A stretch of DNA of 64,000 bases from Nitrospirota bacterium (lineage in GTDB: Bacteria; Nitrospirota; Thermodesulfovibrionia; UBA6902; JAJYJJ01): contig JAJYJJ010000005.1 of assembly GCA_021789595.1 (NCBI GenBank), forward strand, positions 1 to 64,000. The letters run 5' to 3'. The position numbers and the translations under genes were made by a program. Shown piece after piece: positions 1-64,000 of this stretch. A model generated the notes under the pieces. It was given only the letters and a program-made list of their open reading frames with translations, had not been told where the DNA came from and searched no databases. The stretch's first letter is position 1. Every line of letters begins with the position of its first letter.

Positions 1-125
1 TCTGGTTCCAATTTCTCATCCATGATAAACACATTCACCTCATCATCCGCAAGCGTGAGCCCAACAGCCATCCTCAATGCCTCCTGTTGTCTATCCCTGA
101 CGAGCACTGCAATCTTCTTTGCCAT
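1..125 (-). CDS. DsrE-like small protein, N-terminal part (runs off window)
   Basis: Only the first 41 codons are inside the window. The start is the ATG at 125-123, preceded by a good GGAGG ribosome site. The protein begins MAKKIAVLVRDRQQEALRMA and continues with an LADDEVNVFIMDEKLE stretch. A beta strand, a helix with an RxxEALRMA pattern, then a second strand ending in a short acidic turn is the layout of DsrE/DsrF-type sulfur-relay proteins, and it resembles the complete DsrE-family gene at 10687-10989. The family call rests on this short N-terminus, so it could be another small Rossmann-like fold. Confidence 0.55.
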   Translation of the reverse strand, partial: MAKKIAVLVRDRQQEALRMAVGLTLADDEVNVFIMDEKLEP

Positions 126-278
126 TTTCCCCTCCGATTTTACTGCGTTTATTTTTAAAAAGCCTACCGCTAAATTTCTGTTTAGACAATGCATATTTTT
201 ATCACAAAAATGGTTTTTAGTCAAGAAATAAAAGAACCATTATGGAATATAAGCCCCCTTTTATTTCATAATAATAAT

Positions 279-1268
279 ATGGATAAGTGCATTTCAGTTA
301 TTATTCCAAACTACAATGGAGGCTCAACCATAGGGAAATGCCTCGAGGCTGTATTTTCCTCGAGGTATGGAAATTTTGAGGTTGTAGTTGTTGATGATTG
401 TTCATCGGATAACTCTATAGAGGTTATAAAGAGATTCCCCTGCAAGCTCATTCAACTCAAAACACATAGCGGGGCTTCTAAGGCACGGAATATAGGCGCC
501 AAGAACAGCAGGGGAGATGTGTTTTTCTTCACCGATGCCGATTGTCTTGTTAAAGAAGATACCCTTGCTTTGGTTAATAACGCCTTGGGGGGGATTATCA
601 TTGGAGGGACATATACAAGGATGCCTTACGATGGAGATTTTTTCGGCACATTCCAATCCATATTTGTGAACTACTCTGAGACAAAAAAACAAGAGCCTGA
701 TTATATAGCAACCCATGCCATGGCCATTGACTCCAGGCTTTTCAATAAAAGCTGTGGGTTTTCTGAGGACTTTCTGCCAATCCTTGAGGATGTTGAATTC
801 AGCCACAGACTTCGCAGGTCTGGCTGCAAACTCGTTATGAATCCTGAGATGCTTATTCAGCACATATTCAACTTTTCCTTGATAAAATCCCTCCGAAATG
901 CATTTAAAAAGTCGATGTACTGGACTATCTATTCCTTAAAAAACAGGGACTTATTAGCTGACTCCGGCACGGCCTCAATAGAACTTAAGAGCAATGTTGT
1001 TTCTTTTTTCTTAAATATACTCTTAATAATGCTTTTCTTTTATTATAAAAACACAGCTTTTTTGGCACTTATTCCATTAATATTTTCTATTAATTTACTC
1101 TTAAATAAAGGGTTGCTCAAGGCATTTTATGATTCAAAGGGGTTTCCCTTCGCTTTCTTTTCAATAATTTATTACACATTGCTCTATCCCACTGCAGTAG
1201 GCGCAGGAGCCTTTTCAGGAGTTCTGAAATATATCTGGAGTTATAAGATTAAAAAGGGGCGCACATAA
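279..1268 (+). CDS. Family 2 glycosyltransferase with C-terminal membrane segments
   Basis: A GT-A fold transferase of about 329 residues. The start is taken at the ATG at 279 because the family begins immediately with ISVIIPNYNGG; the longer frame from 189 adds 30 unlike residues. Nucleotide-sugar binding motifs are present: VVVDDCSSDNS (first acidic motif) and FFTDADCLV (DxD-like metal site). The C-terminal third has two or three hydrophobic segments (around SFFLNILLIMLFFYY and FAFFSIIYYTLLYP), so it probably acts on a lipid-linked acceptor at the cytoplasmic membrane. Its stop abuts the next start (TAAATG), so it is translationally coupled to the radical SAM gene at 1269. Donor and acceptor cannot be told from sequence. 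Confidence 0.87.
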   Translation: MDKCISVIIPNYNGGSTIGKCLEAVFSSRYGNFEVVVVDDCSSDNSIEVIKRFPCKLIQLKTHSGASKARNIGAKNSRGDVFFFTDADCLVKEDTLALVNNALGGIIIGGTYTRMPYDGDFFGTFQSIFVNYSETKKQEPDYIATHAMAIDSRLFNKSCGFSEDFLPILEDVEFSHRLRRSGCKLVMNPEMLIQHIFNFSLIKSLRNAFKKSMYWTIYSLKNRDLLADSGTASIELKSNVVSFFLNILLIMLFFYYKNTAFLALIPLIFSINLLLNKGLLKAFYDSKGFPFAFFSIIYYTLLYPTAVGAGAFSGVLKYIWSYKIKKGRT

Positions 1269-2348
1269 ATGTATTCCCCATTACGCCATACCAGTTCTAT
1301 TTTCTGGAAAAGAAAGCCTATACAGCTTACATTTTTTGTAACCAGAAAGTGCAACTCAAGATGCCCATTCTGCTTCTATTTAAAAAGCAATGACAATGCA
1401 GCCGATAAATCAGAAGAATTATCCCTCGATGAAATCCATAAAATCTCTCTCTCTATGGGCAATCTCCTCTGGCTTGCCTTTTCAGGAGGCGAGATCTATC
1501 TTAGAGATGACCTTGTTGAAATAAGCAAGGTTTTCTACAAAAACAATAAGCCAGCTATAATGCTTTATCCCACTAACGGCCTTCTTCCTGAATTGATTAA
1601 AGACAGGACAGAGCAGATACTTAAGCACTGCAGAAAAAGCGTGATAACTGTAAAACTTTCTGTTGATGGATTGAATGGGGCCCATGATAAAATTCGCAAT
1701 ACACCTGGCAGTTTTGATCAGACCATGCAGACCTACCATATACTCGGAGAGTTCCTGAATAAATATCCGAATTTCGAACTCGGAATCAATACGGTTTTCT
1801 GTTCTGAAAACCAGGATGATATGGATGAAATAATCGACTTTGTCAGCGCCTTGAAGAATATAAAGACGCACACAATCTCTATGATACGTGGAAACCTCGC
1901 ATATGAGAGTTATAAGAAAGTGGATTATAAAAAATATTATCATGCGATAGACAGGCTTGAGAAGAATCTAAAGAATAAAATTTCAAATATCTATCGGTTC
2001 AAAGGCGCACGCATTAAGGCTGCACAGGATATTTTACAGCGCCGTCTAATCTACCAAACCATGATCGAGCAAAAAAGGCTCATCCCCTGTTATGCAGGCA
2101 GATTGAATCTGGTCCTAACAGAAAATGGTGATGTCTATCCATGCGAGATTCTTACAGAAGCCTTCGGTAATGTGAGAAATTTTGGTTATGACATGAGGAA
2201 AATCACCCAGTCAGAAAAGGCGAAAAAAATTACCAAAGCTATATCAAATTACAACTGTTACTGCACGCATGAATGTTATTCCATGACGAATATCTTATTC
2301 AATCCACAGGTGTATTCACGACTGTTCAGAGAGTATCTGCAGTTGTGA
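1269..2348 (+). CDS. Radical SAM protein with SPASM-like C-terminus
   Basis: A 359-aa radical SAM enzyme. The 4Fe-4S/SAM motif CNSRCPFC (CxxxCxxC) lies near residue 28-35 and is followed by the SAM-binding FSGGEIYLRDD motif. The C-terminal part has the Cys pattern of a SPASM/twitch auxiliary cluster (CYAGRLNLVLTENGDVYPCE, then CYCTHEC). SPASM proteins modify peptides, proteins or small molecules such as sugars and lipids by radical chemistry. It sits directly behind the GT2 gene with no gap, so the pair probably acts on the same glycoconjugate. The substrate is unknown. Confidence 0.88.
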   Translation: MYSPLRHTSSIFWKRKPIQLTFFVTRKCNSRCPFCFYLKSNDNAADKSEELSLDEIHKISLSMGNLLWLAFSGGEIYLRDDLVEISKVFYKNNKPAIMLYPTNGLLPELIKDRTEQILKHCRKSVITVKLSVDGLNGAHDKIRNTPGSFDQTMQTYHILGEFLNKYPNFELGINTVFCSENQDDMDEIIDFVSALKNIKTHTISMIRGNLAYESYKKVDYKKYYHAIDRLEKNLKNKISNIYRFKGARIKAAQDILQRRLIYQTMIEQKRLIPCYAGRLNLVLTENGDVYPCEILTEAFGNVRNFGYDMRKITQSEKAKKITKAISNYNCYCTHECYSMTNILFNPQVYSRLFREYLQL

Positions 2349-2362
2349 TTTGGAACCAGCAG

Positions 2363-2382
2363 GGGCAGGGTTTGCTCTGCCC
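2363..2382. terminator. Hairpin between convergent genes
   Basis: GGGCAG and CTGCCC form a 6-bp GC-rich stem with an 8-nt loop in the 69-bp gap between two converging genes. No clear T-run follows on either strand, so the terminator role is inferred from position only. Confidence 0.3.
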
Positions 2383-2417
2383 AATAATAAACCCCGCCGC
2401 AGCAAGCAGTATGAAAT

Positions 2418-3872
2418 TCAATTAACAGAACCCTTTTTTCTGCTTTTGAATAAATCGCCTTTTGTCCATAGCCAGAACAGGCTCCTTACGCTTTTGGCGG
2501 CAACCATGAAATCATTTGGATTCCTCAGTTCAAGAAGCTTTCTCAATATGAATGAGGGTCTTGAATAAAACCTTCTGAATGCCATCTGCCTGAGTTTCAA
2601 AATCTCCTCCCTTGTCATGGTGTATGGAATAAATGCTGCGCCCTGATATGTAAAGTCAGTGAGTTCTTCAGACATTGTTCCATATTTATCTAAATTATCG
2701 TAAAGTTCTGTTCCCGGAAATGGTGTTATAGCATGGAAGTTTGCTATATCAGGGTTAAGCTCTATAGCAAATTCTATGGTCTGCAAGCCCTCTTCGAATG
2801 TCTCACCGGGAATACCGAACATAAAGGGAGTGCTGACCCTAATGCCGACATCCTTTGCAGCCTTTACAGCCGTCCGTATCTGTTCAAGAGTTATCCCTTT
2901 TCTTATGGTATTGAGGTTTTTCTGGACGCCACTTTCAGCCCCAAAGAGTATTGCCCAGCAGCCTGCTTCCCTGAATGCCCTCAGCAGAGGTTTGTCCACC
3001 TGATTCACACACGCAGATGCAAACCATGTGAAATCAAGATGCCTTGCCTTTATCTCCTGCGCTATATTCATAGCCCTATCATAATCAGCGGCAAGGGTAT
3101 CGTCTATGAATTTTATTTCCCTGTATCCCTGCTTGGTGCAGTGCTCTATCTCTTTCAATACATTCTCGACACTGCGATAGCGGACCCCGCTGTTTCTCTC
3201 TTTGTCTATCTGAAAACAATAGATACATCTCCTGTTACAACCCCTTGAGGTCATCAGAACAGCTACAGGCTTTCTTCTGTATGTTGCTGGTGGAGGGATG
3301 TATAGATTTGCATCGCCTAAAAGCTCTCTATCAGGGAAGGCAATAGAATCGAGGTCTTTGATTAAGGGTCTTGGGGGATTCTTTACTATTCTCACACCTT
3401 CTCTGTAAGCAACGCCTTCCACACCTGCAAGACTCTTTCCTTTCTGAAGATTATCCAGGATCTCAGAAACTGTGATCTCGCCTTCCCCTGTGACTATAGC
3501 ATCAATGCTCTCGGCTCCATTATCAGAAAGGCATCGCTCCTGCATGGCAATAGGGTAAGGCCCTCCTGCACAGATAAATGTATGCCTGCAAAGCCTCCTT
3601 ATATCAGCCGCAGTCTTTTTGGCTTTCTGCCACCCAAAGGTGGTGGAATAGATTCCAACAAACTCAGGTTCATAGGTCTTTACCTCCTTCAGTATCTCCT
3701 CATGGGTCATAAAGGCACCATTGAAGAACTTGACCTCATGACCTGCCTGCTGAAGGCTTGAAGCAACATAGAGGGTTCCCAGAGGCTGCCAGTAATTTAT
3801 CTGTGAACTCGCAGTCTTAGAAGAGAAAATATCTTCTGGTACCCATGAAGGTATGATCAGAACGCATTTCAT
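2418..3872 (-). CDS. Cobalamin-binding radical SAM protein
   Basis: A 484-aa class B (B12-binding) radical SAM protein. Residues 1-150 form a B12-binding-like Rossmann domain (MKCVLIIPSWVPED, then LGTLYVASSLQQAGHEV). The radical SAM core follows with TSRGCNRRCIYCFQ (CxxxCxxC) near residue 210 and a TIM-barrel pattern to about residue 420 (EIKFIDDTLAADYDRA, GAESGVQKNLNTIRKGIT). Such enzymes methylate unactivated carbons or build rings (HpnP/HpnJ, BchE, sugar C-methylases). Placed between glycosyltransferase and FAD oxidoreductase genes, it most likely tailors a lipid or sugar. Exact chemistry is not deducible. Confidence 0.87.
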   Translation of the reverse strand: MKCVLIIPSWVPEDIFSSKTASSQINYWQPLGTLYVASSLQQAGHEVKFFNGAFMTHEEILKEVKTYEPEFVGIYSTTFGWQKAKKTAADIRRLCRHTFICAGGPYPIAMQERCLSDNGAESIDAIVTGEGEITVSEILDNLQKGKSLAGVEGVAYREGVRIVKNPPRPLIKDLDSIAFPDRELLGDANLYIPPPATYRRKPVAVLMTSRGCNRRCIYCFQIDKERNSGVRYRSVENVLKEIEHCTKQGYREIKFIDDTLAADYDRAMNIAQEIKARHLDFTWFASACVNQVDKPLLRAFREAGCWAILFGAESGVQKNLNTIRKGITLEQIRTAVKAAKDVGIRVSTPFMFGIPGETFEEGLQTIEFAIELNPDIANFHAITPFPGTELYDNLDKYGTMSEELTDFTYQGAAFIPYTMTREEILKLRQMAFRRFYSRPSFILRKLLELRNPNDFMVAAKSVRSLFWLWTKGDLFKSRKKGSVN

Positions 3873-3933
3873 GGCAAATGCAGGATTAAAAGGGAAAGAT
3901 TAAAAATTATTGGATTCCTTATCTTTGAATTTT

Positions 3934-5364
3934 TCATCCTGAATTTTTAATTATCTTTTCAGCAGTCTCTATGCCTGTCTCAATGGCATGATCCATATTA
4001 AGATACCTGAATATGCCTGCCCTGCCTACGATATGTAAATTCTTAAACCTGTTCAGATAATCCCATACTTTATTGTAATACTCCTTGTATCCGACTTCAA
4101 GTAAGGGATAGGCCTTTAGCGTTCTTATTACAACGCTGTCCAAGACCTCATCTCTCTTGATGAATCTTAATTTCTCAAGATAATGGATGGTCAGCTCTAT
4201 TAGTTGCCCATCGTCTGCCCTCCATGTCTCATCACCTTCAAAACAGAAGTACTCTGCTACAATGAGCGTCTTGTCTTCTGGCGCCATTTTCAGACTCCAG
4301 TTCTTGGGTTCATGGATCCTGCCAAAGGGTATTTTTCGCTCAGGGATGTATATCCATGTCAGGTCTGTGACCCTCTCACGACTCAACATGATTGCCACGA
4401 TTACAACATCTCTATATCTAAGCATGGAAGCTGCTGTAAGAACATCTTCAGGGGCCCTTGGATGGAGTATCGTGACCAATGTAGTTATAGGTATGCTCGA
4501 TATAAATTCACTGCCCTCTATTATACTCAAATCCCCCCTTCCCCTTTTTACTAAAGGGGGGATTATATTTCTGCTGCTATTTGAATCGTCTTGCCTGCAT
4601 AAATATTTCACTTCAATACTTTCTATCCTGAAGTCGGAGTGGTTTAGTTGCTCAATACGGGTGTTCGTCAGAACCTGGTTGTTTTTATCTATTGTTTCTT
4701 TGAGCTTATCAGAAATCCGTCCAATTCCTGATGACGGATAGAGAAAATTGTCTGCAAGTGTAGGCAGCCCCTTTCCACTGAATTTTAAAAATGCATTCTT
4801 AATTGCAATACCGAGAGAAAGACCTTTGATACGCTGCGCCACCCATTCTGAGCTTATCCTGCTGCATTCTATGCCCCATATCTTTTCGCTGTATTCTTTG
4901 AAGTAGATATTGAACATTGTGCGACCGAAATTGCTCACTACCCAGTCCTCAAGGGAGATGTTATCAGGTTCCCTTAAGAGGTTTTTGAGCCTTTCTATGC
5001 CGTAGTCTAAAATTATCTTTATAGTGGCGGGTATACCAAGACCGAAAATAGCATTCAATGGTTTTAGGGGGTAATCGAAATATTTGTTGTGGAGGTAGAT
5101 TTTGCTTTTCCTATGAACTGTCAGCAATTCTCCGCCCATCAGGTCTTTTACAAAATTTTCAATCCGTTTGCTTTTTGTTAAGAACCTGTGGCCTCCCAGA
5201 TCAAATCGAAATTCCCCTTTTACAATCGTCCTCGAGAGGCCACCCACTACGGAATTGCTTTCAAATACTAAAACTTTCCTATCAGCTTTTGATAAAACAT
5301 ATCCAGCAGAAAGTCCTGCAAGACCTCCCCCTAAAATGACAATCCCGTTTTTACTGTTATTCAA
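3934..5364 (-). CDS. FAD-dependent NAD(P)-binding amine-oxidase-like oxidoreductase
   Basis: A 476-aa flavoprotein. The N-terminal FAD dinucleotide motif GGGLAGLSAGYVLSKADRK is followed by an E-rich strand end and a GGLSRT / DLGGHRFL signature, typical of protoporphyrinogen-oxidase-like and UDP-galactopyranose-mutase-like proteins. The C-terminal VGRAGIFRYLNMDHAI is the second FAD contact. In many genomes such proteins lie in polysaccharide clusters, as here, but a carotenoid or porphyrin desaturase cannot be excluded. Around residues 267-280 there is an extra peptide NIIPPLVKRGRGDLS. It is encoded by a palindromic repeat inserted in frame (4527-4566) and is absent from the expected fold. Confidence 0.85.
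   Translation of the reverse strand: MNNSKNGIVILGGGLAGLSAGYVLSKADRKVLVFESNSVVGGLSRTIVKGEFRFDLGGHRFLTKSKRIENFVKDLMGGELLTVHRKSKIYLHNKYFDYPLKPLNAIFGLGIPATIKIILDYGIERLKNLLREPDNISLEDWVVSNFGRTMFNIYFKEYSEKIWGIECSRISSEWVAQRIKGLSLGIAIKNAFLKFSGKGLPTLADNFLYPSSGIGRISDKLKETIDKNNQVLTNTRIEQLNHSDFRIESIEVKYLCRQDDSNSSRNIIPPLVKRGRGDLSIIEGSEFISSIPITTLVTILHPRAPEDVLTAASMLRYRDVVIVAIMLSRERVTDLTWIYIPERKIPFGRIHEPKNWSLKMAPEDKTLIVAEYFCFEGDETWRADDGQLIELTIHYLEKLRFIKRDEVLDSVVIRTLKAYPLLEVGYKEYYNKVWDYLNRFKNLHIVGRAGIFRYLNMDHAIETGIETAEKIIKNSG
4527..4566. repeat. In-frame palindromic C/G-rich repeat, copy 1
   Basis: AATCCCCCCTT and AAGGGGGGATT arms surround a T-rich centre. The copy lies inside the FAD oxidoreductase and adds the peptide IIPPLVKRGRGDLS without breaking the frame. 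It has the same architecture as the copies at 8243, 8940, 19639 and 36588. Confidence 0.85.
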
Positions 5365-5386
5365 CTTCTATGAATCTTCTGGTATT

Positions 5387-5851
5387 CTACCTGATAACCA
5401 GAACAGGAACCTCGGCATTATTTGCCACCTCTCTGCTGACACTTCCCATAAAGAGATGGCTGACCCTTTTCCCCCTGGAGCCGATAATTATCATATCGGC
5501 TTTTTCCTCTTTTGCAGCCTTGAGGATCTCCTCAGCCGGATGACCTGTCTTAACAAGTGTCTTTATTGGAGGCACTGGGGTCGTCTCTTCTAAGGACTTC
5601 TTGTAGTGGTCTAAAATCACATCAGCCTTCCTGTCCAATGCCTCTTTAAATTCTGTCCCTTCCAGAACATCTTTTAAAGTAGATAGTTCTGCGTCCCCGA
5701 TCATCTCGTCCATTAAAGACCTGCCTTCAAACTTTTGCACATACAGCAGTATTATTACCTCAGGATTCATGCATTTACATACATGTATGCACTTCTCGAA
5801 TATCGCTTTAGAGCCTTTGGTATCGTCAACTGCAATTAAAATCTTTTTCAT
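5387..5851 (-). CDS. Universal stress protein (UspA family)
   Basis: A 154-aa single Usp domain. It opens with KKILIAVDDTKGSKA and ends with IIIGSRGKRVSHLFMGSVS and VPVLVIR, the ATP-binding glycine loop and final strand of the family (consensus GxxG-9x-G[S/T]; here the spacing is one shorter). A cytoplasmic nucleotide-binding stress protein. It lies 35 bp upstream of the FAD gene on the same strand and after the small exported protein at 5892; partners are unknown. Confidence 0.9.
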   Translation of the reverse strand: MKKILIAVDDTKGSKAIFEKCIHVCKCMNPEVIILLYVQKFEGRSLMDEMIGDAELSTLKDVLEGTEFKEALDRKADVILDHYKKSLEETTPVPPIKTLVKTGHPAEEILKAAKEEKADMIIIGSRGKRVSHLFMGSVSREVANNAEVPVLVIR

Positions 5852-5891
5852 ATTGCACCTTCCTGATTATCAGGTTGATTAACTATGTGTT

Positions 5892-6137
5892 TTATTTTCC
5901 ATACCCTGGCGCTGCAGGTGCGCCATAGCCGCCTGTCGCAGGTGCTCCATAACCAGGTGCTGCCTCTGGAGCCCCTCCTCCGTAACCAGGGGCTGCGGCA
6001 CCTCCGTAACCAGGAGCACCCTCGGTGGGTGCTACAGCTTGTTCACCAGGGATTCCAGCAGGTGCTACACTATAACCTACTAAGAAACACAAGATGCCCA
6101 CAACAATCATAAACAGAACCGCGGTTGCCGTTTTCAT
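5892..6137 (-). CDS. Small membrane-anchored or exported Gly/Ala/Pro/Tyr-rich repeat protein
   Basis: 81 aa. Residues 1-28 form one hydrophobic segment (TATAVLFMIVVGILCFLVG), either a signal peptide or a single anchor. The rest is a low-complexity tail built of APGYG / GGYGAP units, with about six PGYG-type repeats up to the stop. An AGG-rich ribosome site (AAGGAGAATGTAATT) precedes the ATG. No known domain. It sits between the Usp and TusA/YeeE genes. Low-complexity composition makes function guesses unsafe. Confidence 0.7.
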   Translation of the reverse strand: MKTATAVLFMIVVGILCFLVGYSVAPAGIPGEQAVAPTEGAPGYGGAAAPGYGGGAPEAAPGYGAPATGGYGAPAAPGYGK

Positions 6138-6174
6138 AATTACATTCTCCTTATTGTCAAGGATTAGCGCTTTT

Positions 6175-6429
6175 TTACACCTTTTGAATTATCCAGATAA
6201 ATTTGCCACTTTCCTGCTTTTTTTCTAAGATTTCATCACCAGTTGAATCACACATGGAAGTTATAGATTCTCCCGAAGATGGGTTGTCAAACATCAATTC
6301 CAGCTTATCGCCCGGCTTCATCTTCGCAATCGCCTTCTTTGTGTAGATCTGGGGATGTGGGCAGACAAACCCACATACATCCAATAAAAAGTTTCCATTC
6401 CCTTTGTCTTCAAATTTCACCTGTGCCAC
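6175..6429 (-). CDS. TusA/SirA-like sulfur carrier protein
   Basis: 84 aa, full family length. It carries the signature CGFVCPHPQIYTKKAIAKMK: the catalytic Cys sits in a CPxP-type motif at the start of helix 1, followed by the KPGDKLELMFDNPSS strand typical of the TusA fold. TusA proteins carry persulfide sulfur in the cytoplasm. The gene lies 43 bp downstream of the YeeE/YedE transporter, a widespread pairing in which the carrier receives imported sulfur. A second Cys (CGFVC) is common in the anaerobe subfamily. Confidence 0.92.
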   Translation of the reverse strand: MAQVKFEDKGNGNFLLDVCGFVCPHPQIYTKKAIAKMKPGDKLELMFDNPSSGESITSMCDSTGDEILEKKQESGKFIWIIQKV

Positions 6430-6472
6430 AGCAAATCCCTCCTTTTCAATTAATCTTCTTCAAGGTTATAGA

Positions 6473-7828
6473 TCAAAAATCTTCTACGGCTTCAGCCATT
6501 TTCCTGGCAGTCCACCAGTTAAAGAATTTAACACCAATAAAGGCTCCGACTATCATTCCTGCACCGAATACCCATCCTCCAGGGTCGCCTCCTGCAATCC
6601 TAATGAAGAAGGCCCCGATATTGCATCCCAGGGCAAGCCTGGCGCCTATTCCCATCAATGTTCCACCCAGAAGGCCCCATACGATAAGCTCACCCTTTGG
6701 TATTTTAAATTTGAATTCTTTATTCAACAAGGCCATTGCCATAGCACCGAAGATAATACCTATAGACATCCAGAGTGCTGGATTACGCCAGGGCGCAGGA
6801 AGACCATTATTGACTCCAAAAAATATGTTCTTACGCATGTCTATGCCAAATTTCTCAAGCACCCACGCCCCCAACTGCGCTTCCTGACTGGTAATGTACC
6901 AGTATCCAGGATCAAAAACCGTCCCCCTGCTTGATACATCCGCCACATGTCCCATTCTTGTGAGAAGCTGTCCGAAATTATTGACATGAAACTTGAGCTG
7001 CATTCCCCGCATGGCAAGGATATGAATCCCTGCAGTAATGCCGATGATAATACCTGCAATAGATGTCCTCTTTGACTGCGTTATCATGGCCCAGATGCCA
7101 GCAATCTCATCTCCAAAACTCTTCTTGCCGCTTTTCTCTTTCATCCTTTTCTTCAGAAAGCCCTTTCTGGGCCAAAGGATATAGACTGCAATGAAAAGCA
7201 CTATTGAGGGGATTATAGTGTTTATTAAGGCATCTCCGACGAAAAACCTGGCGGCTCCTGAGAAATTCTCGGATATCATCTTTGTATTGGCTACTGTCAG
7301 CGTAGGTTGTTTCCAGACATAGCCTGTAAGAAACTTGTCAAACCATCCACCGACATTCACGAATATTGCCTGGGAAAAACAAATCGCAATAGCGGCAAGC
7401 ATCGAGGTTCCATTACCCTCACCGCATTTATACAGTGTGCCAGAGGCACAGCCGCCGGCAAGAACCATTCCGACCCCGAAAATAATGCCTCCGATCGTTT
7501 CATGAATACCTAACGGTCCAGGATGGAAAGTCTCCATTTTGGTTGCAGCGAGGAACACCGAAACGAGGCTGAAGGCTATCATGGCGATCATGATGCCCAC
7601 GAACATCCTCGGGACCCCGACAGCGAACAGGTCTCTGAAAGCCGAGGCAAAACAGAATCTCCCATATTGAAGCATAATCCCGTAAGCAAAACCAAACCAG
7701 ATATATACTATAAGATAAATGTAGTATACATTAACCTTATAGTACAAAATGCTGATAAGGATGAGGATACCCGTAATTAAAAAAGCCCAGATTTGATTCC
7801 TCTTTTCTGTCGTATCTACTGTTTCCAC
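6473..7828 (-). CDS. YeeE/YedE family sulfur (thiosulfate-type) membrane transporter
   Basis: 451 aa with about nine to ten hydrophobic segments. The two internally repeated YeeE/YedE signatures are present, each with the conserved Cys used to relay sulfur: GGCASGTLYKCGEGN in the first half and LGCNIGAFFIRIAGGDPGG in the second. The start is GTG at 7828 with an AGGAGG box upstream. The family (TsuA) imports thiosulfate or related sulfur compounds and hands sulfur to a TusA-like partner, here encoded immediately downstream. Confidence 0.92.
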   Translation of the reverse strand: METVDTTEKRNQIWAFLITGILILISILYYKVNVYYIYLIVYIWFGFAYGIMLQYGRFCFASAFRDLFAVGVPRMFVGIMIAMIAFSLVSVFLAATKMETFHPGPLGIHETIGGIIFGVGMVLAGGCASGTLYKCGEGNGTSMLAAIAICFSQAIFVNVGGWFDKFLTGYVWKQPTLTVANTKMISENFSGAARFFVGDALINTIIPSIVLFIAVYILWPRKGFLKKRMKEKSGKKSFGDEIAGIWAMITQSKRTSIAGIIIGITAGIHILAMRGMQLKFHVNNFGQLLTRMGHVADVSSRGTVFDPGYWYITSQEAQLGAWVLEKFGIDMRKNIFFGVNNGLPAPWRNPALWMSIGIIFGAMAMALLNKEFKFKIPKGELIVWGLLGGTLMGIGARLALGCNIGAFFIRIAGGDPGGWVFGAGMIVGAFIGVKFFNWWTARKMAEAVEDF

Positions 7829-7920
7829 AGCCTTTATACCCTCCTTTTATTAAATTTAACTGCTGCCTTATTCATAATTCTAAATATAACTTTATTTAAA
7901 GATATGGCTAAGACCATAAC

Positions 7921-7943
7921 AAAAAACTTGAGTAAAAGTCAAG
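7921..7943 (-). terminator. Rho-independent terminator candidate after the GT39-like gene
   Basis: Read on the minus strand: stem CTTGA / TCAAG with a 7-nt loop followed directly by six T residues, about 35 bp beyond the stop at 7979. The stem is short and AT-rich, so strength is uncertain. Confidence 0.4.
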
Positions 7944-7978
7944 ACCCTTATTGTCCCCTTATTGTCCTTTTGTCCTTC

Positions 7979-9862
7979 CTAAAATGCCTTGTCCTCCGCT
8001 GGCTGGTATACCTTTACAATAGTCCTGTACTGAAACAACTTATCTGAAGTCTTAAATACTTTAGACATGCGATAGCCCTTTATCTTCTGCTCGACATAGT
8101 TCGGGAGGATTTCCTCTGGCCCGCCCGATATTACCACTACTGTTATATTCCATTTTGAAACTTTATTATTGGCAGTATAATATTCAGGGTTTTTATATTC
8201 CCATGTAAATCTTAAGGGTGATTTCTGAATCTTTTCGTCTGTTAATCCCCCCATCTCCCCTTTAATAATAGAGGGGGGATTATAATGAATCCTCTTTTTC
8301 GTAAAATAATCAAGGATAGGCACAGAGACCGCCGGGTTTACTCCAGACTCTTTCTGCGGGAGGGTGAAGACTGCTACATTTTCTGTACCAAGAGAATTTA
8401 AAAACTTGCCTGCATCTTTCAGGTTTATAGCACTTATTTTCTGCGTAAATGGGAGATAAGCAAAAACAGCTATTACAATAGACGATATTATGATACACGA
8501 AACAATAAATTTTCTAATAGCTTTGCTTTCACCATCCCTTGTGTCTACCCGAGACCTGCATGTTTCAATCTCTTGTAGACCGTAGGAAGCCATCAGCGCA
8601 AGCATAGGAAAGACCATGATTATATACCGTATCCTCTTAATCTGCAGCAAAACTACAAGCAGCATCAGCCAGATTATAATCGCATATTTCAAATCTCTTT
8701 TCTTGAGGGCAGCATAGACGGAATATAATGCCGCTACAGTAATAAATGGATGAATCTGAAAGAGAAATGTTGAAGTAAAACTCTCTCCCCATCGTTTTAG
8801 ACCCGGCCGTTGATAGCTCAGCAGAAGTTTAATCTGCTCTGAAAAGACATCAAATTTATATAAGATAATGGCTCCAATAAGAAAACCTGAGATTAATGTT
8901 ATTAGTGCCGCTCTATAAATAAGTACCCTCTCTGGTTTTAATCCTCCCACTCCTCCCTTTGACCCCTCTGTATCCCCCCTTACTAAGGGGGGAATTGAAG
9001 GGGGGTTGAGGGGGTGAGGAGGGATTAAAAAAGCTATTTTCAGGTGAACCAGGAATATGACAACTAAAACTGAAAGCATTAGCCAGGTCGAATACTTGGA
9101 AAAGAATGTAAGGAATATGGCGATAGATGAAAGCGTTATCATCCTTATCCCCCCCTGATTCAGGGCTTTGATGAAGGCAAAAATCGAAAGCGTGAAGAAG
9201 AACATCGTTGGGACATCAACAAGCATAAGCGGCACCTGGATAAAGAGGTATGGAATACCGAGAAGGAGAGCACCTGCTGAGAACCCAATATCTTCGTCCC
9301 AGAGCATTTTTCCTATTAGATAGGTAAGGACAACAGTCATAGAGAAGAGAAATGTTGTGAAGACCTGGATATAAACCCTCGATTCTCCAAAAAATCTAAA
9401 AATCAGGCCGTAAAGGAGAGGGACAACAGGCAGATCAGTCCATATCATAATATTCTTGCCCCATTCTCGGAAAAAATATCCAATCCCATAAACCTCAAGA
9501 TGCTTTGCCTGAGTGAAATACCTTGATGTATCCACAATAATCTCAGGCTCTCTCCAGAAGAATGCAGCAATAACAAATGATGAGAGAAAAAGAAAGGTGA
9601 CAGGATGATGTTCCGGGAATGAGACCTTTGAAAGCACAAATGCAAGGATAATGCCGAGAATAAGGATGAAAAAAATCTTAGTTACATCAATGTCAGAAAA
9701 TACCCATTGCCAGCTTGTTAGCCTGTTGTCGTCCAGATTGCGGAAGACAAAGAGTGTGAGAAATGTTATTAGAGTAAACAGCGAAGTGAGGAAGAAATAC
9801 TCATTTTTTCTAAGCGAGGGCTGATTATCGCCCATTGTTTGTCTATTTTTAGGAGGCATCAA
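7979..9862 (-). CDS. GT39/ArnT-like polyprenyl-phosphate-dependent glycosyltransferase
   Basis: A 627-aa polytopic membrane protein. About ten to twelve hydrophobic helices are followed by a soluble C-terminal part. The first extramembrane loop carries the acidic motif EPEIIVDTSRYFTQAKHLEVYG, as in dolichyl-phosphate-mannose/ArnT (GT-C) enzymes, which move a sugar from a lipid-phosphate donor on the periplasmic face. It is twice interrupted in frame by palindromic C/G repeats: NPPSIPPLVRGDTEGSKGG near residue 280-310, and NPPSIIKGEMGGL near residue 530. Both lie in loops. Acceptor unknown; protein mannosylation or lipid A-type modification are possible. Confidence 0.83.
   Translation of the reverse strand: MMPPKNRQTMGDNQPSLRKNEYFFLTSLFTLITFLTLFVFRNLDDNRLTSWQWVFSDIDVTKIFFILILGIILAFVLSKVSFPEHHPVTFLFLSSFVIAAFFWREPEIIVDTSRYFTQAKHLEVYGIGYFFREWGKNIMIWTDLPVVPLLYGLIFRFFGESRVYIQVFTTFLFSMTVVLTYLIGKMLWDEDIGFSAGALLLGIPYLFIQVPLMLVDVPTMFFFTLSIFAFIKALNQGGIRMITLSSIAIFLTFFSKYSTWLMLSVLVVIFLVHLKIAFLIPPHPLNPPSIPPLVRGDTEGSKGGVGGLKPERVLIYRAALITLISGFLIGAIILYKFDVFSEQIKLLLSYQRPGLKRWGESFTSTFLFQIHPFITVAALYSVYAALKKRDLKYAIIIWLMLLVVLLQIKRIRYIIMVFPMLALMASYGLQEIETCRSRVDTRDGESKAIRKFIVSCIIISSIVIAVFAYLPFTQKISAINLKDAGKFLNSLGTENVAVFTLPQKESGVNPAVSVPILDYFTKKRIHYNPPSIIKGEMGGLTDEKIQKSPLRFTWEYKNPEYYTANNKVSKWNITVVVISGGPEEILPNYVEQKIKGYRMSKVFKTSDKLFQYRTIVKVYQPAEDKAF
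8243..8282. repeat. In-frame palindromic C/G-rich repeat, copy 2
   Basis: AATCCCCCC and GGGGGGATT arms with a short asymmetric centre, inside the GT39-like gene. It encodes NPPSIIKGEMGGL. Slightly decayed relative to the other copies. Confidence 0.8.
8940..9036. repeat. In-frame palindromic C/G-rich repeat, copy 3 (nested/long form)
   Basis: A long palindrome. Outer arms AATCCTCCCAC / GTGAGGAGGGATT enclose an inner TCCCCCCTTACTAAGGGGGGA hairpin plus an extra GGGGGGTTGAGGGGG block. It is about twice the length of the other copies and adds the peptide IPPHPLNPPSIPPLVRG and following residues to the GT39-like protein. Confidence 0.82.
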
Positions 9863-9884
9863 TTGACGCCTCCTAAAATACTCA

Positions 9885-10382
9885 TCACTTAACTACTGGA
9901 TAGTTCTTTGTTGCTGCACCTTTTATTGCTTTCTCCATATTCATAGCACCACTGGAGCCCTTTATCCACGCAGCATTGCCAAAGGACATCGCAAGGGCAT
10001 TATATCCGAGTGCCCTTAGTGGAATGAGAGGGAGATTGTCGGTCTGTCCTGTATAACACGCAAGCACAATTTTTTTATTCTTTGGGAGTTTATTGAGATT
10101 TGCAGGTTCTAACATTTCATTATATGGGATGTTTATTGCACCTGGAATATGTCCTGCCCTGTAGTCATTTGGAAACCTCACATCTACGACAAGAAAGTCC
10201 GTTTTCTTCATCTTCATCCAATTATAGACCTCATCTGCTGTAACCTGGTAATGCCTTTCTGCAGGCCCCTTTTTCAATATCTCATTCATCTTTTTCAGCA
10301 TCTCATCTGCCGCAAATGTAGCTGGGATTGCTACTGTCACAGTGAGAATTAATGCAAGAAAAATCGTATATACTCTTTTCAT
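9885..10382 (-). CDS. Exported rhodanese-domain sulfurtransferase
   Basis: About 165 aa from the ATG at 10382, chosen because the AGGAGG box is 8 nt upstream; the ATG two codons earlier is too close. A signal peptide covers residues 1-25 (TIFLALILTVTVAIPATFA-AD). One rhodanese domain follows: VVDVRFPNDYRAGHIPGAINIP (CH2A region) and the active-site loop ACYTGQTD with the catalytic Cys. Periplasmic single-domain rhodaneses bind or transfer sulfane sulfur. It follows the DsrE/DsrH-like genes on the same strand, so it belongs to the same sulfur-handling unit. Confidence 0.88.
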   Translation of the reverse strand: MKRVYTIFLALILTVTVAIPATFAADEMLKKMNEILKKGPAERHYQVTADEVYNWMKMKKTDFLVVDVRFPNDYRAGHIPGAINIPYNEMLEPANLNKLPKNKKIVLACYTGQTDNLPLIPLRALGYNALAMSFGNAAWIKGSSGAMNMEKAIKGAATKNYPVVK

Positions 10383-10465
10383 TAACATACCCTCCTTCTT
10401 AAACGAGTTTAGATCTTTTAGTTTTAAGTTCCCATTTCTAAGTTCTTGGTTATCATCACCTCCTT

Positions 10466-10636
10466 TTACCAGGATATAACCCTATCACTGAAGAAAATCT
10501 CATCTACAATGCCTTCGTATGAAGTCTCTTTTTTAGAAAGGTCAATTATCTTTACTGTATTATCTTTGGACTGTACACTTATTATCTGATCTGATAATTT
10601 CGTAGGTCCATCGTTGAGTATATGGAGAATCTTCAT
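10466..10636 (-). CDS. DsrH/TusB-like 56-aa protein
   Basis: A short gene of 57 codons. ATG at 10636-10634 follows a strong AGGAGGG ribosome site; the stop is at 10468-10466. The protein begins MKILHILNDGPTKLSDQII and ends EIFFSDRVISW. DsrH/TusB proteins begin with MLHIVN-type strands, and the DRVI ending matches the C-terminus of the DsrE neighbour (DADRVIVL). It is about 35 residues shorter than typical TusB, so this is a compact member or a degenerate one. It lies 50 bp downstream of the DsrE-like gene and presumably partners it. Confidence 0.7.
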   Translation of the reverse strand: MKILHILNDGPTKLSDQIISVQSKDNTVKIIDLSKKETSYEGIVDEIFFSDRVISW

Positions 10637-10686
10637 CTTTAATCCCTCCTGATAAACGCAAAATTAGAAATTATTGAATTCCTTGT

Positions 10687-10989
10687 TTACAGAACAATAA
10701 CCCTGTCAGCATCATGGTTCATAACTGCATTGTTGAACTGGCTCCCACACACTACCTTTTCAGGAACACCCTCCTTGGAAATCCCAAGGGTATGAGCACT
10801 GTGGTCGCAAAAACTCATGCTTACGCCACGTAAGGCAGAGAGACCCATTACAGAAGGCTCTAATAGGAACTTATTGCCTGCATCCATCATGAAAATGATA
10901 ACCTCATGACCCTTCGACACCGCAGCCTTTGTCAGGCCGATTACATCAGCAGCATGCCTGTCAGTATTTATTAAGATGCCGAGCTTCAT
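10687..10989 (-). CDS. DsrE-family protein
   Basis: 100 aa, a single DsrE/DsrF-like fold: MKLGILINTDRHAADVIGLT (strand plus helix), EVIIFMMDAG (second strand), then CDHSAHTLGI, whose Cys is in the position used for sulfur transfer in the family, and a C-terminal ADRVIVL strand. ATG preceded by an AGGAGAT box. Heads a three-gene unit (DsrE, DsrH-like, rhodanese) read leftward. DsrEFH complexes move persulfide sulfur in the cytoplasm; DsrF itself is not present in this cluster. Confidence 0.85.
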   Translation of the reverse strand: MKLGILINTDRHAADVIGLTKAAVSKGHEVIIFMMDAGNKFLLEPSVMGLSALRGVSMSFCDHSAHTLGISKEGVPEKVVCGSQFNNAVMNHDADRVIVL

Positions 10990-11023
10990 ATCTCCTCCTA
11001 TTAAAAATTTCCAAGATTTCTAT

Positions 11024-11052
11024 TTTTAACCGAAATCATAAAAAAATGTCAA
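11024..11052 (-). promoter_or_regulatory. Candidate sigma-70 promoter for the DsrE unit
   Basis: On the minus strand TTGACA (11052-11047), 17 bp, then TTAAAA (11029-11024). Perfect -35, weak -10. It lies about 35-60 bp upstream of the DsrE start in the divergent gap with the cysteine desulfurase gene. Confidence 0.4.
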
Positions 11053-11133
11053 CCTTTTTGTTTTCACTGAGATCTGGAGTGAAATTTTTGAGATATTTAT
11101 TTTAAAATGACATGCAAAGGAGAGTGACTGAAA

Positions 11134-12279
11134 ATGATATACCTTGATAACAATGCGACCACAAAGGTTGACAGAGAGGTCATTGATGCAATGCTCCCTT
11201 ATCTCGGAGAATACTTTGGGAATCCATCAAGCGACCATCCATACGGCATTAAGGCAAGGCAGGCGGTTGAATCCTCAAGGGCAATGGTTGCCGGGCTCAT
11301 CAATGCATCGGATGATGAGATAATCTTTACATCAGGCGGCACAGAGGCCAACAACATGGCCATAATAGGGACATCACTGCTTTTCTCATCCAGGACAGTG
11401 ACTCGTAAGTCCCATGGGAAAGGCCATATCATTACATCATGTGTAGAGCATCCATCTGTGTTAAACCCGTGCAGATACCTGCATGATATTGGGTTTGATG
11501 TAACATATCTTCCGGTTGACAGATACGGATTAATCTCGCTACACAGCCTGGACAATGCCATAAGAGGAGATACAATACTTATAACGATAATGCATGCAAA
11601 CAATGAGATAGGAAGCATTGAGCCAATAGCAGAGATCGGTAGGATTGCAAAACAAAAAGACATTGTATTTCACTCGGATGCAGCGCAATCCATTGGTAAA
11701 AGCCATATAGATGTGCAGGAATTAGGTTTAGACTTGATGACGATTGTCTCACATAAATTCTATGGTCCAAAGGGCATCGGCGCCCTTTATATAAGGAAAG
11801 GGGTAGAAATAAAACCGATCCTTTTTGGGGCAGGACATGAACGGGGATTACGGCCAGGGACAGAGAATGTACCAGGGATTGTCGGCCTCGGCAAGGCATG
11901 TGAGATTGCAAAGAGGGATACAGGCACGAGGCTTTCCCTTTTCAGGACACTCTCTGAGAGATTATTTAACGGCCTCTTAAAAGCAATCCCTGACATACGG
12001 CTCAACGGCCATAAAACAGAGAGGCTTCAAAACACATTGAATATAACCTTCCCTGGTATAAGCTCTGCCCGACTGCTTTCTGCAATCAGGGACAGGGTCT
12101 CGGTATCAGCAGGCTCTGCCTGCCATTCAGGGATTCAGAAACCCTCACCGGTATTAAAGGCAATCGGGTTAACAGATGAGGATGCCTTATCATCCGTCAG
12201 GTTCAGTCTTGGTAAGGACAATACCGAAGATGAGATAGGTAAGGCTGTAGAGATCATCTCAGTGGCAGTAAGAGGCTAA
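11134..12279 (+). CDS. Cysteine desulfurase (NifS/IscS family)
   Basis: 381 aa, pyridoxal-phosphate enzyme releasing sulfur from cysteine as an enzyme persulfide. Seen: YLDNNATTKVDREV at the N-terminus, the cofactor Lys in SHKFYGPKGIGALY, and the catalytic Cys loop SAGSACHSG near residue 328. That loop (SACHSG) is closest to NifS-type group I enzymes. ATG preceded by AAAGGAGAG. It is divergent from the DsrE unit and would supply sulfur to it or to Fe-S assembly. No iscU or scaffold gene lies beside it. Confidence 0.93.
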   Translation: MIYLDNNATTKVDREVIDAMLPYLGEYFGNPSSDHPYGIKARQAVESSRAMVAGLINASDDEIIFTSGGTEANNMAIIGTSLLFSSRTVTRKSHGKGHIITSCVEHPSVLNPCRYLHDIGFDVTYLPVDRYGLISLHSLDNAIRGDTILITIMHANNEIGSIEPIAEIGRIAKQKDIVFHSDAAQSIGKSHIDVQELGLDLMTIVSHKFYGPKGIGALYIRKGVEIKPILFGAGHERGLRPGTENVPGIVGLGKACEIAKRDTGTRLSLFRTLSERLFNGLLKAIPDIRLNGHKTERLQNTLNITFPGISSARLLSAIRDRVSVSAGSACHSGIQKPSPVLKAIGLTDEDALSSVRFSLGKDNTEDEIGKAVEIISVAVRG

Positions 12280-12303
12280 CTGTAATTATTTCTGCATAGG
12301 TCC

Positions 12304-12325
12304 TATAGGTCTCATATGACCTATA
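12304..12325. terminator. Bidirectional hairpin between convergent genes
   Basis: A perfect 8-bp stem, TATAGGTC / GACCTATA, with a 6-nt loop in the 60-bp gap between the converging cysteine desulfurase and exported protein genes. AT-rich flanks but no clean T-run. Confidence 0.45.
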
Positions 12326-12339
12326 TATTTATATAACTA

Positions 12340-12855
12340 TCAGTCGTCTCCCCTTCCGCGTCCTCTTCCCCTGTGCTCCCACTTTTCCTCTTTATACCTC
12401 TGTCTTTCCCCGCGTTCATACTCCTTGCCCTCCCAGCGTCTTTCCTTCTCCCATGCCCTCCAGTTCTTCTTCAGTTGTCCGTATGGGATGCGTTGAAGTC
12501 CTGGAGGTACAGTGCGATAATCCGGCGGCAGGCTTAATAAAACACCAGGGAGCCTTTTGGGGGCGATATAAACCCACGGCCCGTTATAGCCCGCAGCCCT
12601 ATACCAGTAGCCTCTATATGGACGATACCAATAGCCGTGGTAGAATAATAGATCTATCTCTACATCAGGGGCAAAGTATACATAGGTTCCAGGTACCACA
12701 ACCACAACAGGCGGTGCAGAAATCACAACCCTGGGCAGAGGGATATTTATCCCGATATTTATATCTACACCAGCAATGCCCTTTGTCGGGTAGAAGAGCA
12801 GAGACAACAAAAACAGCATTACTGCAAACAATACTTCTGAGGTTCTTCCTTTCAT
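12340..12855 (-). CDS. Conserved exported protein, Tyr/Trp-rich then charged tail
   Basis: 171 aa from the ATG at 12855, preceded by AAGGAGGTAG; the frame is open 13 codons further up but without a ribosome site. Signal peptide at residues 1-28. The middle is beta-rich and aromatic (YHGYWYRPYRGYWYRAAG), a pattern seen in small periplasmic or outer-membrane proteins of delta-/nitrospira-type bacteria. The last 50 residues are strongly charged (WEKERRW, then RGRGRGRGDD). No enzymatic motif. Function unknown. Confidence 0.75.
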   Translation of the reverse strand: MKGRTSEVLFAVMLFLLSLLFYPTKGIAGVDINIGINIPLPRVVISAPPVVVVVPGTYVYFAPDVEIDLLFYHGYWYRPYRGYWYRAAGYNGPWVYIAPKRLPGVLLSLPPDYRTVPPGLQRIPYGQLKKNWRAWEKERRWEGKEYERGERQRYKEEKWEHRGRGRGRGDD

Positions 12856-12908
12856 AAAACTACCTCCTTGATTAAGATTAACCTTTCGATACAACTATAA
12901 CCATTTTA

Positions 12909-13499
12909 TCACATCCCGCCCTTTGTCGAAGGTGCCCCTTTGACCCGCGGGTCTATTATAACTGCCTCCCTTAATGCCCTTGCAACAGCCTTGAATACGG
13001 CCTCGATGATGTGGTGAACATTCCTGCCATAGACAATATTTACATGGAGTGTTATCCCCCCATGCATAACAAAGGCACGGAGAAAGTCCTCAATCAGGTC
13101 GGGGTCGAAATTCTTTATCCTTGCCTTCTTAGGGATATTGACATTGTATATGAGATATGGCCTGCCGCTCACATCAATAGCAACTGAGCACAGGGTTTCA
13201 TCCATCGGGGTAATTGCAAGGCCGTATCGTCTTATCCCATTCATATTGCCGAGGGACTTTTTCAGGGCATCACCAAGGACAATGCCCACATCCTCGACTG
13301 TGTGGTGGTAGTCAACATCTATATCCCCGACTGCCTTAAGCCTGAGGTTAAAGAGTCCATGTTTTGCGAAGAGGCTGAGCATATGGTCAAAAAAGGGGAT
13401 GCCTGTGTCTATCTTATAAGAACCCTCTCCATCAAGATTCAGCTCTAAGGATATATCTGTCTCCTTTGTCGCCCTTTTTATCTTCGCCTTCCTCATCAT
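12909..13499 (-). CDS. hisB: Imidazoleglycerol-phosphate dehydratase
   Basis: 196 aa, the monofunctional bacterial HisB. It dehydrates imidazole glycerol phosphate in histidine synthesis. The internally repeated Mn-binding His/Glu motifs are visible: [38 protein letters not shown] and [17 protein letters not shown]. Its start overlaps the hisC stop by 4 bp, so the two are translationally coupled in hisG-hisC-hisB. Confidence 0.96.
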
Positions 13500-14542
13500 G
13501 CCTCCTTTAACGATGCCTTCAGCGCCTCTATGAACATATCGTTTTCCTCGGGGCTGCCAACTGTCACCCTGAGGTATTTCCTGAAATTCCTCACAAGAAC
13601 CCCCTGGTCCAAGAGTGCCCTGTATATCCTATCCGCATCTCCATCTATCCTGAATAGTATAAAGTTTGCCTCAGATGGGAAGACTTCTATACCTTTTAGT
13701 AACCGCATCTCTTTAAAGAGCCTGTCCCTTTCTTTGACAATGACCTTCAACAGAGGATCTATCTCTGCCTTATTATTGAGAACTATACATGTAGCCTTCT
13801 GGGACAGGGCATTTACATTAAACGGGAGCCTTATCTTATTGATCTCCGAGACAATATCGCTCTGGCCAAAGAGGAAACCGACTCTGAGCCCTGCAAGGCC
13901 GATCTTTGAAAGGGTTTTAAGGATAAGGAGGTTATCGAAATCCCTGAGCCTGCCAACAAAGCTCTTACCTGAAAAATTCCCATATGCCTCATCAATCACA
14001 ACTGCTGCATTGCTTTGCCTTAAAATGGTCTCTATCCTGGATTCCGAGAAACAATTCCCTGTTGGATTGTTCGGATAGCTGAGGAATATCACCCCTGGTT
14101 TTCTATCCCTGACAGCGTTCAGGATGGCATCTATGTCGAGGTCGAAATCATATAGCAGGGGAATCTCTATAACCTCTTCATCGAGGGAGCTGGCAATAAT
14201 CCCATACATGCTAAAGGTTGGTGTTGGATAAAGCACAGGTCCTCCAAAGGCGGAGATCAGATAACCTATAATCTCATCAGAGCCATTCCCTGTGAGGACC
14301 TCAGCCATATCTACACCATAGGTCTTTGAAATGACAAATCTCAGGTCTGATGCATCCTGGTCAGGGTAGCGGTTAAAGGAGATATTAGAGAGCCCTTCCA
14401 AGACCCTCTTCTTCAGCCCTTCCGGCAGGTCATAGGGACTCTCGTTGGCATCAAGCTTTGTGACACACGGAACTGCTTCTGTGTCATAGGCATCAAGGGA
14501 ATGTATATTCGGTTTTATCAGGGAAAGCAGTCTTCTGGACAT
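13496..14542 (-). CDS. hisC: Histidinol-phosphate aminotransferase
   Basis: 348 aa class II aminotransferase. The PLP Lys is in [17 protein letters not shown]; substrate-side motifs are [25 protein letters not shown] and YPNNPTGN. It converts imidazole-acetol phosphate to histidinol phosphate. One base separates its start region from the hisG stop upstream, and it overlaps hisB by 4 bp downstream. Confidence 0.95.
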
Positions 14543-14543
14543 A

Positions 14544-15419
14544 TTACGGTATTACCTTGTTCAATTGATACTCTACAATCCCTGATGCCTGTGCCCTCTT
14601 AAGCCTGGGTATAAGGTCGCGCACAAGCCTTGCATCAATTACCACATCAATATCAAACCACCCTTCATCAGAGAGTGTGGAGATTGTTGGAGAATGCATT
14701 GCCGGAAGCAGAGAGATTACCCTTTTCAGAGAGCCCTTCGGCACATTCATCTTAAGGCCGACCTTTTCCTCTGCTGCAAGTGCCCCTTTTAGAAGAAGGA
14801 CAATGTTCTCTATCTTCTGCCTCTTCCACTTATTACGCCATGATTTCTTATTTGCAATAAACCGTGTGCTTGATTCAAGGATTGTCTCAATCACCCTTAG
14901 ATTGTTCGCCCTCAGCGATGTGCCTGTTTCTGTAAGTTCAACAATGGCATCGGCAAGATACGGCGGCTTTATCTCTGTTGCACCCCATGAGAAATCAACC
15001 TCTGCCTTTATCCCCTTTGATTTCAGATACCTCTTTGTAAAACCAACCAGCTCTGTGGCGATCCTCTTGCCTTCAAGGTCCTTGAGTCTTCTTATCGGTG
15101 AATCTACAGGAACTGCAACAACCCATCTTACAGGCCTCAGACCCTCTTTTGCGTAATTAAGCTCAGCAACCTCATGTACATCCGCCCCCTGCTCCATAAT
15201 CCAATCCCTGCCTGTAAGGCCGCAATCCAGTATCCCGTTTTCAACATACCTTGCCATCTCCTGCGCCCTTATGAGCATTGCCTCAATCTCCGGGTCATCA
15301 AAGCCTGGATAATAGGAACGACTTGAGACAGTTATGTAATAGCCTGCCTTTTTAAAGAGCTTCAGCGTTGACTCCTGAAGGCTGCCCTTTGGAAGACCTA
15401 TCTTTAGTATCTTTTTCAT
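14544..15419 (-). CDS. hisG: ATP phosphoribosyltransferase, long form
   Basis: 291 aa from the ATG at 15419. The frame extends 14 codons further to a TTG, but HisG proteins start at [13 protein letters not shown], so the inner start is preferred. First step of histidine synthesis. Seen: the GLTGRDWI motif, the PRPP-binding E-L-T-E-T-G-T-S loop ([15 protein letters not shown]), and a C-terminal ACT-like regulatory domain of the long, HisZ-independent form ([18 protein letters not shown]). Allosteric histidine feedback is expected for this form. Confidence 0.95.
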
Positions 15420-15528
15420 AATCTTGCGATTATCATACCAGAGTCCTGCTGGATTTGCCAAGGGTATGCATCGGATTATATTATGGTATGTTATATTTAT
15501 GTATAGTTAAATGGATGGGGATTTTTGA

Positions 15529-15547
15529 AGGGGGGCATAGCCCCCCT
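15529..15547. terminator. G/C hairpin between hisG and the Lys-rich exported protein gene
   Basis: A perfect 8-bp stem, AGGGGGGC / GCCCCCCT, with a 3-nt loop. It lies just downstream of the minus-strand gene 15576-16019. No T-run follows, so it could also be a relic of the palindromic C/G repeat family. Confidence 0.4.
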
Positions 15548-15549
15548 AA

Positions 15550-15595
15550 GTCTTACTTCGTTTCTGCAGGTTGTCTTACTTCGTTTCTGCAGGTT
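15550..15595. repeat. 23-bp tandem duplication over a gene end
   Basis: Two perfect adjacent 23-bp copies (15550-15572 and 15573-15595). The copy at 15573 holds the last codons and stop (PAETK-stop) of the minus-strand gene 15576-16019; the other repeats the same gene end just beyond it. A replication-slippage scar. Confidence 0.85.
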
Positions 15596-16019
15596 TTTCT
15601 TCTGTCTTTTTGGTCTTCTTTGCTGCCTTTTTTACGGCCTTTACATGCCAGATAGCTATACTCTTTGCTACATTCTTTCCATCAGCCTCTGTATAGCCTG
15701 CTGTAACCTTATCGCCTGCCTTGATATCTGCAATGGTCTTCTTTGCCTTGCCATAGTGAATCTTTGTCTTGTCATTGACACCGACAACGACCTCACCCTT
15801 CTTGGTCTTTATAGTTACAGTGTTAGCGGTAGTATCAACAGCTGTAACCTCTCCTCCTTTAATCCACTGCTCCTTTACAGCAGCCTTTTTCTCTGCCTTC
15901 TTTTTTTCAGCAGGGGCAGCAGCCTTTTTCTCTGCTGGTGCCTTTTCCTGAGCAAGGACAGCGCTACCAAAGGCGATAACCATAAGCATGGATACCAATA
16001 TTGCAATTGCCTTCTTCAT
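15576..16019 (-). CDS. Exported Lys/Ala-rich protein with a small beta domain
   Basis: 147 aa. Signal peptide at residues 1-23 (cleavage near VLA-QE). Then an EKKAAAPAEKKKAEKKAA-type charged linker, a beta-rich core at about 50-118 (GEVTAVDTTANTVTIKTKKG, KIHYGKAKKTIADIKAGDKV) resembling DUF5666-like OB folds, and a second Lys-rich tail. Likely a periplasmic protein. A sigma-54-like site lies upstream and a sigma-54 activator lies next door, which suggests but does not show regulation. Confidence 0.75.
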   Translation of the reverse strand: MKKAIAILVSMLMVIAFGSAVLAQEKAPAEKKAAAPAEKKKAEKKAAVKEQWIKGGEVTAVDTTANTVTIKTKKGEVVVGVNDKTKIHYGKAKKTIADIKAGDKVTAGYTEADGKNVAKSIAIWHVKAVKKAAKKTKKTEEKPAETK

Positions 16020-16064
16020 TGATCTTCACCCCCTTCCCTTTTCAAAATTCTAAGTTATACTTAA

Positions 16065-16080
16065 TACAAGAAATATGCCA
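16065..16080 (-). promoter_or_regulatory. Weak sigma-54 (-24/-12) promoter candidate
   Basis: Minus strand TGGCATATTTCTTGTA matches the spacing TGGCAC-N5-TTGCW, with T for C at the -24 element and GT for GC at -12. It would start transcription about 35 nt before the exported protein gene at 16019. The -12 mismatch makes this tentative. Confidence 0.3.
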
Positions 16081-16140
16081 GGGCAGTAGACAGCAGTATA
16101 AAAGGCTTTTAAAAGACAAGGTCTTCACAGAGTTCCCTAT

Positions 16141-17535
16141 TTAAGGAGCAGTTTCCTCTTTTCGAGAAAGTTCACTATCGAGGCCGAATTTTTCCCATCT
16201 ATACCAGAAGGTCTTGTAGCTCATTCCAAGAAGCTTTGCTGCCTTTGCAATAACACCTCCTGCCCTGTCCATGGCCTGAACAAGGAGGTTTTTCTCAAGT
16301 TCCTCAAAATCTATGCCGCTTGGGGGGATCTCAAAATTTGTAGAAGCAATCCTCTGTAATGGCTTTTTTATGACACCTGCAATATCTGCCATTGTTATAG
16401 TATCACCCTCTCCTAAAAGCACCGCCCTTTCAATGGCAGACTCAAGCTCTCGCACATTCCCGGGCCAGTCATAGTCCAGAAGGGCTCTCATGGCCTCTGA
16501 ATTTATATTCTTTACCCTCTTGCCAAATTCCATGTTGTATTTCTCTAAAAAGAATTGGGCAAGCCTTGGGATGTCTGCCTTTCTTTCCCGCAGCGGCGGA
16601 ATATTTATTGTAACAACAGTCAACCTGTAATAGAGGTCATCCCTGAAACTTCCCCTCTGTATCTCCTTCTCCAGTATCTTGTTTGTGGCAGCAATCAGCC
16701 TTACATCTACCTTTATGTTTTCCCTTCCGCCAACCCTCCTTATCTCCTTTTCCTGAAGCACCCTGAGGAGCCTTGACTGCATCGGAAGGGATAGGTCGCC
16801 AATCTCATCGAGGAAAAGCGTCCCACCATTTGATGTCTCAAAGATGCCCAACTTCCTTGTGGTTGCCCCTGTAAATGCCCCTATCTCATATCCAAACAGC
16901 TCGCTCTCTATAAGGTTCTCAGGTATCGCTGCACAGTTTATTGCCATGAGCGGCTTGTTCTTCCTTGGACTGTTGTAATGGATCGCCTTTGCAACGAGCT
17001 CTTTGCCTGTGCCGCTTTCGCCGCACAAAAGCACAGTTACACTACTTGAAGAGACCTTTTCTATGAGGGAAAAGACCTCCCGCATCTTGTCGGAAGAACC
17101 GATTATATTGTCGAGATTAAACTTGCCATGGACCTCCTGTTGAAGAAGGTAATTCTCCTTCATGAGGTTAAGCCTCTCAAATGCCCTCGAAAGAACAATG
17201 AGGAGTTCGTCCTTATCCAGCGGTTTTGTCAGATAGTTAAAGGCACCCTTCTTCATGGCCTCAACCGCTGAGGATATACTGCCGTGGGCTGTCATTATTA
17301 TAAGCGGCGGAAGAAAAGGCTCTTTCGGAAGCGAATCAAGCAGCCCCAGTCCGTCCATGTCAGGCATCTTCAGGTCTGTCAGGATTATATCAGGGGCAAA
17401 CTCCCTTACAGCCTTTAGCGCCTCTTTGCCGCCGTTAGCAAGGATTACCTCATAGTCTTCTTCCTCAAGGATTACCCTGAGTATCTCCCTCTGAGAACGC
17501 TCATCGTCTACTACAAGAACACTGCCCTTATGCAT
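16141..17535 (-). CDS. NtrC-family sigma-54-dependent response regulator
   Basis: 464 aa in three domains. The receiver is residues 1-120 (phospho-acceptor D54 in ILTDLKMPD). The AAA+ domain is about 145-385, with Walker A GESGTGKELVAK, the sigma-54 contact loop GAFTGA, and Walker B GGTLFLDEIGDL. A Fis-type helix-turn-helix is at the C-terminus (AAKLLGMSYKTFWYRWEKFG). It activates sigma-54 promoters when phosphorylated. Overlaps the upstream kinase gene by 8 bp, so the two form a cognate pair (ZraSR/AtoSC-like). Confidence 0.95.
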   Translation of the reverse strand: MHKGSVLVVDDERSQREILRVILEEEDYEVILANGGKEALKAVREFAPDIILTDLKMPDMDGLGLLDSLPKEPFLPPLIIMTAHGSISSAVEAMKKGAFNYLTKPLDKDELLIVLSRAFERLNLMKENYLLQQEVHGKFNLDNIIGSSDKMREVFSLIEKVSSSSVTVLLCGESGTGKELVAKAIHYNSPRKNKPLMAINCAAIPENLIESELFGYEIGAFTGATTRKLGIFETSNGGTLFLDEIGDLSLPMQSRLLRVLQEKEIRRVGGRENIKVDVRLIAATNKILEKEIQRGSFRDDLYYRLTVVTINIPPLRERKADIPRLAQFFLEKYNMEFGKRVKNINSEAMRALLDYDWPGNVRELESAIERAVLLGEGDTITMADIAGVIKKPLQRIASTNFEIPPSGIDFEELEKNLLVQAMDRAGGVIAKAAKLLGMSYKTFWYRWEKFGLDSELSRKEETAP

Positions 17536-18955
17536 TTCCCTCTATGGGAAGGGATATTATAACCCTTGTCCCCTCTTCAACACTGCTGTGAACTGTTATT
17601 GTCCCTGAATGTTCCTCCACAATCCTCTTTGTTATAGCAAGTCCCAGGCCAATCCCGATCTTCTTTGTAGTAAAATATGGTTCAAAGATACGGCCTATGT
17701 CCTCTTGTGCAATCCCATGGCCTGTATCAGATACCTCTATGGAAAAGGTGCCATCTGAGTTTCTGGCTGAGATGAACATCTTCCCTCCATCTGGCATTGC
17801 CTGAAAGGCATTGAGGAATATGTTTAACAGACATGTCCGCATAAGCTCAGGGTCAACAAATGCCTGTATAGAGGAAACATCCTTTGCTATCTCAATCCCC
17901 TGCTCATTGGCCTTCATCGCTACAAGGCATATTACATCCTCAACAATAATTGCCATGTCAACCACCTGTCTGTTTATCTTTAGCGGCCTTCCATAGCTCA
18001 GGAATTCCTCAATCATCCTGTTCAGCCTATGGACCTCATACTTTACACCATCTATCAGTGATACAAACTCCTTATGTTTATCTTCTTCCAGCGGCGGATA
18101 TTTTCCCTTCAGATGATCAATGCTCAGGCTTATAAAATTAAGGGGGTTTCTTATCTCATGGGCTATGCCCGATGCAAGCTGCCCTATAGCCGAGAGCTGT
18201 TCTGCCTTTCTCAGCCTATCTTCAAGTTCCTTCTGCATCCTCAACCTTTCAACCATATAGTTAAAGCTTGCTGTGAGCTGCCCTATCTCGTCCTTCCTGT
18301 CAACAGGGAGATTCTGGCTCAGGTCCCCGGCTGCAACCCGCTTGGCTGCATCAACAACATGTTGTATCGGCTTGGTATATTTCCATGCAAGGAATAGTGA
18401 AAGGACCATGCCAAGGCTGAATATTATAAGGGTTGCGACAAGTCTCTTTATATTATTGGATTTTATTATATTGGCAAGGTCATCCAAAAGCATGGTTATG
18501 TGGATATAACCAAACTGCTCATCGCCTGCAACAACAGGCAGGATTATATTATAGACCTTCTGTTTTTCCTTTGGCGTGCTTTCCCCTATCTGGGCCTTTA
18601 TCATGAATTCCTTTTTCCTGGGGTCAATCCTTGCCCCTATCTTCTTTGGATTGGAGCTTGCTATGACCTCCTGCTCATTGCTGACAATTGATATCTCCTT
18701 TATGCCCTTTGCCTTTAACATCCGAAGATAGGCCGCAAGCTTTGCCTCATCCGTGCCCTTTGATGTCAGCTCCTCAACACTGACCTGGATTGCAGTGGAC
18801 AGGTCCTCGGTCTGCTTCTTAATAAGCTCTATCATGCTTTTTTCTGCGCTTGCATAAAGGCCGACAAGAATACCTATGAGGGTAAGACTCAGGAAAAACA
18901 TCATCAGGACAAGCTTCATGTTCAGGGAAAGGTTATTAAAAAAACTCTTTAACAT
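17528..18955 (-). CDS. Membrane sensor histidine kinase
   Basis: 475 aa. One transmembrane helix at 14-35 and one near 172-190 enclose a periplasmic sensing part of about 135 residues (double-Cache/PAS-like; ISIVSNEQEVIASSNPKKIG). A HAMP linker (TKPIQHVVDAAKRVAAGDLS) is followed by the HisKA domain with phospho-accepting H266 in SGIAHEIRNPLNF and an HATPase domain (NIFLNAFQAMPDGG, DTGHGIAQEDIGRIFEPYFTT). Phosphorylates the adjacent NtrC-like regulator. Ends one base after the cobT stop upstream, so it may be co-transcribed with cobT. Confidence 0.94.
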   Translation of the reverse strand: MLKSFFNNLSLNMKLVLMMFFLSLTLIGILVGLYASAEKSMIELIKKQTEDLSTAIQVSVEELTSKGTDEAKLAAYLRMLKAKGIKEISIVSNEQEVIASSNPKKIGARIDPRKKEFMIKAQIGESTPKEKQKVYNIILPVVAGDEQFGYIHITMLLDDLANIIKSNNIKRLVATLIIFSLGMVLSLFLAWKYTKPIQHVVDAAKRVAAGDLSQNLPVDRKDEIGQLTASFNYMVERLRMQKELEDRLRKAEQLSAIGQLASGIAHEIRNPLNFISLSIDHLKGKYPPLEEDKHKEFVSLIDGVKYEVHRLNRMIEEFLSYGRPLKINRQVVDMAIIVEDVICLVAMKANEQGIEIAKDVSSIQAFVDPELMRTCLLNIFLNAFQAMPDGGKMFISARNSDGTFSIEVSDTGHGIAQEDIGRIFEPYFTTKKIGIGLGLAITKRIVEEHSGTITVHSSVEEGTRVIISLPIEGNA

Positions 18956-18956
18956 C

Positions 18957-20039
18957 TTAGTTGCTTACCCCTGCCTCATCGAATGTAGCCATTTCATTCA
19001 GAATCTTTACCGACGCATCTATGATGCCCATTGCAAGTGCAGCGCCGGTGCCCTCTCCAAGCCGCATATCGAGGTCAAGTATTGGCCTCTGCCCGATGGA
19101 CTCAAGTATTGCCCTGTGTCCTATCTCCTGCGACATATGTGATGCAAAGATGTAATCCTTGACCTTAGGCTCAATGGATGCTGCTATAAGCGCGCCTGCC
19201 GAGGAGATAAAGCCATCAACAACAACAGGTATACCCTCTGATGCCGCACCAAGGATAACCCCTGCAATGCCGCCGATCTCATAGCCTCCTACCTTGCTCA
19301 GGACATCAAGGCCATCCTCCCTGTCTGGCTTGTTTACCTCAATGGCTTTTTTAATTACATCAACCTTTCTCTGATAGGTATCATCGTCTATGCCTGTTCC
19401 CCTGCCTGTTACCTCCTCGACATCACTGCCTGTGATAACAGCGGCAATCGCACTGCTTGCAGTTGTATTACCTATACCCATCTCGCCCGTGCCAACAACG
19501 GCAAGCCCCCTCTTCTTCTTTTTCTCTTTCCTAACAAGTTCTATGCCAACCTCTATGGCCTTTACTGCCTCATCCTTTGTCATGGCAGGACCTTTGACCA
19601 TATTCCCTGTCCCTCTGGCTATCTTCTTTGAAACAAATAATCCCCCTTTACCCCCCTTTGCTAAAGGGGGGATGGGGGGATTGCCAAAGTCATAATCAAC
19701 ACCTATATCAACCACAACAACCTCTGCACCTACATGCCTTGCAAGGACATTTATCCCTGCACCGCCTCTTAAAAAATTAAAGACCATCTGTGCGGTAACC
19801 TCTTTCGGATATTTGCTGACACCCTCTAAAGTTACACCGTGGTCAGCAGCAAATGTAAAGACAACCTTCCTGCCGATGTCAGCCTTTACATCACCCTTTA
19901 TAAGACAATATCTCTTTGCAATCTCCTCAAGCCGGCCAAGCGCGCCAAGGGGCTTTGTCAGATTGTCAAGCCTCTCCTGGATTACATTGGCGATAGAATA
20001 ATCAACCGGCGATATTGACCTGAGTGTTTCCTCTAACAT
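18957..20039 (-). CDS. cobT: Nicotinate-nucleotide--dimethylbenzimidazole phosphoribosyltransferase
   Basis: 360 aa. Makes alpha-ribazole phosphate, the lower ligand of cobalamin. Seen: [16 protein letters not shown] and [18 protein letters not shown] near the N-terminus, [14 protein letters not shown] in the core, and the catalytic Glu in [14 protein letters not shown] at the C-terminus. Start ATG behind AAGGAGGC. It carries an in-frame palindromic repeat (19639-19682) encoding [15 protein letters not shown] around residue 119-135. Cobalamin is needed by the class II RNR, AcsC/E and B12-radical SAM proteins of this window. Confidence 0.95.
19639..19682. repeat. In-frame palindromic C/G-rich repeat, copy 4
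   Basis: AATCCCCC outer arm and matching GGGGGGATT, with an inner CCCCCCTTTGCTAAAGGGGGG hairpin. Inside cobT; it adds [15 protein letters not shown] without a frameshift. Confidence 0.88.
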
Positions 20040-20096
20040 AAATGCCTCCTTATCATTCCTTGCATGCCGAAACTGTTGATTTCAATTAATCTTTAT

Positions 20097-21222
20097 TTAT
20101 TGATGACTTCTTTGTACCGATGCCTTTGTGAGATACGCCTTGATAAACCCATCTATTTCACCGCCAAGGACAGCCGATACATTTCCCATTTCAAGCCCTG
20201 TCCTGTGGTCTTTTACAAGCTGATATGGCTGAAGTATGTAAGACCTTATCTGGTTGCCCCATGCAATGTCCTTTTTCTCTCCAACAAGTTCTTCCATCGC
20301 CGTGTCCTGTTGTTTCCTCTTCATATCATACAGCTTTGCCCTGAGTATCTTCATTGCCACTGCCTTGTTTTTATGCTGTGAACGCTCATTCTGGCATGCA
20401 ACAACAATACCTGTTGGTATATGGGTAATCCTGACAGCAGATGAGGTCTTATTGACATGCTGGCCTCCGGCGCCAGATGCCCTATAGGTATCGACCCTAA
20501 GCTCATCTTCCTTTATATCGACTGTTACATCCTCGTCTATCTCTGGATATACAAGCACAGCAGCAAATGATGTGTGGCGCCTCTTATTGGCATCAAATGG
20601 GGATATCCTCACAAGCCTGTGCACGCCTGCCTCTGCCTTTAAAAGCCCATAGGCATACGGGCCTGAGATATTTATTGTTACGCTCTTTATGCCTGCCTCA
20701 TCCCCTGAAAGAAGCTCAAGGACATCTGCCTTAAATCCCCTGTGTTCGGCCCACCTGAGATACATCCTCATAAGCATCTGTGCCCAGTCCTGGCTCTCTG
20801 TCCCACCAGCGCCTGGATGCATGGACATGATCGCGTTGTTTTTATCCAGCGGGCCTGAAAGAATGACCTTTAGCTCAAGGGCATCTATCTCGCTGTCCAT
20901 CGCATCTATATTTTTCTCTATGTCCTCGAGAAAGACCTCGCCGTCCTCCTCCTCTGACAGCTCAAAGAGCATCTCTATGTCCTTTATCTTTGCTTCAATG
21001 GCCTCAAACGGCCTGAGGGAATCCTCAATAGATGCCTTATCCTTTAGAAGGCCCTGTGCCTCCTGCACCCTTTCTGGCTGCCAGAGATCATGGGAGGCAA
21101 GCTTTTTATCAATAGAGGCCAGCCTGTCTTTGATAGCTGAGATATCAAAGATACCCCCTTAGGGTTTCTATACGTGCCTTAACCCCCATAAACCTGTCCT
21201 TTAGTTCTTCCTGTAAAACCAT
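20097..21222 (-). CDS. prfB: Peptide chain release factor 2, with programmed +1 frameshift
   Basis: The gene starts at the ATG at 21222 behind AGGAGGCAAT. Zero frame gives 25 codons ending RGYL, then TGA at 21147-21145. After slipping +1 at CTT-T the frame continues DISAIKDRLASIDKKL and runs to the stop at 20097, about 374 aa in all, normal RF2 length. RF2 features are present: the SPF tripeptide that reads UGA/UAA (ISPFDANKRR) and the GGQ loop (ASGAGGQHVNKTSSAVR). Between lnt and cobT on the same strand. Confidence 0.95.
21145..21160 (-). promoter_or_regulatory. RF2 programmed frameshift site
   Basis: Minus-strand AGGGGGTATCTTTGA: an internal Shine-Dalgarno-like AGGGGG, 3-nt spacing, then the slippery CTT followed by TGA as codon 26. 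This is the same arrangement and codon number as in Escherichia coli prfB. It allows RF2 to autoregulate its own translation. Confidence 0.93.
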
Positions 21223-21294
21223 ATTGCCTCCTGTTTTAGCATATTCTATAAAAATGTCTTTAACTTAAATCCCGCAGAGGCGTTACAAGTAAGC

Positions 21295-22728
21295 TCAACG
21301 CCCCTTGCCGCTGCGAAAGAGATTATTGCTGATAATTGCTATAAACACTATTATACATGCAAATGAGAACAGGTCTCCATATCTTGTATAAAAGCTCTTC
21401 TTATGTCCTATTGCGATGCTCTTAGTCATAGCCGCCTCTTTAAATATGCCGCTTCTCCAGATTATCCTTCCCTTATCGTCTATAAAACCGGAGATGCCTG
21501 TGTTTGCTGCCCTTACAACAGGCACCCTGTTTTCAACAGCCCTGAACACTGCCATTGAGAAATGCTGATAAGGTGCGCTTGTACGGCCAAACCATGCATC
21601 ATTGGTTATGGTTACAATGAAATCTGCCCCTCTGTCTACAAACTTTCTGACAAGCCCAGGGAATATAATCTCATAACATATAACAGTTCCGAACCGGGCA
21701 TCAGGAAGTTCAAACACAGTGTATCGGTTTCCCGGGATAAAATCCCCAATGCTCGTAACCAGCTTATCTATAAACGGGAAAATCTTCTTCAGGGGAACAT
21801 ACTCACCATACGGAACCAGGTGTATTTTATCATAAAAAGAATCTACTTTTCCATCAGGGTCAAGGAGTATTGCGCTATTTGTCATCAGGTATTTCCCATC
21901 CTTTATATCCTTTACCATAGTGCTTCCAAAGAGGAGGTATGTATTCAGCCCCTTTTCAAATTTAACGATCTCCTCTGAATGTTCCATGTCCAGCCCAAAG
22001 ATAAATGGGACAGAGGTCTCTGGCCAGACAATAAGTTCAGGACTGTCCTTTGCCACCTCCCCTGTAAGCCTCTCAAAGGCATCTATAACCTGTCTCTGGA
22101 ATTTTATGTCCCATTTCTTTGCCTGGTCTATATTACCCTGCACTACAGATACCCTTATCCTCCTGCCTCCTTCGTCCCTGTTGAGCTGCCACATCCCATA
22201 GAAAAGGGTAATAGCAATTATAAGGGCAAGTAAGATGGAGCCTATTATTGTCGGTGAGCTTGGGAAAAGCGGCATCTCCCTGCGTCTCTTCTTATAGAAG
22301 GAGATATCAAATATTGCCCCATTAAAGGCAACCACAAGGAACGAGATGCCGTAGACACCTGTTATGTCGGCTATCTGTATAAGCTCAAGGAATCTGTACT
22401 GGGAATAACCGAGGCTTGACCATGGGAAACCAGTAAGGGCATACGACCTCGCATACTCAAGTGTGACCCATATAACAGGCGCAAAAAAAAGGGCCGGGAG
22501 TTTTGATCTCTTAATAAGGATGCTGAAAAACAAGGAGAACACGCCGATATATAATGCAAGATAGAGGCAGAGCAAGAGAAGGATTATGCTGCCAATGGCT
22601 ATTGGGACCTTTCCATAGACTGTGATGGAATTGACAACCCAGTAAAGCGTGCCGAGAAAATAGACAAGGCCTGTTATAAGACCAAGATAAAAGGCATCTC
22701 TGGGCCCTTTATCCCTGAGGCTCCACAT
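21295..22728 (-). CDS. lnt: Apolipoprotein N-acyltransferase
   Basis: Adds the third acyl chain to lipoproteins in the inner membrane. Several N-terminal membrane helices precede the nitrilase domain with its Glu-Lys-Cys triad: IVWPETSVPF, YDKIHLVPYGEYVP and VICYEIIFPG. One C-terminal helix follows. The ATG at 22728 is the first ordinary start, but the open frame continues upstream with a typical Lnt first helix (FLALLSGVLLVLSFPNFDLY, then PLAW). An ATT at 22836-22834, five bases after AGGGGG, would give 513 aa, normal family length, so the true start is probably that ATT. Confidence 0.93.
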   Translation of the reverse strand: MWSLRDKGPRDAFYLGLITGLVYFLGTLYWVVNSITVYGKVPIAIGSIILLLLCLYLALYIGVFSLFFSILIKRSKLPALFFAPVIWVTLEYARSYALTGFPWSSLGYSQYRFLELIQIADITGVYGISFLVVAFNGAIFDISFYKKRRREMPLFPSSPTIIGSILLALIIAITLFYGMWQLNRDEGGRRIRVSVVQGNIDQAKKWDIKFQRQVIDAFERLTGEVAKDSPELIVWPETSVPFIFGLDMEHSEEIVKFEKGLNTYLLFGSTMVKDIKDGKYLMTNSAILLDPDGKVDSFYDKIHLVPYGEYVPLKKIFPFIDKLVTSIGDFIPGNRYTVFELPDARFGTVICYEIIFPGLVRKFVDRGADFIVTITNDAWFGRTSAPYQHFSMAVFRAVENRVPVVRAANTGISGFIDDKGRIIWRSGIFKEAAMTKSIAIGHKKSFYTRYGDLFSFACIIVFIAIISNNLFRSGKGR

Positions 22729-22851
22729 AAGAAAGGGAAGCGAAACCCATGCAAGGGGATAGAGGTCAAAGTTAGGGAAACTCAGGACAAGGAGAACCCC
22801 TGATAATAAGGCTAAGAATATGTCCTTCCTTTTAATAATAACCCCCTGAGC

Positions 22852-22881
22852 TTGACAACAGAAAGTTTTATCGGTTATAGT
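22852..22881 (+). promoter_or_regulatory. Sigma-70 promoter of tRNA-Phe
   Basis: TTGACA (22852-22857), 18 bp, TATAGT (22876-22881). The -10 ends 9 bp before the tRNA 5' end at 22891, as expected for a stable RNA promoter. Confidence 0.75.
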
Positions 22882-22890
22882 TTTTTCTTA

Positions 22891-22966
22891 GGGCAGTTAG
22901 CTCAGTCGGTAGAGCAGAGGCCTGAAAAGCCTCGTGTCCGCAGTTCGATTCTGCGACTGCCCACCA
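22891..22966 (+). tRNA. tRNA-Phe (anticodon GAA), CCA encoded
   Basis: 76 nt including CCA. Acceptor stem GGGCAGT / ACTGCCC, D-arm with AGCTCAGTCGGTAGAGC, anticodon loop CTGAAAA between GAGGC and GCCTC, T-arm with GTTCGATTC. Divergent from lnt. Confidence 0.97.
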
Positions 22967-23022
22967 CCTTTCTTGATCCGTAATATACCAATACCTCCGG
23001 CCTATACTTTACTTTATTTACT

Positions 23023-23256
23023 TTATTTCTTAGCCCCTGCTTCTATCTCCTCCCTGTATACCTCGATTGCAATATCAGGGCACATCTCTGCACAAAGACC
23101 ACACCCTGTGCAGTCCTCCCCAACCTTTAGATATGCTGGATGGTATCCCATGGTATTGAAGTTGTCCTCAAGTGCTATACACCCCTTTGGGCATGTAATT
23201 ATACAAAAACCACAACCCTTGCACCTCTCACGAAACATCTTTATTGTGCCCTTCAT
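23023..23256 (-). CDS. 2x[4Fe-4S] ferredoxin (KorD-like)
   Basis: 77 aa with two complete CxxCxxCxxxCP clusters: CKGCGFCIITCPKG and CTGCGLCAEMCPD. The layout, with a DNFNTMGYHPAYL insert between clusters, matches the delta subunit of 2-oxoacid:ferredoxin oxidoreductases. The other subunits are not here; the ATG overlaps the recN stop by 4 bp, so this may be an orphaned start of a KorDABC operon cut off by the tRNA region, or a stand-alone electron carrier. Confidence 0.9.
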   Translation of the reverse strand: MKGTIKMFRERCKGCGFCIITCPKGCIALEDNFNTMGYHPAYLKVGEDCTGCGLCAEMCPDIAIEVYREEIEAGAKK

Positions 23257-24941
23257 CTTACCTCTGCCTTTCCCCTGAGTATATCCTCTGCATGCCTGAG
23301 TGATACCTCTGATCTGCTATCGCCGCCTAACATCCTTGCGATCTCCCTGGTGCGCTCATCGCCAGAGATTGCCCTGACACTAACCCTTGTCCTTCCATCC
23401 TCTACAGCCTTTTCTATCTTCAGATGCCTATCAGCAAAGGATGCAATCTGCGGAAGATGTGTAATGCATATAACCTGATGCCCTTTTGAGAGCATCTTTA
23501 ATCTCTTCCCCACAGATGTAGCGGTCTCACCACCAATGCCTGCATCTATCTCATCAAATATGAGCACAGGGGTCTTATCAACAGATGCCAGTATACCCTT
23601 CAGTATCAGCATTATCCTTGAAAGTTCACCCCCTGATGCTATCTTTGACAGTGGCCTTGGCTCCTCTCCAGGGTTTGGAGATATAAGAAATTCTATCCTG
23701 TCCATGCCCTTTGGCGTAAGCATAAAGCCGTCCAAGGTATCATCCCCTTTTTCCTTTGACATCTCAACAATAAACCTCGTTCCCCCCATCATGAGTTCAT
23801 CAAACCCCTTCTCAACAAGGCCATCAATCCTTGAGGCAACTGCCTTTCTATCACTTGATAGGCTGCGTGCCTTTTCCGTTATGGCCTTCCTTAGTTCTTC
23901 AATCTCGGCCTTGATGCTGTCTATCTCCTCCTCTGAGCCCTCGATATCCACAAGTTCCTTTTTTGCACCCCCAAGATATTTAAGTATCGCATCTATTGTT
24001 TCACCATATTTCTTTTTCAGCCTTTTTATAAGCTCAATCCTGTCCTCTATCTCTTCAAGTCTCTTTGGATTATAGTCGAGGTCTTCCCTGTATCCCCTCA
24101 GGAAGATATATGCATCCTGTACAAGTGGTATAGCTTCCTCAACGGCCTTGAGTGCATTGGATGCCTTCGGGTCTATCGAGGTTATGTCCTTCATAATTGC
24201 CTGAAGCCGTTTGAGCATGCTGAGGCAGGATGTCTCAGAGCCATATGTAATATCGTATGCATCATTACTGCACTGCATCAATCTGCTGATATTTGCAAGG
24301 ACATTCCTCTCCTCCTCAACTTTGTTTTCCTCTTCTGATCTTAGCCCTGCCTCCTCTATCTCCCTGATCTGAAACCTCAGGAGGTCTTGCCTCTGGGCCC
24401 TCTCTCTCTGCCGTTCAAGGAGATCAGAAAGCCGCGCCCTCAGTCCCTGCAACCTCTTGTAAGATATGTCTATCTCCTGCCGTTTGGAGAGAAGCCCGCC
24501 ATAGGCATCAAGCAGGTCCATCTGGTTGTCAGGCGAAAGAATGGACTGGTGTTCGTGCTGGCCGTGTATATCAACAATGGCCTTACTGACAGAGGAAAGG
24601 CTCTGGAGGTTTACTAAAGAGTCATTGAGATATGCACGGCTCTTTCCTGCCGAAGAGATGATGCGCCTGAATATCAATCCTTCTCCTGCGTCAATCCCCA
24701 TCTCATCAAGCAGAGGGACCTGTCTGCTATCAATCTCAAAAAATGCCTCTATGGATGCCTCTTTTTCACCTGTCCTTACCTCCTCTGCAGATGCCCTTCC
24801 ACCGAGGGCAAAACCAACAGCATCGATGATTATGGATTTACCTGCCCCTGTTTCGCCTGTCAGCACACTAAGACCAGGTGAGAATTGAACAGTCAGGTTG
24901 TCTATTATTGCGAGATTTCTTATCCTTAGTTCCCTGAGCAT
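23253..24941 (-). CDS. recN: DNA repair ATPase RecN
   Basis: 562 aa from the ATG at 24941, matching the family opening MLRELRIRNLAIID; an adjacent TTG one codon earlier is less likely. SMC-like: Walker A GETGAGKSII, long coiled coil (about 155-370), ABC signature KIASGGELSRIMLI, Walker B VLIFDEIDAGIGGETA. Acts in recombinational double-strand break repair. It marks the conserved edge of the defence island that begins about 100 bp upstream. Confidence 0.96.
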   Translation of the reverse strand: MLRELRIRNLAIIDNLTVQFSPGLSVLTGETGAGKSIIIDAVGFALGGRASAEEVRTGEKEASIEAFFEIDSRQVPLLDEMGIDAGEGLIFRRIISSAGKSRAYLNDSLVNLQSLSSVSKAIVDIHGQHEHQSILSPDNQMDLLDAYGGLLSKRQEIDISYKRLQGLRARLSDLLERQRERAQRQDLLRFQIREIEEAGLRSEEENKVEEERNVLANISRLMQCSNDAYDITYGSETSCLSMLKRLQAIMKDITSIDPKASNALKAVEEAIPLVQDAYIFLRGYREDLDYNPKRLEEIEDRIELIKRLKKKYGETIDAILKYLGGAKKELVDIEGSEEEIDSIKAEIEELRKAITEKARSLSSDRKAVASRIDGLVEKGFDELMMGGTRFIVEMSKEKGDDTLDGFMLTPKGMDRIEFLISPNPGEEPRPLSKIASGGELSRIMLILKGILASVDKTPVLIFDEIDAGIGGETATSVGKRLKMLSKGHQVICITHLPQIASFADRHLKIEKAVEDGRTRVSVRAISGDERTREIARMLGGDSRSEVSLRHAEDILRGKAEVR

Positions 24942-25046
24942 CAAATCGAGAATAGCATATCAGCACATGGTTTTCAAGGAGTCTTCAACTGCCAGATGGT
25001 CTTATCCCTTTAACATTCTTAAAATGCCTCATCCATTCTTTTGGCA

Positions 25047-26312
25047 TCAGGCCGTCCCTTTATATTTCAAGAAGCTTCTCTTATATTTGTAGTCCATTGA
25101 AGTATCAATATCCGCCAGCTTATGTTTAATCAGATGGGCGTTTACAAAGGTCTTATTCTTTAGATAAAGATAACACAGCAGATTTCCAGCCTTATCGTAC
25201 TTAATGCTGTCATATTTCATAAAGACTTTTTCGCCCTTAAGTTTATCCGACAAAAACCTAATAGCCTCTCCGTTGGCTTCTTTTTTTTCTTTCACTCCAA
25301 TAAGTCTAACTTTAAGGCCGTTGTCGAGAATAAGAACTTCAGGACTTAAAATTTCCTTCACAGTGTGATAGGTCTCTCGTGAATGGTCTGAATGGTCGAT
25401 TCGTGACCCGAACCTAAGTTTTCTGGGATCGATTTTCTTATCAAATTTTACCGGATCTCTGAAGATGTAAGGCAATTTCTTAATCTCATCAGCGAAGTTT
25501 AACTTCAGTGTTTCTTGCTGAACAACCGTGATTTCAGCGCCTTTCAATTTTGACTTTATTACTGGCAGAAATTCTTTGTTTATCTCATAGCCTACTGAGT
25601 TTCTCTCAAGGTTTCTTGCGGCAAGGCAGGTTGTGCCGCTGCCGAGGAACGGGTCAAGGACTGTATCGCCAACAAAGCTGAACATCTTTATCAATCTCCT
25701 CGGCAACTCCTCGGGAAACATGGCAAGATGCTTGTCTTGTTTTTCACCCGGAAAATTCCAGTGGCCATAAAAATACTCATTCCACTCATCTACCGTGAGC
25801 TTTGATTTTTCTTTTATCTCCCTGCTTACCTTTGGAGGGTCGCCCAGTTTCTTAAAAATCAGTATGAACTCGTAGTCAAGCTTAATTATTCCATTTCGAG
25901 GGTAAGGGAATGACCCCATAATTGTCGCCCCACCTGTTGTATTGCATGTCGTAACCTTCTGCCAGATAATAGCACCCATGTAATCAAAGCCAATAGTTTC
26001 GCAGAATTTGATTATCTCCTCCCTTATTGGAATAACCTTATACCTGCCATAATACACTGACCTTGCAAACTGGTCGCCGATATTCACGCACAAACGGCAA
26101 CCTTTGTGTAAGACTCTATAACACTCTTTCCAGACAAGGTTTAAATTGTTGATATAATCCTCATAACTATCATTAAACCCTATCTGACTTCCATTGCCGT
26201 AGTCCTTTAATTGCCAATAAGGAGGAGATGTAACGACAAGATGAACGCTCTCATCCTTAAGCTCGCTCATGTTCCGGCTGTCGCCGATGATTATGGTGGG
26301 GTTAGGGAGCAT
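25047..26312 (-). CDS. DNA methyltransferase (beta-type) fused to an SNase-like domain
   Basis: 421 aa. Residues 1-260 are an amino-methyltransferase in beta order: catalytic motif TSPPYWQL (28-35) first, SAM motif DPFLGSGTT (220-228) later. A TSPPY motif favours N4-cytosine methylation, although adenine cannot be excluded. Residues about 318-404 resemble a staphylococcal-nuclease (TNase) fold: LKVRLIGVKEKKEANGEAI, LKGEKVFMKYD, YDKAGNLLCYLYL, FVNAHLIKHKLADID. The Arg aligned with nuclease R87 is Asn (AGN), so the tail may bind rather than cut. Last gene of the island operon. Its first 51 bp are repeated at 29060-29110. Confidence 0.85.
   Translation of the reverse strand: MLPNPTIIIGDSRNMSELKDESVHLVVTSPPYWQLKDYGNGSQIGFNDSYEDYINNLNLVWKECYRVLHKGCRLCVNIGDQFARSVYYGRYKVIPIREEIIKFCETIGFDYMGAIIWQKVTTCNTTGGATIMGSFPYPRNGIIKLDYEFILIFKKLGDPPKVSREIKEKSKLTVDEWNEYFYGHWNFPGEKQDKHLAMFPEELPRRLIKMFSFVGDTVLDPFLGSGTTCLAARNLERNSVGYEINKEFLPVIKSKLKGAEITVVQQETLKLNFADEIKKLPYIFRDPVKFDKKIDPRKLRFGSRIDHSDHSRETYHTVKEILSPEVLILDNGLKVRLIGVKEKKEANGEAIRFLSDKLKGEKVFMKYDSIKYDKAGNLLCYLYLKNKTFVNAHLIKHKLADIDTSMDYKYKRSFLKYKGTA
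26262..26312. repeat. 51-bp direct repeat, left copy
   Basis: 45 of 51 bases match 29060-29110 in the same orientation. This copy is the 5' end of the methyltransferase-SNase gene; the other is a stranded remnant. The pair brackets the EcoRV-type module (D12 methylase, endonuclease, beta methylase). Confidence 0.85.
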
Positions 26313-26315
26313 CTT

Positions 26316-27383
26316 CTATTCCCCTATCAAAATCACTTCCTCTAATTCATTTGTGCTCAAGGCATATTTATAGTCTTTTCGTTTTATCTCATGGATAGTT
26401 CGTTTATATTTTTCGAGCATATTTGAAAGTGTGTCTATAGATGGAATTCCATCAGAGCGATACGAAATAACAAGAATACCATCTTGAAATCTCTCAAATA
26501 GCTTATCAAAAGCAGAATGTATTTTATTTCTGTCAATCCAGACAGATGGTTTAGACTTCAACTTTCTGTGTTTTGTTTTATAATCAATCATGTTGGGCCA
26601 GTTTTCATAATTAACAAGTCCCTCAAGAAAATGATAAAACCCAAAATAGTCAACTCCAACACCTTTCTTGGAAATATAAGGGGTATCTATATATATAAGA
26701 TCAAAATCCCCTTCTATATTAAAAACATCAAGGTTTAACGCCTTATTCCTTTGACCATTGGAAAAGACTGCATTATTAGCCTCTTCAACAAATTTTCTAA
26801 AATGAATCTCAAATGGAGTGTCCCATGTTGCCTTATTACCAAAATCCCTTTTAACTTCAGCAAATCTTAAATAAAGATTTTTTCTGTGAAATAGATTAAA
26901 TGGTCTTTTAATAATACATGACTGAAATAATGCAAAATATGCCAAAGCTTGCTTGTATTTATCATCTATCAGTCTGATATTCGTCACAACCATATCAATC
27001 CAGCTATTTTCTTTATCTGTAAAATAAATATTTTTGAAAGTGTCAGCTATAAAAGTGGGGTAGGTTATTCCTTTATGCTTTGTAAGAAGAAAATTAACAT
27101 CATCGTTTGAGAGGGTAACTTCATCGTTTTCTATTAATGCAAGACCTATATAATAGTTGAATTTTAAAATGTCATTATATGTAACTTTTTTACCCTGCTC
27201 TTTAAGCATATAAGCAACGCTTCCAGTTCCACCAAAAGCATCAAGGGCTGTATGGAATTTCAGGTCTTTTACCCCTTCCCATATCCAGTCAACTATCTTG
27301 AGCTTACTTCCCTGAAAACGGGTTGAGGGGAACACTGGATCTTCCTCAAGTAAAACCATTTGCTTTTTTAGATATCTCGTCAT
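26316..27383 (-). CDS. D12-class adenine-specific DNA methyltransferase
   Basis: 355 aa, Dam/DpnM/M.EcoRV-type (alpha order). The N-terminal TRFQGSKLKIVDWIW and SAM motif DAFGGTGSVAYML (48-60) come first; the catalytic motif is IDTPYIS (232-238), DTPY instead of DPPY. Methylates adenine N6. It follows the EcoRV-like endonuclease gene by 2 bp, and M.EcoRV is itself a D12-class enzyme, so this is the best candidate for the protecting methylase at the same site. Confidence 0.9.
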   Translation of the reverse strand: MTRYLKKQMVLLEEDPVFPSTRFQGSKLKIVDWIWEGVKDLKFHTALDAFGGTGSVAYMLKEQGKKVTYNDILKFNYYIGLALIENDEVTLSNDDVNFLLTKHKGITYPTFIADTFKNIYFTDKENSWIDMVVTNIRLIDDKYKQALAYFALFQSCIIKRPFNLFHRKNLYLRFAEVKRDFGNKATWDTPFEIHFRKFVEEANNAVFSNGQRNKALNLDVFNIEGDFDLIYIDTPYISKKGVGVDYFGFYHFLEGLVNYENWPNMIDYKTKHRKLKSKPSVWIDRNKIHSAFDKLFERFQDGILVISYRSDGIPSIDTLSNMLEKYKRTIHEIKRKDYKYALSTNELEEVILIGE

Positions 27384-27385
27384 CT

Positions 27386-28198
27386 CTATTCCTTCTTTCT
27401 GAGCTTTTTATATTGCATGTATGCCCTAAGGTTTTTATAGGGTGCTTCTTTAAGCTCTACCGCTTTTGCCATATCCTTAGTAAGATAGAACATCCAGTAA
27501 TCGTCAAAGACCTCTTCTCCAAGTTTTGCAAATGGCCCCTTGCCATTTATAAGTTCATCTATCTTGATAACAGAACCAATGTTTTTTGTATTTCCGCTGC
27601 CTGGTCTGTCTGTAGCAATTTTGTATTTTTCCTGAACAAAGAAAACGAAATCTTTTACCACTGATGTTATGTTCTGAAGGTCGTCAAGGTGATAAATCTT
27701 TTTTTCATCAAGATGCCTATCAGTTCTTGAATAAATAACACCTAAAACAAAATGTCCCATATATTCATCGTAAGGGAAAGTTATATTTTTCTTGCTTTTT
27801 CTATCTCTGAAATAGCCAGTGAACGCTCCCAAGGTCATTCCGTTTACATCTTTTCCATTCTTTCTATAAGTGCTTTTCACATCCACAACAAACTTATTGT
27901 CATTGTTGTCAACGAATGTAATATCAGGATAAAAATTTTGCTCTTCGCATAAGACCATCTTATATTTATTCTCCTCTGCAAATTGACATATTTTAGGAAA
28001 TAGCAGAAGCTCCATGATCTTTGAAACCACCTTTGTATCAACAGAGATCGTATAGATATTCTTTGCAATGTCTATAAATCCTTTTACAACCCAATCTCCA
28101 TCTTCTGTAGAAACAGCAGCATTAAACTGATTAACATGCTTTAGAAGCTGACCTCTGAATTTCTCCTTAAGCCTTTGTCTTTCTTCTGAATTCCCCAT
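27386..28198 (-). CDS. Type II restriction endonuclease, EcoRV homologue
   Basis: 270 aa from the ATG at 28198 (GAGGGG box 4 nt upstream). Match to EcoRV runs along the chain, from memory of that protein. Residue numbers here count from the alternative TTG at 28210, four codons upstream. QNFYPDITF holds D96 and VVDVKSTY holds D110/K112, aligning with catalytic D74, D90 and K92. TLGAFTGYFRD and FPYDEYMGHFVLGVIYSR follow. PGSGNTKNIGS aligns with the recognition loop GSGNTTNIGS that reads GATATC. Overlaps the upstream methylase by 32 bp. Very likely cuts GATATC or a close variant. Confidence 0.9.
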   Translation of the reverse strand: MGNSEERQRLKEKFRGQLLKHVNQFNAAVSTEDGDWVVKGFIDIAKNIYTISVDTKVVSKIMELLLFPKICQFAEENKYKMVLCEEQNFYPDITFVDNNDNKFVVDVKSTYRKNGKDVNGMTLGAFTGYFRDRKSKKNITFPYDEYMGHFVLGVIYSRTDRHLDEKKIYHLDDLQNITSVVKDFVFFVQEKYKIATDRPGSGNTKNIGSVIKIDELINGKGPFAKLGEEVFDDYWMFYLTKDMAKAVELKEAPYKNLRAYMQYKKLRKKE

Positions 28199-29042
28199 AT
28201 TTCCCCTCAATTCTATCTTTTATAAGCTGGCAATAATTTGAGTCTATCTCTATCATAATACATTTTCTGCCGAGTCCCTGTGCAACATACCCTGTTGTTC
28301 CTGAACCGGCAAAGGGGTCAAGCACCAGATCACCTTCATTGCTTCCGGCAAGAAGCACATATTCCAAAATTATCGGCTGTTTTGTGGCAGGATGTCTGAA
28401 AGGATTTTTTTCAGCCCAATATTCCCATAAATTTTTCATCTGTATATTACCATTTAGTTTTTTCATCTGCCAATAGTTAAATTTAGTTTTCCCTTTATTA
28501 TTCTTTTTTGCCCATAACATTGTTTCTGTAACTGCCCTAAAACAAGAACCCTTGAAGTTGGGCGGGGCATTTCTTTTATGTAGAATTATATCGTTAAGTA
28601 TCTTAAAACCTAAGTCTTGAAGCACAACATTGATAACTCCAATACTATGATACGTTCCAGTAACCCAGATAGTCGAGCCGTCTTTCAAAATTCTTTGAGC
28701 CTCTTTAAGCCAAGCATAATGAAATTCAAACTGATAAGATAGTGACTTTGAATATGCCCATTTTGCCTTTTGTGTATCAAAAGTTTCAGCATGACCATCT
28801 GTCCGTTTCATTATCAAACCTGATTGATTTCCAAAATAAGGCGGGTCTGCAAATATAAGGTCTATACACTTGTTGGGTATTCTTTTAAGCAATGCAAGTG
28901 CATCACCATTGTATAGCTTTATTTTCTTTTGAGGGTCATAAAAAAATGGAACAGTCTTCCGGTTTTCGCCGTAAGGAACAGTTTCCTCAGCACAGATTAA
29001 AGCTTCAAAGTTTTCAAATATGTCTTTTACAGATGTTGCCAT
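28167..29042 (-). CDS. Beta-class adenine DNA methyltransferase (DpnA-like)
   Basis: 291 aa. Catalytic motif FADPPYFG (65-71) precedes the SAM motif DPFAGSGTTG (242-251), the beta order, and DPPY indicates N6-adenine. A target-recognition stretch with NPPFRHPATKQP-like residues (KNPFRHPATKQPIIL) is typical of HinfI/DpnA-type enzymes. It heads the EcoRV-type module and overlaps the endonuclease gene. Having both a D12 and a beta adenine methylase beside one endonuclease recalls the DpnII system, where the second enzyme protects incoming single-stranded or unmodified DNA. Confidence 0.9.
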   Translation of the reverse strand: MATSVKDIFENFEALICAEETVPYGENRKTVPFFYDPQKKIKLYNGDALALLKRIPNKCIDLIFADPPYFGNQSGLIMKRTDGHAETFDTQKAKWAYSKSLSYQFEFHYAWLKEAQRILKDGSTIWVTGTYHSIGVINVVLQDLGFKILNDIILHKRNAPPNFKGSCFRAVTETMLWAKKNNKGKTKFNYWQMKKLNGNIQMKNLWEYWAEKNPFRHPATKQPIILEYVLLAGSNEGDLVLDPFAGSGTTGYVAQGLGRKCIMIEIDSNYCQLIKDRIEGKYGEFRRKTKA

Positions 29043-29110
29043 AGTTTTAAAGACCTTATCTCGCTCATATTCCGGCTATCGCCGATGATTATGGTGAGGT
29101 TAATGGGCAT
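29027..29110 (-). pseudogene. Remnant 5' end of a methyltransferase gene
   Basis: An ATG at 29110 opens a 27-codon frame, MPINLTIIIGDSRNMSEI, that copies the start of the methyltransferase-SNase gene (MLPNPTIIIGDSRNMSEL). It then runs into the next gene out of frame and stops at 29029-29027. It begins 9 bp after the PIN-like gene's stop. Only the first 18 or so codons are homologous, so this is a stranded fragment, not a functional enzyme. Confidence 0.8.
29060..29110. repeat. 51-bp direct repeat, right copy
   Basis: Partner of 26262-26312 (six mismatches in 51). Consistent with duplication of a gene start when the EcoRV-type module was inserted or recombined in. Confidence 0.85.
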
Positions 29111-29119
29111 AAGCTTCAG

Positions 29120-31087
29120 TTAAACGGTTTCCTTTTGCTTTTTTTCGTTATCCGTATTTTCTCCAATTAACCAGCTAATGATTTTATTTTTGATAATTAT
29201 TTTGATTTTGTCTCTAAATCCCTTAACGTTAAAACCAGTGGCAACACTTAATAGACCAAGTAGAAATGTAATTAATATTAGGATTATTCTCAATAAACGA
29301 TGATTGTTTAGAAAATCAGGAAAAAATTGCGCAGCAGTTCCCAAAATAAATAAGATTACAAGTATTATGAATAATATTTTTCCTAATGTATTAGAAATTT
29401 TTTCTGCTTTCACTTCTACTTTTCTTTCTATGTCTTCTTTTTCTTGTGTGGCAGTATCCAATTTAGATAAAGTTTCAGCATGCTGCTCTTTCTCTTTAAG
29501 GTATTTCTCATCCCCTTCTCTTCTGATCCCTTCTCTAATTTCTTCAAGAATTTCTTCGGATGTCTTATCGGTAAAGTTATTTGGATCACCCATCGTTTTT
29601 TCTTCTAACAACTCCATTGCAACTCTGTGAGTCCTAAGTAAATAATATTCATCACTGCTTATTTTCTTCTCATGCCTTAATTTTTCCACCTCACTTAAAA
29701 ATTTTTTTATCAACGTATCATTTGGTTGCAACGCAGCATAACAATCAGCAATTATTTTTTTCTCATTTAAAGATAAAACTTTCGCAGGTGACTGTAGCCA
29801 TACTAAAGTCCCTATAAAAATATCTGTTAAGCAAGCTGGAATATTATGGTCTTCACCTATTTCGGACGATTCGAACCGTCTATTCGCATAAGATAAGCCC
29901 GAATTCGTTGTCACAAAAATGCTATCTGCCTCCTTAATGGTTTTTGGTTTTCTTCCCTTTCTTAACCTATAAATACTTGCGATAGATTTAACATCTTTTT
30001 GTATCGCTGAGCGTTTTTCTAATTCTTCAAAGCTTGGATTCTGTTCTTTATAAGCCTCAACAATTGCAGCATGCAATTTATCTTCGTCTATTTGATAATA
30101 TTTATACTTATTAGGGTCAGGTGCATCTACCTTGATTATTTTATTTTCTTCTAAAACTCTATCTACATTAATAATAAATCTTTCTACATCACTTGACTTA
30201 TAATTATTTTCAACAAAATATCTTAATACTGGGCTTGCTAAGGATGAATCATATCGAGGATTTTCGACCCATCTAAGTGCATCTTCTAAAATGCCCATCA
30301 TTTCTTCATATGTATGCTGGAATAAAAATAAATTCCCTTTCTCTTCCGAAAGTGTTTTAAAAAATTCAATATAGGCCTCTTTTTTTTCTTTCCCTTCTGC
30401 ACCTATTAATCGGAGAATACATCTTGTATCAAAATAAAAATTTATTTTCTTTAATTTTCCCACAAATTTATCAAATTTGTTATAAAGTACTGCGCTCGCT
30501 AAAATATAACCTACTGCTATATCAACAATAAATCTGAAAATTTCAGGCTCTGATTCATGCGCATTTTTTATAAACTTATAAATGAGGAATTTCTTTTCAT
30601 TTGAAGACTTGATTGGGGGCAAAACTGTTGGATCTTGAGCAGCAAATAAAATGTCTAAATCATGGTCTTTTAGAAATGAAGTAAAGGCAGCCTCAGCCTC
30701 TTCCCTTGTTAACTCAACAGAATAATTTTGCTTTACAAAGCTAATAAATTCTTTTGTAATCTTTTCCTGCTTCCTAAGCTGCTCCTCGGTAATTCCAGTA
30801 AACTCAAACTTAGCTACTTTCTCTTTATTGGGTTTAAATTTACCATAGTCTCTTTCAATTAGCCCTCTTTTTTGAGTACGGGTGAGTACTGTAAGCATTG
30901 GATGATAAGGTATTATGAGTCCAAATTCTTTTGTAAAATCACTACAAGCTGTGTTTATATCGATTACATCATAGTTGTTTTTCTTAATCAAAGTAGCAAT
31001 AAAGGGGATAAAATTTTCGATATAATCTTTTTTAAGGTGATCCCAATTAACTTTCAGAACTGCAAGACTTGCAATAATGTTATCCAT
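29120..31087 (-). CDS. Membrane-anchored PIN-like nuclease candidate, unknown family
   Basis: 655 aa, not recognised as a named system. Residues 1-95 look like a winged-helix region (IIPYHPMLTVLTRTQKRGLIERD). Residues about 214-400 have the PIN-domain pattern of four acidic positions: FYFDTR (D220), HTYEEM (E261/E262), KDVKSIASIYRLR (D365) and ADSIFVTTNSGLSYA (D388). A coiled coil at about 508-565 leads to two hydrophobic helices (about 568-589 and 598-617) and a short basic tail. This suggests a cytoplasmic nuclease head tethered to the inner membrane. It lies between two restriction systems on the same strand. RNase or DNase activity is inference. Confidence 0.75.
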   Translation of the reverse strand: MDNIIASLAVLKVNWDHLKKDYIENFIPFIATLIKKNNYDVIDINTACSDFTKEFGLIIPYHPMLTVLTRTQKRGLIERDYGKFKPNKEKVAKFEFTGITEEQLRKQEKITKEFISFVKQNYSVELTREEAEAAFTSFLKDHDLDILFAAQDPTVLPPIKSSNEKKFLIYKFIKNAHESEPEIFRFIVDIAVGYILASAVLYNKFDKFVGKLKKINFYFDTRCILRLIGAEGKEKKEAYIEFFKTLSEEKGNLFLFQHTYEEMMGILEDALRWVENPRYDSSLASPVLRYFVENNYKSSDVERFIINVDRVLEENKIIKVDAPDPNKYKYYQIDEDKLHAAIVEAYKEQNPSFEELEKRSAIQKDVKSIASIYRLRKGRKPKTIKEADSIFVTTNSGLSYANRRFESSEIGEDHNIPACLTDIFIGTLVWLQSPAKVLSLNEKKIIADCYAALQPNDTLIKKFLSEVEKLRHEKKISSDEYYLLRTHRVAMELLEEKTMGDPNNFTDKTSEEILEEIREGIRREGDEKYLKEKEQHAETLSKLDTATQEKEDIERKVEVKAEKISNTLGKILFIILVILFILGTAAQFFPDFLNNHRLLRIILILITFLLGLLSVATGFNVKGFRDKIKIIIKNKIISWLIGENTDNEKKQKETV

Positions 31088-31137
31088 TCCTTCTATCTCC
31101 TTTTAATCAAAAACATTTTTCTCACTTCCCCTTCCTC

Positions 31138-31162
31138 CCCCTTTAAACGGCTCCTTATCCGC
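31138..31162. repeat. 25-bp direct repeat, left copy
   Basis: CCCCTTTAAACGGCTC, one variable base, TTATCCGC. Matches 34006-34030 with one mismatch. Lies in the 122-bp gap between the TdeIII-like endonuclease and the PIN-like gene. The pair brackets the second restriction module. Confidence 0.85.
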
Positions 31163-31209
31163 TTACCAAAAAACAACATCTATTATCGTCTCTAACTAAA
31201 ATCCAACAA

Positions 31210-32019
31210 TCAACTTTTTACTTGGCGTACTGTCTCTGCTATCACATCTAATATATCAGTCATGGTTCCTTGGTTGCCGCTAAGAAAGTCCCATAATTCG
31301 CCGGCGATAAGTACTTCTTCGTAAGCAAAAAACTTTTTAAATTCGATTAGGTAGTCAAAAAATCTTTCCTTGTCGTATCCCGTTACCTCTTCTGATGTTG
31401 GATCAAAAGGAAAACCAATAAAAAACTTAATGGCTTTGTTCGGATTCTGTAGTTTGAGCGCAGCTTTGCCATATAATATTTTTTGTTTTTCACCTCGCCC
31501 TTCCCCTGAATTTGGTCTCACAGATTTCAACTCAATGGCGATAATTTCATTTTCCCTCTCAATATAAGTATCAACAGTAAATTGCAGAGAATCAATCTCC
31601 TGATCCGTATCAGGATAATTAAAAATCAAACCATTTTCTCTATTTAAATCTGGCTGGTGCGCATCTGATTTTAAATCACGTATTATGTTTTCTATTTGAG
31701 AAGCTTGTGTCGTTTTTACCTTTAATTTGTATGCGCCAGTAAATCTACGTTTATAACCACCCGACAAAATGTGAGAAATATTTTCAAAGCCAGTCCCTAA
31801 AGAAGTATTTAGCCCATGCAACCAACTTGCAAGAGCTATTAGATAAGGCATTTCTATATTCAATGGTTCAAGCCGTTCTCTAAAATATTCTAAGAATGCG
31901 CTATGGAAAGGTGCATTACGAATTTCTGCCCCCAATTCCGGAAAATTTTCAATTCTTCTCAAAAGAATATCCTTTACGACCTCGCTAATTCTATTCTGTT
32001 GATCTTGTGTCAATGGCAT
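31210..32019 (-). CDS. Type II restriction endonuclease, TdeIII-like
   Basis: 269 aa. PD-(D/E)xK nuclease core with D150 (LQFTVDTY) and IELKS (E163, K165). The core is followed by the family-like VRPNSGEGRGEKQKIL segment and a strand IKFFIGFPFDP. An N-terminal helical part has FHSAFLEYF and LHGLNTSLGTGFENI. TdeIII-family enzymes recognise GGNCC; assignment here is by remembered motif pattern, so specificity is tentative. Four bp downstream of its methyltransferase. Confidence 0.75.
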   Translation of the reverse strand: MPLTQDQQNRISEVVKDILLRRIENFPELGAEIRNAPFHSAFLEYFRERLEPLNIEMPYLIALASWLHGLNTSLGTGFENISHILSGGYKRRFTGAYKLKVKTTQASQIENIIRDLKSDAHQPDLNRENGLIFNYPDTDQEIDSLQFTVDTYIERENEIIAIELKSVRPNSGEGRGEKQKILYGKAALKLQNPNKAIKFFIGFPFDPTSEEVTGYDKERFFDYLIEFKKFFAYEEVLIAGELWDFLSGNQGTMTDILDVIAETVRQVKS

Positions 32020-32022
32020 AGC

Positions 32023-33621
32023 TTATTTCCCCTTTAAATGAAAAATGATTTCCGAATATGCCCCTTTATCTTTTTCAGTACGGTTTAATACTGGGCGTTT
32101 ATATTGATTGACGATTTGCATGCCGGCATTTTCTGCAATTGTAGGGTATATTCTATATTTGTCATTGGCTACAAGGAAAATGTCATAGTCGTCAACTAAG
32201 AATTTTTTGCAGTTATTAAGAACATCTATTATTCCTTGAATGTAGTTCTGTTTTGCCTCTCTGCTTTGCCCCTTGTGAAGTGGGCCGATTTCTAAATTGT
32301 CTTGACGTTCGAAACCAAAGAGGTCATAAGCATAAGCGTGTTGTTCGTGATAATCAATTAATCCTACGTAAGGCGGGCTTGAAAATATTCCTTTAATTCT
32401 TTGTTTTCTTGCCAATTTTGCAAAGGCAGAATTTTTCTTTTCAAGCTCTTTGAAGAGGTCAATCGTTCGGCTGTCTCCAGCTAAACAAACTTGGAAAGTA
32501 TTTGTTCTCAATCTATCGAATTGCGATAGCCGGTTTACTGTGTCTTTTGTGTAAGTTTCCCACCACTTGAGAATGGAAAAAAGCGGTTTACAAATTTTGC
32601 CATGTTTCGCACAGTAATAAGTTGCTGTGATCGGTTCAACAAGTGTCGCGAGGTCTGCATGTGTTGTGGCCCGGCAGGAACGAATAGTTCTGCTTAAAAT
32701 AACACTTATGATTCTTTTAGTGTCAGCGTCTTTTATCTTTTTGATTTCATCAAACACAAAGTGAATTTCGTCTCTGATATGTTGAGAATACCATTTGTCG
32801 AGAAAAGAGTCGGCTTTATCCTGCCTTAATTTGATATTGTATCGTTTAACGAATTTGTTGAAAATGGGTAAAAACTCTTTTTCTTTTTCTGCGCCATATC
32901 TGTCCTCATCAATTTGATTACGCTTGACTTTGTATTTATATTCAGGAACGGGGAAATATTTATTGTTGAATTCATAGAGTGCTTGTAAAAGTTTTTCTTC
33001 AAATTCAAGTGTGTGAGAATTTTGTAAAAATTCCTTGAGCGCTTTCGTTATCTGTACGATTTCTTTTTGAACATCAGCCAAGTTATATTTGGCAACCTTG
33101 CAATTCCCTATGAGTGCATTGAATTCAGAAACATCGATTCCAATGGTGTGCATTCCAAGCTCGCAGGCTTGCACCATAGTAGTTCCACTGCCGGCAAACG
33201 GATCAAGAACAATGTCGCCTTTTCTGAAACATACCCCCTTCTTAAAATTGTCAGTATGGTCGTCAAGAAAATATTCAACAAGTTGAGGAATAAATTTACC
33301 TTTATATGGATGTAGCCGATGAACGTGTTTGGTTGTCTCGGCTTCTTTGTATTGGTCAAACGAAAGTGCCCAGTTTAAATCTTCGCCAAGTCGGTCTTTC
33401 CATGAAATTTCTCGCTTCCCATTATAAGATTTATAATAGTTGAATAACTCTTGCTGTGAAACTTGCGTCATGCCATTATCGCCAATTTTTCTGATTCGGC
33501 CATATTGAATAAGATACGAGATATTAGAAGTTGTAACATTTTTGTGTAAATATCTTGTTGCCCACGTACTAGCTTCCTTTATAGTCAATAGTGTTTCTCT
33601 TTCTATTTTCGTAGTATCCAT
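32023..33621 (-). CDS. Site-specific DNA methyltransferase with N-terminal HTH
   Basis: 532 aa. Residues 10-65 form an excisionase/MerR-like helix-turn-helix (TIKEASTWATRYLHKNVTTS, then YLIQYGRIRKIG). The SAM motif DPFAGSGTT (140-148) precedes the catalytic SSPPYVGLID (414-423), with a 260-residue insert carrying the target-recognition part. SSPPY favours N4-cytosine. It is the modification partner of the TdeIII-like endonuclease. The HTH may let it repress its own operon, as some methylases do; that is inference. Confidence 0.88.
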   Translation of the reverse strand: MDTTKIERETLLTIKEASTWATRYLHKNVTTSNISYLIQYGRIRKIGDNGMTQVSQQELFNYYKSYNGKREISWKDRLGEDLNWALSFDQYKEAETTKHVHRLHPYKGKFIPQLVEYFLDDHTDNFKKGVCFRKGDIVLDPFAGSGTTMVQACELGMHTIGIDVSEFNALIGNCKVAKYNLADVQKEIVQITKALKEFLQNSHTLEFEEKLLQALYEFNNKYFPVPEYKYKVKRNQIDEDRYGAEKEKEFLPIFNKFVKRYNIKLRQDKADSFLDKWYSQHIRDEIHFVFDEIKKIKDADTKRIISVILSRTIRSCRATTHADLATLVEPITATYYCAKHGKICKPLFSILKWWETYTKDTVNRLSQFDRLRTNTFQVCLAGDSRTIDLFKELEKKNSAFAKLARKQRIKGIFSSPPYVGLIDYHEQHAYAYDLFGFERQDNLEIGPLHKGQSREAKQNYIQGIIDVLNNCKKFLVDDYDIFLVANDKYRIYPTIAENAGMQIVNQYKRPVLNRTEKDKGAYSEIIFHLKGK

Positions 33622-33622
33622 C

Positions 33623-33832
33623 TTACTCCTCTACCCACGGATAAAAACTCTGCTCATCCGTAATCTTCAATCTCTCAACTATCCAATCTTCAATGACATC
33701 TCTGACTTCGCCAATCATCTCAATATCCCATCTGATTTCATCTGCAGTTGGATTGAGTTCCCGAATGAGCTGATAGATGGCGTTGTCAACGCTGTCCTGT
33801 CTTTCAATCTGTTCTTCTGTTAATTCTTCCAT
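33623..33832 (-). CDS. Small acidic protein of the restriction operon
   Basis: 69 aa from the ATG at 33832, with an AAAGGA box about 9 bp upstream; the frame is open 18 codons further but with an unlike, Arg-rich sequence. Very acidic and helical (MEELTEEQIERQDSVDNAIY, then EIRWDIEMIGEVRDVIEDW), ending FYPWVEE. Stops 1 bp before the methyltransferase start. No helix-turn-helix, so not an ordinary C protein. It could be a chaperone-like or DNA-mimic accessory; function unknown. Confidence 0.7.
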   Translation of the reverse strand: MEELTEEQIERQDSVDNAIYQLIRELNPTADEIRWDIEMIGEVRDVIEDWIVERLKITDEQSFYPWVEE

Positions 33833-33882
33833 ACGATTAATCCTTTGTCTTTTTAAATTCCTTACATTATTACACCTAAAAT

Positions 33883-33990
33883 TCAAACCCCAATAGTCTC
33901 ACGACAGATACTCAAAAAATCCTCTGAAATTTTTTTATCTTCCTCAGCAATTTCCTTGTAGATATTTTTAATTTCTTCAAAAGTTTTCAT
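33883..33990 (-). CDS. Tiny 35-aa protein at the head of the restriction operon
   Basis: ATG at 33990 behind a strong AAGGAAGG box; the stop is at 33885-33883. The sequence starts MKTFEEIKNIYKEIAEEDKK and ends ICRETIGV, amphipathic helical and charged, with no membrane segment. Upstream of the 69-aa gene by 50 bp. The strong ribosome site is the main evidence that it is translated. Confidence 0.5.
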   Translation of the reverse strand: MKTFEEIKNIYKEIAEEDKKISEDFLSICRETIGV

Positions 33991-34005
33991 AGTAACCCTT
34001 CCTTA

Positions 34006-34030
34006 CCCCTTTAAACGGCTCATTATCCGC
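34006..34030. repeat. 25-bp direct repeat, right copy
   Basis: Partner of 31138-31162, one mismatch in 25. Lies between vapC and the 35-aa gene, directly upstream of that gene's ribosome site. Confidence 0.85.
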
Positions 34031-34037
34031 GGTCAGA

Positions 34038-34448
34038 TTAAAAAACATTTGAAACACCTTCTATGTTTTTAAAATGCTTAACATCAAACGTGGCCACTTT
34101 TTTGAAATCTTTTGATTTCATATACGCGATATTATAGGCATCAATAAAGTCCATTTTCCCTGTAGAATAAAGAACAACTGCTTCTTTGACTCTTGCATGG
34201 TTAGCTATTTTGAGGTTTTTTGTTTCGAGGATTGTTTCAACTACTTCTTTTATCTCTAATCTTGAAAAATCATAATATGATTCAAGAACCCAGACTATCT
34301 CAGCTATAACAATGTCGGTTGTTTCGAGCTTTAGCTCCCCCTTTTCTGTTTTTTCAAAAAGCTCCTTGGCTTTTACGTAAAGAGATTCAACATCTCTGAC
34401 GAAAAATCTTAAAAATACATTGGTGTCAACAAAAATAGGGTCATCCAC
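34038..34448 (-). CDS. vapC: VapC-type PIN toxin
   Basis: 136 aa single PIN domain with the four acidic residues: IFVDTNVFLRFF, IVIAEIVWVLES, MDFIDAYNIAYM and VATFDVKHF. VapC toxins are RNases that cut tRNA or rRNA. Its start overlaps the antitoxin stop by 8 bp, giving the usual antitoxin-first order. Confidence 0.93.
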   Translation of the reverse strand: MDDPIFVDTNVFLRFFVRDVESLYVKAKELFEKTEKGELKLETTDIVIAEIVWVLESYYDFSRLEIKEVVETILETKNLKIANHARVKEAVVLYSTGKMDFIDAYNIAYMKSKDFKKVATFDVKHFKNIEGVSNVF

Positions 34449-34695
34449 TCTTTAATCCCTCTTTTGCAATTCTCTTTGCAACAACTTTCTTGGTAAACTC
34501 CCTCTCGTCTCCAAATCCAACCTTCCTGCCCTTAGCAATTCCACCGAGGCTTAGTATTGATTTCCTTTCTTTTTTCTTTAAAATCAGCGCATCACCTTTT
34601 ACCTCGAATATAAGGCTGTCGCCTTCCTTGATGTGAAGCTTTTCCCTGAATGCCTTTGGTATTGTTACCTGCCCCTTTTTTGTTATTGTTGACAT
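34441..34695 (-). CDS. vapB: AbrB/MazE-fold antitoxin of VapC
   Basis: 84 aa. An N-terminal SpoVT-AbrB DNA-binding swapped hairpin (ITKKGQVTIPKAFREKLHI, then GDSLIFEVKGDALILKKKE) is followed by a basic C-terminal tail that would bind the toxin. GGAGGT box before the ATG. Expected to repress its own promoter with VapC at the palindrome just upstream. Confidence 0.92.
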   Translation of the reverse strand: MSTITKKGQVTIPKAFREKLHIKEGDSLIFEVKGDALILKKKERKSILSLGGIAKGRKVGFGDEREFTKKVVAKRIAKEGLKSG

Positions 34696-34710
34696 TTCCT
34701 TACCTCCAAA

Positions 34711-34752
34711 ATAGTCTTACCTTATTTTAGGTATTACTATTTAGAAAGTCAA
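34711..34752 (-). promoter_or_regulatory. vapBC promoter with palindromic operator
   Basis: Minus strand TTGACT (34752-34747), 17 bp, TAAAAT (34729-34724). A 30-bp imperfect palindrome (34711-34740; arms ATAGTAATACCT and AGGTAAGACTAT, 10 of 12 paired, 6-bp centre) covers the -10, as expected for autorepression by the antitoxin complex. The -35 overlaps the end of the dCMP deaminase gene. Confidence 0.75.
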
Positions 34753-35237
34753 ACCTTAATCCCCTCCAACTCCCTCACATCCTCCACTCTCACGATGCTC
34801 CCGTCTTTACTGAGATAGATGACCTCTTTTATCATTGCATTCCTTATCATCCTTCTGCACAGAAGGCAGGACTTTCCTTCTGCAGGGGAATTGTCTTCTT
34901 CAAAACCTGCAATGTAGATAGCTGCATCCTTCATCCTCTCTGGTGAGCCGTTGATAATGGCATTCTGCTCTGCATGGACTGCCTCGCAGAGCTCATATCT
35001 TTCACCTGAAGGTATATTGAGTTCCTTCCTCTTGCAATTGCCTCTATCCACACAGTTTGTTGAGCCCCGCGGTGCGCCGTTGTACCCTGTGCTCACAATG
35101 ACATTGTCCTTCACGATTACCGCTCCATATCGCCTCCGCAAACAGGTGGAACGGGAGGATACCACCTTTGCTATCTCTATAAAGTATTCATCCCATGAAG
35201 GCCTGTTAAATGGCTTATTACCGTTATCTCCATTCAT
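34749..35237 (-). CDS. dCMP/cytidylate deaminase (ComEB-like)
   Basis: 162 aa from the ATG at 35237 with an AGGAGG box. Zinc-dependent deaminase: HAEQNAI (zinc His and catalytic Glu) and CLLCRRMI (two zinc Cys); CNGAPRG-like substrate loop (TGYNGAPRGSTNC). Converts dCMP to dUMP for dTTP synthesis. Overlaps no other gene and follows the class II RNR by 8 bp, so both belong to one dNTP-supply operon. Confidence 0.92.
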   Translation of the reverse strand: MNGDNGNKPFNRPSWDEYFIEIAKVVSSRSTCLRRRYGAVIVKDNVIVSTGYNGAPRGSTNCVDRGNCKRKELNIPSGERYELCEAVHAEQNAIINGSPERMKDAAIYIAGFEEDNSPAEGKSCLLCRRMIRNAMIKEVIYLSKDGSIVRVEDVRELEGIKV

Positions 35238-35245
35238 AAAGCCTC

Positions 35246-37543
35246 CTAACTGCACTTTGTAAATCCGCAGTTATGGCATACTGCACAGCCGCCCTCATGT
35301 TCAACAGCGCCGCCGCACTCAGGGCATGCGCCGATGAGCATTATCTCATGCAGGCCATCCTTATGCCCGTTGCCGTTTCCTTTGTCGGCCTTCAAGTTGT
35401 ATTTTTCTATAGCCTTTGCAATGGCATCAGAACATGACAATATCTTCCCGCCATTACACCATGTGGGCTGGTGGCAGGAGATGCCCTTTAACTGTTTTAC
35501 AACCTCATCAGGTTCGATATTGGACCTGAATGCTAAGGATACAAGCCTTCCTATGGCCTCTGCCTGGCTTGAAGCACATCCTCCAGCCTTGCCCATGGAT
35601 GTGAACAGCTCAAAGAGATGGCCGTTTTCATCCTCGTTTATTGTGACATAGAGGTTTCCGCATCCGGTCTTCATAAACCTCGTTGAGCCCCTTATCACCT
35701 CGGGCCTTTTCTTTGGGACTATCTTGACTGTCTGGGCGTTGACCTGTTGAGTGCTGTCTTTTGTCTTCCCTGTTGAGAGAACCTGCTCTTCCCTTGAGCC
35801 GTCCCTGTAAACAGTAACACCCTTACAGTTAAGCTTGTAGGCAAGGAGATAGACATCCTCCACATCCTTAGGCGTTGCGTGGTGAGGGAAGTTAACGGTT
35901 TTTGATACTGCATTATCCACATGCCTCTGGAAGGCTGCCTGCATCTTTATATGTTCTACAGGTGTTATATCATGGGCAGTCACAAATATAGACCTTATGT
36001 CTGATGGGATCTCATTGAAGCCCTGTATGCTCCCCTTTTCTGCGATCCTCTCCATGAGGTCCCTGCTCCAGAAGCCGTTTTCCTTTGCGACCTTTTCAAA
36101 GTATGGATTAACCTCGATGAGCCTTGTCCCTTCCATGACGGTTCTTACAAAGGAGATCGCAAAAAGCGGCTCTATTCCTGACGAACAACCTGCAATTATG
36201 GAAAGGGTTCCTGTTGGAGCAATGGTTGTTATGGTTGCATTTCTTAGCGGCATTTTTCCGTCATATATGCTGCCTTTATAATTAGGGAATACCCCCCGAC
36301 CTTCTGCCAATGCCATTGATGCATTCCTTCCTTCTGTCTGTATGAAACCCATCACATTCTCAGCCAGCCCTACTGCATCTACGGAATTGTAAGGGATGTC
36401 CAGACGAATGAGCATATCTGCCCATCCCATGACGCCAAGGCCTATCTTCCTGTTTGCCTTTGTCATCTCCTCTATCTTGGGTAGAGGATACCTGTTTACA
36501 TCTATGACATTATCGAGGAAATGGACCGCCTTCCATGTCGTGTCTCTGAGTTTATCCCAGTCCACCTCATATTGAACTGACGAGGGGTTAATCCCCCCCG
36601 CCCCCCCCTTAGTAAAGGGGGGTGAGGGGGGATTTGCTGGCTTTACCATCTTTGCAAGGTTTATTGAGCCCAGGTTGCAGGACTCATAGGGGAGAAGCGG
36701 CTGCTCCCCGCAGGGGTTTGTGGATTCTATCTCTCCTGTATGCGGAGTCGGATTAGATGCATTCAGCCTGTCGAGGAATACAATGCCAGGCTCGCCGTTT
36801 TTCCATGCGTGGTTCACGATTAAATTAAAGACATCCCTCGCTCTTAGCCTCTTTGTGAGCTGTTTCGTCCTTGGGTTTATAAGTTCGTATTCCCTGTCCT
36901 CGCACAGGGCATTCATAAACTCCTCGGTAAGGCCGACAGATATATTGAAATTGTTGAGCCTTGTATCCTCATTTTTACATGTGATAAAACTCAGGATGTC
37001 GGGATGGTCTACACGTAAAAGGCCCATGTTTGCACCTCGCCTTGTCCCCCCCTGCTTTACAGCCTCTGTTGCTGAATCAAACACGGTCATAAAGGATACA
37101 GGGCCTGATGAGATGCCTTTTGTTGAGCCAACAACATCTCCGCTCGGTCTTAGCCGTGAAAAACTGAATCCTGTGCCTCCCCCTGATTTGTGTATTATGG
37201 CGGCATTTTTTACTGCATCGAAGATGGACTCCATCGAGTCTTCTACAGGAAGGACAAAACATGCAGAGAGCTGCCCAAGCCTCCTCCCTGCATTCATGAG
37301 GGTGGGGCTGTTTGGAAGGAACTCAAAAGATGTCATCATCCCGTAGAATTCATCCTCTGTTTCAGATGCATTCTGCGGAGTTTTGCCGTAATTCATATCG
37401 GCTGATGCTATTGCCTTTGAAATCCTCCTGAACATCACCTCAGGGGTTTCAACAACCTTCCCTTCCTCATCCTTCTTAAGATACCGTTTCTCAAGGACCT
37501 TTAATGCATTTGTCGTAAGATTAAGACCGTCCAATGCCTTCAT
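35246..37543 (-). CDS. nrdJ: Adenosylcobalamin-dependent (class II) ribonucleotide reductase
   Basis: 765 aa from the ATG at 37543 behind GGGAGGGG. Active-site elements: [16 protein letters not shown] (first redox Cys), [17 protein letters not shown] (radical Cys loop), and [17 protein letters not shown]. The C-terminus has a zinc-ribbon-like GACPECGG and CAVCHNCG tail carrying the reducing cysteines. Reduces ribonucleotides using B12 instead of oxygen or a glycyl radical. An in-frame palindromic repeat (36588-36634) adds [14 protein letters not shown]. An NrdR-like operator lies in its promoter. Confidence 0.95.
36588..36634. repeat. In-frame palindromic C/G-rich repeat, copy 5
   Basis: TTAATCCCCCC outer arm, an inner CCCCCCTTAGTAAAGGGGGG hairpin, and GGGGGGATT. 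Lies in nrdJ and encodes [15 protein letters not shown]. Confidence 0.9.
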
Positions 37544-37663
37544 AAACCCCTCCCTTTTCAAATTTTAAAAAGTTTATTTATTAATCAGATGCCTGCCTGA
37601 AAATACCCTTTCAAATCCCCCCTCCCTATCCAATAAATTGTATTATTAATCCACTTTTTACTA

Positions 37664-37692
37664 ATTTAACCACAATATATTGTGTATGTCAA
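37664..37692 (-). promoter_or_regulatory. nrdJ promoter with NrdR box in the spacer
   Basis: Minus strand TTGACA (37692-37687), 17 bp, TTAAAT (37669-37664). The spacer is filled by the palindrome CACAATATATTGTG (37671-37684), a close match to the NrdR consensus ACACWATATATWGTGT. A weaker half-match (CCAATAAATTGTA, 37630-37642) lies 42 bp downstream. Occupancy would block RNA polymerase, so dATP-dependent repression by NrdR is expected. The leader to the nrdJ ATG is about 115 nt. The rest of the gap holds a C-rich half-copy of the palindromic repeat near 37614-37628. Confidence 0.78.
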
Positions 37693-37782
37693 GTAAAATC
37701 TTAAACTTCGGGAAGTCCTTGTGTTTTAAGGGAAATTCCTGTAAAAAGGCTGTGGAAATCCTGTGAAGAAAAAATTGCCGAT

Positions 37783-40440
37783 TTAGTGGGCCTCTGCCCA
37801 GGTTTTACCTACCCCTATATCAACCTTCAATGGCACTGAAAAATCTATAACCCCTTCCATCTCCTCTTTCACAAGTGAAGTAACAACATCTATCTCTTCC
37901 TGAGGGGCATCAAGGAGAAGTTCGTCATGCACCTGAAGGATTATCCTTGTCTTCACGGCCTCCTTCCTGAGCCTCCGCCATATATTCAACATGGCAAGCT
38001 TTATCAGATCCGCTGCAGAGCCCTGGATTGGGCTGTTTACAGCAAGCCTCTCGCCAAGCTGTCTTGTTGTTGAATTACTGCTTAAAAGCTCAGGTATTGA
38101 CCTTCTTCTACAGAGGATGGTTGTCACATAGCCTTTATCCCTTGCCTCCTTGATGGTGTTTTCTATGTATTGCTTTACACCCCTGTGTTTTTCAAAATAC
38201 CTGTCTATGTACTGCCTTGCCTCTGCTGCTGATATGCCAAGCTCTTTAGATAGGCCATATGGGCTTATGCCATAGACAATCCCGAAATTAACGGTCTTTG
38301 CCCTTCTCCTCATCTCAGGTGTAACATCATCAGGGACAACACCGAAGAGCTCAGATGCTGTCCTTGTATGGATGTCGATAGAATCTCTGAATGCACTCAT
38401 AAGGCCCTCATCCTGGCTTAGATGTGCAAGTATCCTTAATTCTATCTGGGAGTAATCAGAGGATATAAGGAGGCTGCCATCAGCAGCAATAAAGGCATCC
38501 CTTATCCTTCTTCCCCATTCACCCTTTACAGGGATATTCTGGAGATTCGGCTCTGAGCTGCTCAGCCTTCCTGTTGCAGTTACTGTCTGATTAAAGGATG
38601 TATGCAGCCTCTGTGTCTTTGCATCTATAAGCATTGGAAGCGCATCCACATATGTATTTTTCAGCTTTGTAAGCGTCCTGTACTCGAGTATCTCCTTTGG
38701 AAGCTCATGCTCTAAGGCAAGCTCCTCAAGCACACCAACCTCTGTAGAATACCCTGTTTTAGTCTTTTTTTTGGGCTGTAGCCCGAGCTTTTCAAAGAGT
38801 ATTGTCCTTAACTGTTTTGGAGAATTTATGTTGAACTCCTCTCCTGCAAGGAAATATATCCTCCTCTGGATGGAATCAATACCCCTTTCAAGCTCTTTTG
38901 AAATGACGTGCATCTTTTCTGTGTCAATCCTCATCCCTGCCTCCTCCATATCAGCAAGGACATCTATCAATGGAAGCTCAACATCATAGAAAAGCTTATC
39001 AATGCCCATCTCTTTGATAAGGGGAAAAAGCCTGTGCTTGAGCTCCATCGTGAGTGCAGCATCCTCGCACGAATACCTTGTGGCATCCTCTATGGGTACC
39101 TCGCTAAAGTCCCTCATACCCTTTTTCATGACATCCTCAAAAGAGAGTTTTCTCAGGGTAAGATAATCAAGGCATACCTCCTCAAGGCTGTGGTTAGATT
39201 TATTCGGATTCAGGAGATACGAGCAGAGCATGGTGTCAAAGGATATGCCATTCAGTTCTACCCCTTCCTTCCTGAGGACTATCAGGTCATATTTTATATT
39301 GTGGCCGATCTTTTTGATGGATGGATCCTCAATGACCGGCCTTAAGACATCCATGACATGCGCAGGCAGAGGCTGTTCTGGCACGCCTGAATAATTGTGC
39401 CTTAATGGGATATAATACGCCTTTTTTGGATATGGCGATATTGAGATGCCAACAAGCTCTGCCTTTATAGGATCCCTATTGGTTGTCTCCGTATCAATAC
39501 ACATCTCTGTCTTTATCTCTGATAATGCCTTATTAATATCATCCATGCTCAGTGCCGTTGCATACTCACGGCCGTCCATCTCAACCTTTGGGATAAGCCT
39601 TAAAAGTCTGCTGAATTCAAACTCCTTGAACAGCCTGATAAGTTCTGGCCAGTCAGGCTCTCTGATTGTAAGCCCATCGATAGGTATGTCAACAGGTATG
39701 TTTGTATTTATGGTTGCAAGGCTTCTGCTCAATCTTACCTTATCCATATTCTCTATGATGGATGACCTCAACTTTGGCTTTCTAACCTTATCTGCATTTT
39801 CAAGGAGGTTATCAAGTTCTCCAAAATCCCTTATAAGCTCAACTGCGGTCTTCTCTCCGATACCAGAGACGCCGGGGATATTGTCAATGGCATCACCCAT
39901 CAGGGCCATTATCTCCGGGATCCTTGCTGGTGGAACACCGAAACGCTCTATCACATCCTTTTGCTCTGTAACCCTGTCCCTCATACTATCGTATGCCTTG
40001 ACATGTGGGCTTAGGAGCTGATAGATATCCTTATCTGCTGTCACTATCACTGTCTCTATGCCCTCCTGTTCAGCCTTTTTAGAAAGGCTTCCAAGTATAT
40101 CATCCGCCTCCTCACCTTCTATCTCAAGTGTTGGAACCTTAAATGCATTAACAATCTCCTTTATGTATGGTATCTGTGATCCCAGGGTATCAGGCATCTT
40201 TGGCCTCTGTGCCTTATATGCCTCATACAGCATGTGTCTTTTTGTTGGTGCAGGGGAGTCAAAGACAACGCATATGTAGTCAGGCATTTTTTCCCTGATA
40301 ATCTTAAGCAACATGTTTGTAAAGCCGTATATGGCGTTTGTGGGAAAGCCCTTGGAGGTTGTAAGCTCCCTTATGGCATAAAAGGCCCTATAGATGTATG
40401 AATGACCATCTATAAGGTAGAGGGTCTTCTTTCTCTCCAT
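37783..40440 (-). CDS. polA: DNA polymerase I
   Basis: 885 aa, full three-domain form. The 5'-3' exonuclease is residues 1 to about 290 (LIDGHSYIYRAFYA, GDAIDNIPGVSGIGEKTA). An active 3'-5' proofreading domain keeps its acidic residues (CIDTETT, HNIKYDLIVL, YSCEDAALTM). The polymerase domain runs to the end (SSDYSQIELRILAH motif A, RRRAKTVNFGIVYGIS motif B, LQVHDELLLD motif C). Removes RNA primers and fills repair gaps. 26 bp downstream of lemA. Confidence 0.97.
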   Translation of the reverse strand: MERKKTLYLIDGHSYIYRAFYAIRELTTSKGFPTNAIYGFTNMLLKIIREKMPDYICVVFDSPAPTKRHMLYEAYKAQRPKMPDTLGSQIPYIKEIVNAFKVPTLEIEGEEADDILGSLSKKAEQEGIETVIVTADKDIYQLLSPHVKAYDSMRDRVTEQKDVIERFGVPPARIPEIMALMGDAIDNIPGVSGIGEKTAVELIRDFGELDNLLENADKVRKPKLRSSIIENMDKVRLSRSLATINTNIPVDIPIDGLTIREPDWPELIRLFKEFEFSRLLRLIPKVEMDGREYATALSMDDINKALSEIKTEMCIDTETTNRDPIKAELVGISISPYPKKAYYIPLRHNYSGVPEQPLPAHVMDVLRPVIEDPSIKKIGHNIKYDLIVLRKEGVELNGISFDTMLCSYLLNPNKSNHSLEEVCLDYLTLRKLSFEDVMKKGMRDFSEVPIEDATRYSCEDAALTMELKHRLFPLIKEMGIDKLFYDVELPLIDVLADMEEAGMRIDTEKMHVISKELERGIDSIQRRIYFLAGEEFNINSPKQLRTILFEKLGLQPKKKTKTGYSTEVGVLEELALEHELPKEILEYRTLTKLKNTYVDALPMLIDAKTQRLHTSFNQTVTATGRLSSSEPNLQNIPVKGEWGRRIRDAFIAADGSLLISSDYSQIELRILAHLSQDEGLMSAFRDSIDIHTRTASELFGVVPDDVTPEMRRRAKTVNFGIVYGISPYGLSKELGISAAEARQYIDRYFEKHRGVKQYIENTIKEARDKGYVTTILCRRRSIPELLSSNSTTRQLGERLAVNSPIQGSAADLIKLAMLNIWRRLRKEAVKTRIILQVHDELLLDAPQEEIDVVTSLVKEEMEGVIDFSVPLKVDIGVGKTWAEAH

Positions 40441-40466
40441 TAATGGTCTTCTCGCAGGGTCAGGAT

Positions 40467-41039
40467 CTATTTCCCAAAATCCACCTTTGGAACTGCCTTT
40501 GCCTCTTCAGGTGCCTTGAAATAGGGGGCCTCTTTAAAGTTCATAAGCGTAGCAATAAGGACAGCAGGGAATCGCCTCCTCATCTGGTCATATACCTGAA
40601 CCTTCTCATTATACCTCATCCTCTCAACAGCTATCCTGTTTTCTGTGCCTGCAAGTTCATCCTGAAGCCTCATAAAGTTCTCATTGGCCTTTAACTCGGG
40701 ATAACGCTCAACAATCACAAGGAGTCTTGAGAGTGCTGTTGTGAGTTCATTTGAATAGTTCATCTTGTCCTGCACTGTCGTTGCACCTGCAAGCTTGGCC
40801 CGTGCATCAGCAACATGCTCAAAGACCTCTTTTTCGTGGGCTGCATATCCTTTTACAGTCTGCACAAGATTGGGGATCAGGTCGTTTCTTCTCTGCAGCT
40901 GGTTTTCTACCTGCGACCACTGGGCCTTAATAGCCTCATCCATGCTGACGAACCTGTTGTATGTTCCGACAGCAGAGCCAACGATTATAACCCCGAGCAG
41001 AACAACAATTGCTAAAAAAATCAGTATGGCCTTTTTCAT
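40467..41039 (-). CDS. lemA: LemA family protein
   Basis: 190 aa from the ATG at 41039 (AAGGAGG box). One N-terminal transmembrane helix (KKAILIFLAIVVLLGVIIVG) then a coiled helical bundle: YNRFVSMDEAIKAQWSQVEN, RRNDLIPNLVQTVKGYA and RYPELKANENFMRLQDELAG are family hallmarks. Function of LemA is not settled. It is very often paired with TPM-domain proteins, as here (next gene upstream). Confidence 0.93.
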   Translation of the reverse strand: MKKAILIFLAIVVLLGVIIVGSAVGTYNRFVSMDEAIKAQWSQVENQLQRRNDLIPNLVQTVKGYAAHEKEVFEHVADARAKLAGATTVQDKMNYSNELTTALSRLLVIVERYPELKANENFMRLQDELAGTENRIAVERMRYNEKVQVYDQMRRRFPAVLIATLMNFKEAPYFKAPEEAKAVPKVDFGK

Positions 41040-41062
41040 AATCAATACCTCCTTATATTATC

Positions 41063-41857
41063 CTACCATCCTCCACTTGCACCCCCTCCGCCGCTGCCTC
41101 CGCCACCGAAACCTCCAAAACCGCCCCCAAATCCGCCTCCGGAGCCGAAGCCTCCAAATCCGCCCCCAAACCCGCCTATAAATCCACGACCGCTCCGTTT
41201 CCTCGGCAGAAACATCGGAAGGGCAAAGAATACCAAAAACAAACTGATGGGGAATACATATGTTATAAGCATGTCTTCTACCTTGTTCCGCTGCCTGGCT
41301 TTCTTTACCGTCTCTATCTCTATGTTCATGCTGCCAGAGATCCTTCCGGCAACCGCAAGGGCTGCCTGATAAAGGCCTGTGCCGTATTGGCCATCCCTAA
41401 AGGCAGGTGTGATCTTACTCCTTATTATTCCACCTGCTATACCGTCTGTTATTACAGGTTCAAGTCCATAGCCTACCTCTATGCGGAGCTTATGTTCCTT
41501 CATGGATGCAAGGATTAAAACCCCATTGTCCTTACCCTTTTTGCCAATGCCCCATGCCTTAAACAATTCCTCTGCATATTCCTCGATCGTGCCGTAAGGC
41601 TCAAGGTCTTTGACTGTTACAACTGTAATCTCAGCAGAGGTCTTCTGCTGAACCTCCGTGCAAAGGCTATCTATCTTTTCTATATCGTCCTGACCCAGAA
41701 CCCCCGCAAAGTCATTTACATAGCCCCTTGGCGCAGGGAACTTGAAGGCAAAGAGAAAGGCAGAAAAAAGCAACAGGGCAGCCGTAATAAACGCAATAGA
41801 TGCCTTATCACTATTGTTGCATCCTTTTTCAAACCGAAATGCAGTTAGGCGTTTCAA
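41063..41857 (-). CDS. TPM-domain membrane protein with Gly-rich tail
   Basis: 264 aa. A hydrophobic segment at about 24-42, a TPM domain (YVNDFAGVLGQDDIEKIDSL, then GKKGKDNGVLILASMKEHKL and RIEVGYGLEPVITDGIAG), a second transmembrane helix near 196-212, and a tail of repeated GGFGGFG units ending GGASGGW. This layout (YgcG-like) goes with LemA. Roles suggested for the family include membrane-protein quality control and acid phosphatase-like activity; unproven here. 4-bp overlap with the gene upstream. Confidence 0.9.
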   Translation of the reverse strand: MKRLTAFRFEKGCNNSDKASIAFITAALLLFSAFLFAFKFPAPRGYVNDFAGVLGQDDIEKIDSLCTEVQQKTSAEITVVTVKDLEPYGTIEEYAEELFKAWGIGKKGKDNGVLILASMKEHKLRIEVGYGLEPVITDGIAGGIIRSKITPAFRDGQYGTGLYQAALAVAGRISGSMNIEIETVKKARQRNKVEDMLITYVFPISLFLVFFALPMFLPRKRSGRGFIGGFGGGFGGFGSGGGFGGGFGGFGGGGSGGGGASGGW

Positions 41858-42573
41858 CGATCTAAGGAATCTATCCTTTCTGCAAGTGTCTCAAGAACGC
41901 TGTGGTATCTATCAAAGATATCAAGGAGTTCTTCCTTAAGCATTTTAGGGTTGTGCCTCAATTCCCATACAGAGATAAGGGGTTTTACATCAATGGAAAA
42001 GCCCTCTTTAAGAGCATCCAGTATCTCCATTACCTTCTGAGGCGGTTCCTTTCCAAGGACAACAAGACTGGCCCTGAATGTGGGGATATAGGATAAAAAT
42101 GATTCATGGAGCAGGTCCATGAGTCTGCCCTTTTTAAAGGTCGCTAAAAAGCCATGCCTCAGATGTAGAAGCTTTCCCTTTATCTCCTGTTCAACCTCAA
42201 ACCTGAGGTGCCTTAAATATATATCTGTATCCTTTAAGAAATCCTCTCCGAATAAAAGCACCCCTTCTTTAAGTTCAAGAAACTCAATGGGAAAGGCATC
42301 CATGGATGACCTGATATACGAAGGGCTCATGAAAAGGGGCTCTATGCCTCTATATGCCCTTTCTGATAGCGTAAGATATTCTCTGAGTTCCTTTACTCCG
42401 AGGGTTTTAAGGATCAAAAGAACATGGGTCATGTGTCTGGATGGATCGTGATTATTCCTGAGCGCCCTGCCATATAGATAGGCAGAAAGGAGGTTATCTC
42501 CATACAATCTCTGCACATCATCTATAAATCTCTTAAGAAGTGCTTCTATTTCAGCCATGAGGCATTTTAACAT
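41854..42573 (-). CDS. Degenerate nucleotidyltransferase-fold protein
   Basis: 239 aa; an inner ATG at 42558 is also possible and neither start has a good ribosome site. LLSAYLYGRALRNNHDPSRH sits where a nucleotidyltransferase would have GSxxxGxxxxxSDxD, but the catalytic acidic pair is missing. Mostly alpha-helical afterwards. It heads a probable operon with TPM, lemA and polA. Likely non-catalytic; role unknown. Confidence 0.75.
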   Translation of the reverse strand: MLKCLMAEIEALLKRFIDDVQRLYGDNLLSAYLYGRALRNNHDPSRHMTHVLLILKTLGVKELREYLTLSERAYRGIEPLFMSPSYIRSSMDAFPIEFLELKEGVLLFGEDFLKDTDIYLRHLRFEVEQEIKGKLLHLRHGFLATFKKGRLMDLLHESFLSYIPTFRASLVVLGKEPPQKVMEILDALKEGFSIDVKPLISVWELRHNPKMLKEELLDIFDRYHSVLETLAERIDSLDR

Positions 42574-42639
42574 AAATGGAGCAAAAAATTACGCGGCCTT
42601 GACTCTGCGATTGTCTAAGCTCTAATATTAAGGTTGATA

Positions 42640-42724
42640 GCGAGAGTGGCGGAGCTGGCAGACGCACCAGACTTAGGATCTGGCGGGGAAACCCGTGGGG
42701 GTTCAAATCCCCCCTCTCGCACCA
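42640..42724 (+). tRNA. tRNA-Leu (anticodon TAG), CCA encoded
   Basis: 85 nt including CCA. Acceptor GCGAGAG / CTCTCGC, anticodon loop CTTAGGA between CCAGA and TCTGG, long class II variable arm (CGGGGAAACCCGT), T-arm GGGTTCAAATCCC-like. Confidence 0.97.
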
Positions 42725-43081
42725 AAATACCCTTTTACCTATCCCTTTGAAAATGTAAACCTTTGACTAAACTGGTAAATAAATAGGTTTCCCCTCTCTC
42801 TGTTGCTCTGTTGCTGAAAAGGCATGACAAAGTTTGTCTCCTTGACAGCAGGAAGAGGTTTTGATATATTCTGGCTCGACCGCCTATCGGGAGCATCTTA
42901 GCGTTCTGGTTTGTTTTGTGGCTCAGCGTTCCATTATATATAGCTGGGCTTTTCATTTTCACCGTTGGCATATGCGCCACTGTTTGGGGAGATAAATTCA
43001 TCATGTGGTTTTCTCAAATATTCAAAAAATTCGGACATATGTGATAAGATGAGTATGGAATTGAAGAGAGGAGGTTGCTGT
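42725..43081. other. Gap of 357 bp without a convincing gene
   Basis: Between tRNA-Leu and hicB. It holds one strong promoter (42842-42870) and then about 200 bp of leader-like sequence. An open frame from a TTG at 42965 runs into hicB in frame but has no ribosome site and unlike composition. Possibly a small RNA or a relic of a lost gene. Confidence 0.5.
42842..42870 (+). promoter_or_regulatory. Strong sigma-70 promoter upstream of hicB
   Basis: TTGACA (42842-42847), 17 bp, TATATT (42865-42870). Expected start near 42877, leaving a 205-nt leader before hicB, unusually long for a toxin-antitoxin pair. Confidence 0.65.
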
Positions 43082-43300
43082 ATGAGACAATATAAAATTA
43101 TTGTAGAAAAACATCCTGACGGATACGTCGCGTACCCGTTGGGGCTTAAGGGCGTTGTTGTTGGACAGGGGGACACATATGAAGAAGCACTTGCAGATGT
43201 TAAATCTGCCATACGTTTTCATATTGAGAGTTTTGGAGAAGAAGTCCTTGAAGTTGAGCCACCTATCCTTGAGGCTTTTGTTGCAGAAGCAGGGGTATAA
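43082..43300 (+). CDS. hicB: HicB-like antitoxin
   Basis: 72 aa from the ATG at 43082 with a GAGGAGG box 6 nt upstream. Degenerate RNase H-like HicB fold: YKIIVEKHPDGYVAYPLGLK, GQGDTYEEALADVKSAIRFH, ending FVAEAGV. No C-terminal DNA-binding extension. Adjacent to a shortened hicA. Confidence 0.88.
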   Translation: MRQYKIIVEKHPDGYVAYPLGLKGVVVGQGDTYEEALADVKSAIRFHIESFGEEVLEVEPPILEAFVAEAGV

Positions 43301-43306
43301 AGGATA

Positions 43307-43486
43307 GTGCCTAAGTTTCCAGTTGATACCACAAAACAAAGAGCAATCAAGGCACTGGAAATTTTAGGTTTTAGGATGATTAGAGAAAGAGAGCACATTT
43401 CAATGGAGCGGATAAATCCCGATGGAACTAAAACTCCTTTGACCATGCCAAATTATCATGTCTGTTTGGGCCATTTTATATTATAA
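43307..43486 (+). pseudogene. hicA: Truncated HicA toxin
   Basis: A GTG-started frame of 59 aa. It matches HicA from PKFPVDTTKQRAIKALEILG through MIREREHISM (the His is the catalytic position) to NPDGTKTPLTMPNYH. It then switches to VCLGHFIL-stop, where intact HicA continues with the HKxIKxGTL-type segment. The last 20 or so residues, part of the dsRBD-like fold, are missing. Probably an inactivated toxin left with a living antitoxin. Confidence 0.8.
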
Positions 43487-43503
43487 TAGACGAAGAGGGA
43501 ATG

Positions 43504-44610
43504 ATGAAGGCACTTGCTATTACTACAGGTAAACCAGGGGTATCTCTTGTAGATAGAGAAATACCCAGGATAGAATCACCTGATGAGATAAAGGTGAGAA
43601 TTCTTCGTGTTGGTATATGCGGAACAGACCGTGAGGAGGTGATTGGCGGCAGGGCCAAAGCACCACAGCATTCTCAAGACCTTGTTATAGGCCATGAGAT
43701 GTTTGGTGTTGTTGAAGAGGCAGGGAAATCTGTTCAACAATTTGCTCCAGGCGATTATATTGTTTTCACGGTGAGGCGTGGATGTGGTCACTGCGATAGT
43801 TGTAATATGAACAGGCCTGATATGTGCACAACAGGCGATTATACAGAACGGGGGATATGGGGACAGGATGGCTATCAAACAGAGCTTGTTGTTGATAAAG
43901 AGCAGTACGCAGTCAAGGTTCCGAAAGAACTGAAGGACATCGGCGTTCTCATTGAGCCCCTCTCTGTTGCTGAAAAGGCGGTTGATGAGGCTGTAATGCT
44001 CCAGGTCAAACATCTGCCATATCTTCGCGATGATAAGGAAGTAATTACAGACAAAAATATCCTTGTTGCAGGGCTTGGCCCAATCGGGTTGCTTGCGGGT
44101 TTTATCCTGAGACTTAAGGGTGCGAAGGTATACGGGCTTGATGTAGTTGATCAGGATACGCCCAGGGCATTATTACTTAAACAGATCGGCGGTAGTTATA
44201 TTGATGGAAGGAAGATTCCAGTAGATCATATAGAAGAATCAATTGGCAGGATGGATATAATCCTTGAGGCAACAGGCGTTGCAGCCCTGGAGTTTAATCT
44301 GCTTGACGCCCTTGGCCCAAATGGTATCTATGTGCTAACCGGTATCCCGGGTGGCGATCGTCCCTTACAGATAGACGGGGCAGAGATTATCCGTCGGCTA
44401 GTTTTGAATAATCAGGTGATGGTAGGCAGTGTCAATGCCAGCCAGAAGCACTTTCAAATGGCTGTAGATGACCTCTCAAGATTTAGAGAGACATTCGGCA
44501 ATACAATAGATAAGGTTATAACAGATCGTATCCCCTATAATAAATTCAGCGATGCATTTGCACATCACGGTTCTGAAGAGATTAAAACTGTTGTGGAGTG
44601 GATGCCATGA
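43504..44610 (+). CDS. Zinc-dependent glucose 1-dehydrogenase (MDR family)
   Basis: 368 aa. Medium-chain dehydrogenase: catalytic zinc ligands in GICGTDREEV and GHEMFG; structural zinc CGHCDSCNMNRPDMC; Rossmann GLGPIGLLAGFILRLKGAKV. The pattern GIWGQDGYQTELVV and VLIEPLSVAEKAVDEA is that of archaeal-type glucose dehydrogenases oxidising glucose to gluconolactone with NAD(P). Its stop overlaps the glucoamylase start by 4 bp, supporting glucose as substrate. ATG codons at 43501 and 43504 are both possible. Confidence 0.9.
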   Translation: MKALAITTGKPGVSLVDREIPRIESPDEIKVRILRVGICGTDREEVIGGRAKAPQHSQDLVIGHEMFGVVEEAGKSVQQFAPGDYIVFTVRRGCGHCDSCNMNRPDMCTTGDYTERGIWGQDGYQTELVVDKEQYAVKVPKELKDIGVLIEPLSVAEKAVDEAVMLQVKHLPYLRDDKEVITDKNILVAGLGPIGLLAGFILRLKGAKVYGLDVVDQDTPRALLLKQIGGSYIDGRKIPVDHIEESIGRMDIILEATGVAALEFNLLDALGPNGIYVLTGIPGGDRPLQIDGAEIIRRLVLNNQVMVGSVNASQKHFQMAVDDLSRFRETFGNTIDKVITDRIPYNKFSDAFAHHGSEEIKTVVEWMP

Positions 44611-47000
44611 GTATAATAGAAGCACCTGGCAATCCAGGTATTGAGCCAAAATGGACATCAAGTGCTAAAAGTGCAGTAGGAACAGATATCCGTGATAAAA
44701 GCCATGTATGGTTTACACTGAGTCACGGGATAATCAACGAGATCTATTATCCACGCATCGACCAGGCATGCACAAGGGATATGGGGCTGATTATAACAGA
44801 CGGCAGCTCTTTTTTCTCTGAAGAAAAGAGAGATGCCAATCACGAGATAAAATACCTTGTTGACGGAGTCCCTGCATTCAGTCTTATAAACACATGCAAC
44901 CTATCCCGATACAGGATATATAAAGAGATAATTACTGATCCTGAAAGGAATACCCTGCTCCAGTGGATTCGTTTTGAACCGCTTAAAGGTGATATAGGCG
45001 ATTATCATGTATATGCCTTGTTTGCCCCCCATATATGGAACAGAGGCTATGGGAATAATGCTGTCGTTGATGAATACAAGGGCATTCCAATGCTCTTTGC
45101 ATACAGGGAGGGTGCTGCACTTGCACTTGCATGTTCAACAGGATTCCTGAAGAGGTCAGTTGGCTTTGTCGGGGTATCAGATGGCTGGCAGGATATTTAT
45201 CAGCACAAGACAATGCAATGGGAATATACATCAGCAAAAGATGGTAATGTAGCCGCTGCCGCTGAGATAGACCATATTAAAAACAATGGAGAATTTATCC
45301 TGTCTCTTGGATTTGGCAGGACAATGGCTGAGGCAGGCAATAATGCAATCGCCTCGCTTTTAAAAGGCTTCAATAGATGCAGGGTAGAATATATTGAAGG
45401 CTGGAGATCCTATCAGGAGAGCCTGCCTTACATAAAAAGAACAACCTTAACAAAAGACATTGATATATACCGCACAAGCATCTCTGTCTTGAAAATACAC
45501 GATGCAAAACATGTCCCGGGGGCAGTAATCGCCTCTTTATCCATACCATGGGGGCAGGCAATGGGGGATGATGATATAGGCGGGTATCATCTGATCTGGC
45601 CGAGGGATCTTGTAGAAACAGCAGGAGGCCTTCTTGCAGCAGGTGATCACAGGGCTGCAAGAGATATCCTCTTTTATCTTATGACTACCCAGGAAGCAGA
45701 TGGACACTGGCCGCAGAATATGTGGATAGATGGTATACCATTCTGGGGCGGTATACAGATGGATGAAACAGCCTTCCCAATACTGCTGGCAGGTATGTTG
45801 AAACGAGAGGCCGCCCTGGATAAACTTGACCCGTGGAACATGATTGAGAAGGCGGCCAGGTTTATTATCTGTAATGGCCCTGTTACACAACAGGATCGAT
45901 GGGAAGAGGATCCTGGTTATTCGCCATTTACGCTGTCAGTTGAGATATCCGCTCTTGTTGTGGCTGCTGAATTTGCAGAAGAAAAGGGGCAATACAATAA
46001 GGCCATTTACATGAGAGAAACAGCAGATATGTGGAATGCCTCCATAGAGAGGTGGGCATATGTAACCGATACGGCTATAGCCAGAGAATTAGGGATAGAC
46101 GGCTATTATGTAAGGATTTCACCACCTGAGGTGGCTGATGCAGGCTCACCTATAAATGGCTTTGTCCCTATTAAAAATAGACCGCCTGGAAAGGATGTTG
46201 AAAGTGCTACACATATTATAAGCACTGATTTCCTTGCACTTGTCAGGTTTGGTTTAAGAACACCTGATAATCCTCGCATCCTGAATACACTAAAGGCTGT
46301 AGATGCTATACTTAAAGTAGAAACACCTTGTGGTACATCATGGCACAGGTATAATGATGATGGCTATGGTGAGCATAACGATGGAGAGCCCTTTGATGGC
46401 ACAGGTATAGGTCGGCTCTGGCCCCTTCTCACTGGCGAAAGGGCACACTACGAACTGCAGAGCGGCAATACTGAACAGGCAAAAAAACTGCTTTCTGACA
46501 TGGAGAGGTTCAGTAACGAATCTGGATTGATGGCTGAACAGGTCTGGGATTCAGATGATATTAAGGAAAAGGAATTATCCTTTGGTCGTCCTTCTGGTTC
46601 TGCCATGCCTCTTGTATGGGCACACTCAGAGTACATCAAGCTTGTTCGTTCAATACAGGATGGAAAGGTCTTTGATATGCTGCCACAGGTATACAGGAGA
46701 TATGTGCTTGAAAAACATGATTCGAACATCTGGTCATGGAAATTCAATCAGAAATGCAGGGCAATCAAAAAAGGCAATAACCTCAGGATAGAAACAATCT
46801 CACCTGTAATTGTTCATTGGAGCACTGATGCATGGCAGACAACCCATGATGCTGAATCGAGGGACACAGGATTGGGCACGCATGTTACTGATATCGAAAC
46901 TGAACACCTGCCATCAGGTTCAAACATCCTCTTTACATTTTACTGGATAACAGAAAATCGGTGGGAAGGCAAAGATTACAAGGTTGAAATAAAAGATTAA
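44607..47000 (+). CDS. GH15 glucoamylase / glucodextranase
   Basis: 797 aa. An N-terminal beta-sandwich (about 1-270) is followed by the (alpha/alpha)6 barrel. Catalytic Glu positions: GIQMDETAFP (general acid) and GLMAEQVWDSDD (base). LIWPRDLVETAGGLLAAGD is a substrate-site hallmark. Cleaves terminal glucose from starch/maltodextrin-type glucans. No signal peptide, so it probably works on internal storage glucan or imported dextrins. Coupled with glucose dehydrogenase and an MFS transporter, it makes a glucan to glucose to gluconate route. Confidence 0.93.
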   Translation: MSIIEAPGNPGIEPKWTSSAKSAVGTDIRDKSHVWFTLSHGIINEIYYPRIDQACTRDMGLIITDGSSFFSEEKRDANHEIKYLVDGVPAFSLINTCNLSRYRIYKEIITDPERNTLLQWIRFEPLKGDIGDYHVYALFAPHIWNRGYGNNAVVDEYKGIPMLFAYREGAALALACSTGFLKRSVGFVGVSDGWQDIYQHKTMQWEYTSAKDGNVAAAAEIDHIKNNGEFILSLGFGRTMAEAGNNAIASLLKGFNRCRVEYIEGWRSYQESLPYIKRTTLTKDIDIYRTSISVLKIHDAKHVPGAVIASLSIPWGQAMGDDDIGGYHLIWPRDLVETAGGLLAAGDHRAARDILFYLMTTQEADGHWPQNMWIDGIPFWGGIQMDETAFPILLAGMLKREAALDKLDPWNMIEKAARFIICNGPVTQQDRWEEDPGYSPFTLSVEISALVVAAEFAEEKGQYNKAIYMRETADMWNASIERWAYVTDTAIARELGIDGYYVRISPPEVADAGSPINGFVPIKNRPPGKDVESATHIISTDFLALVRFGLRTPDNPRILNTLKAVDAILKVETPCGTSWHRYNDDGYGEHNDGEPFDGTGIGRLWPLLTGERAHYELQSGNTEQAKKLLSDMERFSNESGLMAEQVWDSDDIKEKELSFGRPSGSAMPLVWAHSEYIKLVRSIQDGKVFDMLPQVYRRYVLEKHDSNIWSWKFNQKCRAIKKGNNLRIETISPVIVHWSTDAWQTTHDAESRDTGLGTHVTDIETEHLPSGSNILFTFYWITENRWEGKDYKVEIKD

Positions 47001-47001
47001 T

Positions 47002-48225
47002 ATGGGCAGATGGTATCAATGGCTGTCACCATGGTATATTGCATATGCCCTGCTTGGCGCAATTGCTGTTGGTATCCTGCCGATCCTTATCCCACTTGCA
47101 TCAAGTACAGGCGGAGCCGCCAGGATAGGCATGGTAATGGCAGCCTTAAATCTTGGCGGCATGTCTGCCTTAATATCTGGACTTTTATGCGATAGATTCA
47201 GATTGCACAAAACAGTTGCAATCTCAGGACTGCTGATCCTTACAATAAGTACAGCCTTATTCCCGTTTTTTACTGATCTAATCTCAAGGACAATACTTGC
47301 CATACTCATAGGCACAGGTATAGCCGCAGCATCCACAGTTGCCAATCTTCTGATCGTAGAGGTCTATCCTAAAGAGCAGTGGGACAGTCGTATAGGCTGG
47401 CTGCAGACAGCCTTCTGCATAGGTCAAGTTGCTGGATTAATACTTGCAAGCCCATTTAGCAATCATATTTCTGCTGGACTGTTGACAACATCCGTACTTG
47501 CAATCATCGCTGTTATTGTATCCGTTTTTACAATACATACACCAGGCAAACCATTGAAATCCCTAAGGGCAGAGCCAACCGGTATAAGACACGGTGAATG
47601 GGGGATAAGCAGTCCTGACAGGGCACACCATCATCTCAGTATAAAGGCATTAAGGGGTATAAAGATGGTTTTCACAACACCCTTTGGTATTTTTTTACTC
47701 GCCTGGCTGTTTGTGTATACAGGTGCTGCAGGCATATTCTCTCTGTATCCTGTGCTATACCAACATCTTTACAATGTTAATCCTCAGGTATCTTCTATCG
47801 GATTCGCTGCATCTGTAGCCATAGGTTTATTTCTGTATGCCCCTTCTGGAAAGCTGTCAGAACGCTTTGGTGCTAATCGTGTGCTGAATATCTCCATACT
47901 GATAAGATTAATAGCATTTTTATTACTGTGGTTATTAACATTCTCTAAAACTACACACACAGGCATTGCCTCATTATTGATATTCGGAATAGTTGTCTTG
48001 GCATGGTCACCATTAAGCGTAAGCAGCACAGCATTTACAGCCTCCTCTGCAGGTATCGGGGAAGGCGAGGCAATGGGGCTTTACACCACTGTAAGCAGCC
48101 TTGCTGGCGTTATTGGTTCATTGGCAGGAGGAGAAATCGCTCTCTTTTTTGGATATAGGGCTGTGCCACTGCTGGCGGTTATCTTATTAAGTATAGGTTT
48201 GTTGGTCAATACACAGCACAAATAG
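47002..48225 (+). CDS. MFS transporter
   Basis: 407 aa with about twelve hydrophobic helices in two halves and a central charged loop (RAEPTGIRHGEWGI). The MFS loop 2-3 motif is degenerate (SGLLCDRFRLHKTVA). One base after the glucoamylase stop, so likely exports or imports a sugar or sugar acid for the pathway. Substrate unknown. Confidence 0.87.
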   Translation: MGRWYQWLSPWYIAYALLGAIAVGILPILIPLASSTGGAARIGMVMAALNLGGMSALISGLLCDRFRLHKTVAISGLLILTISTALFPFFTDLISRTILAILIGTGIAAASTVANLLIVEVYPKEQWDSRIGWLQTAFCIGQVAGLILASPFSNHISAGLLTTSVLAIIAVIVSVFTIHTPGKPLKSLRAEPTGIRHGEWGISSPDRAHHHLSIKALRGIKMVFTTPFGIFLLAWLFVYTGAAGIFSLYPVLYQHLYNVNPQVSSIGFAASVAIGLFLYAPSGKLSERFGANRVLNISILIRLIAFLLLWLLTFSKTTHTGIASLLIFGIVVLAWSPLSVSSTAFTASSAGIGEGEAMGLYTTVSSLAGVIGSLAGGEIALFFGYRAVPLLAVILLSIGLLVNTQHK

Positions 48226-48310
48226 GATATGACCTATCTAAAGATTCAGCAGAGTCCTATAATTGCTGTCTGGCTGTTTTGACTTTTCTGGTTTATTTTC
48301 ATTATTCTAA

Positions 48311-48973
48311 ATGATTATGATTGATCTCCACACACACTCGATATTCAGCGATGGTGAACTGCTTCCATCAGAGCTTGTAAGGCGCGGCCTTATACACGGA
48401 TACACTGCAATAGCCATAACAGACCACATGGATGCATCAAATATAGACCTTGTTATCCCGAGGATTGTAAAGGTGGCAGAGGGCCTCAGGGGGAAATGGG
48501 ATATAGAGGTTATACCAGGCGCAGAGATTACACATGTGCCGCCATCATTGATAGGTGAGTTGGTAAAAGAGGCCAGAGTGCTCGGCGCAAGGCTTGTGGT
48601 ATTACACGGTGAGACTATTGTAGAGCCTGTTGCACCAGGGACAAACAGGGCAGGCATCAATGCAGGGGTAGACATTATTGCACACCCTGGTATGATTGCA
48701 GAAGAAGATGTTGTGCTTGCAAAGGCAAAAGGTATATATCTTGAGATAACCGCAAGAAAGGGGCACTGCCTTTGTAACGGCCACATCGCAGCCATGGCAA
48801 AAAAGATTGGGGTAGGGGTCGTAATAAATACAGATGCCCACAGCCCTGATGATCTGATCACAAAGGAAAGGGCAAGGGAAATACTCACGGGCTCTGGCCT
48901 TTCAGATGACCTTGTCGAGGCTGTATTCAACAATGCGAATCAATTGATAGAAAGGATAAGGAGGGGAACTTAG
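48311..48973 (+). CDS. PHP-domain phosphoesterase
   Basis: 220 aa. Metal-binding PHP motifs: IDLHTHSIFSDGELLP, AITDHMDAS, IIAHPGM and INTDAHSPDDL. Stand-alone PHP proteins of this size include histidinol phosphatase-like enzymes. Because hisN/hisK-type histidinol phosphatase is not in the his cluster here, a role in histidine synthesis is possible but the operon partner is a TPR protein. ATG at 48317 is also possible. Confidence 0.85.
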   Translation: MIMIDLHTHSIFSDGELLPSELVRRGLIHGYTAIAITDHMDASNIDLVIPRIVKVAEGLRGKWDIEVIPGAEITHVPPSLIGELVKEARVLGARLVVLHGETIVEPVAPGTNRAGINAGVDIIAHPGMIAEEDVVLAKAKGIYLEITARKGHCLCNGHIAAMAKKIGVGVVINTDAHSPDDLITKERAREILTGSGLSDDLVEAVFNNANQLIERIRRGT

Positions 48974-49666
48974 ATGCCAAAGGCCATCAAGAAGAAGGTA
49001 AAAAAGAAACCACTCAATGAGGCTGAGGTAAGGAGCCTTATATCAGGCATATCTTCACGGATAAAAGGGCATAAAAACACACTGAGATATGTTGTGCCAT
49101 CTGTAATAGCCGTTATTGTTATTGTCGCAGGCATCTACGCCTATAATGTCATACAGGCAAGGAAGGCCGCTGCCCTTGAGCGGGAGGCATATAACTACTA
49201 CTACGGCATACAGATGAAAAACCCGCTACCCCCAACCGACAGGATAAGAAAGGCGTGGGAGCTTTACAAAAAGGCTGTAGATATCAGAGAAACGCCGGAT
49301 GCCCTTTTCTATCTCGGCAATTGCTACTACCAGCTCGGTGACAATGTCAACGCATTGAAGATCTACAGGAGCTTCCTTGAAAAATATTCCTCCAACAAAT
49401 ACTTAGCACCTATCGTTATGGAGAAGATAGCCGCTACAGACCTGAAGATGGGCAAAAACGATGCGGCTATAAAAGACCTCAAACAGTTGGCAGATGCAAA
49501 GTTGGGGATCTTTGCTGACAGGGCATTGTATGAGATGGCTGGGATATACGAGGCATCGGGCAAACCTGATGAGGCAAAAAAGCTATACAAAGAGCTGATA
49601 GCTAAATTTCCATCATCTCCATGGGCAGGTGATGCAAAGGCAAAGGCAGAGACAAAGGCCTCTTGA
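48974..49666 (+). CDS. Membrane-anchored tetratricopeptide repeat protein
   Basis: 230 aa. A Lys-rich cytoplasmic N-terminus, one transmembrane helix (YVVPSVIAVIVIVAGIYAYN), then TPR units (AWELYKKAVDIRETPDALFY, LGNCYYQLGDNVNALKIY, DEAKKLYKELIAKFPSSPWA). Resembles YfgM-type ancillary proteins. Start ATG touches the PHP stop. Convergent with the MltD-like gene with zero gap: the two stop codons are adjacent. Confidence 0.85.
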   Translation: MPKAIKKKVKKKPLNEAEVRSLISGISSRIKGHKNTLRYVVPSVIAVIVIVAGIYAYNVIQARKAAALEREAYNYYYGIQMKNPLPPTDRIRKAWELYKKAVDIRETPDALFYLGNCYYQLGDNVNALKIYRSFLEKYSSNKYLAPIVMEKIAATDLKMGKNDAAIKDLKQLADAKLGIFADRALYEMAGIYEASGKPDEAKKLYKELIAKFPSSPWAGDAKAKAETKAS

Positions 49667-51034
49667 TCAGGAAGCCTTATCCTTCTTTACAGCAGATGTG
49701 ACAATATATCGCTTCTTTGCTACCTTCCTCTTCAGATGGGTCTTCACAGCCCTGATGTGTTTAACATGGAGACGCTTCTTAAGGTTCTTAACCTTATGCC
49801 TTTTTGTATTCGTCTCATTATCTACAGACAATGGCCCCTTATCCTTTGGCGGGATTAGCAGGTAATCCCCTGCATGCGGCCTATAGTGTTTATCAAAGGA
49901 GTTTGCAGCAAGAATTACACTTGGAGGAATCCTGAATCTATTAGCAATCTTCTTAAGAGTATCTCCCCTCTTAACTTCATATCTGGTTACAGTGAAAAGC
50001 TCATTATCTGGAAGCTTGGAGAGGTTCTCCACGAATATATCCTTTGTGCCAGGGGGGATCCTGATCGTGTAATGCAATACATTGGGCGGCGTACCCCACC
50101 TCTTTAGTTCAGGGTTAAGCTCCTTTATCTCATCTATGGTTGTCTCTGCGCACCGGGCAATAACATCGATATCCATTGGAGAATCTATAGTAACCTCATC
50201 GTATTCAAGCGGTCTGTGGTATGCCACATTCTCAAAGCCGTAGTCTTCGGGGTCTTTGGCAATTGTTACAGCGGCCATGTAAAACGGAACATAGTTTTTC
50301 GTCTCCCTTTTTATATACCTCGTGTCCCTCAGTGCCCAGAAATCGTCTGTCTTGCTTTTACTAATGGCCTTCAGTATCTTGCCTTCTCCTGCATTATATG
50401 CAGCAAGCGCAAGATTCCATGAACCGAACATATCATACAGGTCGCTGAGATATTCAGCAGCGGCAATGGTTGATTTCACAGGGTCCCTTCGTTCATCCAC
50501 CCACCAGTTTATCTTCAGGCCGTATCGCCTTGCAGTAGATGCTACAAACTGCCATGGGCCAACAGCCTTTGCCCAGGAATAGGCATAGGGATTAAAACCA
50601 CTTTCTATCAATGGAAGAAAGACGAGGTCCCGTGGAAGCCCTTTTTCCTCGAATATGCCCCTCATAAGCTCCAAGTATCTGCCTGACCTGCTCAGCCATT
50701 CTGTAAACTTCTCCTTTAGCCTCCCTGTGAAAAACTTTATACTCTTCATGACAGGTTTATTTTCCGAAAGATTAAGTGATGGAGCTAATGATGTCCCATC
50801 ACCTGTCTGCGCGTTCTGCACAGGCAGAGAGGACTCTGTCCCTTCAACCTTCGACAAACCCGACTCCGTATTAAGGGTTTTTATCTGTGTCGGACTATCC
50901 TCATGCTGGTTTTGTTGGTCGGCTTTCTGAGTCTCTATGGATTGTGTATTATCCTTTATCGGGACATCATCTGCACCGAAGGCAGGCAAGGCAAATAAAA
51001 AAGACATGATTATAGCTACTATGATCTTACGCAT
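49667..51034 (-). CDS. mltD: MltD-like lytic transglycosylase with LysM
   Basis: 455 aa from the ATG at 51034 (AAGGATAT box). Signal peptide at 1-20. A linker, then the lysozyme-like SLT domain with catalytic Glu in LVFLPLIESGFNPYAYSWA, followed by AVGPWQFVASTARRYGL and NLALAAYNAGEGKI. One C-terminal LysM (YEVKRGDTLKKIANRFRIPP) binds peptidoglycan. A basic Lys/Arg-rich tail ends it. Cleaves murein to 1,6-anhydro-muropeptides in the periplasm. Confidence 0.93.
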   Translation of the reverse strand: MRKIIVAIIMSFLFALPAFGADDVPIKDNTQSIETQKADQQNQHEDSPTQIKTLNTESGLSKVEGTESSLPVQNAQTGDGTSLAPSLNLSENKPVMKSIKFFTGRLKEKFTEWLSRSGRYLELMRGIFEEKGLPRDLVFLPLIESGFNPYAYSWAKAVGPWQFVASTARRYGLKINWWVDERRDPVKSTIAAAEYLSDLYDMFGSWNLALAAYNAGEGKILKAISKSKTDDFWALRDTRYIKRETKNYVPFYMAAVTIAKDPEDYGFENVAYHRPLEYDEVTIDSPMDIDVIARCAETTIDEIKELNPELKRWGTPPNVLHYTIRIPPGTKDIFVENLSKLPDNELFTVTRYEVKRGDTLKKIANRFRIPPSVILAANSFDKHYRPHAGDYLLIPPKDKGPLSVDNETNTKRHKVKNLKKRLHVKHIRAVKTHLKRKVAKKRYIVTSAVKKDKAS

Positions 51035-51169
51035 AGATATCCTTATCTCATTAAAAAATCGCATAAAACACCTATTTTTTACCCTATAAAGAGGTATTTG
51101 TCAAGAAAAAAGTTAGAGACCCGAAAGTTAGAGGTCGGTAATATTATCACCTTGCAGCCACAATTTCCC

Positions 51170-51198
51170 TTGACAGAATATTATTTCATGTGTAATGT
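51170..51198 (+). promoter_or_regulatory. Promoter candidate for the DUF4412 gene
   Basis: TTGACA (51170-51175), 17 bp, TAATGT (51193-51198). Start expected about 45 nt before the ATG at 51248. Good -35, moderate -10. Confidence 0.45.
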
Positions 51199-51247
51199 TT
51201 ATCTCTAATAGTCTTTTAGAGATTCGGAATTAAAAGGAGGAAGATGT

Positions 51248-51859
51248 ATGTTTAAGAAAGTGTTTCTGTTAGTGGGCCTTTTAGTCTTTATCTTCTCAGC
51301 AAACGGCGTTTGGGCAGCGGCCATGAATAATTTCTCGGCTGATATGGAAACAACTACCAGCAGGGGGACTATGACCTCAAAGATGTATTACAAGGATATG
51401 AAACAAAGGATGGAGATTAACACAGAAAGAGGACAGGCCATCAACATCGTCAGGCTTGATAAAAAGCTGGTGTGGATGCTTATGCCTAAACAGCATATGT
51501 ACATGGAGATGCCCCTCAATATGCAAAAACAGGGTATCTCCTCTCAACTACACGACCCCCAGAGTAAAGTGACGAAGGAGTTTCTTGGTAACGATACGGT
51601 TGACGGCCACCCTGCAAAGAAATACCATGTGACCGTAATTACAAACGGCAGGAAAGAATCAGGTTACATGTGGGAGGCTACAGACCTCAATAATTTCCCT
51701 GTAAAGTATCAAAGCGAAGACAAGAAAACCACCGTTATCTGGAAAAACATCAAATTCGGCGGGATTCCTGACAGCCTTTTTGAGGTTCCTGCAGGATACA
51801 AAAAGATGGAAATGCCGATGATGCCTGGTATGGGCGGCCCTGGTATGCCGAGGAGGTAA
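51248..51859 (+). CDS. Exported LolA-like / DUF4412 protein
   Basis: 203 aa. Signal peptide at 1-23 (cleavage after VWA). The middle is an antiparallel beta half-barrel like LolA/LolB relatives: FSADMETTTSRGTMTSKMYY, IVRLDKKLVWMLMPKQHMYM, GNDTVDGHPAKKYHVTVITN. Met-rich end (MEMPMMPGMGGPGMP) may bind a metal. GGAGG box upstream. Periplasmic; function unknown. Confidence 0.85.
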   Translation: MFKKVFLLVGLLVFIFSANGVWAAAMNNFSADMETTTSRGTMTSKMYYKDMKQRMEINTERGQAINIVRLDKKLVWMLMPKQHMYMEMPLNMQKQGISSQLHDPQSKVTKEFLGNDTVDGHPAKKYHVTVITNGRKESGYMWEATDLNNFPVKYQSEDKKTTVIWKNIKFGGIPDSLFEVPAGYKKMEMPMMPGMGGPGMPRR

Positions 51860-51905
51860 GGGACAGCGGCCGGCTTTCTTAAAAAATAAAAACCTTTAAC
51901 CTCCC

Positions 51906-53249
51906 CTAAGCCGCCTTTGTTTTAAGGAATGTCGGCAGCCCGTTTGCTTCCCTCGGGCCGACAATAATCTTCCATCCCTCAAGCTTATCCTCCAGGGTGC
52001 CGCTCAATATTGCAACCTGCCCTGGGATTATAAGCTCCCTGTGTTTTACCTCGTTTTCAACCCCGCTTTCCTTTATAAACTGGGCTATCCTTGATGCTGT
52101 GAACTTTCCTGCTGCCCATGCGGTAAGCACAGAAAGTCCCTCGCAATCCATAACAGCAAGCCTGCTTGGGACCTTGCTGTTTTCAACCTCCCCTGAGACT
52201 ATGAAGTATGTCAGTGAGAAGTTGGTAGTAATCATCAGAGGTGCATCAGGCCCTGGCTCTCCTATCTTGTATATCTTCTGCTCAACCTGCATTGGGACCT
52301 GAGGGTCTGTATAGAGGTTCTGCCTTAATGTAAAGAGTGCAAGATTCTTCCACCGCTCTATGCTGCTCAGTACAACTATTGATGCATATTTTGCTATTGC
52401 AACAGAGGCAATGGCTGTCTCTATTAATGGGTCGTCCTTCATCACAATGTTTATGATTGGATAACCTAATGGCTTGAAGTTCTTTTTTATGGCAGCCCTT
52501 CTTATCTGGGTGTTGCCCTCAATAATGCCCTTTGCGCTTTTTGCACCTGGGTCTATAACAATATCCTCAACACCCATTGCCTTTGCCTTTTCCGCAAGGC
52601 TGCTTAATGCCTCAGGCCCCTCTGCATACAGGCCGAGCGGGGTCTTGTGTGCCTTTGCAATATTGACCATAGCATCTAAATTGTCTAACCTTGCCCCATA
52701 CAGGAGAGGTTTCTTGTCAGCAATTGCCTTTACCGCTGCCTCCGCAGCCGATGCGTTAAAACAGTTAAGGATTATTGGCGTATCCGGTGCCCTGGAAGAT
52801 ACCATCCTTGTAACCGCCTCGTATCTGACAGCATCGTTAGAGGCGCATTCTATAGATATTGCATCAATCCTGAGTTTCTGCCCCACCCTGTCAATCTCAG
52901 ATGCAATAACCATAGCGACCTTCTTTTCTATCTCATTATCCGATTCACTGTCCTTTATATTCACTGCAAACGCACATGGGTTTACAAACCTCTTTTCATG
53001 TCTGAAAAGGACCGTCTCCTCTCCCATCTTGACTGCCTTATCCCCTGCACCAAGGATAATAGCCCTTACAGGCGGCGCAGATGCCTCACCGAGTATCTTC
53101 TTTGCCTCCTCAGAGACATCAGGGCATGCATCCAGGGATGCCTGCCTCTGTGCAAGTTTCATGGCAAATGCAAGGCATGTAGGGAATCCGCATTTTTTAC
53201 AGTTTGTTTTTGGAAGAAGTTTAAATATCTCAACACCACTTAGAGCCAT
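51906..53249 (-). CDS. acsC: Corrinoid iron-sulfur protein large subunit (acetyl-CoA synthase complex gamma)
   Basis: 447 aa. The N-terminal 4Fe-4S module is CKKCGFPTCLAFAM...ACPD. A TIM-barrel part (DAISIECASNDAVRYEAVTR, YGARLDNLDAMVNIAKA) and a C-terminal B12-binding domain (SVLTAWAAGKFTASRIAQF) follow. It carries the methyl group from methyl-H4folate to acetyl-CoA synthase in the Wood-Ljungdahl pathway. Order acsE-acsD-acsC on the minus strand. CODH/ACS catalytic subunits are outside the window. Confidence 0.95.
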   Translation of the reverse strand: MALSGVEIFKLLPKTNCKKCGFPTCLAFAMKLAQRQASLDACPDVSEEAKKILGEASAPPVRAIILGAGDKAVKMGEETVLFRHEKRFVNPCAFAVNIKDSESDNEIEKKVAMVIASEIDRVGQKLRIDAISIECASNDAVRYEAVTRMVSSRAPDTPIILNCFNASAAEAAVKAIADKKPLLYGARLDNLDAMVNIAKAHKTPLGLYAEGPEALSSLAEKAKAMGVEDIVIDPGAKSAKGIIEGNTQIRRAAIKKNFKPLGYPIINIVMKDDPLIETAIASVAIAKYASIVVLSSIERWKNLALFTLRQNLYTDPQVPMQVEQKIYKIGEPGPDAPLMITTNFSLTYFIVSGEVENSKVPSRLAVMDCEGLSVLTAWAAGKFTASRIAQFIKESGVENEVKHRELIIPGQVAILSGTLEDKLEGWKIIVGPREANGLPTFLKTKAA

Positions 53250-53313
53250 TTTTACCTCCAGATTTATTAGATTGAGGTTAAGGCAAAGGTTAAGAAAACC
53301 CTCAGCCTCAACC

Positions 53314-54261
53314 TTAGCCTTTAGTCAATTCCTCGATTACCTTCTCCGCCTTCTCAACTGCCTTTGGATGCCTCATTATAAGGAGGTTGGCGCCTGCCAG
53401 TAACATCCCCATGGCTGTCACCACCTCCCATGCAATACCCCGCTCCTCAAGGCTTCCCCATTGCGGCATATCTTCCTCAGACGCAGAGACCTCTTTTGTC
53501 TTCCATACATACATGCCCACATCGCCGACAATAGGCGGCTGCATGGTCGTATCATTCTGTGTCAGTGCAGCAAGACGGATCCTTTCCATTACAGAATATG
53601 TATATTCAAGACCATAGCCGAGGGCAGAGCACATCGGGTCTGTAAGGAGTCTGTCTGTCTCAAAGCCCATCTGGGTAATGAGGATATTGAGCTGTTTTGC
53701 GAGGTTTATATCCAGCTCTGACATCGCAATGAGCTTGTGTTTATGGGCAAGTGCGGCTGCAACAATGGTCTTGTAATTACCCTCCTGTGCCTTGCCTATT
53801 ATACAGTTCTTGCCTGTTGCTGCCTCTGCAGCAGCAACAATGACAGATGCATCCTTTTCAATATGGTTTGAGCCGAGGATGATTAAAGGCACATCAACGA
53901 CTGAGAGGACTTCCTTCACAGTCTTTGCTGCATCCTCTGCTGAACGGTCCTGCTTGTCAGGATGTGTTCCAACGAGCCTGAGGGCTATTGCCTTTGCATT
54001 CAGTTGTTCAACGCAGAACTTTGCCCACTTTGCAGCATCGTCATAGTATCCGTTGTAATATTTCTTGAGGTTATCAGGCCAGTCATCAGGGGTTATATCC
54101 TGAATCTCCATAGCTATTACAGGCCTGTTTGGTATAGCCCCCTCAAATGAGAGAAAGGGCATTGTATTTTCTCCGCCGATGGCAATGGACTTTGCCCCCT
54201 CTCCGATTGTCATGCTGGCCACCTTTCCGCTATAGGTTTCCTTCGGGATTACATAAGCCAT
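53314..54261 (-). CDS. acsD: Corrinoid iron-sulfur protein small subunit (acetyl-CoA synthase complex delta)
   Basis: 315 aa. TIM-barrel B12 partner of AcsC: MAYVIPKETYSGKVASMTIG at the N-terminus, AKALRLVGTH-like strand (NAKAIALRLVGTHPDKQDRS), LLTDPMCSALGYGLEYTYSV and MQPPIVGDVGMYVWKTKE. Forms the AcsCD heterodimer. 10 bp after acsE. Confidence 0.95.
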   Translation of the reverse strand: MAYVIPKETYSGKVASMTIGEGAKSIAIGGENTMPFLSFEGAIPNRPVIAMEIQDITPDDWPDNLKKYYNGYYDDAAKWAKFCVEQLNAKAIALRLVGTHPDKQDRSAEDAAKTVKEVLSVVDVPLIILGSNHIEKDASVIVAAAEAATGKNCIIGKAQEGNYKTIVAAALAHKHKLIAMSELDINLAKQLNILITQMGFETDRLLTDPMCSALGYGLEYTYSVMERIRLAALTQNDTTMQPPIVGDVGMYVWKTKEVSASEEDMPQWGSLEERGIAWEVVTAMGMLLAGANLLIMRHPKAVEKAEKVIEELTKG

Positions 54262-54271
54262 TTTCTCCTCC

Positions 54272-55060
54272 TTACATCTCTAAATAGGAATGGGCATAGA
54301 GTGTCTTACCCAGAAATATATCAGTGGTCTTCATTACTGCCATCAGGTCCTTATCGAGGGGATTCATTATAGCAGCGGTTAACCCTTCATGCATCAAAAG
54401 CGTCAAAAAGGTTCTATCAATCAGGCTCCGCATATCCTTTGGAGCGCCATTAGATATATTGCTTAAACCAACGACGGTCTTCATCGGAGGGTCATTCAAC
54501 TCCTGGAACATCCTGACAGCCTTTATTGCATGCATTGCATGGGACTGCATTGTGCAGACCTGGAGTATCAACGGGTCTAAAAAAAGGTCCTCAAGGGGGA
54601 GGCCGTATTCCATTGCCCTTGCCATTATCTCTGAGGCAATGGCAGCCCTCTCCTCTGCATCTGCAGGCAGCCCGCCTTTGCCAAGGGTTAACCCGATTAC
54701 CTGTGCATTGTGCCTTGCTGCAAGCTCAAGCATAACAAACCTCTCAGGCTCATTTGAAGTGGAGTTTATAAGTGCGCGGCCCCACTGATTGTTGTGGGCC
54801 TTCAGCCCTGCCTCAAGGGCATTGGAATTTGTTGTATCGAGACACAAAGGAAGGGGGACAACCTCCTGTATTATATTTACCATCCATGTCATCAGATCCT
54901 CGCCCTTTTCCTCTGCAGGCCCAATATTCACATCAATCATATGGGCGCCTGCCTTCCACTGCGCAGATGCAATCTCCTGGATGGGCTTGGGATCCCTGTT
55001 TGTCATTGCCTCCCTGACCTTCTTTGCAATGATACTTATCTTTTCACCTATTACAATCAT
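54272..55060 (-). CDS. acsE: Methyltetrahydrofolate:corrinoid/iron-sulfur protein methyltransferase
   Basis: 262 aa, pterin-binding TIM barrel of the MetH/AcsE family: MIVIGEKISIIAKKVREAM, GAHMIDVNIGPAEEKGEDLM, LPLCLDTTNSNALEAGL, INSTSNEPERF, VVGLSNISNGAP. Passes the methyl group from CH3-H4folate to the AcsC cobamide. First gene of the acsEDC unit. Confidence 0.96.
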   Translation of the reverse strand: MIVIGEKISIIAKKVREAMTNRDPKPIQEIASAQWKAGAHMIDVNIGPAEEKGEDLMTWMVNIIQEVVPLPLCLDTTNSNALEAGLKAHNNQWGRALINSTSNEPERFVMLELAARHNAQVIGLTLGKGGLPADAEERAAIASEIMARAMEYGLPLEDLFLDPLILQVCTMQSHAMHAIKAVRMFQELNDPPMKTVVGLSNISNGAPKDMRSLIDRTFLTLLMHEGLTAAIMNPLDKDLMAVMKTTDIFLGKTLYAHSYLEM

Positions 55061-55146
55061 CTCCTGTTGCTCCTTTCAGTGTCTGTATGTCCTCTGTTTT
55101 TCTATCTTTAAAGCGAAAAATCCCATGATCTAATAATGGGTTTTAC

Positions 55147-55176
55147 ATCATAGCATAAACCACAGCATATGGTAAA
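55147..55176 (-). promoter_or_regulatory. Promoter candidate for acsEDC
   Basis: Minus strand TTTACC (55176-55171), 18 bp, TATGAT (55152-55147). Good -10, fair -35. Leader of about 80 nt holds a weak CCCAT/ATGGG hairpin near 55122-55140. Confidence 0.35.
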
Positions 55177-55197
55177 GAACTTTTTAGAATTATCCTG

Positions 55198-55225
55198 TTG
55201 AAAAATATAAATCTTATGATATAAT
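55198..55225 (+). promoter_or_regulatory. Sigma-70 promoter of the chemosensory cluster
   Basis: TTGAAA (55198-55203), 16 bp, TATAAT (55220-55225), a perfect -10. Expected start near 55232, about 70 nt before the first gene. Confidence 0.65.
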
Positions 55226-55299
55226 AGTTTGGAGGTAGGGGGTTGATACAAAAAGGGAATGGGCTATTTTTAAAAAAACCTGAAAACTAAGGAGAGTCG

Positions 55300-55833
55300 A
55301 TGGATCTATCAGATATTATAAAAAAATATCTACGGACAAAGGATTCAGGGCTTCTTTCGATTAAGATAGAAGGTGATAGCCATCTTTTAAAGATATACTT
55401 TGAGCATGGGGAAGTTGTTTTCCTAACCCACGGCATCTGTAAAAATGAAGATTGTCTTAAGAAATTAAGTGCCCTCGTTCCTGTAGAGCATTTCTTTTTA
55501 AGAGGTGTAAAATCCCCGACAACATCCAAGGCACCCTTAACTGGGAGGCTTATAGAACTTACCGGGATGGGTGATGTAGAGTTAAGTGTAGAAACAATGC
55601 CTCCAAGCCCAGGCCTCAATATCCAACCCCATAGGATTACGGCTGTCGAAGAAGAATTTATTGAATTGATTGGTCCTATAGGGAAAATGATCGTAGATAA
55701 TCTCTTCTCTGAGATATCATATAGCCGTGGGAATCCCATGCCATCAGAGGATTATTCGTATTTTTTAGCATCTCTTATAAAAGAACTACCAGCTCAGCAA
55801 CAGAGTTCTTTCAGTGGAAAAAATAAAATATAG
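55300..55833 (+). CDS. DUF4388-like small protein of the chemosensory cluster
   Basis: 177 aa. The N-terminal half (LLSIKIEGDSHLLKIYFEHG, EVVFLTHGICKNEDCLKKLS) has the PatA/DUF4388-type pattern, also found in the receiver protein at 56785. The C-terminal half (YFLASLIKELP at its end) follows a EFIELIGPIGKMIVDNLFSE helix typical of a second small domain that accompanies it. Likely a cytoplasmic adaptor. Function unproven. Confidence 0.7.
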   Translation: MDLSDIIKKYLRTKDSGLLSIKIEGDSHLLKIYFEHGEVVFLTHGICKNEDCLKKLSALVPVEHFFLRGVKSPTTSKAPLTGRLIELTGMGDVELSVETMPPSPGLNIQPHRITAVEEEFIELIGPIGKMIVDNLFSEISYSRGNPMPSEDYSYFLASLIKELPAQQQSSFSGKNKI

Positions 55834-55903
55834 ATTAAAGTAAAGTATAGAGAAAAAGGCTGTGCTGATGCTGGCAAAATAAAGAGAATGGAGGTAATAA
55901 CTT

Positions 55904-56788
55904 ATGTTTAGAAATCTGAAATTAAGGGCAAGATTTACAGTTATCATGCTAATTGTTTATGTTCTTTCCCTTCCTGTTATGATCGTTGGGAGCTATTATA
56001 TCCTTAAAAAGAATGCGGTGAGGGAGATACTTGAGGAGTCAAATCTTATGCTGGCTGCAATGGAAGGGGCAAGAAAATATACCAATGATGTTCTTAGACC
56101 CGCAGTCACAAAAGAACTGCCCGACAAGTTTATTATTGAGGCGATGTCTGCTACTTTTGTAGCAAAGGGTATAGAAAAGAGGATCAGGGAAAAGCTTCCG
56201 AACTACTCCTTCAAGGAGGCAACTCTCAACCCCCTTAACCTCGTATATAAGGCTGATGATTTTGAGAGTAAAAAGATAGAAGATTTTCGGACAGGCAAAC
56301 TGACAAAGGAATGGAGGGGATATAAGCATACAGATGCAGGCAGCTTCTATGTGGTAATGCGGCCTGTAGTGGTACAATCTGGCTGTCTCAGGTGCCACGG
56401 CGACCCTTCACTTGCACCTCCTGAGGTCAGGGAAAGATACGGGACAACCCATGGTTATGGTTGGAAGGTGGGTGAGATCCAAACTGCCAACTCCGTTTAT
56501 GTGCCTGCTGATGTTCCTATAGAGAATGCAAGAAAGGCCCTTGTCTTGTTTTCCATTATATATAGCCTATTTTTCTTTGCAGTGATGGTTATTATCGATA
56601 GAGTCATCATCGGCAGCATCATCAAGCCCATAGAGCAGTTTGTGGATGCGGCGGATGAGATAAGTCGTGGGAGATTTGAGAGGGAGTTTACTGTTAAGAC
56701 CAATGATGAGATAAAGACCCTTGCGGAGGCATTCACCAGGATGAAACTAAGCTTGGCTAAGGCAATGGATATTATGAGGAGGAAATGA
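55904..56788 (+). CDS. Heme-c sensor (Tll0287-like) with HAMP, no output domain
   Basis: 294 aa. Transmembrane helix 1 (about 12-33), a periplasmic Tll0287-like/DUF3365 domain with a CLRCH heme-c site (161-165), transmembrane helix 2 (about 211-238), HAMP (about 236-290; KPIEQFVDAADEISRGRFER). It then stops four bases into the next gene (ATGATGA overlap), with no kinase, methyl-accepting or cyclase domain. Redox or ligand sensing through heme is likely; the signal must pass to a separate partner. Confidence 0.88.
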   Translation: MFRNLKLRARFTVIMLIVYVLSLPVMIVGSYYILKKNAVREILEESNLMLAAMEGARKYTNDVLRPAVTKELPDKFIIEAMSATFVAKGIEKRIREKLPNYSFKEATLNPLNLVYKADDFESKKIEDFRTGKLTKEWRGYKHTDAGSFYVVMRPVVVQSGCLRCHGDPSLAPPEVRERYGTTHGYGWKVGEIQTANSVYVPADVPIENARKALVLFSIIYSLFFFAVMVIIDRVIIGSIIKPIEQFVDAADEISRGRFEREFTVKTNDEIKTLAEAFTRMKLSLAKAMDIMRRK

Positions 56789-58074
56789 TGAGTAAGGGTA
56801 AGGTTGTTGTTATCGATGATAGCCCTACTGTGAGAAAACTGGCCGAGGTGGTTCTTACAGAAGAGGGGTATAAGGTTTATGCAGCCGAAGACGGAGAGGA
56901 TGGTCTCAAGATAGCCGAGGAGGTACTGCCCTCTGTAATACTCGTCGACTTTATAATGCCGAGGATGAACGGCTATCAGTTCTGTAAGATGGTAAGGAGT
57001 AATCAGTTCCTCAAGGATGTCCCTGTTATACTCATCACAGCAAAAGGCGAGGATGTGGGAGAGAAGTTCACAGAGAAGTTCGGTGTGGTAGACTATTTTT
57101 TAAAGCCCTTTCAGCCAGAGGAACTCGTAGAGAAGGTGAATTCCATTGTCCAATCCCGGAGGACTGAAGAGGTAGCTGTTTTTGATGCATTGGAAGAAAC
57201 CGAGGTTGCGGAGGCAGTTTACACAGCCGATATCGGTGAGACGGTTGACAGGGTGATAAAGAGATATTTCTATAAGGAGTTCCCGTCTTTACTTCAGAAA
57301 AGCATTGTCGATATCCTGAAACAGGCAGGTGTGATTAAGGCATCGACTATAACCCTCTCAGGATATCTTTCTGATTTCAGTCTCTTTGATATCCTTCAGC
57401 TAATAGATGCCGCTAAATCTACCGGAAAACTCTCTGTTTATTCTCCTGCCATGAGCTCGGAGATGTGCTTTGACAAAGGAAATATTGTATATGCTACAAC
57501 CAGCAAGCAGGGAAGAAACATCTTAACCGGAGACCTCCTCGAAAAAAGGAAAAACATCCCAAAGGAGGTATTCAACCGCGCCCTTAAACTATCGAGGGAA
57601 ACAGGGATCCCCATTCTCAGGGCCTTTGTTAATGGGGGAATCCTCTCTGAGAATGAGGTCATGGCTATACTGAGGGAGCTGATAGATGATGCCATATATT
57701 CCATAATGGAGCTCGAGGCAGGAAACTTCTTCTTTGAGAAGATGGTGATACCTGAAAATCTCCTTGACATCCCCTTAAGGGTTAAGGCCTCCCAGCTCAT
57801 TCTCGAGGGCGCAAGGAAGGTTGACGAGAGGAGATTCGCTGCCAAGATGTTTCAGGACAACAGTATTGTCTTTATGAGGCTTATGACAGATGTGGCAATG
57901 GAAGACATCAATCTCGATGAGAATGAGCTGAAGATATTCTCCCTTGTTGACGGCAAAAGAACCCTCGGTGATATAATCAAGATGAGTGGCATAGAGGAAA
58001 GGGAGGCAAAGAGGATATTTTATACGCTGACAAAGGTCGGGATTCTAAAAAAGAAATACAAGGAGGAGGCTTGA
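56785..58074 (+). CDS. Response regulator with DUF4388 (PatA-like) domain
   Basis: 429 aa. Receiver at 1-125 (D55 in VILVDFIMPR, conserved DD at 11-12 and Lys in FLKPFQPEE). A linker, then a DUF4388-like domain at about 195-330 (GYLSDFSLFDILQLIDAAKS, STGKLSVYS-type strand) and a C-terminal helical part (VDGKRTLGDIIKMSGIEERE) resembling a winged helix. Follows the heme sensor with a 4-bp overlap, so it is the likely receiver of its signal through CheA. Confidence 0.88.
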   Translation: MMSKGKVVVIDDSPTVRKLAEVVLTEEGYKVYAAEDGEDGLKIAEEVLPSVILVDFIMPRMNGYQFCKMVRSNQFLKDVPVILITAKGEDVGEKFTEKFGVVDYFLKPFQPEELVEKVNSIVQSRRTEEVAVFDALEETEVAEAVYTADIGETVDRVIKRYFYKEFPSLLQKSIVDILKQAGVIKASTITLSGYLSDFSLFDILQLIDAAKSTGKLSVYSPAMSSEMCFDKGNIVYATTSKQGRNILTGDLLEKRKNIPKEVFNRALKLSRETGIPILRAFVNGGILSENEVMAILRELIDDAIYSIMELEAGNFFFEKMVIPENLLDIPLRVKASQLILEGARKVDERRFAAKMFQDNSIVFMRLMTDVAMEDINLDENELKIFSLVDGKRTLGDIIKMSGIEEREAKRIFYTLTKVGILKKKYKEEA

Positions 58075-58440
58075 ATGGCAAGGATTCTTATTGCTGAGGA
58101 CAGCCCTACAGACATCCAGTATATAAAGTCTGTACTGGCTGACACAGGACACGACCTATCAGTAGCAATGGATGGGGAAGAGGCCGAGAGGATGATCAAG
58201 AACGAGCCCTTTGACCTGGTGATCCTCGATATTGTAATGCCAAAGAAGAATGGCTTTCAGGTATGCAGGGAGATTAAGAAAGACGAGAGGTTGAAGAGTA
58301 TCCCTGTGATCATCCTGACATCAAAGGACCAGGCAAGTGATAAACTCTGGGGCGAGAAGCAGGGTGCAGATGAATACCTCACAAAACCCTGCGAGCCCAT
58401 AGACCTGCTGCTTGCCGTGAAGAAACATCTAAGTCAGTGA
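58075..58440 (+). CDS. Single-domain response regulator (PilH/CheY-like)
   Basis: 121 aa, only a receiver: acidic pocket AEDSPTD, phospho-acceptor D52 in LVILDIVMPKKNG, Thr/Ser ILTSKDQ, Lys in YLTKPCEP. A phosphate-accepting shuttle for CheA. Starts directly at the preceding stop. Confidence 0.94.
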   Translation: MARILIAEDSPTDIQYIKSVLADTGHDLSVAMDGEEAERMIKNEPFDLVILDIVMPKKNGFQVCREIKKDERLKSIPVIILTSKDQASDKLWGEKQGADEYLTKPCEPIDLLLAVKKHLSQ

Positions 58441-58865
58441 AAAAGCAGGCAGAAGAAGGTCCGTTGGAAGAGTCAACCTACTGTGTCTTCAAGGTAGGTG
58501 AGAGGGATTTTCTCTTGCGGGTTGAACAGGTGAGAGAGGTCATAGATGTGTCGCCATTATTTCCTGTCCCGATGGCGCCTGAGTATATATATGGGGTGGT
58601 TCCTTTGCGTGGCAGGATAATCCCTGCCATAGACCTGTCAAAGATTTATCCAACAGGTGAAGCTGTATATAATGATGCAAAGCTCGTAGTCGTTGATGTA
58701 GAAGTTGAACTTATGAGGGAGGTTATAAATGAGAACATCGGCTTTATCTCAGAGGGTCTGCCATACTTTGTGACATTTGGTTCTGATATACCTGCTGATG
58801 ATACTATAGATATAAAGAGTTTTTTCGAGACCTTTCGTGTAAAGGAGACGTATGGCAGAGTTTGA
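58437..58865 (+). CDS. cheW: CheW-like coupling protein
   Basis: 142 aa. A CheW SH3-pair fold: YCVFKVGERDFLLRVEQVRE, VSPLFPVPMAPEYIYGVVPL, RGRIIPAIDLSKIY. Links receptors to CheA. Overlaps the preceding stop and the cheA start by 4 and 14 bp. Confidence 0.92.
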   Translation: MKKQAEEGPLEESTYCVFKVGERDFLLRVEQVREVIDVSPLFPVPMAPEYIYGVVPLRGRIIPAIDLSKIYPTGEAVYNDAKLVVVDVEVELMREVINENIGFISEGLPYFVTFGSDIPADDTIDIKSFFETFRVKETYGRV

Positions 58866-61161
58866 CCGCTCAGAGCTTCTCGAGTATTTCCTTTCAGAAG
58901 CGGATGACCACATAACTACCCTTGACAGGGGAATATCTGAAATCGAGACTGCCTCTGATAGTGATGCACTTATAGAGGACCTCTTCAGGGCTGCTCACAC
59001 ACTTAAAGGTGCAGCAGCCCTTGTGAAACTCACCACCACAAGTAACATCGCCCACAGGATGGAGGATATACTCGAAGAGCTTAATGAGAAAAAAAGAAAA
59101 CTAAGTAAGAATATCGTAGATTTGTTGTTATACATGCTTGATACAATAAAAGGGCTGATACATGATATAGCACAGGGCAGAGGAGAGGATCATAAAGTAG
59201 AACAACAGGTGTTCGCTAAAATTGATGAAATAATGGCCAAAGAGGAGGCAGTAGTTGTTTCTCCTGAACTTATACCCCAGAAAACCTCCGATCTTTCAGT
59301 TACCACTGGCCCAGCAGTTCCAGAAAAACGCGAGGCTATCGGCAGGAGAAAGGAGGACTTCGAATTCTTCTCAGGTAATTTTGTCAAGGTTGATGTCCGG
59401 AAGGTCGAAGAGATGCTGAATCTAATAGGCGAAATAACTATTAAGAAGAATTACCTGATGCAGAGGACGAAGGAGACAGGAGAGATATCAGACGAGATAT
59501 TTTTTGCAGGCAGAAGGCTGCTTAAGGAGATCACCGACTTTGCTGATAGATATGCATACTCTTTGCCTGACAATGTGAAATATATCGATCCCCTCCTTTC
59601 AGAGTTTGGTGAGCTTGAGTTCGATAGATACGACGAGTTGAATCTCTTTTCGAGAAAACTCTATGAGATAACAAATGATATAACAGAGGCGCTGAAAGAG
59701 CTCTCTGAGTTTTTTGAGTCCTTCGGTGATGATGTTAAGACAATAGGTAACATGATAAAGTTGTTAAGGTCTGACATCTCTGAGGCCAGGATGATAGATA
59801 TAGGCAGACTGTTTCAGCGCTTTGTGAGACCCATAAAGGAGATGGCAAGGCAACATGACAGGAAGGTCGAACTCCTTATATCGGGCGGTGATACAAAGAT
59901 CGATAAGGTGATATTTGAAAGGCTTTTTGACCCCCTTATGCATATAGTCAGGAATGCCGTAAGCCACGGAATAGAAAAGCCAGACGAGAGGCTAAAGAAG
60001 GGGAAGAAAGAGGAAGGTCTGATCTTTCTCTCTGCAAGGAGGGAAGGTAATACCGTTGTTATAGAGGTGAATGACAATGGTAGAGGTATAGATATGGATA
60101 GGTTGTTTGAGGAAGCTATCAAAAAGGGTTTTTTAAATCCTGATAACAAGCCACTGAAGGAAGATCTTATTCCATTGATCTTTGTGCCTGGTTTTACAAC
60201 CACAGAGAGCGCTGATATGGCATCAGGTAGAGGGATAGGGATGAGTGCTGTAAGGAGGCAGGTATCAGCCATTAATGGCGTGGTTGAAGTGGATACCGAT
60301 GTTGGCTGGGGCACAACATTCAGGATTAAGGTGCCTTCATCTCTGGCGATAACGAATGTGATAGTCTTCCAATCGGATAATATAGAATTTGTAATGCCTG
60401 CAAGCCTCATAGAGGAGATAATACAGACTGATATTACGGCTGAAGAAGAAACCCCTGGTATGATAGATTACAGGGGTAAGGATATTCATGCCAAGAATCT
60501 CTCGGAGATGTTCGGTATTACCCGGAAAGCAGACAAGTTAAACAGGCCTGTAATCATATGTAATATTACTGATAAAAAGGCTGGTTTGATTGTTGATGAG
60601 ATAGTAGGACAGGAAGAGACCATAATAAAGCCCCTGAATCGTTTCCTGGGTGGATTACACATCTACTCTGGAACAACTATATCAGGTGATGGAAGGGTGA
60701 GATTCGTATTAAATCCCATGCGGATATTCGAAGAACAGATCCAGCCTGCTGCCATCAAGCCTATGGCTGATGAAGGTTACGAAGGCAGAAGGATTCTCAT
60801 TGTTGACGATTCTCTAAGTGTTAGAAAGTATGTGAGTACCTTCCTTGAGGCAAGGAGATTCAAGGTTTACAGTGCATCCAATGGTGCCGAGGCATTGAAT
60901 CTTCTTGAAGAGATACCTGTTGATATGATTATCACAGACCTCGAAATGCCTGTGATGCACGGCTATGAACTGATAAACAGAATAAAGAGTTCAGAAAGAC
61001 TGAAGGAGATACCGGTCATTGTCCTTACATCGAGAAGCGCTGAGAAACATAGAGAAAAGGCCCTGGAGAGCGGAGCGGAAGACTACCTTGTGAAGCCTTT
61101 CGACGAGAAGTCCCTCTCGGAAATCTTGAGAAAATACCTATCCACTGCTGATCTGACGTGA
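58852..61161 (+). CDS. cheA: CheA-type hybrid histidine kinase with receiver
   Basis: 769 aa. HPt domain with phospho-accepting H49 (FRAAHTLKGAAALVKL), dimerisation and ATPase domains (MHIVRNAVSHGIEKPDERL, VNDNGRGIDMDRL, ASGRGIGMSAVRRQV), a CheW-like domain (SLAITNVIVFQSDNIEFVMP), and a C-terminal receiver (ILIVDDSLSVRKYV, ITDLEMPVMHGY). The CheA-REC fusion is typical of alternative (pili or differentiation) chemosensory systems. No cheR or cheB is near. Confidence 0.95.
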   Translation: MAEFDRSELLEYFLSEADDHITTLDRGISEIETASDSDALIEDLFRAAHTLKGAAALVKLTTTSNIAHRMEDILEELNEKKRKLSKNIVDLLLYMLDTIKGLIHDIAQGRGEDHKVEQQVFAKIDEIMAKEEAVVVSPELIPQKTSDLSVTTGPAVPEKREAIGRRKEDFEFFSGNFVKVDVRKVEEMLNLIGEITIKKNYLMQRTKETGEISDEIFFAGRRLLKEITDFADRYAYSLPDNVKYIDPLLSEFGELEFDRYDELNLFSRKLYEITNDITEALKELSEFFESFGDDVKTIGNMIKLLRSDISEARMIDIGRLFQRFVRPIKEMARQHDRKVELLISGGDTKIDKVIFERLFDPLMHIVRNAVSHGIEKPDERLKKGKKEEGLIFLSARREGNTVVIEVNDNGRGIDMDRLFEEAIKKGFLNPDNKPLKEDLIPLIFVPGFTTTESADMASGRGIGMSAVRRQVSAINGVVEVDTDVGWGTTFRIKVPSSLAITNVIVFQSDNIEFVMPASLIEEIIQTDITAEEETPGMIDYRGKDIHAKNLSEMFGITRKADKLNRPVIICNITDKKAGLIVDEIVGQEETIIKPLNRFLGGLHIYSGTTISGDGRVRFVLNPMRIFEEQIQPAAIKPMADEGYEGRRILIVDDSLSVRKYVSTFLEARRFKVYSASNGAEALNLLEEIPVDMIITDLEMPVMHGYELINRIKSSERLKEIPVIVLTSRSAEKHREKALESGAEDYLVKPFDEKSLSEILRKYLSTADLT

Positions 61162-61190
61162 AATACTCGTTATCTATCATCCAGTATCAT

Positions 61191-62996
61191 CTATACCGTC
61201 GCACTTTCCGCTTCAGGCAATTTGAATCGTTCAACAGAGGATATAAGGGCATTGGATGTGCCTGAAAGGGATGCCGAGATGTTCGAGACATCCTTAACGA
61301 GGTCCAGCATCTCTCTGGTTATCCTCTGTACCTCCTCCGTAGAGAGAACGATTTTTGATGTGAGCTCCTTCTGAGTATCTACAGAGGTATTTATCTCTGA
61401 TATAACAGTCACCATATCTTTTATAGAGGTATCGATCTCTCTGAAGGCAACCCCTGTATCTGTTGCAAGCTTGGTCTCCATCTCGACATAGCTGGTCTCT
61501 TCTTCTATGTGTTTAGTAACCCCTGCGGACTCCACTTGAATGGTACTTGTTATCTCTCCGATCTGTTTCGCCGATTTTGAAGCCTTTTCAGCAAGACTTC
61601 TGATCTCATCGGCTATAACAACAAAACCCTTGCCCTGCTCACCTGCCCTGGCTGCCTCGATTGATGCATTTATGGCAAGGAGATTAGTTCTATTGGCAAT
61701 CTCTGTGATGAGCTGTGAGATCGTCCCTATCTCCATCAACCTCTCGGAAAGATACTTCATCCTCTTATTTATGGCCTGAACGGTGACTCTTATAAGCTGT
61801 ATTCCATCTATGGATTCAAGCACCAATTTATTACCTTTACCTATTGCCTCAACCACTAATCCAAAAATCCTCTGCGACTGTTTGGTCTTCTCAGTGATAT
61901 CTGTTGCTGATTGAGCAGCGTCTTCCACAGCCTCCCTTGCATGCCTCACCTCTACAGTCTGCAGCTCAGAGCCCTCTTCCATTTCCTTCAAAACACTCAG
62001 TATCTTTGAACTCTCCCTGTTGACATCCTGGGCTGAGCTTCTAACTTTTTCAATTAGTTCTGTAAGACCCTCTACCATGAGATTAAAGGCATCCCCGATG
62101 GAACCAAAGATGTCAGGTGTAACCTCAGCATTTTGAGTGAGGTCTCCTTCAGAGGCAGAGCTTAAGAGGTTCAAGAAATTAATGATATTTTCCTGGGACC
62201 TAGTTCTTTCTTCCTCGCTCTGGACGAATACCTTAAGCCTGTCAATGGTATCATTAAGGGTCTTTGCCAGTTCGCCAAGCTCGTCACCCCTCGTCCACCT
62301 AATCTTTCTGGATAAGTCTCCTTCACCCATAGCCTTTGCTATCCTGGTCAGATCGTGGACAGGATATGTTATCTGCCTCAGGATGAACAGATAGAAGAGT
62401 CCACCGAACACCACCAAGGCGGATAGAGCAATAATTGCACCTAACTGTAGTCTTTTATATGTAAGTGCTTCCACCTGTTTTTGCATTGCTGTGGTTTTCT
62501 CTCTCTGGGTATTCATCATGTCCAGGATTTTCTCTCTGAAACTCCGCCACTTGGGCGTTTCAGCAGAGGTAAGGAGTGCAATCGCATCTTTTGGTTTTCC
62601 TTCGATAGCAAGACCCTGGATTTGCAGTCTTATTTTATGCAATTCATTCCATTCAGATAAAATGTTTTGTAATTCTCTGGCCATATCCTGTGGTGCAATC
62701 TTGATAGCCTCCTCATTGGCCTTTATAAACGCCTCATTGGCCTTTTTATAAAAATCTATAGCTGCACTATCATTAGGGGCCAAGATGATCTGTCTTGTTG
62801 TTCCACCCCCCTGGATTCCAAAGGCGTGCATGCTATTAAGGTAAATCAGCAGTGCCTCATCCTTTTGAACAAAATCCCTGAATGTGTCATTTATATCCCT
62901 TGCTGCTATAAGGGTAATTCCAATTGCCACAAGAAATGTGGCTATCATTACAAAACCACCGATAAGGAACTTTTTGGTAATGCTCAGCTTTACCAT
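61191..62996 (-). CDS. Methyl-accepting chemotaxis protein
   Basis: 601 aa from the ATG at 62996 (GGGAGG box). Transmembrane helix 1 (about 9-30), a four-helix-bundle periplasmic domain (about 35-185), helix 2 ([20 protein letters not shown]), HAMP ([20 protein letters not shown]) plus a second HAMP-like stretch, and the signalling hairpin tip [21 protein letters not shown] variant ([20 protein letters not shown]). Convergent with cheA; probably feeds that system. Confidence 0.95.
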
Positions 62997-63063
62997 ACTA
63001 ACCTCCCTAGCCATTCTTTAATTAAATTAAAGACTCAAAGCTGAAAGTCTTAATCATCGATAA

Positions 63064-63092
63064 ATACTACTATAATATTAAAGGCTTGTCAA
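63064..63092 (-). promoter_or_regulatory. Promoter candidate for the MCP gene
   Basis: Minus strand TTGACA (63092-63087), 17 bp, TAGTAT (63069-63064). Start about 60 nt before the ATG at 62996. The rest of the 63015-63232 gap shows nothing else I can name. Confidence 0.5.
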
Positions 63093-63232
63093 TAAGGATT
63101 GTTGAGACCCCTTGAGGACTTTGAGCATATAATCAATCTGCCGATTATAAAAACTCTGAAACTTACCTACGCCTACATCCTGGAATACATTGATAATTGA
63201 CAGATGCATGGAAATACTTTATAGTTGCCTTT

Positions 63233-64000
63233 ATGAGGACAGAGGTTGTGGATTATCTTGTCATCGGCAGTGGGGTTGCAGGCCTGAGGGCCGCTATTGA
63301 GCTTGCACCCCATGGCAGGGTTCTTGTTGTCACAAAGGATAAGCCAACAGAGGGGAGCACAGAATATGCACAGGGCGGGGTTGCAGTTGCACTCAGCGAT
63401 GAAGACGAGGTTCACATCCACCTGTCTGATACGATCAAGGCAGGCGACGGCCTGTGTAAGAGGGAGGCTGTAAAGGTCCTTGTGGAGGAGGGGCCGGCAA
63501 GGATCGTTGAGCTGATATCATGGGGGGCAGAGTTTGACAGAGAGGGCATGAGGCTTGCTTTCACGCTTGAGGCAGCCCATTCAAGGAAGAGGATACTCCA
63601 TGCACATGGTGATGCAACAGGCAGAGAGATAGAGCGTGTCCTTTTAAAAAAGGTGCGTTCGATTAATACAATCTCCAGATACCCGTTTGCATTTACCCTT
63701 GACCTCATTGTTGAGGATGGCAGGTGCTGTGGCGCCTTTCTGCTCAGGGAGGGAGAGGTTACTGCAATCCTCTCAAGGGCAGTAATCCTTGCAACTGGCG
63801 GCTTAGGCCAGCTCTTTGCAAGGACAACCAATCCGCCTGTTGCAACAGGTGATGGAATGGCCATTGCATTCAGGGCAGGGGCCGTCCTGGAGGATATGGA
63901 GTTTGTCCAGTTTCATCCAACAAGCCTCTATTATCCATCAGCCCCACAGTTTCTTTTAAGCGAGGCCATGCGGGGCGAAGGCGCAATACTCAGAAACATC
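63233..64000 (+). CDS. nadB: L-aspartate oxidase, N-terminal part (runs off window)
   Basis: 256 codons from the ATG at 63233; no strong ribosome site. FAD-binding VDYLVIGSGVAGLRAAIELA, then STEYAQGGVAVALSDEDEVH, AAHSRKRILHAHGDATGREI, ATGGLGQLFARTTNPPVATG and FVQFHPTSLYYPSAPQFLLS, which separate NadB from the related SdhA/FrdA. First step of NAD synthesis: aspartate to iminoaspartate, using fumarate as acceptor in anaerobes. Confidence 0.95.
   Translation, partial: MRTEVVDYLVIGSGVAGLRAAIELAPHGRVLVVTKDKPTEGSTEYAQGGVAVALSDEDEVHIHLSDTIKAGDGLCKREAVKVLVEEGPARIVELISWGAEFDREGMRLAFTLEAAHSRKRILHAHGDATGREIERVLLKKVRSINTISRYPFAFTLDLIVEDGRCCGAFLLREGEVTAILSRAVILATGGLGQLFARTTNPPVATGDGMAIAFRAGAVLEDMEFVQFHPTSLYYPSAPQFLLSEAMRGEGAILRNI

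Follow-up and report, generated by a model that had tools for sequence, protein, structure and literature searches.

Which role is played by a 655-residue protein whose gene lies between two type II restriction-modification (RM) modules, and is that protein itself a means of defence? The question is raised by a locus of a Nitrospirota bacterium, analysed here within a window of 64,000 nucleotides (the whole stretch of contig JAJYJJ010000005.1 that was studied). A preliminary description of this DNA had proposed a membrane-tethered, PIN-like nuclease inside a restriction island and a candidate defence protein. Very probably this is an uncharacterised protein of anti-virus defence and not a housekeeping one, because the PIN family to which it belongs recurs in and beside DNA-restriction operons, in prophages and on plasmids. 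The features of the locus and of the protein are listed in the table.

Features of the restriction island and of the 655-aa protein (positions in the window; all on the minus strand)
Feature	Position	Strand	Evidence
wHTH-PIN-coiled coil-2TM protein, 655 aa	29120..31087	minus	ORF, ATG start
Winged-helix-like N-terminal segment, residues ~24-86	30830..31018	minus	AF2 model secondary structure; weak Foldseek matches
Predicted PIN core, residues ~214-432, helical insertion between E262 and D365	29792..30448	minus	model, Foldseek, profile match
D220, PIN motif 1 (FYFDT)	30428..30430	minus	31/31 full-length clade A members
E262, PIN motif 2	30302..30304	minus	30/31 E, 1 Q (clade A)
D365, PIN motif 3 (DVKSI)	29993..29995	minus	31/31 clade A
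N395 of VTTN, PIN motif 4	29903..29905	minus	clade A 29/31 N, 1 D, 1 T; clade C D in 6/6
Coiled coil, residues ~509-568	29384..29563	minus	one long helix 509-588 in AF2 model
C-terminal 2-TM hairpin, TM1 ~571-589, TM2 ~598-616	29240..29377	minus	hydropathy and charge, 22 members
TdeIII-type REase, upstream neighbour	31210..32019	minus	Pfam RE_TdeIII 4.5e-53; same order in L024
N6/N4 DNA methyltransferase of TdeIII-type module	32023..33621	minus	PADLOC MTase_II 9.7e-256
CcrM-like DNA methyltransferase, downstream neighbour	28167..29042	minus	Pfam N6_N4_Mtase 6.6e-48
EcoRV-family REase	27386..28210	minus	Pfam Endonuc-EcoRV 3.5e-110
D12-class adenine methyltransferase	26316..27383	minus	Pfam MethyltransfD12 8.2e-15
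N6/N4 methyltransferase with C-terminal SNase-like domain	25047..26312	minus	Pfam N6_N4_Mtase 2.2e-44, SNase 1.7e-5
VapC-type PIN toxin (context)	34038..34448	minus	Pfam PIN 6.8e-13
AbrB/MazE-type antitoxin (context)	34441..34695	minus	Pfam MazE_antitoxin 8.5e-16

The plus strand across 29120-31087 is full of stops, and the gene is present as a single copy in its 2.23 Mb genome. As the preliminary description had it, the gene stands between two type II modules on the same strand, one TdeIII-type and one EcoRV-type (27386-29042), in one minus-strand run with short gaps, and the island holds a VapBC system (the VapC/AbrB pair at 34038-34695). The GC content of the island (25047-34695) is 35.6%, and that of the PIN gene itself 31.5%, against about 45.6% in both flanks, which supports horizontal acquisition. 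The methyltransferase-SNase fusion at 25047-26312 is spanned over its full length by the PADLOC model PDLC03259 and has close relatives in L024 and L117. In several Nitrospirota, the DNA that immediately follows the B12-dependent ribonucleotide reductase gene, which a dCMP deaminase gene may accompany, carries variable toxin-antitoxin (TA) and RM cargo (window 34695-37561; L117, L046/L017 and L054). This cargo consists of a TA-like pair followed by a homologue of the methyltransferase at window 25047-26312 in G014, of a nucleotidyltransferase/HEPN-like pair, a type II RM system and the PIN gene in G274, and of a fragment of the PIN family in G234; ordinary genes were found there in most of 16 other genomes examined. 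The region is a possible integration hotspot.

The N-terminal winged-helix-like segment, the coiled coil and the two C-terminal membrane helices described earlier were all seen again in the AF2 model or by hydropathy. In the model the winged-helix-like segment is made of helices at residues 24-37, 44-55 and 61-73 and strands at 77-80 and 83-86, and a Foldseek search of the whole chain against the PDB gave weak winged-helix matches (2co5, prob 0.69, and PadR 5x12). Nearly all of the 22 members analysed by hydropathy and charge carry a 2-TM hairpin with basic cytoplasmic ends; its loop is short and nearly uncharged, and on account of this loop and the basic C-terminus an N-in/C-in topology with a cytoplasmic core is predicted. 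The claimed membrane tether is supported as a feature of the family, in which a helical N-terminus containing a winged-helix-like element, the core, the coiled coil and the hairpin are common to the members. They are multi-domain proteins of 622-697 aa, unlike the toxins of VapBC systems, which consist of a PIN domain alone and measure about 130-140 aa. A DUF2207_C match (4e-4, below cut-off) covered the coiled coil/TM part alone and was set aside.

A full-length fold search against the PDB was uninformative because of the coiled coil and the TM helices, and the core was therefore folded alone (pLDDT 89, pTM 0.88). Structure prediction and fold search then returned a PIN-like core: the best Foldseek match in the PDB was HARP 7og5, a PIN RNase P (prob 1.00, E 0.026), and further matches included other HARPs, the VapC-like PINs 2fe1 and 1v8o (prob 0.94-0.95) and 8ssf, while a PIN-like domain was the top match in a structure search of a viral library (prob 0.90). 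Since the E-values of the core to PDB PIN structures were weak, 0.026 at best, sequence evidence for a PIN domain was sought. The family profile matched VapC-type PIN proteins of 136-140 aa over motifs 1-2 (E 8e-7 to 5e-6), and hhalign of the family against the VapC set gave 4.9e-6 (prob 86%). Pfam PIN_3 matched 3 of the 22 members (best 3.4e-4) and Pfam PIN matched one clade C relative directly (8.7e-4); the search of PDB sequences gave no PIN match. The modelled alpha/beta fold, the D-E-D-(D/N) order and the sequence homology support assignment of the core to the PIN domain-like superfamily. With a PIN-like model, sequence links to VapC and a conserved quartet, the claim of a PIN-like nuclease core is upheld, the activity itself being predicted.

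The four acidic positions named in the preliminary description fared unequally. Conservation supports D220, E262, D365 and N395 as the putative catalytic positions; D220, D365 and the E262 of the E261/E262 alternative were thus retained, whereas E261 was not, and D388 was rejected as the fourth residue, being K, R, G or F in most relatives. As for the motifs, only the 'DT' of DTR is kept, and VTTN stands as VT(T/S)N, which holds N395. Alignment A3 was used for pattern scans because A1 was too diverse for them. The distant clade C (L059 9104-11167, L065 8469-10730, L061, L062, L063 and L064) has a complete D-E-D-D quartet, with the canonical PIN residue D at 395, and keeps the winged-helix/PIN/coiled-coil/TM architecture; L062 and L063 lie beside methyltransferase-like genes. 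Another distant group, clade B (L055, L056, L066, L067 and L068), keeps the coiled coil and TMs and has lost the third catalytic Asp, so that catalysis need not extend to the whole superfamily; the members of this clade are possibly inactive or use another chemistry. The dN/dS ratio was 0.17 for the window protein and its L024 relative and 0.06 and 0.08 for others, which indicates strong purifying selection and a function that has been kept. Because homologues from about 11 phyla have this architecture in full, at dN/dS 0.06-0.17, the ORF and its architecture are more than chance.

Across these phyla the distribution is sparse and patchy, with about 1-4% of genomes matched per phylum in six phylum surveys, weak and partial matches counted. 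Genome scans identified relatives in Nitrospirota, Nitrospinota, Thermodesulfobacteriota, Myxococcota, Planctomycetota, Bacillota, Chloroflexota, Bacteroidota and Spirochaetota, and tblastn identified them in 12 plasmid records, with Enterococcus faecium, Sporosarcina, Arthrobacter, Hymenobacter, Pantoea, Klebsiella and Listeria as hosts. In E. faecium AKSZ-47 (L010 8001-9815) the gene ends early and adjoins an IS16 copy; the L016 copy is full-length. Close relatives of the Klebsiella copy were present in 2 of 5,426 E. coli genomes, each time within a P2-like prophage. In one prophage the gene lies between ogr and gene D; in the other it separates the tail sheath gene from the tail fibre assembly gene, which is the fun(Z) position. 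The E. coli prophage homologues have the accessions WP_204691543.1 and WP_096936374.1. P2-like phages have two variable loci with anti-phage genes (PMC9122126). A viral origin of the family was considered and rejected: though prophage copies occur in E. coli, the patterns used found no relatives among 50,697 phage records and IMG/VR.

For the window protein, nothing above cut-off was obtained in Pfam, NCBIfam, PADLOC or PHROGs, and nothing in PDB sequences. In PADLOC 2023 it had no match at E up to 1, and its relatives had only four single-member weak matches. The remark that the protein could not be matched to a named defence system stands, as none of these four curated libraries names the PIN family. 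A literature search for a membrane PIN defence protein or an RM-linked PIN returned related ideas only.

An RM gene was present within 5 kb at 16 of 37 family loci and at 1 of 40 loci that served as controls in the same genomes (Fisher p 1e-5). RM genes were counted by phmmer with own-locus seeds excluded. The controls were taken from long contigs of nine family-bearing genomes, so that loci on plasmids and in prophages stood without a matched control, and the family loci include fragments at contig ends, among them L048 and L049 of one and the same genome. Homologues thus recur beside RM and other defence genes and are not confined to housekeeping contexts. In an independent tally by Pfam, methyltransferases, HsdS, HsdM, HSDR_N, ResIII, TdeIII and resolvase/integrase dominate the family flanks, and transporters and metabolic genes the control flanks. 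Type II neighbours were found in the window, in L024 (a Nitrospinota copy of 83% identity with the same methyltransferase-TdeIII REase-gene order), in L017, where the gene follows the pair, and in L025, where it precedes the pair. Type I operons contain or adjoin the gene in L018, L020, L022, L041, L043, L047 and L048/L049, and it is embedded in them in L041, L043, L047, L048/L049, L059 and L065, whereas the window neighbours are type II. It directly follows hsdS in L043 (7-nt gap), L047 (4-nt overlap) and L048 (1-nt gap), and has hsdS on one side and hsdR on the other in L041 and L047, as also in L059 and L065 of clade C. In Hymenobacter (L012) it adjoins a methyltransferase/DEAD-helicase pair, probably type III, and in Sporosarcina (L009) it stands beside a CBASS locus; other copies occur alone in P2-like prophages and plasmids. 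The term restriction island accordingly holds for the window, but across the family the linkage concerns type I and type II systems alike, and many copies are alone. Nearby RM genes are absent at about half of the family loci, so that RM coupling is not obligatory. Mapped on the tree, the RM label changes about 9 times (at least 6 changes forced), which implies that linkage was gained or lost repeatedly; these changes and the several RM types rule out a single inherited linkage. No conserved small gene that could be an adjacent antitoxin was found beside the PIN family in the 37 loci. A Bacillota locus (L037 11297-13058, genome G423) has as neighbours a HEPN RiboL-PSP family protein (6.7e-38) and, by sequence reading, a DUF262-like protein, a candidate defence pair.

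The earlier claim of a defence role is thus carried by the RM linkage, by carriage in P2-like prophages and plasmids, and by the lack of a curated model. As for the mechanism, we lean, at slightly better than even confidence, towards an autoinhibited PIN nuclease, probably one that acts on RNA, which stands alone, is held at the membrane and often serves as a second line behind restriction. Such a protein would be a single-protein effector against phage (or plasmid). The winged-helix-like domain, together with the helical region that follows, would probably serve to sense or to hold a partner or a nucleic acid, the coiled coil and the 2-TM hairpin would keep the protein oligomerised and off at the inner membrane face, the anchor restraining or positioning it, and the PIN domain (D220/E262/D365/N395) would cut nucleic acid, by family precedent in a metal-dependent manner. 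RNA is the likelier substrate because the nearest PIN relatives cut RNA, and since no antitoxin gene is needed we infer that the protein is probably autoinhibited and that infection probably turns it on. In restriction operons it would probably stop the cell once restriction fails or is inhibited, a role equivalent to that of PrrC, with PIN instead of HEPN and a membrane anchor instead of the ABC ATPase. In PrrC, whose gene lies within the EcoprrI operon, such a second line has been proven, with anti-restriction as its trigger (PMC2610378, PMC3874165, PMC3710099, PMC12707154), and PIN RNases are among the backup effectors proposed for BREX loci (PMC12839542). Given this precedent and the frequent presence of the gene in restriction operons, copies that have RM beside them are likely to act as a backup. 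More tentatively, and as a possibility that we would not bet on, the family may guard restriction in general: winged-helix/PIN nucleases held at the membrane or by the RM complex would be freed by phage anti-restriction proteins, a PrrC-like strategy re-invented from unrelated parts for types I, II and probably III in about 11 phyla.

The main rival is cleavage of DNA at entry, as by SNIPE, which we consider unlikely: the membrane-held nuclease would cut entering phage or plasmid DNA under guidance of the winged helix, the anchor keeping the chromosome safe. PIN domains can cut DNA too (FEN/EXO1 type), but those near the family's, VapC and HARP, are RNases. A single protein with a membrane anchor and a predicted winged helix of DNA-binding type is what this rival calls for, and stand-alone copies in P2-like prophages and plasmids fit superinfection exclusion; it leaves the recurrent coupling to RM operons without explanation. 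The principle exists, SNIPE without its TM becoming toxic (PMC13190303), but Pfam gave no DUF4041 or GIY-YIG match in the PIN family, and the anchor is C-terminal, not N-terminal.

A weaker rival, which we hold to be improbable, makes the hairpin the effector, a SLATT-like or other permeabilising part that kills the cell, with the PIN-fold part as a sensor or ligand-binding module. Clade B, with its coiled coil and TMs but without the third Asp, would suit such a pore, and one member matches NCBIfam SLATT_4 over the hairpin (8.2e-5; 22.5 bits against a cut-off of 55); that is 1 of 22 members, none of which matches a SLATT profile above cut-off, and the quartet hardly varies in clade A and is complete in clade C (D at 395), under strong purifying selection. 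Equally improbable, finally, is an RM- or mobile-element-linked housekeeping or maintenance gene (RNA turnover, plasmid or island addiction) outside defence, to which plasmid and island carriage, the VapC relationship and the nearby VapBC pair might point, but against which stand the sparse, patchy distribution, prophage carriage, RM and CBASS neighbours and the absence of an adjacent conserved antitoxin gene.

The family has no name in any curated library, yet it reaches about 11 phyla, E. coli P2-like prophages and Enterococcus and Klebsiella plasmids, and these copies make it immediately testable in E. coli. Should the protein be the backup nuclease favoured here, restriction loci would hold a second, membrane-based defence layer beyond PrrC/RloC and PARIS, with phage anti-restriction proteins as likely triggers; if entering DNA is cut instead, it would be a second, unrelated instance of the SNIPE principle.

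Compared with known systems, the family is not PrrC/RloC (no ABC or HEPN), not SNIPE, not VapBC (by size and lack of an antitoxin), and not in PADLOC. VapC and HARP, the nearest solved structures, with direct profile matches, share the PIN fold and the D-E-D-(N/D) motif order, but they are small and soluble, VapC has a paired antitoxin, and the winged helix, the coiled coil and the TM anchor are absent from both. DS-3 of DefensePredictor is likewise a one-protein PIN anti-phage system, proposed to be autoinhibited and without antitoxin; its PIN domain is described as split between the N- and C-terminus, and the two are set apart as far as that description goes (PMC13092281). SNIPE is also a single membrane-anchored protein with a cytoplasmic nuclease, but it joins an N-terminal TM to DUF4041 and a GIY-YIG DNase (PMC13190303), whereas the PIN family has a C-terminal 2TM and PIN. 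PARIS, an RM guardian, resembles the guarding of restriction suggested above in being activated when phage inhibits restriction (PMC12707154, PMC9122126), but is a pair of an ABC ATPase and a TOPRIM protein with no PIN domain. Closest in strategy is PrrC, also a latent nuclease in or beside RM operons with no separate antitoxin, whose position is matched by the hsdS-hsdR location of several relatives (PMC2610378, PMC3874165, PMC3710099). PrrC joins an ABC ATPase to HEPN, neither of which is among the listed Pfam matches of any member, and is soluble and always type IC-linked; the PIN family, in contrast, combines PIN, a winged helix and a membrane hairpin, accompanies types I, II and probably III, and is often unlinked.
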